DNA of 37,432 nt from Clostridia bacterium (GTDB lineage Bacteria > Bacillota > Clostridia > UBA1381 > UBA9506). The notes beneath the pieces were generated by a model. It saw only the letters and a list, made by a program, of their open reading frames with translations, had not been told where the DNA came from and did not search any database. This document shows, in pieces, positions 1-37,432 of this stretch; positions within the stretch are counted from its first letter, which is position 1; each line of letters starts with the position of its first letter. A program made the translations under genes and the position numbers. The stretch covers positions 1 to 37,432 of the forward strand of contig JAFWAT010000009.1 in assembly GCA_017507525.1 (NCBI GenBank), given 5' to 3'.

Positions 1-1006
1 TAATCTCCATAGTGGCAGGAATGATAATGCAGCGCACACCCTCTGCCACTTTGTTTCCCTTTAAAATGCGGTACGCCGTTTCCATATCCTCCATACGGCC
101 GTTGGTGCAGCTGCCGATTACCACCTGATCAATTTTAATATTAGAAAGCGCCTTTGCCTGTTTTGTATTGTCCGGCAAATGGGGGCAGCTGACTGTAGGT
201 GTAATGGCAGATAAATCAATTGTAATTGTTTTTTCATAATCGGCGTCTTCATCCGCTTCAAAAATAACAGGCTTGCGCTCGGTTCTGTTTTCCATATAGA
301 CAAGAGTCACCGCATCAACAGGAAAAATGCCGTTTTTAGCTCCGGCTTCCACCGCCATGTTACAAATGCAAAATCTGTCATCCATAGAAAGGCTTTTGAT
401 GCCCTCTCCGGTAAATTCCATGCTCTTATACAAAGCACCGTCAACGCCAATTATGCCTATAATGGTTAAAATCACATCTTTACCGCTGCAGTTTTTCGGG
501 AGGCTACCCGTCAGATTAAAGCGAATGGCAGAGGGCACCTTAAACCACGCCATACCGGTTGCCATGCCTGCCGCCATATCCGTACTGCCCACCCCGGTAG
601 AAAAAGCGCCCAGCGCCCCATAGGTGCAGGTGTGGCTATCGGCACCGATGATGCAATCGCCGGCGCAAACAACGCCTTGCTCAGGAAGCAGCGCATGCTC
701 AATGCCCATTTTGCCCACATCATAAAAATGGCTGATGCAGTGGGCGCAGGAAAATTCCCGACACTGTTTTGACTGTTCTGCCGCTTTAATGTCCTTATTA
801 GGAACAAAATGGTCTAAAACGATAGCAATTTTATCTTTATCAAACACCTTTGAAAACCCGGCTTTGCGGAATTCATTAATCGCTACCGGCGTGGTGATGT
901 CATTGCCTAAAACCATATCCAGCCGTGCGTTAATTAATTGTCCGGGACATACAAAACTGAGCCCTGCATGATGTGCCAGAATTTTCTGCGTCATGGTCAT
1001 ACCCAT
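1..1006 (-). CDS. leuC: 3-isopropylmalate dehydratase large subunit LeuC (partial, C-terminus outside window)
   Basis: Isomerises 2-isopropylmalate to 3-isopropylmalate, the second leucine-specific step, together with LeuD. About 335 codons are visible, beginning [15 protein letters not shown]. Aconitase-family signatures are present: [20 protein letters not shown], and SCTNGR near residue 299, whose Cys is one of three ligands of the 4Fe-4S cluster. The other two ligands lie beyond the window edge. The style matches the shorter (about 420 residue) archaeal/clostridial LeuC. The start is chosen because AAGGAG lies 9 nt upstream and the ATG overlaps the leuA stop as TGATG, so translation is probably coupled. 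Transcription comes from the leuA T-box promoter. leuD and leuB would be expected just outside the window. Confidence 0.95.
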
Positions 1007-2679
1007 CAGCCTATCTCCTTTTTCTTCATATTGTTAAATGCGCACAAGAGTGCATCCGCACTGGCATGGATAATATCCGTATTAGCACCGGCACCCCAAT
1101 ACATTTTACCCCGATCAGACTGAATGCCGATATATGCCGCCGCAATACTTTTAGAACCCTGCTCCTGCATGCTGTGTTCTGAATATGCCTGCAGGGTATA
1201 ATTTTCACCGGTATATGCCTTTAAGGCGTTGCTGACAGCGTCCAAAGAACCGTTACCCGCTGCAATAACCACCGTTTCCTCCCCGTTTTCACAGAAAGTA
1301 ATCTCTGTGCTGACCATGTCTTCACCACGGGTAAAATGCATGTCGGAAACGGTAATCGGAGACGCATCGATAAAGTAGTTTTCTTTGAAGATTGTATACA
1401 CTCTGTCCGGTTTTAATTCACGATGCTCCCGGTCGGAAATGGCTTTACACAAATAGCTCAAATCTTCACGCATACCGGCAGGCAAAACATAACCGTAGGT
1501 CTGCTCCAGCAAGTAAGCAATGCCGCCTTTGCCGCTTTGGGAGTTCACACGAATGACATCCGCATCATAGGTACGGCTGATATCCTGAGGGTCAATGGGA
1601 ATGTAGGGCACGCTCCATTTGTCCGGCTTGTTGTCTTCACGGTAGCGCATTCCTTTAGCAATGGCATCCTGATGGCTGCCGGAAAATGCAGCAAAAACAA
1701 GCGCACCGGCATAGGGCGAACGTTCATGCACCTGCATGCGTGTGCAACGTTCATACACTTCAATAATGGCAGGCAGATTTGAAAAGTCAAGCCCGGGATT
1801 TATGCCGTGGGAGAAAAGATTCAGTGCCAGAGTCACAATATCTACATTGCCGGTTCTTTCTCCGTTACCAAACAATGTACCCTCCACACGGTCAGCGCCG
1901 GCAAGAAGTGCCAGCTCTGTATCTGCAACACCGGTACCACGGTCATTGTGGGGATGGACAGATACGGTCACGTGTTCTCTGTATTTTAAGTTCTCACTCA
2001 TATATTCAACCTGATTGGCATACACATGGGGCAGGCTCATTTCAACCGTAACCGGCAGGTTAATGATAACATTGTTGCTCTCTGAGGGTTCCAACACATC
2101 AAGCACGGCATTGCAAACCTCGAGCGCATATTCAGACTCTGCACCGGTAAAGCTTTCGGGTGAATATTCAAAACGGAAATTTCCCTCATACTCCGATGCC
2201 ATTTTTTTCACCAGCTTGGCACCGGAAATAGCAAGCCTTTTAATCTCTTCTTTAGATTTTTTAAAAACCTGCTCCCGCTGTGCCACGCTGACGGAGTTAT
2301 AAAAATGAATAATTGCATTGGGTGCGCCCTTGCAGGCTTCAAAGGTTTTGCGGATAATATGCTCCCGGCTCTGGGTTAAAACCTGAATCGTCACATCCTC
2401 GGGAATCATATTCCGGTCAATCAAGGTCCGCAAAAACTCATATTCCGTTTCAGACGCTGCCGGAAACCCCACCTCAATTTCCTTAAAACCAACCTCGAGT
2501 AAAAGTTTATAAAACTCCAGCTTCTCGTCAAGGCTCATGGGAATAATCAGGCTCTGATTTCCGTCACGCATATCCACGCTGCACCAAATCGGTGCTTTTT
2601 CAACATGGTCTTTTTGCACCCACTTCGAATGCCCCTCCGGCGCCGGATAATAGCCAATGCCATATTTTGATGCATCCAT
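1006..2679 (-). CDS. leuA: 2-isopropylmalate synthase
   Basis: Condenses acetyl-CoA with 2-oxoisovalerate, the first committed step of leucine synthesis. The 557-residue protein starts [16 protein letters not shown]. It carries the DRE-TIM metallolyase signature around [13 protein letters not shown] and the metal-binding [16 protein letters not shown] motif, followed by [10 protein letters not shown]. The C-terminal third corresponds to the LeuA dimer/allosteric domain, where leucine feedback acts in the family. The frame is open further upstream to 2772, but that extension translates the T-box sequence and terminator, so the ATG at 2679 behind GGAAAGGGTGA is the start. The length fits the roughly 550-residue LeuA type with an N-terminal extension. 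The gene overlaps leuC by one base. Confidence 0.95.
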
Positions 2680-2710
2680 TATAAAAATCACCCTTTCCAC
2701 CTGGTAATAA

Positions 2711-2750
2711 GCAAAAACACCCGCCTCAAATATATCTTTGAGACGGGTGT
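2711..2750 (-). terminator. T-box regulated terminator
   Basis: A 14 bp stem (2750-2737 paired with 2730-2717, arms ACACCCGTCTCAAA and TTTGAGGCGGGTGT, with one G-T pair) and a 6-nt loop are followed by TTTTT on the minus strand. It lies just downstream of the T-box sequence, where the competing terminator should be. Confidence 0.93.
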
Positions 2751-2984
2751 AAAATAACACTCGCGGTACCACTCAAATTGCGCCAAAGGCGCCACTTCAG
2801 GCTCTAACAAACCCTTTTGCACTGACGTAGCATACACGAAAGGCACTACATAATTTCACGCCTTCAGCTCAGAAGTGAGGGGCCATTGGCAACACCTTTA
2901 TCGGCTCACACCAACCGCCGACTCTCTGAAAAAGCATCTGCCTGACCTTCTTCGTCATAGCTTTTAACAAGATTTATGTAATTT
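2711..2984 (-). ncRNA. T-box leader (leucine-type) of leuAC
   Basis: A leader of about 270 nt between the leuA promoter and leuA has T-box hallmarks. The stem I apical/AG-bulge sequence AGAGAGTCGGCGGTTGGTG lies at about 2925-2907. The conserved T-box GAGTGGTACCGCGA lies at 2774-2761. A terminator follows. A CTC triplet followed by A (2879-2877), just 5' of CTTCTGAGC, sits where the specifier codon is expected and would read leucine, which fits the downstream genes. In the family, uncharged tRNA pairs with the specifier and with the T-box bulge to stabilise the antiterminator. The specifier is inferred by eye, not by covariance search. Confidence 0.93.
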
Positions 2985-2990
2985 GCCCTC

Positions 2991-3019
2991 ATTATACCAT
3001 TCCATGCGCCTATTGTCAA
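2991..3019 (-). promoter_or_regulatory. leuA promoter, perfect sigma-A consensus
   Basis: TTGACA (3019-3014), a 17 bp spacer and TATAAT (2996-2991) on the minus strand. The predicted start is near 2984, at the 5' end of the T-box leader. Confidence 0.92.
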
Positions 3020-3102
3020 GGGGATTTTTCTGCCTATTGCTTTTTAAAACAGAAAGCATCTCTTCTTTTCTGCTTTTAATTTTCTGCATCCTCTGCCTCT
3101 AC

Positions 3103-3130
3103 AAAAAATGCTGACATTTTGGTCGGCATT
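3103..3130 (-). terminator. Minus-strand intrinsic terminator upstream of the leuA promoter
   Basis: On the minus strand, AATGCCGAC and GTCAGCATT pair over 9 bp (one G-T) around a 6-nt loop and are followed by TTTTTT. It would stop minus-strand transcription arriving from the rlmD side before the leuA promoter. The rest of 3030-3165 is AT-rich, with no gene or other structure that I can support. Confidence 0.7.
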
Positions 3131-3168
3131 CGCCCAACTCATGCTCCATTTTTTCAACATTTTTAGAC

Positions 3169-3197
3169 TTTACAACTTAATAAATTTGTGTTAAAAT
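3169..3197 (+). promoter_or_regulatory. Promoter of the structured leader RNA / Cys-rich ORF
   Basis: TTTACA (3169-3174), a 17 bp spacer and TAAAAT (3192-3197). The predicted start (about 3203-3204) coincides with the first base of the 12 bp outer stem of the RNA described next. Confidence 0.75.
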
Positions 3198-3202
3198 AAA
3201 GA

Positions 3203-3371
3203 TACCACATCACAATTAAATATGTCCGATTAAAATGCATACATACAAGAGAAACTATTTTTGGTAAAAGGTGTTCTCTCTTTCTCTTGTGTGTAGAAAT
3301 TAGTCGGTGTGATGTGGTAATCTAACCGAGGGAAACACTTTTTCGGCACATCCTTCGGGGTGTGCTTTTTT
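3203..3371 (+). ncRNA. Candidate riboswitch or attenuator leader RNA of unrecognised class
   Basis: Nested pairing forms a long rod. The outer stem pairs 3203-3214 with 3308-3319 (12 bp, perfect). An 11-nt bulge (3215-3225) sits on the 5' side only. The next stem pairs 3226-3233 with 3300-3307 (8 bp). After an internal loop, 3240-3254 pairs with 3281-3295 (15 bp), closed by a 26-nt apical loop. A terminator follows at 3346-3371. GATGTG (3311-3316), part of the outer stem, can pair either with CACATC at 3206-3211 or with CACATC in the terminator's 5' arm (3347-3352). Those are the mutually exclusive states of a transcriptional switch. I do not recognise a known class. A compact 6S-like RNA is an alternative, but the arrangement before an ORF argues for cis regulation. 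Confidence 0.6.
3346..3371 (+). terminator. Terminator between the structured RNA and the Cys-rich ORF
   Basis: GCACATCC (3346-3353) and GGGTGTGC (3358-3365) form 8 bp (one G-T) capped by a TTCG tetraloop and followed by six T residues. It ends 4 nt before the ribosome binding site of the next ORF, so it should control that ORF. Confidence 0.88.
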
Positions 3372-3388
3372 ATTGTGAGGTGAAAATT

Positions 3389-3595
3389 ATGAGAAAAAAA
3401 CAAATTATTTATGCAACAGGAACGCCTTTAAAGCCGTCTTGGCAGGGGCGTCGATGCTTGGGAAACGGCGAAAACCTTGAATATGGTTGTTGCTGTGATG
3501 AGTGCGATTATTACTTATTTTGCTTCCCGCAGTACGAATGGGAGTTCCAAATTAGCAGGCTTAAAAAACGAATGAAAAAGTTATTTAAAAAATGA
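3389..3595 (+). CDS. Small cysteine-rich protein, unknown function
   Basis: A 68-residue ORF starts at ATG 3389, with GAGGTG 7 nt upstream. The middle holds six cysteines (C23, C34, C35, C36, C39, C45), including a CCCDEC run and C-x5-C, a spacing that suggests metal binding or redox chemistry. The N-terminus and C-terminus are basic (MRKK; KKRMKKLFKK). There is no signal peptide or membrane segment. I do not recognise a family. Placement directly behind a structured RNA and terminator, with its own terminator behind it, supports a real, regulated, single-gene unit. Doubt remains because the ORF is short and no homologue could be searched. Confidence 0.62.
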   Translation: MRKKQIIYATGTPLKPSWQGRRCLGNGENLEYGCCCDECDYYLFCFPQYEWEFQISRLKKRMKKLFKK

Positions 3596-3619
3596 AAAAC
3601 CACCTGCGGGTGGTTTTTC
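3594..3619 (+). terminator. Terminator behind the Cys-rich ORF, probably bidirectional
   Basis: An 11 bp stem (3594-3604 with 3609-3619; core ACCACC and GGTGGT) and a 4-nt loop overlap the ORF stop codon. T-rich tails are present on both strands, so it can also end the minus-strand rlmD transcript that converges here. Confidence 0.85.
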
Positions 3620-3673
3620 ATTTTTTCGTCTCAATACGTTCCTTTATGGCTATATGAAATTTGTTTATAAAAT

Positions 3674-3771
3674 TCGATATAAATCTCGTTGCCGAAAGGC
3701 AACATATCGAGCCGTAGGTATATCGAGTTTCATTGAAACATATCGCAAATCCCGTCAGGGAATTATATCGA
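3674..3771. repeat. Modular hairpin element with ATATCG linkers, bounded by a 9-bp inverted repeat
   Basis: The 98 bp element is bounded by TCGATATAA (3674-3682) and its exact complement TTATATCGA (3763-3771). Inside are four small hairpins of unrelated stem sequence. They are 3688-3703 (6 bp stem, GAAA loop), 3711-3719 (3 bp stem), 3727-3739 (5 bp stem) and 3747-3764 (CCC/GGG core, GTCA loop). Each is followed by the 7-nt linker ATATCGA or ATATCGC (3704, 3720, 3740, 3765). The shared linker with changing stems looks like a modular repeat family. The right boundary lies inside the 3' end of rlmD. Function is unknown. Confidence 0.7.
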
Positions 3772-5133
3772 TGCGTGCTCGTTTCGACATAGTAGCACAC
3801 AGCACTCCACATGACTTGTATTCGGAAACATATCCACGGGTATTATTTTCTCTAAGCTATACCCTTCTCCACACAAGAATTTCAAATCTCTTGCGAGCGT
3901 TGCAGGATTACAGGAAATGTACACAATTTTTTCCGGTGCCATGGTGACGAGTGCCTCCAGTGCTTTTTTATCAGCGCCCTTTCTGGGCGGGTCTAAAAAG
4001 ACCACCGAAGGTTTTTCCTTTTTCAGCTCCGGTGCAATATCCTCGGCTTTACCCAGCAGAAATTCTACATTGCGGACGCCGTTTCGTTCAGCATTTTCTT
4101 TGGCATTTTCAATTGCCTGCGGAACAACCTCAACCCCAATGACCCGACCTGCGTGTTTTGCCGCAAACAGCGAAATCGTTCCGATGCCGCAGTATAAGTC
4201 CAGCACCGTTTCCCCGCCTGAAAGTGATGCTAAATCAATCGCTGTCTGATAAAGCCTTTCTGTCTGTGGGCTGTTCACCTGATAAAAGCTATGGGCAGAA
4301 ATGCGGAAGGAAAAGCCGCCCAGAATATCTTCAATATAGTCTTTGCCGTAAAGCAGCTTGTTTTTGCTGCCCAAAAGCAAATTGTTAGCTTCTTTATGAA
4401 TATTCAGCATAACAGAGGTTAGTCGATAGTCCGTTTTTACTGCCAAAAGCCTGTTTATAAGCTCCTCTTGATGGGGCAGGCTGTCGCCATTGATTGTCAG
4501 CACGACCATAGCCTGATGGGTGGCTTCAGCCAGCCGCACAAACAGCCGGCGTGCAAGACCTTTGCGCGTCGCTTCGTGATAAACAGAAACATGATGCTCC
4601 CGCAAAAAGGAAACGGCTTCAGAAAGCCACGCCGAGGCTGCCGTATCTCCCTGACGGCAATCGGCAAGGGGAATTAAATCATGACTCCCCGGTGCATAAA
4701 AGCCGCCTACCGGCCTACCCTGTTGATCCGTTCCCAAGGGAAATACCATTTTGTTTCTGTATCGTTCCGGACGGGGTGCTGCCAAGGTTTCTGCTACCTC
4801 AATATCATGAAATCCGCCAATGCGCTCTATGGCATCTGCCACAATCTGCCGTTTAACGATGCGCTGCTCTTCATAGTCCATATGGGCAAAGTTACAGCCG
4901 CCGCAGGTGCCGCAAGCATCGCAAAAATCTGACCGGTGGTGCTTGGATGCCTCTAAAAAGCGCAAAACCCGACCGTAAAAACAGCCGGATTTTACATATT
5001 CTATTTGGATTTCAGCCACATCGCCCCGACAGGTTCCGGGCACAAAAACCACGGCGCCATGGATGCGCCCCACGCCGTCACCGCCTGCAGCAATACCCGT
5101 TATGGTCACAACCGCTTTTTCACCTGTCTGCAT
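3763..5133 (-). CDS. rlmD: 23S rRNA (uracil-5-)-methyltransferase, RlmD/RumA family
   Basis: A SAM-dependent methyltransferase forming 5-methyluridine in rRNA. Family members act at U1939 or U747; the exact target is not readable here. The 456-residue protein has an N-terminal TRAM-type RNA-binding domain, an iron-sulfur motif CDACGTCGGCNF, the SAM-binding stretch VLDLYCGIGTISLFAA, FLDPPRKGAD, and the catalytic-cysteine motif YISCNPATLARDL. The start at 5133 is set by AAGGAGG 7 nt upstream; the frame is open further, but only through the end of scfB. It lies 11 nt behind scfB in the same operon. Oddly, its last codons, Ser-Ile-stop, are exactly the TCGATATAA boundary of the hairpin element at 3674-3771, so the native C-terminus was probably altered by that element. 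Confidence 0.92.
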   Translation of the reverse strand: MQTGEKAVVTITGIAAGGDGVGRIHGAVVFVPGTCRGDVAEIQIEYVKSGCFYGRVLRFLEASKHHRSDFCDACGTCGGCNFAHMDYEEQRIVKRQIVADAIERIGGFHDIEVAETLAAPRPERYRNKMVFPLGTDQQGRPVGGFYAPGSHDLIPLADCRQGDTAASAWLSEAVSFLREHHVSVYHEATRKGLARRLFVRLAEATHQAMVVLTINGDSLPHQEELINRLLAVKTDYRLTSVMLNIHKEANNLLLGSKNKLLYGKDYIEDILGGFSFRISAHSFYQVNSPQTERLYQTAIDLASLSGGETVLDLYCGIGTISLFAAKHAGRVIGVEVVPQAIENAKENAERNGVRNVEFLLGKAEDIAPELKKEKPSVVFLDPPRKGADKKALEALVTMAPEKIVYISCNPATLARDLKFLCGEGYSLEKIIPVDMFPNTSHVECCVLLCRNEHASI

Positions 5134-5144
5134 CGTCTTCCTCC

Positions 5145-6521
5145 TTAGGCCTCTTCGGCTTCCATCTGCATTGCCGTGCAATACACTGCACATTCGAGCC
5201 TTTTGCGCATTAAATCGCAAGACATTGTAAGAGGCTCGTTAATACCGCCGCCATACTGCACCGCATTCGCCGGGCAGCCGCCGCTGCAGTAAAATTTTGC
5301 AAAGCAGTTCTGGCAGGCAGGCTTTGTATAAATGTTAGAATCGCGGAACATATTGCTGATTTCCTGCTTTAAACCCTGCTCTTTTACATTGCCCAGCTTC
5401 ATTTCCTCGTTGCCTACAAACTGATGGCAGGGGTAAATATCTCCATCCGGAGAAACAGCCACATATTCGTGACCGGCACCACAGCCGGACAAGCGTTTTA
5501 AAATACAGGGACCGCCGGTTAAATCCACCATAAAGTGGAAGAACTGAAAACCGTTACCCTCTTTTTTTCTCTTAACGTATTCAGCCGCCAGTTCTTCGTA
5601 CTGCCGGAAGAGAACGGGCAAATCTTCCTCACGGAACATATAGTCAGTATCAGCTGATGCCACAACCGGCTCAACAGAAATCTGCTTAAAGCCAAGGTCA
5701 GCAAGGTGCAAAACGTCTTCTTTAAAGTCTAAATTCTTTCTTGTAAAAGTGCCTCTTACGTAATAGTTATCCTGATTACGGGACTCAGCCATATCCTGAA
5801 AACGGGGGACAATGGCGTCATAACTGCCACTGCCGTCAACACGGATACGCATAGCGTCATTCACGCACTTTCTGCCATCAATGGAGAGAACGATGTTACC
5901 CATTTCCTTGTTGATATATTCTTTTTTAGCTTCATCCAGCAAAAGACCGTTAGTGGTGATGGTGAAACGGAAGTTTTTGTCGTGGTCTTTTTCAATGCTT
6001 CTTGCATAGCTGACAATACCCTTAACCACTTCAAAGTTTAATAAGGGCTCACCACCAAAAAAGTCAACCTCTAAGTTCTTGCGGTGACCGGAAGCTTTGA
6101 TTAAATAATCAATGGCATTTTTACCCACCTCAAGGCTCATGAGCCCACGGGGACCTTCATAGCTCCCGGTTTCTGCAAAGCAATATTTGCATCTGAGGTT
6201 ACAGTCATGGGCAACATGCAGACACATGGCTTTAACCACCGAATCCCGGTTAGGGCGGTTTTTCGCAATTTCAGCATAAGGGTCTTCCGCGTATAAAATA
6301 CCTTCTTCTTTTAAAGATAAAAGCTCTTGCCAAACCTCTTCTAATTCTTCCTTTTTATAGCCGGGAAGCTTGTCTATCACATTCTGCGGCAGGCTGCCTT
6401 CCGGTGCCTGATCCCCTAAAGCCTGCAGAAGGTCAAAGGTCATTTTGTCAATAATAGAAACAGCACCGCTGTTTGAATCCATTACAATCTGTGTGCCGTT
6501 CATTGAAAAGCTATGTACCAT
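5145..6521 (-). CDS. scfB: Radical SAM/SPASM SCIFF peptide maturase
   Basis: A radical SAM enzyme that in characterised relatives installs thioether crosslinks on the cysteines of the SCIFF peptide. It has 458 residues. An N-terminal peptide-recognition-like region (about 1-95) precedes the radical SAM motif CNLRCKYC (C107, C111, C114). FFGGEPLL follows, and a C-terminal SPASM region with CGAGHEYVAVSPDG, CHQF, and CQNCFAKFYCSGGCP supplies ligands for auxiliary clusters. The substrate gene scfA lies directly upstream, separated by a terminator. The ATG at 6521 is preceded by AAAGGA. The pairing of peptide and maturase is the diagnostic arrangement found across Clostridia. The physiological role of the product is unknown. 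Confidence 0.95.
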   Translation of the reverse strand: MVHSFSMNGTQIVMDSNSGAVSIIDKMTFDLLQALGDQAPEGSLPQNVIDKLPGYKKEELEEVWQELLSLKEEGILYAEDPYAEIAKNRPNRDSVVKAMCLHVAHDCNLRCKYCFAETGSYEGPRGLMSLEVGKNAIDYLIKASGHRKNLEVDFFGGEPLLNFEVVKGIVSYARSIEKDHDKNFRFTITTNGLLLDEAKKEYINKEMGNIVLSIDGRKCVNDAMRIRVDGSGSYDAIVPRFQDMAESRNQDNYYVRGTFTRKNLDFKEDVLHLADLGFKQISVEPVVASADTDYMFREEDLPVLFRQYEELAAEYVKRKKEGNGFQFFHFMVDLTGGPCILKRLSGCGAGHEYVAVSPDGDIYPCHQFVGNEEMKLGNVKEQGLKQEISNMFRDSNIYTKPACQNCFAKFYCSGGCPANAVQYGGGINEPLTMSCDLMRKRLECAVYCTAMQMEAEEA

Positions 6522-6543
6522 TTTAAAAATCCTTTCGTTAAAC

Positions 6544-6575
6544 GAAAAAAAGCAGGACCGGAATCCAGCCCTGCT
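6544..6575 (-). terminator. Intra-operon terminator between scfA and scfB
   Basis: On the minus strand an 11 bp stem (6575-6565 with 6561-6551, two G-T pairs) and a 3-nt loop are followed by seven T residues. It lies 9 nt after the scfA stop, so only part of the transcripts should continue into scfB. That would yield more peptide message than enzyme message. Confidence 0.88.
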
Positions 6576-6584
6576 ATTTCTTCA

Positions 6585-6725
6585 TTATGCTCTTTCGCAC
6601 TTCTGGTTAGCAACTGTGCAAGAGGTTTTGCAAGCAGACTGGCAGGATGTCTGACATTCGCCGCAACCGCCTTTTTTAGCAGTTTCTTTTAAAGTGCCCT
6701 TGGTTAACGTTTTGATATGCTTCAT
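6585..6725 (-). CDS. scfA: SCIFF peptide precursor (six cysteines in forty-five residues)
   Basis: A 46-residue ribosomally made peptide, the substrate of ScfB. The leader is MKHIKTLTKGTLKETAKKGG. The core holds exactly six cysteines (C21, C24, C28, C32, C36, C43), several followed or preceded by Thr, Ser or Ala that can accept thioether bonds (CQTSC, CQSAC, CKTSC). Length, leader and cysteine spacing match the SCIFF family. A strong AAGGAGG lies 9 nt upstream of the ATG and overlaps the stop of the upstream membrane-protein gene. A terminator lies directly downstream. Confidence 0.97.
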   Translation of the reverse strand: MKHIKTLTKGTLKETAKKGGCGECQTSCQSACKTSCTVANQKCERA

Positions 6726-6738
6726 TTTTATTTCCTCC

Positions 6739-7159
6739 TTAGTATCTTTTACCTTTGGCTGACATGTTAATCCCTAAAATACCGCCGAATGCACCGCCGA
6801 ATATTCCGATTGCCAGCAGAATCAATATGTAATTATTACAAAAGAAGCTGCCGGAAACCAAAAGGGAAATAACATAAAGCACCAAAGCATATAAAATGCC
6901 TGTTAATGCGCCGTTTAAATAACCACGGCTTCTGCCGGATTTGGCAGATACCATCCCGGCAAGCATCACGCTTACCACCATGGTAACGGTTGTAATAAAC
7001 GGAATTGCGTTCTCAGATAAGCCGGTGTAGGTAAGGAGCAGTGCCGCCACAAAAAAACACAATCAGGGTAAACCCCAATGCAACGAGCATGGCCTTACCA
7101 AAGCCCAAAAACACGTTTTTTAAAACGCCGCTATCTGAGACAGTTTTATCACTATACAT
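6739..7159 (-). pseudogene. TIGR04086-type membrane protein, frameshifted in a homopolymer
   Basis: The gene begins at ATG 7159 (GGGAGG upstream): MYSDKTVSDSGVLKNVFLGF, then a first membrane segment ending LIVFF. At a run of seven T on the coding strand (7051-7057) the frame breaks. Removing one T joins it to VAALLLTYTGLSENAIPF and on to the natural end GINMSAKGKRY. The joined product would be 139 residues with four hydrophobic segments. It resembles the TIGR04086 family, a small membrane protein usually encoded beside SCIFF genes, and it sits between yajC and scfA as expected. The break could be a real mutation, phase variation, slippage, or a sequencing or assembly error. The downstream half alone would have to start at a TTG (7062). 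Confidence 0.8.
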
Positions 7160-7177
7160 AAAATTCCTCCCGCGCAA

Positions 7178-7195
7178 GATGTTGTTACATCTTAT
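7178..7195 (-). other. Intergenic hairpin before the TIGR04086-type gene
   Basis: AAGATGT and ACATCTT form a 7 bp stem with a 4-nt loop between the yajC stop and the next gene's ribosome binding site. No T-run follows, so it is not an intrinsic terminator. It may be an RNA processing or stabilising stem. Confidence 0.4.
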
Positions 7196-7225
7196 GAGGC
7201 GGAGAGAATTTTTATGACAGCAAGC

Positions 7226-7564
7226 TTAGTCAGAAATGGGTTTTTCAACTGTGCTGATTGCCCAACGCTCAAGCAGAATCAACTGCTTTTCTGTGTTTGA
7301 GCCGGTTTCAACAAAAACCCTATCATCTTTAATTCTTGCAATTTGACCGACAATACCGCCGATAGTAACGATTTTGTCACCAACCTTTAAGCTTGCCAGC
7401 ATTTCTCTCTTTTCCTTATCCTTTTTCCGCTGGGGTCTGATTAAGATAAAATAGAAAATCAAAATCATCGGCACAAAGGTAACAAGCATGCTCACAAGGC
7501 CACCCAATCCGCCTGCAGCAGCATTCATGCCTTCAGTTGCCGGTTCAGCAAATACACTCCACAT
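7226..7564 (-). CDS. yajC: Preprotein translocase subunit YajC
   Basis: An accessory subunit of the Sec translocon (SecDF-YajC), in the cytoplasmic membrane. The 112-residue protein has one N-terminal membrane helix (about 22-41, GLVSMLVTFVPMILIFYFIL) directly followed by the family signature RPQRKKDKE. A soluble domain with LKVGDKIVTIGGIVGQI follows. GGAGGTG lies 7 nt before the ATG at 7564. It has its own promoter and is first in the yajC, TIGR04086-type, scfA, scfB, rlmD series. yajC next to SCIFF genes is common in Clostridia. Confidence 0.95.
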   Translation of the reverse strand: MWSVFAEPATEGMNAAAGGLGGLVSMLVTFVPMILIFYFILIRPQRKKDKEKREMLASLKVGDKIVTIGGIVGQIARIKDDRVFVETGSNTEKQLILLERWAISTVEKPISD

Positions 7565-7604
7565 TGTGTTGCACCTCCAACAATATTTTTACAATGTACC
7601 TTTC

Positions 7605-7633
7605 ATTATACCTGTTTTTCCTAAATTTATCAA
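7605..7633 (-). promoter_or_regulatory. yajC operon promoter
   Basis: TTGATA (7633-7628), a 17 bp spacer and TATAAT (7610-7605) on the minus strand. The predicted start is about 34 nt upstream of the yajC start codon. Confidence 0.85.
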
Positions 7634-7677
7634 TAGATTTTTCCAAGCTTTCCAAAATACAACCGAAAGAATGTATG

Positions 7678-8217
7678 TTATATGTCGTAAAGCATTCCCT
7701 TGCGCACCGGCTCAGGATTAGCCCCCAAGGCGCTTGCAATGGCAAAGGCAAAATCTGCCGCCGTACCGGCACCCCGTGATGTAATCACATGACCGTCACA
7801 CACCACTCTATCCGCTTTGGCTGCGGCACCCAAAAGCTCTTGTTCATAGCCGGGGTAGCAGGTGGCACAGCGACCCTCGGTGATTCCAAAAGCGCCCAAA
7901 ATCTTCGGTGCAGCGCAAACAGCTGCCACAATTTTACCGGCTTTATCGGCTTGTTTCAGCAGTGCCTCCAGGTCGCTGCACGCCTGCAAATTGTCAGACC
8001 CCGGAAGGCCGCCGGGGAGAATAAGCGCACAAGCGGCATCAAAATCAACCTCTTCTAAGTAGCTGTCTGCCACAACGGGAATCCCGTGAGCACCGCAGAC
8101 CAGCAAATTGTCACTAATGGATACGGTTTGTACCGAAAGCTGACACCGCCTTAAAATGTCAATCACGCTGATTGCTTCAATTTCTTCAAAACCCTCTGCC
8201 AAAAATACATATACCAT
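7678..8217 (-). CDS. DJ-1/PfpI family protein
   Basis: A cytoplasmic 179-residue protein of the DJ-1/ThiJ/PfpI superfamily. Members include glyoxalase/deglycase-like and redox-sensing proteins, and the substrate here cannot be read. It shows the N-terminal VFLAEGFEEIEAI with the conserved acidic residue (Glu in EGFEEIE), LILPGGLPGSDNL, the nucleophile-elbow motif AAVCAAPKILG with its conserved Cys near residue 100, and ITSRGAGTAADFA. The length is typical of the YajL/DJ-1 group. AAGGAG lies 7 nt upstream of the ATG. It is transcribed from a promoter that overlaps the one for the divergent gene at 8320. No clear terminator is visible before the yajC promoter. Confidence 0.92.
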   Translation of the reverse strand: MVYVFLAEGFEEIEAISVIDILRRCQLSVQTVSISDNLLVCGAHGIPVVADSYLEEVDFDAACALILPGGLPGSDNLQACSDLEALLKQADKAGKIVAAVCAAPKILGAFGITEGRCATCYPGYEQELLGAAAKADRVVCDGHVITSRGAGTAADFAFAIASALGANPEPVRKGMLYDI

Positions 8218-8233
8218 GGAAAGGCTCCTTTCG

Positions 8234-8262
8234 TTGACTTTTTCTTTTACCTATATTATACT
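8234..8262 (+). promoter_or_regulatory. Promoter of the 8320 gene, overlapping a divergent promoter
   Basis: TTGACT (8234-8239), a 17 bp spacer and TATACT (8257-8262). Its -10 box overlaps the -10 of the oppositely directed DJ-1 promoter, so the two promoters should compete for polymerase. Confidence 0.78.
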
Positions 8263-8283
8263 AGTTTTAACCATAGGTTACAA
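8255..8283 (-). promoter_or_regulatory. DJ-1 family gene promoter
   Basis: On the minus strand TTGTAA (8283-8278), a 17 bp spacer and TATAAT (8260-8255). It overlaps the plus-strand promoter at 8234-8262. Confidence 0.72.
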
Positions 8284-8319
8284 GCTAAAAAACAAAGAAA
8301 TTTATGAAGGAGAACGATT

Positions 8320-9030
8320 ATGCCGGACAGAGTTTATATCATTGACAATCGCTATTACGATGCTGTTTATGCTGCTTTTGCCGGCAACCGCACGTTTTTG
8401 CCATCCGTTACCTGCCACGCTTTAGCGGCGCCTGTTTCTGCTCATCCGGACATGGTTTTGTTTTCCGCCGAAAAAGGTACCTGCATCTGTGCCGCTGAGG
8501 TTTACAGTCAGTACCTGAAAATTTTATCACCTTTTGGCGTAGAGTTGGTACAGGGCAACGCTTCATTAGGTAGTGACTATCCGGCAGATATTGCATATAA
8601 TGTATTAAACACGCGTGCCGGTGCTTTTGCCCGATTTGACAGCACCGACAAGCATCTTACCCGCCTGTTGGATAAAAAGCATATCAAAAAGGTAAATGTA
8701 GGTCAGGGCTATGCCCGTTGCTCTTCCGTTTCCTTTGGAGATGCTTTGATTTCAGCAGACCCCACAATCATAAAAGCCGGAAAAGAAGCCGGGCTTTCTG
8801 TACTTTCCATCACTCCCGGCTATGTCAATCTTCCCGGTTATGACTACGGCTTCATAGGCGGCGCCTCCGGCATACTGGGCGGCGATACCGTGGCATTTTT
8901 CGGTGACCTTTCCTACCATCCCGACGGTGAAAAAATCCGCAATTTCATCACTGCAAACGGCTTTTTTGTGGCAGAAATGCCCGGCCAGCCGCTTTCTGAC
9001 ATTGGTACAATTTTCTGCATAGAGTTGTGA
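8320..9030 (+). CDS. Conserved clostridial protein, probably DUF6873-like (GME fold)
   Basis: A 236-residue soluble protein starting MPDRVYIIDNRYYDAVY, with GGAG 8 nt upstream of the ATG. It resembles uncharacterised clostridial proteins assigned to DUF6873 with a guanidino-modifying-enzyme fold; that assignment is from memory. Visible blocks are NVGQGYARCSSVSFGDALISADP, containing a Cys and a Ser/Asp-rich stretch; SITPGYVNLPGYDYGFIGGASGI; and FFGDLSYHPDGEKI. Repeated Gly-rich turns and conserved Asp/Cys residues would suit an enzyme of that fold, but catalysis is unproven. It is likely co-transcribed with the YtxC-like gene 53 nt downstream. Confidence 0.75.
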   Translation: MPDRVYIIDNRYYDAVYAAFAGNRTFLPSVTCHALAAPVSAHPDMVLFSAEKGTCICAAEVYSQYLKILSPFGVELVQGNASLGSDYPADIAYNVLNTRAGAFARFDSTDKHLTRLLDKKHIKKVNVGQGYARCSSVSFGDALISADPTIIKAGKEAGLSVLSITPGYVNLPGYDYGFIGGASGILGGDTVAFFGDLSYHPDGEKIRNFITANGFFVAEMPGQPLSDIGTIFCIEL

Positions 9031-9083
9031 AAAATGTGTATAATACATCGTATATTTTTGTTTCCGAAAGGGAGTGAACCCAT

Positions 9084-9917
9084 TTGCAAAACCGAATCAC
9101 ACTGGGTTTAAACGGCGATGTCGGTCTGATTCAAACACGCCTTTTCAATCACCCTGAATGTGTGTTTCCCATTTCCATTTCCAAAGACGAAACGTCAGGC
9201 TCTGTCACCTATATTTATTTTGAACCCTCTGACGATGTATTTGTTTTAGACCAATATGTAAACGTTTTGGCGGAGTATATCATTGAGCGATATGAATGTC
9301 GCCTGCTTCGGCGCGTTTTAGAAGAAGAATACCGTGAGCTTTCTCCGCTGCAAAAACGTGAGGTTTTAAAAAGCATTGAGCTTTTCAGCGACGACCCTGC
9401 CATCGGCTACCGTGCACGAAAGCAGGCGGTGCTTCTGAGCATTTATGACTACTTAAAAGAAGACACCACCATGCTGATAGACGGTTTTGTTGCCTTTCGG
9501 CTGAAAGAATATGAATCTATTTTATCCCAGCTGGCAAAAAGGCTGGTGGAGCATTACCTGACCCGAAAAGAATATGAAGAATTTATCTCTCTGCTGAAAT
9601 ATTTTGTGAATGTTCAGGAGCAAAGACCTGAAAAAACGCACATTATAATAGGCGACAGTGGCGGTTACACGCTGCTGGATGAACAGGGCGAGGACATTAC
9701 CGCCCCCTCATTTGCTGATTTCATTGAGGGAGAAATTTTGTTGACGGAAGAAGCCTACGACGATTTACTCATCAGTGTTTTAATTACGCTGGCACCGAAA
9801 ACCATTACCGTTCACAATTGTCTGGCAATTAAAAATCATGAGCTTTTTTCTACGATTTCTCAGGTTTTTGACGGTAAAATTGACTACTGTTCAGGCTGCC
9901 ATTTTTGCAAAAATTAA
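9084..9917 (+). CDS. ytxC: YtxC-like sporulation protein
   Basis: 277 residues beginning at a TTG codon (9084), chosen because GGGAGTG lies 7 nt upstream and no in-frame ATG precedes the conserved region. It resembles the YtxC family of Bacilli and Clostridia, annotated as sporulation-associated with no known biochemical role. Features are a central helical region ending in EYEEFISLLKYFVNVQEQ, then GGYTLLDEQGEDIT, and a C-terminal beta/alpha region. It ends with a CSGCHFCKN tail containing three cysteines (C-x2-C-x2-C), which might bind metal. There are no membrane segments. An intrinsic terminator follows at 9923. Confidence 0.82.
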   Translation: MQNRITLGLNGDVGLIQTRLFNHPECVFPISISKDETSGSVTYIYFEPSDDVFVLDQYVNVLAEYIIERYECRLLRRVLEEEYRELSPLQKREVLKSIELFSDDPAIGYRARKQAVLLSIYDYLKEDTTMLIDGFVAFRLKEYESILSQLAKRLVEHYLTRKEYEEFISLLKYFVNVQEQRPEKTHIIIGDSGGYTLLDEQGEDITAPSFADFIEGEILLTEEAYDDLLISVLITLAPKTITVHNCLAIKNHELFSTISQVFDGKIDYCSGCHFCKN

Positions 9918-9922
9918 TCTCT

Positions 9923-9958
9923 AAGACGGGTTCGCCAAAGGGCAATCCGTCTTTTTCT
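9923..9958 (+). terminator. Terminator after the YtxC-like gene
   Basis: AAGACGG (9923-9929) and CCGTCTT (9947-9953) form a 7 bp stem around a loop that can pair further (GCC with GGC), followed by a T-rich tract. Confidence 0.85.
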
Positions 9959-10021
9959 TTTCTGCCTTCCTCATTGTCGTTATATTATAGGAAAAGACTT
10001 GAAAAAAACCGCTAAAAACTA

Positions 10022-10050
10022 TTGATTATACAGCAAAAATATGATAAAAT
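10022..10050 (+). promoter_or_regulatory. alaS operon promoter
   Basis: TTGATT (10022-10027), a 17 bp spacer and TAAAAT (10045-10050). The leader is only about 30 nt, too short for a T-box. The position rules out an alaS start at 10022. Confidence 0.82.
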
Positions 10051-10087
10051 AGTATTTCAAGTATATACTTTTGAGAGGAAGATTGCT

Positions 10088-12724
10088 GTGCAAAAGCTAG
10101 GTCTCAATGGAATAAGAGAAAAATATTTATCTTTTTTTGAAGGAAAAGGTCATTACAGAATGCCCAGTTTTTCACTGGTGCCTGAAAATGACCCCAGTCT
10201 GCTGTTGATTAATGCCGGTATGGCGCCCTTAAAGCCCTACTTCACCGGTCGGCAGATGCCCCCCAGCAAACGGGTGACCACCTGCCAGAAATGCATCCGC
10301 ACACCGGATATTGAACGCGTGGGTAAAACCGCCCGTCACGGCACATTTTTTGAAATGCTGGGTAACTTCTCCTTCGGTGATTATTTTAAGCATGAAGCCA
10401 CAGCCTGGGCGTGGGAATTCATTACAAAAGAACTGGAAATCCCCGTTGACAAGCTGTGGGTTACCATTTATGAAGACGATGACGAAGCCTTTGAAATCTG
10501 GACAAAGGAAGTGGGCGTTGCCCCTGACCGCATTGTCCGCATGGGTAAGGAAGATAACTTCTGGGAAATCGGTTCCGGTCCTTGCGGCCCCTGCTCGGAG
10601 CTTTACTATGACCGCGGTGAAGAAAACGGCTGCGGTTCCCCGGATTGCGGCGTAGGCTGTGAGTGTGACCGTTTCATTGAATTCTGGAATCTCGTGTTTA
10701 CCCAGTTTGATAAGCAGGAAGACGGCACTTATGAAAAGCTGGCGCATCCTAACATTGATACCGGTATGGGTCTTGAACGTATTGCCTGCATCATGCAGGG
10801 CGTTGACTCTTTGTTTGATGTTGACACCATTTACAGAATTTCTGAAAAAGTTTGTGAAATGGCAAAGGTTGAATATAAAAAAGACGAAAAGACCGATGTT
10901 TCTATCCGTGTTATCACTGACCACATCAGAAGCACCGTGTTCTTAGTATCTGATGGGGTTCGTCCTTCGAACGAAGGCAGAGGCTACGTTCTGCGTCGAC
11001 TCCTCCGCCGTGCTGCGCGCCATGGTAAGCTTTTGGGCATTAACAAGGCATTTTTGGCTGACCTTGCCGACACCGTCATTAACGAATCCTGTGGTGCTTA
11101 TCCTGCACTTTCTGAAAACCGTGACAGAATTAAAAATATCATCCGCATGGAAGAAGAACGGTTCATCGAAACCATCGACGCCGGCTTTGCAATTTTAAAC
11201 AGCTTTATCAGCCAGCGTTCAGAAAATGAGAAGGATACTCCCTTCTCCGGCGAGCAGGCATTTAAATTATATGATACCTATGGCTTCCCCATTGATTTGA
11301 CCCGTGAAATCTTAGCAGAAAAGGGCATCTTAGTTGATGAAGAAGGCTTTGCCGCTGAAATGGACAAACAGCGTCAGCGTGCAAGAGCTGCCAGCAAAAT
11401 GAACGATGTGGGCTGGGATGATAGAATTGCCGATATTTTAGTGGCTTACAATCCCACCAAGTTTGTCGGTTATGACGAATTAGCTGCAACGGTAAAGGTT
11501 TTAGCCGTGATTGCAAACCAGGAAAAGGTTACAAGCCTTTCTGACGGTGAAGGCATTGCCGTTTTAGATACCACGCCGTTTTATGGTGAAGGCGGCGGTC
11601 AGGTTGGCGACAAGGGCGTACTTTATAACGACCTGTGCCGTGCTGAGGTTTTAGATACCAAAAAGACAGCCGATGGAAAATTCTATCATATTGTTAAAGT
11701 TACAGAGGGCGAGCTGAAAGAGGGCGATGAACTGACGGCACAGGTTGACACCGATTACCGCAGTGCCATCTCCCGGAATCACAGTGTAACCCATTTGCTG
11801 CATAAGGCGCTGCAAAACCGCTTCGGCAGCGAGGTTGGTCAGGCAGGTTCTTTGGTTGAAAACGGCCGTATGCGTTTTGATTTCACGCTGACACAGCCCA
11901 TTTCTAATGAGGATTTAAAGATTGTTGAAGCAGAGGTTAACCGTTACATTTTAAGCGCTCTTTCTGTTTCATGGGAGAATATGCCCATTGACGAAGCAAA
12001 GAAACTGGGCGCAACCGCTATGTTCGGTGATAAATACGGCGATGTTGTCCGGGTGGTTACCATGGGTGATTATTCTATGGAGCTTTGCGGTGGCTGCCAT
12101 GTGAAAAACACCGCTGAAATCGGTCTGTTTAAAATCTTATCCGAAGGTGGCGTTGCTGCCGGCATTCGCAGAATTGAGGGTGTCACCGGTTTTGGCGTGC
12201 TGGATGAACTCTACAGCCTTGAAACCGAGCTTGCATCAGCTGCATCTGTGCTCAAATGTGCTCCTCGCGATGTAGCACAAAAAGCCCAGGCGCTGCAAAG
12301 TGAATTAAAAGCAGCCGGCTCTCAGATTGAAGCAATGACTGCTAAAATGGCAAAGAATGCCGCAGCAGACCTTTTAAACAATGCAACTGTTGTTGGCGAT
12401 GTAACTGTTGTTACCGCTAAGCTTGAAAATACAGGGGTTGACGGCATGCGTGCTTTGGGTGACTCTGTTAAAGAAAAGCTGCCCTGCGCCTTTGTGGCAC
12501 TGGCTGACGTTTCCGGCGACAAGGTAACCTTTATCACCATGGCGACCAAAGACGCTGTAAAAGCAGGCGTTCATGCCGGCAACATCATTCGTGAAATGGC
12601 GCGCATTGCCGGCGGCGGCGGTGGCGGCCGTCCTGATTCTGCTCAGGCAGGCGGTAAGAATGCCGAAAAAGCAGACGAAGCACTTAAAAAAGCGATTGCG
12701 TTAGTAAAAGAAACCCTTCAATAA
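10088..12724 (+). CDS. alaS: Alanyl-tRNA synthetase
   Basis: Charges tRNA-Ala. The 878-residue protein begins at GTG 10088, with GAGAGGA about 8 nt upstream. A longer in-frame reading from a TTG at 10022 runs through the promoter and is rejected. Class II catalytic domain: SFSLVPENDPSLLLINAGMA, then CQKCIRTPDIERVGKTARHG and FFEMLGNFSFGDYF. A four-Cys insert CGSPDCGVGCECDRF is seen as in Firmicute AlaS. The editing domain has zinc ligands HSVTH (about 565-569) and CGGCH (about 666-670). The C-Ala domain ends with the glycine-rich GGGGGGRPDSAQAGG. It heads an operon with pgsA, a small membrane ORF and valS. Confidence 0.97.
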   Translation: MQKLGLNGIREKYLSFFEGKGHYRMPSFSLVPENDPSLLLINAGMAPLKPYFTGRQMPPSKRVTTCQKCIRTPDIERVGKTARHGTFFEMLGNFSFGDYFKHEATAWAWEFITKELEIPVDKLWVTIYEDDDEAFEIWTKEVGVAPDRIVRMGKEDNFWEIGSGPCGPCSELYYDRGEENGCGSPDCGVGCECDRFIEFWNLVFTQFDKQEDGTYEKLAHPNIDTGMGLERIACIMQGVDSLFDVDTIYRISEKVCEMAKVEYKKDEKTDVSIRVITDHIRSTVFLVSDGVRPSNEGRGYVLRRLLRRAARHGKLLGINKAFLADLADTVINESCGAYPALSENRDRIKNIIRMEEERFIETIDAGFAILNSFISQRSENEKDTPFSGEQAFKLYDTYGFPIDLTREILAEKGILVDEEGFAAEMDKQRQRARAASKMNDVGWDDRIADILVAYNPTKFVGYDELAATVKVLAVIANQEKVTSLSDGEGIAVLDTTPFYGEGGGQVGDKGVLYNDLCRAEVLDTKKTADGKFYHIVKVTEGELKEGDELTAQVDTDYRSAISRNHSVTHLLHKALQNRFGSEVGQAGSLVENGRMRFDFTLTQPISNEDLKIVEAEVNRYILSALSVSWENMPIDEAKKLGATAMFGDKYGDVVRVVTMGDYSMELCGGCHVKNTAEIGLFKILSEGGVAAGIRRIEGVTGFGVLDELYSLETELASAASVLKCAPRDVAQKAQALQSELKAAGSQIEAMTAKMAKNAAADLLNNATVVGDVTVVTAKLENTGVDGMRALGDSVKEKLPCAFVALADVSGDKVTFITMATKDAVKAGVHAGNIIREMARIAGGGGGGRPDSAQAGGKNAEKADEALKKAIALVKETLQ

Positions 12725-12760
12725 TAACAAGCAACATTCACGAAAAGAGGTGAAGCAACC

Positions 12761-13324
12761 GTGAATTTACCAAATATATTAACGCTGATTCGAATGTTCT
12801 TAGTCCCTTTGTTTGTGGCGGTATTCTACAATGAAGAGGGCATGCGGGTTTGGTCTAGCCTGATTTTTATTGTAGCAAGTGCAACAGACGTATTAGACGG
12901 ATATTTGGCTCGAAAACTGAATTTGAGTACGAAATGGGGGCAGTTAATGGACCCGCTGGCTGACAAATGTATGCAGCTTGCCGTTATATTAACTTTGTTC
13001 TCTGTCCGGTTGGTGCCGGCCTGGTTCATCATCATCTTAGTACTAAAAGAGTTAATGCTCATTTGCGGCAGCATCTTTTTATACAGTAAGAAAACCTATG
13101 TAAAGGCCAATCACGCAGGAAAGCTCAATACGGTGTTTCTCTTTGTTGTCATGACCCTTCTTTTGTTGCTTCCCTCCATGAATGTCACGGTTAAAAATAT
13201 TCTACTGGGCTTTTCAGTGGCACTGACGCTTTTGGCCGGAATCACATATTTATATTTGTATTTCGTCCATAATCAGTCTTTTAAGAAATATGCACCTAAG
13301 AAAAAGAAAGGAGAGTCCGTATGA
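12761..13324 (+). CDS. pgsA: CDP-diacylglycerol--glycerol-3-phosphate 3-phosphatidyltransferase
   Basis: Makes phosphatidylglycerophosphate, the committed step of phosphatidylglycerol and cardiolipin synthesis, in the cytoplasmic membrane. The 187-residue protein has several hydrophobic helices. The CDP-alcohol phosphotransferase motif spans D43, D46-G47, A50-R51, G60, D64 and D68 (within DVLDGYLARKLN and GQLMDPLADK), with all catalytic Asp residues present. It begins at GTG 12761 behind AGAGGTG, and starts MNLPNILTLIR as is typical. The basic tail KKYAPKKKKGE is cytoplasmic. It sits 36 nt behind alaS, and its stop overlaps the start of the next ORF (ATGA). Confidence 0.95.
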   Translation: MNLPNILTLIRMFLVPLFVAVFYNEEGMRVWSSLIFIVASATDVLDGYLARKLNLSTKWGQLMDPLADKCMQLAVILTLFSVRLVPAWFIIILVLKELMLICGSIFLYSKKTYVKANHAGKLNTVFLFVVMTLLLLLPSMNVTVKNILLGFSVALTLLAGITYLYLYFVHNQSFKKYAPKKKKGESV

Positions 13325-13530
13325 CAACAATCGGTTGGATTTTAATTGTCGTCGGTGCGCTGGTAAATTATCTGGCAAAGCCGGTGCTGAAGAAAGCGAC
13401 AAAAACAAACGACGATCCGGAACAAAAACTTTTATACATCATTAAAATTATAGGCTTATGCGTGGTCATCGCAGGTGCGGTGATGATTTTTATGGCAGGG
13501 GGTAAAGTAGATGTCGGAACAATTAGATAA
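13321..13530 (+). CDS. Small two-helix membrane protein, unknown function
   Basis: A 69-residue ORF beginning [20 protein letters not shown]. Two hydrophobic segments (about 4-18 and 40-60) flank a basic/polar stretch [13 protein letters not shown]. It overlaps the pgsA stop by 4 nt (ATGA) with AAAGGAGAG upstream, and overlaps the start of valS by 20 nt, so it is translationally embedded between two essential genes. I do not recognise a family. The close coupling and strong ribosome binding site support it being real. Confidence 0.75.
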
Positions 13531-16141
13531 AATATATAATCCCGGCGAAGTGGAAGACAGACTGTATAACAATTGGGTGGAAAAAGGATATTTCACACCG
13601 GAAATCGACCCGGAAAAAGAACCTTTTACCATTGTGATTCCGCCGCCGAACGTAACCGGTCAATTGCACATGGGTCATGCCTTAGATGAAACACTGCAGG
13701 ATATTTTAATCCGCTATAAGCGCATGGCAGGTTTTAGCACCTTGTGGGTACCGGGAACGGACCACGCCGGTATTGCAACGCAGATTAAGGTTGAAGAAAT
13801 GCTGAGAAAGGAAGAGGGAAAAACCCGCTATGATTTGGGGCGCGAAGCCTTTACCCAGCGTGTTTGGGACTGGAAACACCAGTACGGTACCCGCATTATT
13901 AACCAGCTCAAAAAACTGGGTAGCTCCTGCGACTGGACCCGTGAACGGTTCACCATGGATGAAAACCTTTCCAAAGCTGTGAAAGAGGTCTTTGTTACCT
14001 TATATGAAAAGGGCTTGATTTATCAGGGCGAACGCATCATTAACTGGTGCCCCAACTGTATTACGGCTCTGTCTGACGCTGAGGTTGAATATGCTGAGCA
14101 TCAAGGTGCTTTCTGGCACATCCGTTACCCGGTTAAAGACAGCGATGAATCCTTTGTCATCGCTACCACCCGTCCCGAAACCCTGCTGGGCGATACTGCC
14201 GTTGCAGTTAATCCTGAGGACGAACGTTACACGCATTTAGTAGGCAAAACCTTGATTCTGCCTTTGGTAGGTCGTGAAATCCCCATCATTGCAGATGAAT
14301 ATGTTGATAAAGAATTCGGAACCGGTGCTGTTAAAATTACACCGGCTCATGACCCTAACGACTTTGAAGTGGGTGCCCGTCATAATCTGCCCATTATTAA
14401 GGTATTAGACGATAGCGCCAAGGTCAATGAAAACGGCGGTAAATATCAGGGCCTTGACCGGTATGAAGCCCGCCGCCAGATCATCAAAGACCTAGATGCG
14501 CAAGGCTTTTTGGTTAAAACCGAAGACCATGTTCACAACGTTGGTCAGTGTTACCGTTGCAGCACCACCGTTGAACCCATCACCTCCCGTCAGTGGTTTG
14601 TTAAAATGGGTCCTTTAGCAGAAGAGGCGCTCCGTGTTGTAAAAGACGGCACCATTTCTTTTGTGCCTGACCGTTTCTCCAAGACCTATACTAACTGGAT
14701 GGAAAATGTCCATGACTGGTGTATTTCCAGACAGCTCTGGTGGGGCCACAGAATTCCGGCTTATTACTGCGATGCCTGTGGTGAAACCGTTGTCAGCCGT
14801 GAGGATGTGACGGTTTGCCCCAAGTGCGGTGCTAAGATGCGTCAGGATGAAGACGTGCTGGATACCTGGTTTAGCTCTGCTCTCTGGCCGTTTTCCACAC
14901 TGGGTTGGCCCGAAGAAACCGAAGACCTTAAATATTTCTACCCCACTAGCGTTTTGGTTACGGGTTATGATATCATCTTCTTCTGGGTTGCCCGTATGAT
15001 TTTCTCCGCTATGGAGCACATGGGCAAGGAACCCTTTAAACATGTCCTCATTCACGGTTTGGTTCGTGACTCTCAGGGTAGAAAGATGTCAAAATCCTTA
15101 GGCAACGGCGTTGACCCCTTAGAGGTTATTGCACAGTACGGTGCCGATGCTCTGCGCTTTACCCTGGCAACAGGTAATTCTCCGGGTAATGACATGCGTT
15201 ATTCTGACGAGCGTGTTGAAGCCAGCCGTAACTTTGCCAACAAAATCTGGAATGCATCTCGATTTGTGTTGATGAACTTAACTGTATCCCAGCGCAAGTT
15301 GCCAAATAGCGACCAGCTTGCCTTAGAAGATAAATGGATTCTCCATAAATACAATCAGTTGGTTAAGGAAGTAACTGACAATTTAGACCGTTTTGAACTG
15401 GGTATTGCTGTCGGCAAGCTCTATGACTTTATCTGGGATGAATTCTGTGACTGGTATATTGAGCTGATTAAGCCCCGTCTGTATGATGAGGACTGCCCCA
15501 GCAACAAGACAGCTCAGTATGTTCTGTCTTATGTTCTCTCCGGCGCATTGGAACTTTTGCATCCTTTTATGCCCTTTATTACAGAAGAAATCTGGCAGAA
15601 GCTGCCCCACGAGGGTGAAAGCATTGTCATTACCAAGTGGCCGACGTTCTCTGACAGCTTATGCTTCCCAGCGGAAGCCGCTGACATGGAACTGGTTAAA
15701 AGCGCTTTAAAAGCCATCCGTAATCAGCGTAGCGAAATGAACATCCCGCCTTCTAAAAAGGCTAAGGTATATATCAAAACCGAAAAGGCGGAGGTATTCA
15801 GTCAGGCAGGTATTTTCTTTGAAAAACTGGCTTCCGCTTCTGAAACTGCCATCTGTGGTAGCGATTTTGTTCCCCCGGCAAACGCAGTTTCCTGCGTTGT
15901 GGAAGGCGCTCAGCTCTTTATGCCCTTAGACGATTTAGTGGATAAGGAAAAGGAACTGGAGCGTTTGACCAAAGAAAAAGAACGTTTGCTTGGTGAAATC
16001 AAGCGCGTTGAGGGTAAGCTGAATAACCAGGGCTTTATTGCAAAAGCGCCGGCACAGGTTGTTGAAGAAGAGCGCAAGAAGGAAAGCAAATACCGCGAAA
16101 TGCTGGATAAGGTTTTAGAAAGCATGAAGCTCTACAGCTAA
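13511..16141 (+). CDS. valS: Valyl-tRNA synthetase
   Basis: A class I synthetase charging tRNA-Val, with an editing domain against Thr-tRNA. 876 residues: HMGH motif at 53-56 ([15 protein letters not shown]), editing region with [17 protein letters not shown] and HDPNDFEVG, zinc-type [16 protein letters not shown] pairs, the KMSKS motif near residue 524 ([18 protein letters not shown]), an anticodon-binding helical domain, and a C-terminal coiled coil ([20 protein letters not shown]) typical of bacterial ValS. The ATG at 13511 lies behind GGGGG and overlaps the preceding small ORF by 20 nt. An intrinsic terminator follows 16 nt after the stop. No T-box precedes it; it depends on the alaS promoter. 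Confidence 0.97.
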
Positions 16142-16156
16142 AAGACTACAATAGCC

Positions 16157-16195
16157 AAAACCGGCTTCGGCACATGCGCCCAAGCCGGTTTTTTA
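16157..16195 (+). terminator. Terminator of the alaS-pgsA-valS operon
   Basis: AAAACCGGCTT (16157-16167) pairs with AAGCCGGTTTT (16182-16192) over 11 bp, ending in a T-run. Confidence 0.93.
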
Positions 16196-16234
16196 TGGTA
16201 ATTATGAATAATCCCTTAATTCTTCCAATTGCCA

Positions 16235-16263
16235 TTGACACGGTTTTAAAAATGTGATAAAAT
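16235..16263 (+). promoter_or_regulatory. Promoter of the DUF1292 / hemolysin III genes
   Basis: TTGACA (16235-16240), a 17 bp spacer and TAAAAT (16258-16263). The predicted start is near 16270, leaving a leader of about 85 nt. Confidence 0.88.
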
Positions 16264-16290
16264 AGTTTTAAATACTAGATATAGGTTGAT

Positions 16291-16337
16291 GGCATCCCCT
16301 TGTCCGCCGGGGCTGTGCTAATCTTATCTTGCGGACA
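16291..16337 (+). promoter_or_regulatory. Structured leader, possible H-type pseudoknot
   Basis: CCCC (16296-16299) can pair with GGGG (16309-16312), extended by GCA (16292-16294) with TGC (16316-16318). The loop contains TGTCCGC (16301-16307), whose exact complement GCGGACA (16331-16337) overlaps the start of the ribosome binding sequence AGAAAGG. Together this permits a pseudoknot, or two competing stems, able to hide the ribosome binding site. I do not recognise a known riboswitch class. Confidence 0.42.
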
Positions 16338-16354
16338 GAAAGGCTGTGACAATT

Positions 16355-16672
16355 ATGAAAGATTTTGAAAATGTAAACAACGCAGATGTAAATGAAGAAC
16401 CTTCTATTGTGACCATGCTTGATGAAGACGGCAACGAACACGAATTTGAGCACGTTGACTCCTTCCCCTATAACGGCGAGACCTATGTGGTTTTAATCCC
16501 CACAGAGGCTGAGGTTGAGGCAGGCGAGCCGGACGAAGTGATTTTCTTCACCCTGCAAACAGATAGCGAAGGGAACGAAACGTTGACCTTTGTTGAAGAC
16601 GAGGCAGAACTGGATATGGTGTTTGAAGAGTTTAAAACTCGTATGGGAGATGTATATGACTTTGAAGACTAA
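16355..16672 (+). CDS. DUF1292 domain protein
   Basis: 105 residues starting MKDFENVNNADVNEEPSIVTM, very acidic throughout. The core, VTMLDEDGNEHEFEHVDSF followed by YVVLIPTE, EVIFFTLQ and a TFVEDEAELDMVFEEF end, matches DUF1292, a small beta-rich family common in Firmicutes with no known function. ATG 16355 is preferred, with AGAAAGG 11 nt upstream; the GTG at 16346 is only 2 nt from it. The stop overlaps the start of the hemolysin III gene by 17 nt. Confidence 0.88.
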   Translation: MKDFENVNNADVNEEPSIVTMLDEDGNEHEFEHVDSFPYNGETYVVLIPTEAEVEAGEPDEVIFFTLQTDSEGNETLTFVEDEAELDMVFEEFKTRMGDVYDFED

Positions 16673-17318
16673 AACCCTACTTCCAAAAGTTTCAACGGCA
16701 GAAGAGCTGGTTAATTCCATTACCCACGGTCTCGGTGCGCTGCTCGGCATCGGCGGAACGGCAGTTGCCATAGTCTGGGCGGCACTTTACGGCAATGCCT
16801 ACAGTGTTGTTTCCGCCTCTATTTATGGCGCAATGCTGATTATTCTTTATACCATGTCAACACTGTATCACGCACTCACACACAAGGGCGCCAAGCGGGT
16901 TTTCCGGATTTTTGACCACTGCTCCATTTTCCTTTTAATTGCCGGAACGTACACACCCTACACCTTAGTGTCCTTAAACGGCCCTTTAGGGTGGACAATT
17001 TTCGGCATCATTTGGGGCATGACGGCTTTAGGAGTTGTGCTGAATGCTGTCAGCATAGAAAAGTTTAAGGTCTTTTCAGCCATCACGTATATTGTGATGG
17101 GTTGGCTGATTATCATTGCCATCAAGCCTATGATGGCGGCACTTGTTCCCCCTGCTCTGCTCCTTTTGCTTTTAGGCGGCATTGCATACACCATTGGTTT
17201 TGTGTTTTATGCCTTAAAAAACATTCGCTTTATGCACGGCATTTGGCATTTGTTCGTTCTGGCAGGCAGTATTTTGCATTATTTCTCTATTTTGCTGTAT
17301 GTCTTACCGGTACAATAA
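16656..17318 (+). CDS. Hemolysin III / PAQR family membrane protein
   Basis: 220 residues with seven hydrophobic segments, belonging to the HlyIII (YqfA, PAQR) family of integral membrane proteins. The bacterial role is not settled, and the family carries a buried zinc site. Signatures: SITHGLGALLGIGG near the N-terminus, LYHAL, FDHCSIFLLIAGTYTPYTL, and the C-terminal MHGIWHLFVLAGSILHYFSI. These supply the conserved His and Asp residues of the family metal site. Start ATG 16656 is chosen because GGGAG is 6 nt upstream; an ATG at 16650 touches the GGGAG directly. It overlaps the DUF1292 gene and is probably coupled to it. Confidence 0.92.
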   Translation: MTLKTKTLLPKVSTAEELVNSITHGLGALLGIGGTAVAIVWAALYGNAYSVVSASIYGAMLIILYTMSTLYHALTHKGAKRVFRIFDHCSIFLLIAGTYTPYTLVSLNGPLGWTIFGIIWGMTALGVVLNAVSIEKFKVFSAITYIVMGWLIIIAIKPMMAALVPPALLLLLLGGIAYTIGFVFYALKNIRFMHGIWHLFVLAGSILHYFSILLYVLPVQ

Positions 17319-17329
17319 AAAGTCTTTTC

Positions 17330-17358
17330 GGCATTACACGCCTTTCGGTTGTAATGCC
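17330..17358 (+). other. Hairpin downstream of hemolysin III
   Basis: GGCATTACA (17330-17338) pairs perfectly with TGTAATGCC (17350-17358) over 9 bp. No T-run follows, so it is probably an mRNA 3' stabilising stem ahead of the true terminator. Confidence 0.5.
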
Positions 17359-17372
17359 CTATTAAGTAAAAA

Positions 17373-17406
17373 ACGATGTAAAAAACTTTTTTTACATCGT
17401 TTTTTT
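17373..17406 (+). terminator. Terminator after hemolysin III
   Basis: ACGATGTAAAAAA (17373-17385) pairs with TTTTTTACATCGT (17388-17400), followed by TTTTTT. Confidence 0.9.
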
Positions 17407-17513
17407 GCGGGTAAAACCTCGTTTATTCATAATTTGTTTACAAATTAGTCATTGAAAATATTAAGAAATTGTTGTAAAATAATAAAGTATTTTAATAATT
17501 TTGTAATATTTTT

Positions 17514-17542
17514 TTGAGAATACCATACAATATAGATATAAC
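17514..17542 (+). promoter_or_regulatory. Promoter of the M23 peptidase gene
   Basis: TTGAGA (17514-17519), a 17 bp spacer and TATAAC (17537-17542) in an AT-rich tract (17410-17545) that holds no gene. Confidence 0.6.
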
Positions 17543-17569
17543 CAAACATTCACAAAACGAGGTGGGCAT

Positions 17570-19063
17570 TTGAGTACCGGCAAACATAACAGCATAAAAA
17601 GTCTAACCGGCAAAAAAGCATATATACAAAACTGTTTAAATATTTGGAATAATACCTGTACATGGTCAAAAAAACAAGCTGCATCTTGCAGAAGCGTTTG
17701 TCAAAATTTTCTGTCACGGATAAAACCTTTATGGACAGAAAAAACGAAACGCCTTTTCTTCTCCGGCGCTGTTTCTTGCAGCGTGATTGCCGTTGTCTGC
17801 ATGGTTCTGGTTTGTACTTGCAGCATTGGCTGCGAACTCACCGTCAACGGTCAGGTAATCGGCATTATGCGTAACCAGGCAGAATATACCGACTTAATTG
17901 AAAAAATTAATCATGAAATTGCATATGTAACCCATGGCGATTTTACGCCCGGAGGCGAACCGGAATTTTCTGCTTGCATACTTGCGAAAAACAAATTCAC
18001 TGCCGAAGATGACATGAAAGAACGCTTAAAGGCTACCAGCCAAAGCATGATACCGGCATACGGCGTATTGGTGGATCATGAAATGATTTTTGCCTTGCCG
18101 AATGAAGATGCTGCTCTTTCGGTTTTGTCCAACTATAAAAACAGCTTTTTAGAAGGCAAAGAAAACGGCACTGCTTCCTTCTGCCAGGAAGTTACTGTAT
18201 CTCATTGTTTTGTGCCCAAAGCTGCGCTAAAGACAGAAGAAACTGCCCTCAGCGCTCTGCAAAAGGGTCGTATGGAGATGTATCAGTTGGCACAGGGTGA
18301 GTCGTTAGATGCCGTTTGTGCACAGTTTAACATTGATGTGGATGAGCTGTTACAGAACAACGTGATAAAAGATATTAATCATCCAACTCCCGGTGCACTT
18401 ATAATTCCTACCGGCAAGCCTTTGATTTCAGTTAAAACCCAGGAAACGCTGACCGCCAAAGAGGTCATTCCCTATAACACCGTGGAAGAAGAAGATGCTT
18501 CTTTATATGAGGGAAGCCTGATTGTCAAGCAACAAGGCTCTGACGGACTCAAGGTTGTCGAGGCTTCTGTTACGGCAATAAACGGCATTGAAACAAAGCG
18601 GGATATTCTGTCTGAGAGTCTACTCACCGCAGCGGTTGACCATGTTGTTCAAAAGGGAACCAAGGAACTGCCAAAGGCAACCGGAACCGGTATGGCTGTT
18701 CCTGCAAAGGGTACCTTGACCTCCCGATTCGGCTCCCGTTGGGGAAGGAATCATAACGGAATTGATATGTCAGCCTCTATCGGAACCAAAATCTACGCAG
18801 CAGACAGCGGCACTGTAACCTACTCTCAATTTAACGATGGCGGCTACGGTTATTTGATTAAAATTGACCACAGCAATGGCTTGGAAACGTTATACGCACA
18901 TTGCAGCGAGCTGTTAGTGCCTGCAGGCACCGTTGTTGCAAAGGGTGATGTAATAGCAAAAGTCGGCAATTCCGGCCGTTCCACCGGTCCGCATCTGCAT
19001 TTTGAAGTTCGCTTAAACGGAAAGCCCATTGACCCGATGACATACCTAACCGGTTTAAATTAG
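17570..19063 (+). CDS. Membrane-anchored M23 metallopeptidase with LysM and G5 domains
   Basis: 497 residues. It is probably a peptidoglycan endopeptidase or regulator at the cell surface. The cytoplasmic N-terminus of about 62 residues is followed by one membrane helix (about 64-86). An extracellular region then contains a LysM-like wall-binding domain (about 236-281, YQLAQGESLDAVCAQFNIDV), a G5 domain (about 290-368) and a C-terminal M23 (LytM) domain. All zinc ligands are visible: H395 and D399 in HNGID, and HLH (475-477), with the YGYLIKIDH strand between them. It starts at TTG 17570 behind GAGGTGG. It has its own promoter and terminator. The layout resembles SpoIIQ- or cell-separation-type peptidases; the specific role is open. 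Confidence 0.93.
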   Translation: MSTGKHNSIKSLTGKKAYIQNCLNIWNNTCTWSKKQAASCRSVCQNFLSRIKPLWTEKTKRLFFSGAVSCSVIAVVCMVLVCTCSIGCELTVNGQVIGIMRNQAEYTDLIEKINHEIAYVTHGDFTPGGEPEFSACILAKNKFTAEDDMKERLKATSQSMIPAYGVLVDHEMIFALPNEDAALSVLSNYKNSFLEGKENGTASFCQEVTVSHCFVPKAALKTEETALSALQKGRMEMYQLAQGESLDAVCAQFNIDVDELLQNNVIKDINHPTPGALIIPTGKPLISVKTQETLTAKEVIPYNTVEEEDASLYEGSLIVKQQGSDGLKVVEASVTAINGIETKRDILSESLLTAAVDHVVQKGTKELPKATGTGMAVPAKGTLTSRFGSRWGRNHNGIDMSASIGTKIYAADSGTVTYSQFNDGGYGYLIKIDHSNGLETLYAHCSELLVPAGTVVAKGDVIAKVGNSGRSTGPHLHFEVRLNGKPIDPMTYLTGLN

Positions 19064-19064
19064 T

Positions 19065-19104
19065 AAAAGGATTGCCACCCACTGATGAGCGGCAATCCTT
19101 TTTT
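19065..19104 (+). terminator. Terminator after the M23 peptidase
   Basis: AAAAGGATTGCC (19065-19076) pairs with GGCAATCCTTTT (19091-19102), followed by more T residues. Confidence 0.92.
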
Positions 19105-19109
19105 CATTC

Positions 19110-19138
19110 TTGACATTCTGCCTAAAGAAAGGTATAAT
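19110..19138 (+). promoter_or_regulatory. Promoter of the DUF1836 gene, perfect consensus
   Basis: TTGACA (19110-19115), a 17 bp spacer and TATAAT (19133-19138). The start codon is only about 22 nt from the predicted transcript start. Confidence 0.92.
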
Positions 19139-19165
19139 ATGTCTATCCGGAGGTGAAGCCTGAAA

Positions 19166-19714
19166 ATGACAAATGAAAAAAACATACAAAACTGGATGAA
19201 ATCGTTAAAAAATTACAGCATTCCCACGTGGAACGAGCTTCCCAATTTAGATTTATATATGGATCAGGTTATCACGCTGATGGAAGAATACTTGTCTGCC
19301 TACAAAACGCCGGTTGATAAGTTAATTACACCTTCCATGATTAATAACTATGTAAAGCTGGGTGTCATTCCAAAGCCTTATAAAAAACGTTACTGCCGCA
19401 TGCACCTTGCTTACCTCATCATGGTATGCTCCTTAAAGCAAATTATGCCGATTTCAGAGGTGCAAAAGCTCTTACCTTTAACCCTTTCTGAAGAAGAGGT
19501 TGAACAAGCATTTATGGCTTTTCAGGCAGAGCAAAAGCAAATCTTCCAGCAGGTTACTGAAAGCGTCACCCTCACTCAGCAGCATTTGAGCGAAAAAGAA
19601 AATACTACCTTTGTCGATTTCTTTCAGAAAGCGGTTCAGGTAGCATTAACCGGTAATATTTATAAAATTTTATCAGAACTGATTGCCGACCAGGCAGATC
19701 ATTTCAGAAACTAG
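19166..19714 (+). CDS. DUF1836 domain protein, probable MerR-like regulator
   Basis: 182 residues. The N-terminal two thirds match DUF1836: WNELPNLDLYMDQVITLMEEYL, ITPSMINNYVKLGVIPKPYKK, then HLAYLIMVCSLKQIMPISEVQKLL. The TPSMINNYVKLGVIPKP block has the look of a MerR-type winged helix with helix-turn-helix, so a DNA-binding role is likely; no target is known. The C-terminal part is helical and may dimerise. GGAGGTGA lies 9 nt before the ATG. The gene converges on rluD, and the two stop codons share the palindrome CTAG (19711-19714). Confidence 0.85.
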   Translation: MTNEKNIQNWMKSLKNYSIPTWNELPNLDLYMDQVITLMEEYLSAYKTPVDKLITPSMINNYVKLGVIPKPYKKRYCRMHLAYLIMVCSLKQIMPISEVQKLLPLTLSEEEVEQAFMAFQAEQKQIFQQVTESVTLTQQHLSEKENTTFVDFFQKAVQVALTGNIYKILSELIADQADHFRN

Positions 19715-20631
19715 CTCATTGATTCTAATGCGTCTAACACCCGTTGGAAATGCTCCGGCAGGGGTGCATTAAATTCTACATATTCGCCTGTTTCAGGATG
19801 GATAAAGCCCAACAGTGCAGCGTGAAGCAGCTGCCCTGTCAGGGCGTATTTTTTTGTCAAAAAATCATTTTTCACACCGTAAACCGGGTCTCCCGCCACA
19901 GGATGCCCCAGGCTCTGCAGGTGTACACGAATCTGATGGGTGCGCCCGGTTTCCAATTTGCAACGCAGCAGTGCGCAACGGGCAAATTGACGAACAACGG
20001 TAACATGTGTCACCGCACTGCGTCCACCGGATGGAACCACCGCCATCTTCTTTCGGTCCTTTGGATGTCTGCCGATGGGCTTATCTACGGTAAAACTCTC
20101 AGTTTTAAAGGTACCGTGCACAATGCAGTAATACTCCCGGCTGACACTATGCTCTTTAATCTGCTCTGCCAAAGAAAGATGGGCTTCATTGGTTTTTGCC
20201 ACAACTAAAATACCGCTGGTATCCTTATCAATCCGGTGCACAATGCCAGGACGAATCACACCATTAATGGCAGATAGCCGACCTTTTGCATGATACAAAA
20301 GAGCATTGACCAGCGTGCCACCATCGTGCCCTGCCGCCGGATGCACCACCATTCCTTGTGCTTTGTTGACAACAACCAGTGCATCATCCTCATAGACAAT
20401 CTCCACCGGAATATCCTCCGGCATAGCTTCAAGCTCCTTTGCCTCCGGCAAGGTTACACAAATCTCATCATGGAGCCGCAATTTATAATTCTTATTTACT
20501 TGTTCTCCGGAGACGGTGACATTTCCGGCATCAATCAATTTTTGCACCGCCGAACGGGTTAAGCCTGCCTGTTCGGACAGAAAAACGTCCAACCGAACCC
20601 CGGCGGACGCTTCATCGCATAAAAAAAACAT
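19711..20631 (-). CDS. rluD: RluD/RluA-family pseudouridine synthase
   Basis: Converts uridines to pseudouridine in 23S rRNA. RluD sites are in helix 69; the exact target is not provable here. 306 residues: N-terminal S4 RNA-binding domain (about 13-60, RLDVFLSEQAGLTRSAVQKLI), then the catalytic domain with HRIDKDTSG, in which D135 is the nucleophile, plus SREYYCIVHG, LETGRTHQIRVHL and GHPVAGDPVYG. It is the last gene of the division/lspA operon, 10 nt behind lspA, with a weak GAGTGA ribosome binding site. Transcription runs convergently into the DUF1836 gene with no terminator between. Confidence 0.95.
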   Translation of the reverse strand: MFFLCDEASAGVRLDVFLSEQAGLTRSAVQKLIDAGNVTVSGEQVNKNYKLRLHDEICVTLPEAKELEAMPEDIPVEIVYEDDALVVVNKAQGMVVHPAAGHDGGTLVNALLYHAKGRLSAINGVIRPGIVHRIDKDTSGILVVAKTNEAHLSLAEQIKEHSVSREYYCIVHGTFKTESFTVDKPIGRHPKDRKKMAVVPSGGRSAVTHVTVVRQFARCALLRCKLETGRTHQIRVHLQSLGHPVAGDPVYGVKNDFLTKKYALTGQLLHAALLGFIHPETGEYVEFNAPLPEHFQRVLDALESMS

Positions 20632-20641
20632 TACGTTTCAC

Positions 20642-21124
20642 TCATTCCGTCTTGTTAATTTCCATTGACTTTTTTCCTTTTCCCTCCAGAAAAATGATAT
20701 ACGCCGCAAGCAAAAAGGCACCGCAAACGACGAAACAGTCTGCCAGGTTAAATACAGGAAAATTAATAAACCGAAAGTCTAAAAAATCAACCACATAGCC
20801 GCGAAACAATCGATCGGCAAAATTTCCTAATGCACCGCCTGCAAGCAGCGTCAGCGATACGTTCAAGCACCGGCTCCGAGGGCGTTTTTTGACGATATAT
20901 ACCGTAATGGCTACAATAACCAAAACCGTAACAATGTAGAAAAAACCAAATTTGTTCTGCAAAATACCGAAAGCCGCACCCCGGTTTTCCAAATAGGTCA
21001 GGTGGAAAACATTCTGCCAAAGTGCAACGGTATGAACCGGCTGTACAAGCTTGCAAATAATAAGCTTTGACAGCTGATCTGCGGCAAACAGCAAAAGAGA
21101 ACCGATAATATATAATACGAGCAC
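20642..21124 (-). CDS. lspA: Signal peptidase II (prolipoprotein signal peptidase)
   Basis: Cleaves lipoprotein signal peptides in the cytoplasmic membrane. 160 residues and four membrane helices. Family blocks are ADQLSK near the N-terminus, LENRGAAFGIL, GGALGNFADRLFRGYVVDFLDF and FNLADCFV; the catalytic aspartates are D113 and D129. It starts with GTG (21124), preceded by AAGGAGAG at 9 nt. It is co-transcribed with ileS upstream and rluD downstream, the common Firmicute order. Confidence 0.96.
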   Translation of the reverse strand: MLVLYIIGSLLLFAADQLSKLIICKLVQPVHTVALWQNVFHLTYLENRGAAFGILQNKFGFFYIVTVLVIVAITVYIVKKRPRSRCLNVSLTLLAGGALGNFADRLFRGYVVDFLDFRFINFPVFNLADCFVVCGAFLLAAYIIFLEGKGKKSMEINKTE

Positions 21125-21187
21125 GAAACGCTTCTCTCCTTAATATAAACCTAATTGAATCAAATTCTTCGCTATCATGACAAAGGC

Positions 21188-21215
21188 TGCGGACAAGGTT
21201 ATCACCCTGTCCGCA
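21188..21215 (-). other. Hairpin between ileS and lspA
   Basis: TGCGGACA (21188-21195) pairs with TGTCCGCA (21208-21215) over 8 bp, with GGT/ACC inside. No T-run follows on the minus strand, so it may attenuate or process the mRNA rather than terminate it fully. Confidence 0.55.
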
Positions 21216-21226
21216 TATAAATCTTT

Positions 21227-24007
21227 TTACTCTAAATTCCCTGCACAGCGGCTGCACAGTGTGGGATGCGTCGCATCCTGACCAACTGTTTCAGAGAACA
21301 TCCAGCAACGTTCACATTTCTCACCGACTGCTGCCGTTACAACTGTTTTAATGCCGGTTTCGCCGACCACTGCCGAAGCCTCTGCCTCAGCAAGATCTTT
21401 AACGCTTGCACCGGAAACAATCAGCAGGGTTTTAAGGTCAGCGCTTTCTAAAATTGCTTTTGTTTCACCCTCAGCATAGATGGTAACATCAGCACCCAGA
21501 GAATGGCCAATAACCTTAGCATTTCTTGCTTCCTCCAATGCCTTGGAAACATCACCGCGGACAGAAAGCAGGGTTTCCCAACGAGCTTCTAAGGCTTCAT
21601 CACGAAGGGATACATCCACCTTAGGCATATCGTTTAAGATAACAAACTCAGCACTATCCTCTGCCTTATGAGGCATATAAGACCAGATTTCTTCACAGGT
21701 ATAAGCCAAAACCGGCGTTAAAAGACGAACCAGGCTATCCAAAATTCTGTACATAGCTGTCTGTGCGCTGCGACGAGCCAGGCTGTCTGCCTTTTCAGTA
21801 TACAGTCTGTCTTTAATAACGTCTAAATAGAAGTTACTCATGTCAACAACACAGAAATTATGAATGGCATGGAATACGCCGTGGAACTCATAGCTTCTGT
21901 AGCTTTCCAGAACTTTCTCAACCAAACGGTCAAGACGGGCCATGATAAAGCGGTCAATTTCCAGCATATCGGAAACCGCAACCATATCTTTGTCCGGCTC
22001 AAAGTCATGAATATTACCTAAAATATAACGAGCAGTGTTTCTAATTTTGCGGTATGCTTCAGAAAGCTGTTTTAAGATGTTTTCTGAAATGTGCATATCG
22101 GTTTTATAGTCAGCCGATGCAACCCACAGACGGAGTACATCCGCGCCGAATTGCTTAATAATATCCTGAGGACTAATGCCGTTGCCCTTGGACTTAGACA
22201 TTTTCGCACCGGATTCATCCACAATCATACCATGGGTAATAACCGCCTTATAAGGCGCCGTGCCTCTTGCTGCAATAGCAGTCAATAAAGATGACTGGAA
22301 CCAACCACGGTACTGGTCATTACCCTCTAAATATAAGTCAGCGGGATATTTGAGACCTTCTTTAACCTCCAAAACAGCTGTATGGCTGGAACCGGAGTCA
22401 AACCAAACGTCCATAATATCTTTTTCTTTGGTAAAGTGAGCACATCCGCAAACCGGGCAAACCGTTCCTGCCGGCAAGATTTCTTCCGCAGGTACTTCAT
22501 ACCAGGCATTGGAGCCCTTTTCATAAAACAGCTCAGAAACCGCCTTAATGGTATCTGCATTAATCAGTTCCTTACCGCATTCCTCACAATAGAAGATGGG
22601 AATGGGAACACCCCAGGTTCTCTGGCGGGAGATACACCAGTCACTTCTGTCCTGCACCATGCCGGTGATTCTGTCTTCACCCCATTTAGGCAGCCAGGTT
22701 ACTTCACGAATGGCTTTTACCGCATCGTCCTTAATTGCATCAACAGATGCAAACCACTGCTCTGCCGCACGGTACACAATGGCATCATGGCAACGCCAGC
22801 AATGGGGATATTGGTGAATGATTTCTTCAACCGCAAATAAAGCATTCAGCGCTGTCAACTTTTCAATAATTTTGGCGTTGGCTTTTTCGTAATAAAGGCC
22901 CGAAAATTCGCCGGCAAGCTCGTTTAAATAACCCTTTTCGTCAACAGGAACAATAATGGGGATTTCTTTATACTGCTGGCAGGCAATATAGTCTTCCAAA
23001 CCGTGACCGGGTGCTGTATGAACACAGCCGGTACCGGCATCCAGTGTTACATGGTCACCTAAAATGATAACAGATTCACGGTCAATAAAAGGATGTGCGC
23101 AGCGAATCAGTTCCAAATCAGAGCCTCTAAAATCGCAAAGAGTTTGATAATTTTCACGACCTGCTGCTTTCATAACGCTGTCAACCAGTTCATCTGCGAT
23201 GATGAAATATTCCCCGTCAGATTCAACCAGATTATACGTAAACGCTCCGTTTAAGGCAATGGCAACGTTACCCGGCAGAGTCCATGTGGTCGTGGTCCAG
23301 ATTAAGAAGTTAATCTTTTCCTTTGGAACGCCACAGGCATCAAATACACCATGGTCATCCTTTACGGCAAATTTAACATAAATAGAATTTGTCTTATCTT
23401 CCTGATATTCAATTTCAGCTTCAGCCAGCGCCGTTTCACAATCCGGACACCAGTAGATGGGCTTTAAGCCTTTGTAGATATATCCTTTTTCAGCCATCTT
23501 GCCGAAAATTTCAATCTGTTTTGCTTCAAATTTCGGATCCAGCGTCAGGTACGGATCTTCCCATTTACCCAGAGCGCCCAAGCGCTTAATGGAACCCATC
23601 TGGAGGTTTACATATTTCATGGCAAACTCACGGCAAAGGTCGCGGAACTGCACGGTATCAACCTCGTGACGGTTAATGCCAAGTTTGGCAATTGCCTGCC
23701 GTTCAATGGGCAGACCATGCGTATCCCAACCGTGAATGTAAGGTGCTTTAAAACCATCCATATTCTTAAAACGGGTGATGATATCCTTTAAGGTCTTGTT
23801 TAAGGCATGACCCATGTGCATATCGCCATTTGCGTAAGGCGGTCCGTCATGAAGGACAAAGAGAGGCTTCCCTTCGTTCTTTTCCATGAGCTTTTCATAC
23901 ATTGTATTGTCTTCCTGCCGTTTTAAAATTTCCGGCTCGCGCTGGGGAAGGTTTCCCCTCATGGGGAAATCAGTTTTAGGCAGGTTAAGTGTTTGGCTGT
24001 AATCCAT
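21227..24007 (-). CDS. ileS: Isoleucyl-tRNA synthetase
   Basis: Charges tRNA-Ile, with editing of Val. About 926 residues from ATG 24007, MDYSQTLNLPKTDFPMRGNLP. An ATG at 24019 is in frame, but its AAAGG touches the codon, whereas 24007 has a 12-nt spacing; both remain possible. HMGH is near 64-67 (GDMHMGHALNKTL), editing motifs include IWTTTTWTLPGNVAIALN, and KMSKS is near 600 (AKMSKSKGNGISPQDII). The C-terminal zinc finger CERCWMF/CSRCAGNLE marks the bacterial type 1, mupirocin-sensitive form. It follows divIVA, as in many Firmicutes, and has no T-box of its own. Confidence 0.97.
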   Translation of the reverse strand: MDYSQTLNLPKTDFPMRGNLPQREPEILKRQEDNTMYEKLMEKNEGKPLFVLHDGPPYANGDMHMGHALNKTLKDIITRFKNMDGFKAPYIHGWDTHGLPIERQAIAKLGINRHEVDTVQFRDLCREFAMKYVNLQMGSIKRLGALGKWEDPYLTLDPKFEAKQIEIFGKMAEKGYIYKGLKPIYWCPDCETALAEAEIEYQEDKTNSIYVKFAVKDDHGVFDACGVPKEKINFLIWTTTTWTLPGNVAIALNGAFTYNLVESDGEYFIIADELVDSVMKAAGRENYQTLCDFRGSDLELIRCAHPFIDRESVIILGDHVTLDAGTGCVHTAPGHGLEDYIACQQYKEIPIIVPVDEKGYLNELAGEFSGLYYEKANAKIIEKLTALNALFAVEEIIHQYPHCWRCHDAIVYRAAEQWFASVDAIKDDAVKAIREVTWLPKWGEDRITGMVQDRSDWCISRQRTWGVPIPIFYCEECGKELINADTIKAVSELFYEKGSNAWYEVPAEEILPAGTVCPVCGCAHFTKEKDIMDVWFDSGSSHTAVLEVKEGLKYPADLYLEGNDQYRGWFQSSLLTAIAARGTAPYKAVITHGMIVDESGAKMSKSKGNGISPQDIIKQFGADVLRLWVASADYKTDMHISENILKQLSEAYRKIRNTARYILGNIHDFEPDKDMVAVSDMLEIDRFIMARLDRLVEKVLESYRSYEFHGVFHAIHNFCVVDMSNFYLDVIKDRLYTEKADSLARRSAQTAMYRILDSLVRLLTPVLAYTCEEIWSYMPHKAEDSAEFVILNDMPKVDVSLRDEALEARWETLLSVRGDVSKALEEARNAKVIGHSLGADVTIYAEGETKAILESADLKTLLIVSGASVKDLAEAEASAVVGETGIKTVVTAAVGEKCERCWMFSETVGQDATHPTLCSRCAGNLE

Positions 24008-24051
24008 CTGGCTGTTCATCCTTTCTTTGGGGCTCGTTTATCCAATCATAA

Positions 24052-24897
24052 TCAGAGTGAATCGTCTGAAAAGACGTCAAAATTCTCTAATTCATCTAAA
24101 TTAACAGAAGAAATTTCCGGTGCGGATTCTTTTTCTACTGTTTCTTTCACAAAGGAAAAGGGCTCGCTTTTAACTTCGCTTGTCGCAGCAGAAGCCTGTT
24201 CCTTATTTTTCTGCATTAATTCTTCTACAAGGGTATTCACCTTGTGTATCGGTGCAAATTCCGGTTCTGCCTCGCCAGGCCCCGAAACAGGTATTTTTTC
24301 AGAAACCGGCTCCGGTGCAGCTTCTTTTTCCAACGCAAGTGAGGGCAGCGTAAAACGATTGGTATCTTCCATAGCCGTGCTATCCTGCTGCGCTGCCGGT
24401 GCGGGGTCTTCACAAAGCTCCGGAATGTTCATGCTGGCAAAGAGTGTCGCACTTTTTTCAGGAAGGTCGGATAAAAGCTGCATGTACGTTGATAATAACG
24501 AATTCATTTTCGCTTTAAAACCGTTCATCTCCCGTTGCATATTCAAATAGGTTTTTTCCAAATTGGATATAGAACGGTTTGCATTGTTCACTGCTTCTGC
24601 CGCTTTGCGTTCTGCCTCTTTAATAATGGTTTCAGAGCGCTCATAGGCGTTTTGCTTAATATCCTCTGCCGTACGCTGGGCAACTAAAATTGCGTTTTGC
24701 ATGGTTTCTTCCATGCCTTTATAACTGCTGATGGTTTCTGAAAGGACAGCATTCTTCTCTTTCAGCTCAGCATTATCGCGATAGAGCTTTTCATAATCTG
24801 TTATCAAATCTTTCATAAACTCTTCCACTTCATAGATGTCGTATCCACGAAATGCCTTGGTAAATTCTTTGTTTTCAATATCAACAGGCGTCAGCAT
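24052..24897 (-). CDS. divIVA: DivIVA domain protein
   Basis: A curvature-sensing coiled-coil scaffold at septa and poles. 281 residues. The N-terminal lipid-binding domain LTPVDIENKEFTKAFRGYDIYEVEEFMKDL is very clear, and it is followed by a long coiled coil (about 30-145). An acidic, Pro/Glu/Ala-rich tail (about 150-281), expected to be disordered, is longer than in Bacillus DivIVA and ends in DELENFDVFSDDSL. AGAGGAAGAG precedes the ATG. It lies between ylmH and ileS in the division cluster. Confidence 0.95.
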   Translation of the reverse strand: MLTPVDIENKEFTKAFRGYDIYEVEEFMKDLITDYEKLYRDNAELKEKNAVLSETISSYKGMEETMQNAILVAQRTAEDIKQNAYERSETIIKEAERKAAEAVNNANRSISNLEKTYLNMQREMNGFKAKMNSLLSTYMQLLSDLPEKSATLFASMNIPELCEDPAPAAQQDSTAMEDTNRFTLPSLALEKEAAPEPVSEKIPVSGPGEAEPEFAPIHKVNTLVEELMQKNKEQASAATSEVKSEPFSFVKETVEKESAPEISSVNLDELENFDVFSDDSL

Positions 24898-24915
24898 ATC
24901 GGCTCTTCCTCTCTA

Positions 24916-25662
24916 TTATATATATTTTTTCAGGGTAATTTTCATTCTTCCCTTGCGGGTTTCGCCGCCAAGTTCTAAAATCTCAGCACGACCAAAACCG
25001 CGCACGCTTAAAACATCACCCACAGAAAGTGTGGTGGCACCTTTTTTGCACAGGGTATGATTTAAAGAAACAAGCTCGCGTTTCAGCATTTCATCTGCTC
25101 CGCTTCGGGAAACACCGGTTAAAAGACCTAACACGCAATCAAGCCGGAGAGACGCGACTGTTCCGATAGCCGGCTCCCATGCCCTTGGCAAAAGCTGCAA
25201 ACTGTCCATCGGTGCATCTGACAATTTGACGCCGGCACGCCCTGCTTTTGTTAAGTTCAGCTTTATATAGTCAGCAATCGAATCACACGCAAATAAAACG
25301 GCACTGTCTTTCTCCAAGGCGACATCGCCGATTAAATTTCGCTCTAGTCCCAGACCCATAACAGAACCTAAAACCGTTCTGTGCCCCAAGGGCTCCCGGC
25401 TTACGATTCTGAGTGCCACAATGGGAAATGCCGCTACATCCGGCTCTTGATAATCCGGAAAAAAGCCAAGCATCTGCCGTTCACTGTCATCATAGCCGCC
25501 CCAAAGCATAAAAGGCTGCTTTGGGTGCCCTTGCGTTTTAAACAAAGCAATCTCCTTTGGGTCTAAAAAACGGCTGAAACACGGCTTTTTGCCGTGTTCC
25601 GCCCCACGCTCCAAGTCATGAATGTGCGCAAGGAGCATCTTTTCGTCAACATTAGTACGCAA
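24916..25662 (-). CDS. ylmH: YlmH/RqcP2-type S4 RNA-binding protein
   Basis: 248 residues with a C-terminal S4 domain (about 180-240, LDCVLGLLTGVSRSGADEML, SVGDVLSVRGFGRAEI) and the YlmH N-terminal domain (FLDPKEIALF, MLGFFPDY, GHRTVLGSVMGLGLERNLIGDV). YlmH homologues act in ribosome-associated quality control alongside or in place of RqcP; that is family knowledge. The start is taken as TTG 25662, with AAAGGG 8 nt upstream. It overlaps the sepF stop by 11 nt, so the two are coupled. A later ATG at 25638 is possible. Confidence 0.9.
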   Translation of the reverse strand: MRTNVDEKMLLAHIHDLERGAEHGKKPCFSRFLDPKEIALFKTQGHPKQPFMLWGGYDDSERQMLGFFPDYQEPDVAAFPIVALRIVSREPLGHRTVLGSVMGLGLERNLIGDVALEKDSAVLFACDSIADYIKLNLTKAGRAGVKLSDAPMDSLQLLPRAWEPAIGTVASLRLDCVLGLLTGVSRSGADEMLKRELVSLNHTLCKKGATTLSVGDVLSVRGFGRAEILELGGETRKGRMKITLKKYI

Positions 25663-26080
25663 TGGGAAAGCCCTTTGTCAGTTCGTCTTTAAAGTCACCC
25701 ATAATGCCAACGTTGTAAGGTGCAATCAAGAAAATGCCGTTGGCAACCTTTTGAATGTTACCATCAACACCGTAAACTGCACCGGAAAGGAAATCTACAA
25801 CGCGGCGGGATACTTCCTTATCCAGCTTTTCTAAGTTGATTACAACAGGTTTTTTTGCCTTTAAATGGTCCGCAATGTCTCTTGCGTCTTCAAACGTTGT
25901 CAATTGCATCACAACCACCTTAAGCTGTGTTGAAGCATGAATGTTTACAACCTTACCCCGTTTGCCGGCAGGAATGGTAGGTTCTTCCTGTTCAACCTGG
26001 GGGGCGGTTAAAAATTCTTCTTCCTCATCAACCTCATCTGCAATGCCAATCCATTTCAGCATTTTGTCCATGGCGCTCAT
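25652..26080 (-). CDS. sepF: Cell division protein SepF
   Basis: Bundles FtsZ filaments and anchors them to the membrane. 142 residues. The N-terminal amphipathic helix MSAMDKMLKWIGI is followed by an acidic linker (about 15-45) and the compact SepF domain (about 50-135), with VVVMQLTTFEDARDIADHLK, KKPVVINLEKLDKEVSRRVVDFLSG and VANGIFLIAP. GGAGG lies upstream of the ATG. Neighbours yggS and ylmH reproduce the ylm cluster seen in Firmicutes. Confidence 0.96.
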   Translation of the reverse strand: MSAMDKMLKWIGIADEVDEEEEFLTAPQVEQEEPTIPAGKRGKVVNIHASTQLKVVVMQLTTFEDARDIADHLKAKKPVVINLEKLDKEVSRRVVDFLSGAVYGVDGNIQKVANGIFLIAPYNVGIMGDFKDELTKGFPIAY

Positions 26081-26126
26081 ACTGTTTCCTCCTCATATTT
26101 TCTCTGTATAATTTAATCTTAATTGA

Positions 26127-26804
26127 TTACTTAAATAATGCGCTGCCGATTCTGACCAAGTTTGCCCCTTCAGAAATTGCAGCTTCAAAATCACCGCTCA
26201 TGCCCATAGATAAATAATCCATGGAAATGTTCGGATACTGCCAGTTGCTGATTTTTTCAGACAGCTTCCTAAGACCGGCAAACACCTGCTTTGTCTCAGA
26301 GTCATCCGCCAAAAGCGGAGCCATGGTCATAAGGCCGCGAACAGAAATCCCTTGAAGCTTTGAAAGCGCCTCAAAGATTCTCTCGGCTTCCTCTTCTGCC
26401 GCTCCGGATTTGCTTGTCTCACCGGAAATGTTAAACTGGAACAAGATATCCTGACTAAGGCCCAGCGCTAAGGCTTTTTTGTTAATTTCTTCTGCCAGAT
26501 GCAAAGAATCAACCGAGTGAATCAACTGCACCTTGCCTATAATATATTTCACCTTGTTTGTTTGCAAATGACCAATTATATGCCAGCGAGGCTCATCACC
26601 TAAAGCCTCATATTTATCTAAAAAAGACTGTACGCGGTTTTCTCCTAAATCCAAAACGCCTGCCTGCATAACCTGCCGAGCCGCTTCGCTATCCACGGTT
26701 TTGGTAACTGCAATTAAAGTAATCTCATCAGGGTTTCTGCCCGCTTTTTCTGCCGCACAGCGGATTTTCTCCTGAACGGTTTCTATGTTAGATGCAATAT
26801 TCAT
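26127..26804 (-). CDS. yggS: YggS/PLPBP family pyridoxal phosphate-binding protein
   Basis: A PLP homeostasis protein of the COG0325 family (YlmE in Bacillus). 225 residues. A single-domain alanine-racemase-like barrel with the PLP lysine K35 in LIAVTKTV. LGENRVQSFLDK, WHIIGHLQTNKVKYI, SVDSL, RGLMTMAP and the phosphate-binding MDYLSMGMSGDFEAAI and VRIGSALF follow. It overlaps the upstream HlyD-like gene by 4 nt (ATGA) and precedes sepF by 46 nt. Confidence 0.95.
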   Translation of the reverse strand: MNIASNIETVQEKIRCAAEKAGRNPDEITLIAVTKTVDSEAARQVMQAGVLDLGENRVQSFLDKYEALGDEPRWHIIGHLQTNKVKYIIGKVQLIHSVDSLHLAEEINKKALALGLSQDILFQFNISGETSKSGAAEEEAERIFEALSKLQGISVRGLMTMAPLLADDSETKQVFAGLRKLSEKISNWQYPNISMDYLSMGMSGDFEAAISEGANLVRIGSALFK

Positions 26805-28006
26805 CGAAGCAGTTTTCCCTCCTCATAACTGCTGGCACGCACAATTACCTCATCATATAACCGCAAAGGGTTATTGGTGTCTGCCGAGTCAACAATGGCA
26901 ATATCCTGCGTGTTATATAAAATCGTTACCGGAATAAACTTCATCATTTCGTCACGACGGACATACACGCCGGTAACACCATCTTTTGTACGTAAGCTTT
27001 TGACGCTGAGGCGGTAGCCTGCATAACGTTTTTTGATAAATTCAAGATTCACAAAACGGCGTTTCAGTAAAGACTCTATGTGTCTGGTCGACTCTAAAAT
27101 CACCGTTTGCATACCTTCTTGCTCATCTGAAACAAAAAAGACTGTACCGGAAACCAAATCGCCGGATAAATCATAAAACCTGAGATTTGTTTTGTCACCT
27201 GCGCGCAAAGAGCCCACTCTGTCTGCCGGTAAATTCAGCACTATAAAATAACGAAAGTTTTTAATGATTTTACAGGCTGCTGCGTCCTTCTTTTCTTCCT
27301 GTCCCCGGTCCTGTGCTAAAAGTTCATCAACTGCTGACGGGGTTAGAGCCGTCATATTGTCAGGCGTAATTAACTCTTCATAGCCGTCAACCGTTGAGGT
27401 AAATTCACCGGCAACGGGAGCAACCATCCAATGGTGTGCCGCACCGATTTGATTTTCAAGCTCTGCCTTTTGTGCCCGAAGTTCTTCCAGCGTACCGCCG
27501 GAGGTGCCGCCGCCTGCTATCTGCGCTTTTTTTTCACAAAGTGCCTCAATAATAAATTGCTGTTCGCTGACAGCCCCCATGTCTCCTGACTGGCTGCTTT
27601 CAATGACAGCTGCTGTTTGTTCGGCAATTTTTTGCTCCAACCGGGAAACATCACCGGTAAAGCTTAAAAGATTTGCCTGATTCGCTTCAAGCTGTGCAAT
27701 CTTTTTCTTCACCTGTTCTAAGCGACTGCGAAGCTCTGTATCAACATCACCGGAATAAAGCGCCGCAACTTCTTGCCCCAGGGATACCCGCTCACCCTCT
27801 TGTGCAAGCGGTTCAAACACGCCCTCAGCTGTTGGCTTTAGGACGGTTTCATACTTCACAACAATCCCTTTGGTGCTGACCATGTCCTCCATGTTGCCCT
27901 GACGCAGCGTTTCAACCTGAACATGGGTCCCGACTGCGGAGCGAATCACATAAATCAGAACCAAAACAACGAAAATCGGTATTAAGATGTTAATCTTGTT
28001 CTTCAT
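26801..28006 (-). CDS. HlyD-like membrane protein at the head of the division operon
   Basis: 401 residues with one N-terminal membrane helix (about 6-23, INILIPIFVVLVLIYVIR) and a large extracellular part. It shows a lipoyl/barrel-sandwich half (about 35-85, VSTKGIVVKYETVLKPTAEGVFEPLAQEGERVSLGQEVAALYSGD), a coiled coil (about 90-190), the second barrel half (MVAPVAGEFTSTVDGYEELI), and beta-barrel domains. This is the membrane-fusion-protein plan, but no ABC or RND partner lies nearby. Membership of the division cluster suggests an envelope role at the septum. The 4-nt overlap with yggS supports co-transcription. Function unknown. Confidence 0.83.
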   Translation of the reverse strand: MKNKINILIPIFVVLVLIYVIRSAVGTHVQVETLRQGNMEDMVSTKGIVVKYETVLKPTAEGVFEPLAQEGERVSLGQEVAALYSGDVDTELRSRLEQVKKKIAQLEANQANLLSFTGDVSRLEQKIAEQTAAVIESSQSGDMGAVSEQQFIIEALCEKKAQIAGGGTSGGTLEELRAQKAELENQIGAAHHWMVAPVAGEFTSTVDGYEELITPDNMTALTPSAVDELLAQDRGQEEKKDAAACKIIKNFRYFIVLNLPADRVGSLRAGDKTNLRFYDLSGDLVSGTVFFVSDEQEGMQTVILESTRHIESLLKRRFVNLEFIKKRYAGYRLSVKSLRTKDGVTGVYVRRDEMMKFIPVTILYNTQDIAIVDSADTNNPLRLYDEVIVRASSYEEGKLLR

Positions 28007-28091
28007 AAATTTTTCTGCTCCGTTTTCTTGCCCGTAATGCAGTGGTGGAAGTGAGCGTGCAAAAAAATATACACCAACCCACTATAAGGCT

Positions 28092-28120
28092 ATTGTACCA
28101 CAAAATTCTCTTTTATGCAA
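28092..28120 (-). promoter_or_regulatory. Promoter of the HlyD-yggS-sepF-ylmH-divIVA-ileS-lspA-rluD operon
   Basis: On the minus strand TTGCAT (28120-28115), a 17 bp spacer ending TGG (extended -10 form) and TACAAT (28097-28092). The sequence around the -10 and start site is shared with the secA promoter (see findings). Confidence 0.78.
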
Positions 28121-28166
28121 CGATATATGCAAAAAAGATAGAATTTTTTTAGATATTTTTTTAATT

Positions 28167-28198
28167 AAAAAAGAGGCTGTAGAAAAATCTACAACCTC
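28167..28198 (-). terminator. Terminator of the flavodiiron-trmO unit
   Basis: On the minus strand GAGGTTGTAGA and TCTACAGCCTC pair over 11 bp (one G-T), followed by TTTTTT. The stem overlaps the trmO stop codon and lies upstream of the HlyD promoter. Confidence 0.9.
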
Positions 28199-28866
28199 AG
28201 AATCTCTGTTACTGTTAGATTCCCGTTTGCCACCCGAAAGCTGATGGCATATTGGCCGAAATCCATCTTGTAAATTCTGTTTTCATCGTCCTGATACGCC
28301 GGCCTGGGGTCCTGCTCCAAAAGGTTGAATAAAACCTCCCTGTCCTGCGGCTCTATGCATTGCAAAAGTTCGGGCGGGCAGATAACCTGCAACTTGTAAT
28401 TTACAAATTCCTCAGCAAAACCGGATATCGCCTCCGGATGACTGTCGCTATAAGTAACATAAGGCTTAATATCAAAAATTGGTGTGCCGTTTAACAGGTC
28501 AGCGCCTGCCACCATTAATACGCAGCCAAACTCTTTGGTTTTTTTCACGCCCAAAAGCCGCACAGAGGAAAGCCCCAGACTGTTAGGTCTGTAGGGCGAA
28601 CGAGTGGCAAACACACCCATTCGTTTATTGCCACCAAGCCGTGGGGGACGAACCGTTGGACGCCAAGGCGCATCCGCACATTCTGAAAACTGCCAGATGA
28701 GCCACAAATGGGTATATCCTTCTATGCCGCAAAGAGCCTCCGGTTGCCGGAAAGCTTCTTCAAACACAATGGCAGACTCCACCGCCGGCACCAATCCGCT
28801 TTGGCGTGGAATGCCGAATTTATCATGAAAACCATTATAGATTGTGGCAATTTTCTGCAGCTTCAT
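28189..28866 (-). CDS. trmO: tRNA (t6A37) N6-methyltransferase TrmO
   Basis: A SAM-dependent enzyme of the YaeB/TsaA family that methylates t6A at position 37 of certain tRNAs. 225 residues from MKLQKIATIYNGFHDKFGIP. Family blocks are HLWLIWQFSEC, VRPPRLGGNKRMGVFATRSPYRPNSLGLSSV and GADLLNGTPIFDIKPYVTYSD, followed by the C-terminal domain. An in-frame extension to 28932 would overlap the flavodiiron gene and is rejected. The start at 28866 lies 13 nt after that gene's stop, with a weak GGCGGTGA site, so translation may depend on coupling. Confidence 0.93.
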   Translation of the reverse strand: MKLQKIATIYNGFHDKFGIPRQSGLVPAVESAIVFEEAFRQPEALCGIEGYTHLWLIWQFSECADAPWRPTVRPPRLGGNKRMGVFATRSPYRPNSLGLSSVRLLGVKKTKEFGCVLMVAGADLLNGTPIFDIKPYVTYSDSHPEAISGFAEEFVNYKLQVICPPELLQCIEPQDREVLFNLLEQDPRPAYQDDENRIYKMDFGQYAISFRVANGNLTVTEILRL

Positions 28867-28879
28867 ATCGTCACCGCCA

Positions 28880-30670
28880 TTACACGATGGGTTCAAAGTC
28901 TGCTGTGCCGTGCTTACACAAGGGGCAAACATAGCCTTCCGGCAAAGAATCGCCCTCTAAAACAAAACCGCAGACCTTGCAGACATAACCTTTTTTGCCG
29001 TCCGTTTCCGGCTTGGGTTTTACGTTGTTTTGGTAGTAGGTGTAGGTCATGGTTTCCTGATTAGAAATCACTCTGGCTTCGGTAATGCTGCAAATGAACA
29101 TACCATGGGTGTCCAAATCAAGGTATTGCTCTACCTTAAGAGACATAAAGGAGTTAATATGCCGAGAGAGAAAAATCAGCCCGTTATCAGAACGCAGAGG
29201 GTCGCAGCCGGCAAACTTATCCGTTGTTCTGCCACTTTGAAAACCAAAGGTTTCAAACACCCTAAAGGGCGCACTAACAGAAAGGCAGTTCACGTTCATA
29301 ATCCCCGTCTGCCGGATTACGTGGTGGGAATAATTTTCTTTATTAATGGTAACGGCAATCCGGTTGGGCGAATTGGTGACCTGGGTAATGGTATTCACAA
29401 TCAAACCGTTATCCTTTTTGCCGTCATTGGAGGTGACAACATACAATCCGTAGCCAATGTTAAACAGGGCTGACAAATCGTTTTTGTTGGCAGTTTCGCT
29501 GTGCTGTGCAATGTAATCGCGGCAAAGCTCGTCAGCCAGACTTTCAAGCTGTGCGCTGCTTTCTTCACCCAGGGCAGAGAAAATCGTTACCTTTGTGCTT
29601 GCAAAGGTCAGGTTTTTGCATGGCTCTAAAAGCTTTTCCATAACCTTGTTGGCAAGGGGTGCCCAGGAACCGTTTTCAATTAACCCAATGGTTCTGTTTT
29701 TAAAGCCGCGTTCTACCAGGTGGTTAATAAATTCCCGCATAAAGGGGAAAATTTCTGCATTGTAAGTGGTTGTAGCAAGCACCAGTTTGCCATAACGAAA
29801 GGCATCTTCGACAGCTTCTGCCATGTCGCACCGAGCCAGGTCGTTAACCACAACCTTAGGGCAACCCTTGGCTTTTAAAAGCTCCGCCAACAGCAGGGCT
29901 GCCTTTTTGGTATTTCCGTAAACAGATGTATAGGCAATGACAACGCCCTCTGTTTCCACACCGTAAGAAGACCAGGTATTATATAAATCCAGATAGTAGC
30001 CTAAATTTTCTGTCAAAACAGGCCCGTGCAGGGGGCAAATAATGGAAATATCCAAACCTGCCGCTTTTTTCAAGAGATTTTGCACCTGTGCGCCGTATTT
30101 GCCCACAATGCCAATGTAATAGCGACGTGCTTCGCATGCCCAATCCTCTTCTACATCCAGCGCACCGAATTTACCAAATCCGTCAGCAGAAAACAGAACC
30201 TTATCCGTGCTGTCATAGGTGACAATGACTTCGGGCCAGTGCACCATGGGTGCTGTGACAAAAGTCAGGGTGTGCTTACCTAAAGACAGGGTGTCACCCT
30301 CACCGACCACAACCCGGCGGTCTTCATAATCCGTGCCGAAGAACTGCTGCATCATCTTAAAAGATTTGGCACCGGAAACAATTTTAGTCTCCGGATAGAT
30401 GCGCATGAAATTTGCAATGTTTGCCGAATGGTCCGGCTCCATGTGCTGCACAACCAAATAATCCGGAGTCCGACCGGAAAGAGCACTTTCCAGATTATCC
30501 AGCCACTGGTGGGTAAAGCGGGCATCCACCGTATCCATCACCGCAATTTTTTCATCTATAATTACATAAGAGTTATATGACATGCCATTTGGAACAACGT
30601 ACTGACCTTCAAACAAATCAACGTCATGGTCATTGACGCCAACGTATAAAATATCCTTCGTAATCTCCAT
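28880..30670 (-). CDS. Four-domain flavodiiron protein (beta-lactamase-like, flavodoxin, flavin reductase, rubredoxin)
   Basis: Reduces O2 to water and/or NO to N2O in anaerobes. 596 residues. The diiron metallo-beta-lactamase-like domain (about 1-245) has ligands H76, E78, D80 and H81 in HMEPDHS, plus MVHWPE and CPLHG. A flavodoxin domain (about 250-390) has VIAYTSVYGNTKKAA and ATTTYNAEIFPFM. A flavin-reductase-like split barrel (about 400-545) has NGLIVNTITQVTNSPNRIAVTI. A C-terminal rubredoxin (about 559-596) has CKVC (564-567) and CPLC (582-585). Having both the reductase and rubredoxin modules in one chain could let it accept electrons by more than one route. It has its own strong promoter. 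Confidence 0.95.
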   Translation of the reverse strand: MEITKDILYVGVNDHDVDLFEGQYVVPNGMSYNSYVIIDEKIAVMDTVDARFTHQWLDNLESALSGRTPDYLVVQHMEPDHSANIANFMRIYPETKIVSGAKSFKMMQQFFGTDYEDRRVVVGEGDTLSLGKHTLTFVTAPMVHWPEVIVTYDSTDKVLFSADGFGKFGALDVEEDWACEARRYYIGIVGKYGAQVQNLLKKAAGLDISIICPLHGPVLTENLGYYLDLYNTWSSYGVETEGVVIAYTSVYGNTKKAALLLAELLKAKGCPKVVVNDLARCDMAEAVEDAFRYGKLVLATTTYNAEIFPFMREFINHLVERGFKNRTIGLIENGSWAPLANKVMEKLLEPCKNLTFASTKVTIFSALGEESSAQLESLADELCRDYIAQHSETANKNDLSALFNIGYGLYVVTSNDGKKDNGLIVNTITQVTNSPNRIAVTINKENYSHHVIRQTGIMNVNCLSVSAPFRVFETFGFQSGRTTDKFAGCDPLRSDNGLIFLSRHINSFMSLKVEQYLDLDTHGMFICSITEARVISNQETMTYTYYQNNVKPKPETDGKKGYVCKVCGFVLEGDSLPEGYVCPLCKHGTADFEPIV

Positions 30671-30702
30671 GTTACTCCCTCTCTTTATTTTGTCATAAAT
30701 CT

Positions 30703-30731
30703 ATTGTAACACAAGTTAAAACCCATGTCAA
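30703..30731 (-). promoter_or_regulatory. Flavodiiron gene promoter
   Basis: On the minus strand TTGACA (30731-30726), a 17 bp spacer and TACAAT (30708-30703), about 33 nt ahead of the start codon. Confidence 0.88.
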
Positions 30732-30761
30732 TTTACTGATTATTCTTTCCGCATTAGAGCA

Positions 30762-30797
30762 AAAAATGCTCTTTGTCATGTTACAAAAAGCATTTTT
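30762..30797 (-). terminator. Terminator downstream of the SLH-glucosaminidase gene
   Basis: AAAAATGCT (30762-30770) pairs with AGCATTTTT (30789-30797) around an 18-nt loop, with T residues on the minus strand after the stem. The rest of 30671-30898 is AT-rich with no gene seen. Confidence 0.75.
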
Positions 30798-30898
30798 CTA
30801 CTCTATATACCAAGATGGAAAATGTTACGCAGTTTATGGTGTATATTCCTTTTAATAATATTAAATCATTCTCTAATTTTTAATAGAATCTTTTCCTA

Positions 30899-32062
30899 CT
30901 AGTTCCCCATCATGGGCTGTAAATACTTTGCCACCAGGCTATAGCCATATGTATGCTCCGGTGCCCACTTATTGCCCAGCTCTTCAACAGTTTTGACCGT
31001 GCCTGCCCACGCTGTCCGGCAGGCTACATGATATCTGCCATGGGGTTCTCCGACTGGTTCTAAGCCTAAATAAGCTGACATATGGTTAAAATGGGCACGC
31101 ACGCCATCATCCGGCGTTGCAAAGCTTTCATGGTCATAGGTTTCGTCACCCTTGGCTGTTGCCGTTTTGATGCCTGCCCAGTTATTCTGTTCAGGCAAAA
31201 CCCGACCGCCGTATTTTCCGTAGCCGGTTTCCTTTGCTGCCTGGGCATACAAAACCTCGGGACGGATGCCGGTGATTTCGCCGTATTTCCAATAAATATC
31301 CGCAATATCAATAAACCGCTGATGCGCACCGCGCTCTGTTGCCCATTCCTTGGCGCGCGCAAGGCTCACCTGACTTTCAGCCACAATGGGCGTGTTGGTT
31401 ACAAACGCAAGCTCCCCCTTGCCCTGACGAATCAGCATCATTCTGTAAATGAAAACAGCTGCTTCTGCACGGGTCACCGGGTCATTCGGTCTGATTTGAT
31501 TGTCACTGCCGCGCAAAACGCCGCGTTCAACAGCAATACCAACCTGTGTCCGGATATCGCTCTGCACGCTGTCGCTGTCAGTAAACATTGTTTCTAAAAT
31601 TGTTGTATTAAACAAATTGTTTTTCGCAGAAAGCCCCATGCCGTTTATAATGGTTGCCGCCACTTCCTGACGGGTAAATGCCTTTGCCGGCACAAACTGA
31701 TTCACAGGCAAAAACGGCTCTTTGGGGAAATATTCCTTTGTTGCTTCAATATAAGGAAAGGACCAACTGTCTGCCGGCACATCTACATAACTTTCTACTG
31801 CATTTTTTGACGGTTCAATTGATAAAGCCAGAGACAGCATTTTTGCAAACTGCTCCTTTGTTACCTGTTCATCCGGTGCAAAAATGCCCTCGTCAATGCC
31901 ATTAATAATTTCTTCGGAAGATAAGTACGTAATGGCTTCTTTTGCCCAGTCATGACTTTCTGTCACATCCCGGAACACAACTTCTCTAGCAAAGATGCCC
32001 GTTGTGTTCATGGAGATAAAAATGGCCAGCGTAAAAGAGAGAAATAATATTTTTTTAAACAT
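30899..32062 (-). CDS. Secreted SLH-domain protein with C-terminal glucosaminidase
   Basis: 387 residues from ATG 32062, with GAGGAGG 7 nt upstream. The N-terminal signal peptide FKKILFLSFTLAIFISMNTTGIFA is about 25 residues. Three SLH repeats follow (about 28-215): VFRDVTESHDWAKEAITYL, YVDVPADSWSFPYIEATKEY and the PNDPVTRAEAAVFIYRMM block. They should anchor the protein to pyruvylated wall polymer. The C-terminal domain (about 235-387) is mannosyl-glycoprotein endo-beta-N-acetylglucosaminidase-like (FlgJ/LytG type), with YAQAAKETGYGKYGG carrying the likely catalytic Glu, NNWAGIK and YSLVAKYL. It is likely a cell-wall hydrolase, downstream of prfB. Confidence 0.9.
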   Translation of the reverse strand: MFKKILFLSFTLAIFISMNTTGIFAREVVFRDVTESHDWAKEAITYLSSEEIINGIDEGIFAPDEQVTKEQFAKMLSLALSIEPSKNAVESYVDVPADSWSFPYIEATKEYFPKEPFLPVNQFVPAKAFTRQEVAATIINGMGLSAKNNLFNTTILETMFTDSDSVQSDIRTQVGIAVERGVLRGSDNQIRPNDPVTRAEAAVFIYRMMLIRQGKGELAFVTNTPIVAESQVSLARAKEWATERGAHQRFIDIADIYWKYGEITGIRPEVLYAQAAKETGYGKYGGRVLPEQNNWAGIKTATAKGDETYDHESFATPDDGVRAHFNHMSAYLGLEPVGEPHGRYHVACRTAWAGTVKTVEELGNKWAPEHTYGYSLVAKYLQPMMGN

Positions 32063-32087
32063 GTTTTTCCTCCTCAAACATATTCCC

Positions 32088-32116
32088 ATATATTCTTATG
32101 AGGTCTTGTCCGTCAA
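32088..32116 (-). promoter_or_regulatory. Possible promoter of the SLH-glucosaminidase gene
   Basis: On the minus strand TTGACG (32116-32111) and, after 17 bp, ATATAT (32093-32088; TATATG at 18 bp is an alternative). The -10 box is weak, so this is tentative. Readthrough from prfB is the alternative. Confidence 0.4.
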
Positions 32117-32121
32117 TATGC

Positions 32122-33244
32122 TTATTTTAAATGTAAGGTTCCCAGACTCGCCGCCTTTAAATAAGCATTGATAAACGGATCTAAATCCCCGTCCATCACG
32201 GCACCCGTATTACCGGTTTCATAAGAGGTACGGTGGTCTTTCACCATGCTGTAGGGATGGAAGACATAAGAACGAATCTGGCTGCCCCAGGCAATGTCTT
32301 TCATATCACCCTTTAGGTCTTCAATTTTTTCCTTATGCGCCCGCTCTGCCATTTCCACCAGCTTTGCCTTTAACATTTTCATGGCTGTGTCTTTATTCTG
32401 GTGCTGAGAACGCTCATTCTGGCACGCAACCACAACCCCCGTAGGAATGTGTGTAATGCGGATGGCCGAGTCCGTTTTATTAACGTGCTGACCCCCGGCA
32501 CCACCTGCACGGAAGGTGTCAATCTTTAAATCCTCAGGGTTAATGTTTACCTCAATATCATCGCTGATTTCCGGCATAACATCCACCGAAACAAAGGAGG
32601 TATGCCGTCTGCCGGAAGCATCAAAGGGAGAAATGCGAACCAGGCGATGTACCCCTTTTTCGGCTTTAGCATAGCCATAAGCGTTTTCACCCGTAATCTG
32701 AATGGTAACGCTTTTAACACCGGCTTCATCACCGGCTAAATAGTCTAAGGTTTCCACTACAAAACCACGGCGTTCAGCCCAATGCTGATACATACGCAGA
32801 AGCATCTCCGCCCAATCCTGAGCCTCGGTGCCGCCGGCGCCGGGATGCAAGGATAAAATTGCATTATTGGCGTCATACTTGCCGGAAAGAAGGGTGTCAA
32901 GACGCAAGCTTTCCAAATCTTCTGACAGGGCTTTATAGCTTTCAGAGAGTTCATCTAATAAGCTGTCATCGTTTTCCTCAATAGCAAGCTCACAAAGGGT
33001 TAATGCATCTTCCCAGGCGCTATACAAATCGTTATAACGCCCAACCTTTGCTTTTAATTGCTTGAGCTTTTGGAGCACCTTTTGAGAAGCCTCCATGTCA
33101 TTCCAAAAGTCCGCATCAGAGGACTGTGCCTCCATCGCTTCTATTTCCTGCTCTGTCTTGGGGACTTCAAAGTGAATCCCTCAATTCTAAAATAACATCC
33201 TTCATGGCATGAAGGTCAAGACGATACTGATCGTACTCTATCAT
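32122..33244 (-). CDS. prfB: Peptide chain release factor 2, with programmed +1 frameshift
   Basis: Releases peptides at UGA and UAA. Frame one starts at ATG 33244 (AAAGGA upstream), encodes 25 residues ending LRDSL and meets TGA at 33169-33167. Skipping one T continues in the +1 frame as EVPKTEQEIEAMEAQSS and on to the end, giving 373 residues. The codon-recognition tripeptide SPF is in VRISPFDASGRRHTSF, and the catalytic GGQ is in AGGAGGQHVNKTDSAIR. Low RF2 raises frameshifting, an autoregulation known for most bacterial prfB genes. It lies 36 nt behind secA, a common Firmicute order. Confidence 0.96.
33167..33181 (-). other. prfB programmed frameshift site
   Basis: AGGGATTCACTTTGA: the SD-like AGGGA lies upstream of the slippery CTT-TGA, with TGA as the in-frame stop. 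It corresponds to the canonical AGGGGGTATCTTTGA site but has a weaker internal Shine-Dalgarno. Confidence 0.93.
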
Positions 33245-33280
33245 ATTTTCAGTCCTTTCATAAAAACATGTAACGTTTAT

Positions 33281-36010
33281 TTATTCATCAGCGCCGCAGC
33301 ACTTTTTATACTTTTTACCGGAACCGCAGGGGCATAAATCATTTCTGCCCACTTTATCCGTTTTTTTCAACGGCTTCTTTTCTTCATCCCCGGCAAGACC
33401 TGCCTGAACGGGTTCTGCTGCCATTTTCCGTTCCGGCGGCGCTTCCAGGCGCATGTGGAACAGGAACTTAACCGTGTCTTCACGAATGGCGGCAATCATC
33501 TCCTCAAACATGTTATAGCCTTCATATTTATACTCTACAACCGGGTCATGCTGTGCATAAGCACGGAGATTAATGCCGTTTCTGAGCTGGTCCATGGCAT
33601 CAATGTGATCCATCCACTTGCTGTCAACACTTCTGAGCAACACTACACGTTCCAACTCACGCATCTGCTCAACACCAAACTCTGCCTCTTTTTGCCCGTA
33701 GAGAGATAGCCCTGCTTCATACAGCTTTTCACGAAGCTCATCCTTTGTTAAATATTCCAAATCCTCACGGGTAAAGCTTACCATCCCTGCCGGCAGATAA
33801 ACACCCTCTAAATATTCCAAAAGGCCGGTCAGATTCCATTCATCGGCACCCTCAGCGCTACCTGTATACCGGTCAACAACCTCATCAATTAAATCCTTGA
33901 GCATTTTTAAGATGTTATCTTTCACACTCATGCCGTTTAAGACTTCCTGACGCTGACCGTAAATGATTTCACGCTGTTGATTCATAACATCATCATACTG
34001 CAGAACGTGTTTACGAATCTGGAAGTTCTTGCCCTCTACCCGTTTTTGGGCATTTTCAATAGCACCGGTAAGCATTTTATGCTCAATGGGTTGGTCTTCT
34101 TCAAGACCCAGTGCACTGACCATGCCGGCAATTCTGTCAGAGCCGAACAAGCGCATTAAGTCATCCTGCAGGGAGATAAAGAATCGGGAAGAGCCGGGGT
34201 CACCCTGACGGCCAGCACGACCGCGGAGCTGGTTATCAATACGCCGGGACTCATGGCGCTCTGTACCGATAATGAAAAGACCGCCCGCCTGACGGACTTT
34301 TTCTGCCTCAGGCGCAATTTCTTCTTTAAATTTCTCAATCAGCTCAGCATATAGCTTTCTGGCTTCTTTAATTTCTTCATCATCGGTTTCAGAAAAGCCC
34401 ATGGCTTCTGAAATAATTTCCTCCGATAAACCGCGTTTTTTCATTTCATGCTTCGCTAAAAATTCTGCATTACCGCCCAGCATAATATCCGTACCACGGC
34501 CTGCCATGTTGGTGGCAATGGTAACGGCACCGAGTTTGCCTGCCTGTGCAATAATTTCTGCTTCTTTTTCATGATATTTGGCATTAAGCACCTCATGGCG
34601 AATGCCCCGGCGCTTAAGCATGCCGGAAATAAGCTCCGATTTTTCAATGGTAACTGTACCCACCAGCACAGGCTGACCCTGCTCATGGCATTTTGCAACC
34701 TGCTCAACCACAGCATCCAGCTTGCCGCGCTCGGTTTTATAAACAGAATCAGGCAAATCCTGTCGAGCCATCTCACGGTTTGTGGGAATTTCAATAACAT
34801 CCAGCTTATAAATATCCTGAAACTCTTCCTCCTCGGTCAGCGCCGTACCGGTCATGCCGGAAAGCTTATTGTAAAGACGGAAGTAGTTCTGGAAGGTAAT
34901 GGTTGCTAAGGTCTTGCTTTCCCGTTCCACCTTAACGCCTTCTTTTGCTTCAATTGCCTGATGCAAACCGTCAGAATACCGTCTCCCCAGCATGAGTCGA
35001 CCGGTAAACTCGTCCACAATGATGATTTCACCATCTTTGTTGACATAGTCTTTATCTCTGTGCATAATTCCATGAGCACGAATTGCCTGGTTAATATGAT
35101 GCTGCAAGGTCATATTCTCAGGGTCTGAATAGTTTTCTAAGTTAAAGGCTTGTTCTGCCTTGGCAATACCCTGCTTTGTCAGAGTTGCCGTATGTGCCTT
35201 TTCATCTACAATGTAGTCTGCCTGAATATCATCATCCAGCTCTTTATCGTTAGACTCTGTTACCTTATGACAAATCAAATTTCGGGCAAAGCGGTCTGCC
35301 ACATGATAAAGCTCGGTGGACTTATCGCCGATGCCGGAAATAATCAAAGGCGTTCTGGCTTCATCAATCAAAATAGAGTCAACCTCGTCCACAATGGCAT
35401 AGTTCTGCCCGCGCTGGACCATCTGCTCTTTATAAATAACCATGTTATCACGGAGATAGTCAAATCCAAATTCATTATTGGTACCGTAGGTAATGTCGGC
35501 TTCGTAGTTTGCTCGTCTGTCCTCCGGGGCAATGTCATGAATGATTAAGCCAACGGTCCGACCCAAAAACTTAAAGACCTTACCCATCCACTCACTGTCA
35601 CGCTTGGCAAGATAATCGTTCACCGTAACAATATGAACACCTTTGCCCTCTAATGCGTTTAAATAGGCAGGCAGAGTAGAAACCAACGTTTTACCTTCAC
35701 CGGTTTTCATTTCTGAAATTCTGCCCTGATGCAGCACAATACCGCCTAAAATCTGTACATAAAAATGTTTCATGCCAAGCACTCGCCAGGCAGCCTCACG
35801 GACGGTTGCAAAGGCTTCCGGCAGCAAATCCTCCAGCGTTTCACCGCCGGCAAGACGACTTTTAAATTCCTCTGTTTTTGCCTTTAATGCTTCATCAGAC
35901 AGAGCCCCGTATTCTTCCTCCAAAGCCATAACACGGTCCGCTATGGGGCGCACACGTTTTAGCTCTCTGTCACTATATTTTCCAATCAGTTTTTCCAAGA
36001 ATTTCTTCAT
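33281..36010 (-). CDS. secA: Protein translocase ATPase SecA
   Basis: The ATPase motor for Sec-dependent export. 909 residues from [20 protein letters not shown]. Walker A is MKTGEGKT (residues 101-108). [11 protein letters not shown], the DEVD box in [36 protein letters not shown] and [26 protein letters not shown] follow. It ends with a zinc-binding SEC-C tail, [17 protein letters not shown]. The start at 36010 is preferred over 36019: GGAAGGG is 10 nt upstream of 36010 but touches the other ATG. Transcribed with prfB; divergent from gltX. Confidence 0.97.
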
Positions 36011-36116
36011 ATATTCCATTCCCTTCCGGACATTTCTCTTTATTAGTATACCATATTACTGGCATATTATGGTGTGAACTTTTTGTAAACACCTAAAGCC
36101 ACCCACTATATCTTAT

Positions 36117-36145
36117 ATTGTACCACAAAAAGAAGAGAACGTAAA
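36117..36145 (-). promoter_or_regulatory. secA promoter
   Basis: On the minus strand TTTACG (36145-36140), a 17 bp spacer ending TGG (extended -10) and TACAAT (36122-36117). The -10 and start-site region matches that of the HlyD/sepF operon. Confidence 0.72.
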
Positions 36146-36165
36146 GTGATTTCACAATAAAATCC

Positions 36166-36194
36166 TTGATTTTCCAAACAAAATGCGTTATACT
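36166..36194 (+). promoter_or_regulatory. gltX promoter
   Basis: TTGATT (36166-36171), a 17 bp spacer and TATACT (36189-36194), about 27 nt before the start codon. Confidence 0.82.
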
Positions 36195-36220
36195 AAAAAT
36201 AATGAAAGGATGATGCAAAC

Positions 36221-37432
36221 ATGACGAAAATTAGAACACGTTTTGCGCCCAGCCCCACAGGCTATATGCATATTGGTAACCTGCGGACGGCGCTGTATGC
36301 TTACCTCATCACAAAGCATGCAGGCGGCGATTTTATTTTACGAATTGAAGATACCGACCAGGAGCGTTATGTAGACGGCGCCGTTGATTTAATATACAGA
36401 ACTCTGGCAGAAACCGGTCTGGTTCACGATGAAGGTCCGGACATTGGCGGGAACTACGGTCCCTACATCCAGAGTGAACGTTTGGGGCTGTATCAGGAAT
36501 ACGCCAAAAAACTGGTTGAACTGGGCGGTGCTTACTACTGCTTCTGCGACAAAGAACGCTTAGATTCTCTGCGTGCACAGCAGGAAGCTGCAAAACTGAT
36601 GCCCAAGTATGACGGTCATTGCGCCCGCCTTTCCAAAGAAGAAATTGAGGAAAAGCTAGCAAGCGGCGTGCCTTACGTTATCCGCCAGAAGATTCCCCGT
36701 CACGGCAACACTAGCTTTATGGATGAAATCTATGGTAAAATCACCGTCGATAACGCAACGCTCGATGATAATATTCTCTTAAAGTCAGACGGTTATCCTA
36801 CCTATAACTTTGCAAATGTAATTGATGACCACCTGATGAACATTACCCATATCATCCGCGGCAGTGAGTATTTATCCTCAACTCCGAAATATAATTTATT
36901 GTATGAAGCCTTCGGCTGGGAGATTCCTACTTACATTCACGTTTCCCCCGTTATGCGTGATGCTCACAAAAAGCTGAGCAAGCGTGAGGGCGATGCTTCT
37001 TATGAAGACTTTATCAATAAGGGATATTTAAAAGAGGCGGTGCTGAATTACATTGCCCTTTTAGGCTGGAGTCCGGGGGGCGAGCAGGAAATCTTTACCT
37101 TAGAGGAAATGATTGAAGCCTTCGACATCCGCGGCATCAGTAAATCTCCCGCTATCTTTGACCCGCAAAAGCTCGACTGGCTAAACGCTGAATACATCAG
37201 AAAGCTGTCTCCTGAGGCGTTTTATGAGAAGGCTCTGCCTTATTTAAAGGAAGCCATCAAGCGCGAGGATGTTGACCTTTTAAAGGCGGCAAAGCTCCTC
37301 CATGACAGAACCGAAAAGCTTTCCGATATTCCCGAACAGCTTGACTTTATCGACGTTTTGCCTGAATATGATCCGGCACTTTACTGCCACAAAAAGATGA
37401 AGACCAACGAGGAAAATTCTCTGACCTCATTA
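36221..37432 (+). CDS. gltX: Glutamyl-tRNA synthetase (partial, C-terminus outside window)
   Basis: A class I synthetase charging tRNA-Glu (possibly also tRNA-Gln, where the amidotransferase route is used). 404 codons are visible with no stop. It starts [20 protein letters not shown], in which the HIGH-like motif is HIGN at 17-20. [14 protein letters not shown], a CFCDKERL zinc-region remnant, [20 protein letters not shown] and the KMSKS-like KKLSKREGD near residue 250 follow. AAAGGA lies 10 nt before the ATG. It is divergent from secA, with its own promoter. Confidence 0.96.

Follow-up and report, generated by a model that had tools for sequence, protein, structure and literature searches.

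The 37,432-nucleotide stretch of Clostridia DNA analysed here (the window) carries one copy of a large multicopy structured RNA family of Clostridia that is absent from Rfam. Comparison with its relatives confirms it as a real structured RNA, and it is probably, with a likelihood of about two in three, a leader-type member of a family of pseudoknot-gated transcription attenuators. The parts of the RNA and its surroundings are collected in Table 1.

Table 1. Positions of the RNA, its helices and the neighbouring signals in the window, with the element found behind other copies of the RNA
Feature	Position	Strand	Remarks
Promoter TTTACA-17-TAAAAT, TG before -10	3169-3197	+	promoter scan, 10/12 matches; predicted start ~3203
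P1 outer stem, 5' strand, 12 bp	3203-3214	+	partner 3308-3319
P1 outer stem, 3' strand	3308-3319	+	includes GATGTG 3311-3316
P2 inner stem, 8 bp	3226-3233/3300-3307	+	
P3 inner stem, 15 bp	3240-3254/3281-3295	+	
P4 apical hairpin	3256-3262/3267-3273	+	
Pseudoknot 5' strand AAAAGGUGUUCUCUC, apical loop	3266-3280	+	15 standard pairs with 3328-3343
Pseudoknot 3' strand GAGGGAAACACUUUUU	3328-3343	+	one bulged A3335
Antiterminator 5' strand CCGAGGGA	3326-3333	+	8 standard pairs with 3351-3358
Antiterminator 3' strand UCCUUCGG	3351-3358	+	end of terminator 5' arm, loop and first 3'-arm base
Intrinsic terminator GCACAUCC-UUCG-GGGUGUGC + U6	3346-3371	+	hairpin 3346-3365
Ribosome binding site GUGAGGUG	3375-3382	+	from sequence
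68-codon ORF, six Cys	3389-3595	+	
Terminator-like hairpin after ORF, AAAAACCACC-TGC-GGGTGGTTTTT	3596-3627	+	from sequence
Element D, then second terminator	L141, L123, L119, L136, L137, L164, L145, L102, L131, L135		just after RNA terminator

A sequence-only reading had proposed an undescribed structured leader RNA at this site, and in this it was borne out by the lack of an Rfam match, strong covariation and a conserved transcription-attenuation layout. The promoter, the nested stems (12, 8 and 15 bp), the TTCG-capped terminator, the ribosome binding site and the six-Cys ORF that it listed are all in the sequence, as are the two CACATC partners that it gave for GATGTG (3206-3211 and 3347-3352). 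What it overlooked is the long pseudoknot between the apical loop and the stretch that separates P1 from the terminator, which the helix itself and its covariation show to belong to the RNA. The window RNA has a minimum free energy (MFE) of -62.9 kcal/mol (z -6.5), and none of 200 shuffles is as good. Estimated energies are -61.9 kcal/mol for the terminator state, -56.2 for the antiterminator state and -14.9 for the pseudoknot duplex, so that the two nested states lie less than 6 kcal/mol apart and the pseudoknot duplex would add about -15; as absolute values these are rough, and secondary-structure energies capture a pseudoknot incompletely. The small hairpin that had been drawn at 3326-3346 is present in the MFE structure of the window and is lost in relatives that lack CCG/CGG. 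Nothing in particular supports the suggestion that an 11-nt bulge is the sensing site; from one relative to another the bulge varies in both length and sequence.

The spread of the family was followed with a covariance model restricted to the 3' module, from the P1 3' strand to the terminator (R1), which was given a short calibration and searched in whole genomes. It matched 72 of 95 genomes of the window's order, with up to 25 copies in one genome, and 92 of 391 genomes of the class at E<=1e-6; in a phylum sample of 299 genomes, at E<=1e-7, it matched the window's own genome only. That genome holds six copies: besides the one in the window, C19 and C26 precede lipoprotein-like genes, and C8, C13 and C40 are gene-less. 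A covariance model, of 3203-3371, and an Rfam scan had both been put forward as checks by the earlier reading. Rfam 15 gave no match over the window RNA even at relaxed thresholds, the best overlaps at 3200-3372 being far below the cut-off (e.g. 21.4 against 46 bits), and a scan of 20 further class-wide loci at E<=0.05 returned tRNAs only. No description of the family was found in the open-access literature, subscription papers and preprints being outside the scope of that search. A search of plasmids gave no match to the RNA family. Two unannotated human-gut records labelled 'Bacteriophage sp.' (MT835845.1:2076-2230 and MT837627.1:2228-2354) hold a 77-79% similar copy of one type of the RNA, the compact type C.

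The comparison covered 133 distinct copies, 63 of them retrieved or identified from the Cys-rich ORF and similarity at the DNA level. Relatives fetched by way of the ORF mostly share one upstream layout of promoter, hairpin with apical UUGGYAAAA, U-tract, terminator and ORF, and a single nested hairpin plus pseudoknot is found in all types. Features outside R1 hold in the 133 copies, in which the adjoining promoter, outer stem, terminator and pseudoknot recur. The P1 5' strand was recovered in R1-fetched copies with a mean helix score of 33, compared with 17 for shuffled upstream sequence, and the loop strand of the pseudoknot likewise with a mean of 26 against 17; the 85 copies used for each include a few that are truncated or partial. 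Of 141 copies, 135 have a TATAAT-like -10 box next to P1, compared with 25 in shuffles.

The helices are also supported by compensatory change. An alignment of 31 type-C sequences (A3) has 92.2% of its cells paired, with 145 double-change cells against 55.6 in shuffled controls; slid controls were far lower, at 31-55% paired. An alignment of 35 type-A sequences that includes the window (A4) has 98.9% of cells paired and 89 double-change cells against 27.2, with slid controls again far lower. By helix, the paired fraction in A4 is 100% for P1, 98.3% for the pseudoknot and 98.6% for the terminator, and P1 and the terminator have changes on both sides. The pseudoknot strand reads AAAAGGUGUU.. in type A, AAAAAUGCGA../AAAAACGCAAAUUCC in type B and AAAAAUGCAUGCUC in type C, each with a matched partner.

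A further measure compared the duplex energy of each copy's own strand pair with that of strands swapped between copies. Across the 133 copies this gave z -41 for P1 (also computed at -14.6), -19.8 for P2 (the strands just inside P1), -9.2 for P4 and -22 for the terminator. The pseudoknot averaged -16.8 kcal/mol for own and -10.9 for crossed strands (z -27, also computed at -18), and its z was -8.1 on 24 non-redundant copies, a set that lessens, and does not remove, the pseudo-replication arising from same-genus copies that are not independent. Other strand pairs (loop with terminator arms, P1 with the terminator 3' arm, anything with the post-terminator region) gave no consistent coevolution signal. 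Conservation of sequence falls mainly on P1 (GCNACACAA), the AUA after P1, the A-tract and the U-tract; the outer-stem sequences of relatives are widely divergent, with pairing kept. In A3 and A4 together the AUA, A-tract and ACAA are conserved, and no compact unpaired pocket was seen. A U-A-U triple helix was considered and dropped on strand polarity.

These patterns bear on whether the element is a MITE-like repeat, dispersed and mobile at the DNA level, that takes promoter, RNA and terminator along with it. The number of copies per genome, recent tandem duplications with parts 95-98% identical and an inverted partial copy behind solo units (copies with no gene behind them) would all suit such a repeat, yet every helix has compensatory changes, the placement of the promoter and the position between terminator and ORF start are conserved, and orthologous solo loci are kept between species (L123/L141, L119/L129). 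No transposase recurs as a neighbour and IMG/VR holds no match to the consensus pattern of the RNA, and we regard this explanation as improbable. Two tandem pairs, at L174 and L175, are recent duplicates with 3' parts that are 96-98% identical. Their outer stems have diverged by changes on the two strands that compensate each other, which suggests selection to diversify P1.

The main reading turns on which antiterminator the RNA uses. The earlier reading had recognised the logic of a transcriptional switch, and was right in kind, given the attenuation layout, and wrong in mechanism, the signal being carried by the pseudoknot and a different antiterminator. Its own candidate, GATGTG with CACATC, shows no coevolution (z +1.5, n=133; z +0.3, p 0.60 on the 24 non-redundant copies), and forcing it in the window gives -44.0 compared with -61.9 kcal/mol, a cost of about 18. 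The stretch between P1 and the U-tract does coevolve with the terminator 5' arm and loop, at -12.8 kcal/mol for own against -9.8 for crossed strands (z -13.5, n=133). The signal is found within each type (z -5.8 in A, -2.5 in B and -8.1 in C) and in the non-redundant set (z -7.2; 0 of 300 permutations as low). In the window this antiterminator shares 3328-3333 with the pseudoknot and 3351-3353 and 3358 with the terminator, and the sharing of a strand between the pseudoknot and a terminator-excluding antiterminator is, in comparative data alone, conserved. Given this overlap with both, the best model is one in which a formed pseudoknot would mean terminator ON and an open one gene ON. The antiterminator is not tied to having a gene, because solo copies keep its signal too (z -4.3).

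On this model, RNA polymerase would start at the base of P1 and make P1, P2, P3 and the apical hairpin, after which the A-rich apical strand could form the pseudoknot with the segment that joins P1 to the terminator. That segment could alternatively pair with the terminator 5' arm and loop as the antiterminator. Formation of the pseudoknot would lock the antiterminator strand, allowing the terminator to form, an RNA of ~165 nt to be released and the gene to remain OFF; were the pseudoknot open or delayed, the antiterminator would form and read-through would turn the gene ON. P4 and the pseudoknot have the A-tract in common, and P4 may be a second balance point, with the balance between pseudoknot and antiterminator presumably set by a cellular signal, be it a small molecule, a protein, an RNA or a physical cue. 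The helices, their covariation and shared strands, the positions of promoter and terminator and the multicopy spread are evident from the compared sequences. The direction of the switch (pseudoknot equals OFF), the co-transcriptional timing and the existence of a balance-setting signal are inferred, the direction from strand overlap. The mechanism fits that of established pseudoknot-gated terminators such as preQ1-I, in which formation of the pseudoknot removes the antiterminator strand and permits termination.

The genes behind the RNA are varied. The 68-residue ORF of the window belongs to a family with the motif (I/V)DxTGxxLTP...CLGNG...CCCDECDYYLxCFP (alignment A5), and the homologue search that had been proposed found 201 relatives in genome contigs, mostly MAGs of gut or rumen Clostridia. 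It has no match in Pfam or NCBIfam, and a search of solved structures and an AlphaFold2 model (mean pLDDT 61) gave nothing useful. Several small ORFs recur behind the RNA, this family among them; in leader copies an ORF with a ribosome binding site usually lies ~20-100 nt behind the terminator. Among 55 downstream proteins scanned were Cu_amine_oxidN1 (7), BspA-type LRR (4) and NPCBM (4) proteins, and single examples of GDSL lipase, LiaF-like, DUF4230 and WG-repeat proteins, while many of the remaining proteins look by eye like signal-peptide proteins or lipoproteins, or are small and belong to no family. The seven Cu_amine_oxidN1 proteins, which are secreted and have the N-terminal (stalk) domain of copper amine oxidase, stand behind copies L096, L098, L101, L108, L111, L115 and L150 and recur across genera. 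No shared metabolic theme emerged among surface proteins, small ORFs and copies with no gene, and apart from downstream ORFs no conserved neighbour gene or trans partner recurs.

The earlier proposal that the RNA is a riboswitch or redox sensor specific to a cysteine-rich protein is largely refuted by this gene context. The pairing of RNA and Cys-rich ORF does recur in families that lie far apart within the class (L165, L182, L183, L186), but the RNA also leads Cu_amine_oxidN1, BspA-type LRR, NPCBM, GDSL, LiaF-like and lipoprotein genes, many small ORFs or none, and several homologues of the ORF lack the RNA (L035, L063, L065, L069, L072, L088), which makes a Cys-specific sensor very unlikely. 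Some of these RNA-less homologues have a divergent XRE-type HTH gene upstream. The guesses at metal, redox or thiol stress that were drawn from the cysteines are not warranted, losing their basis because the RNA is multicopy and stands before many unrelated genes, and often before none. Variation of the ORF argues similarly against a module like type III toxin-antitoxin systems, made up of structured RNA, terminator and small protein. Although ToxI and its relatives share the order of promoter, pseudoknotted RNA, terminator and small ORF, the ORF here varies by copy or is missing, no constant endoribonuclease or toxin family is found, the RNA has no array of tandem short repeats and the window ORF is not a known endoribonuclease; such a module is extremely improbable.

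A simple ORF/RBS heuristic assigns 102 of the 133 copies as leaders and 31 as solos (leaders in A 34/37, B 51/57 and C 17/39), a ratio biased by the 63 copies that the Cys-rich ORF or DNA similarity had led to. The solos raise the possibility, which we think rather unlikely, that the RNA works chiefly on its own, as a stable small RNA with an action in trans or a protein partner, while genes are expressed by leaky read-through and the antiterminator is incidental. Tandem copies with their own promoter and terminator (four in L059 and pairs in five further loci) and a P1 that begins where the transcript does, a trait of stable RNAs, are in keeping with this. Against it, the leaders have an ORF and ribosome binding site behind the terminator, the genes being unrelated, and coevolution of the antiterminator is hard to explain without attenuation. 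The four tandem RNAs of L059 (2063-2962) precede one Cys-rich ORF, and their spacers keep a ribosome binding site and a truncated 12-codon ORF start, the stop of which overlaps the next -35 box.

Many type-C solos have the 3' module repeated in inverted orientation 10-50 nt past the terminator (element D), and a second terminator comes after it. A second terminator is found within 150 nt in 19 of 31 solos and 5 of 102 leaders (shuffled, 0.2 and 2.6), though it may belong to a convergent gene. The complementarity of element D to type-B modules exceeds that of shuffled controls (-21.2 against -15.0, t -5.1), an excess not seen in the regions behind leaders. Within one genome it often prefers a sibling copy over its own: the D after L141 scores -44.3 with leader L142 and -33.5 with its own copy, those after L136 and L137 reach -39 with other solos as opposed to -22 and -24 with their own, and those after L102, L131, L132 and L135 score -27 to -32 with leader L134. 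We tentatively suggest, as a doubtful extension of the attenuator reading, a self-referential RNA network in which leaders would switch genes, and solo read-through RNAs ending in antisense D might pair with the switch region (P1 3' strand, linker and pseudoknot strand) of leaders and other solos, siblings over self.

Among the closest known systems, preQ1-I and other pseudoknot-gated riboswitches have the logic proposed here from comparative data, in that a pseudoknot locks the antiterminator strand and its stability sets termination. The family RNA is much larger, however, has no ligand pocket that we found conserved, precedes many unrelated genes and occurs as solo copies without an Rfam match. 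Most metabolite riboswitches have a strongly conserved unpaired pocket, and none was seen in the A3 and A4 alignments of the family RNA. T-box leaders (RF00230) likewise choose between terminator and antiterminator, and in the same kind of host, but no aminoacyl-related genes lie behind the family RNA, and the T-box model has no match at the window RNA, though it detects a neighbour at 2736-2967 (-). That T-box leader (99.6 bits), upstream of a leuA-like ORF at 1006-2772 (-), is an ordinary one. Multicopy bacterial small RNA families and the raiA (ModT) RNA of Clostridia are also widespread structured RNAs with stand-alone copies, whereas the family described here has no Rfam match, an attenuator layout and an antisense element behind solos.

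If the attenuator reading is correct, about one in four of the Clostridia genomes sampled, many from gut and rumen, would carry an abundant class of regulatory RNA that is missing from Rfam, behind which stand surface proteins and small proteins of no known family. Its three mutually exclusive helices would constitute a concrete and testable switch, and the solo copies a possible layer of RNA-to-RNA control. The signal read by the RNA would then offer a new approach to gene control in these largely uncultured bacteria.
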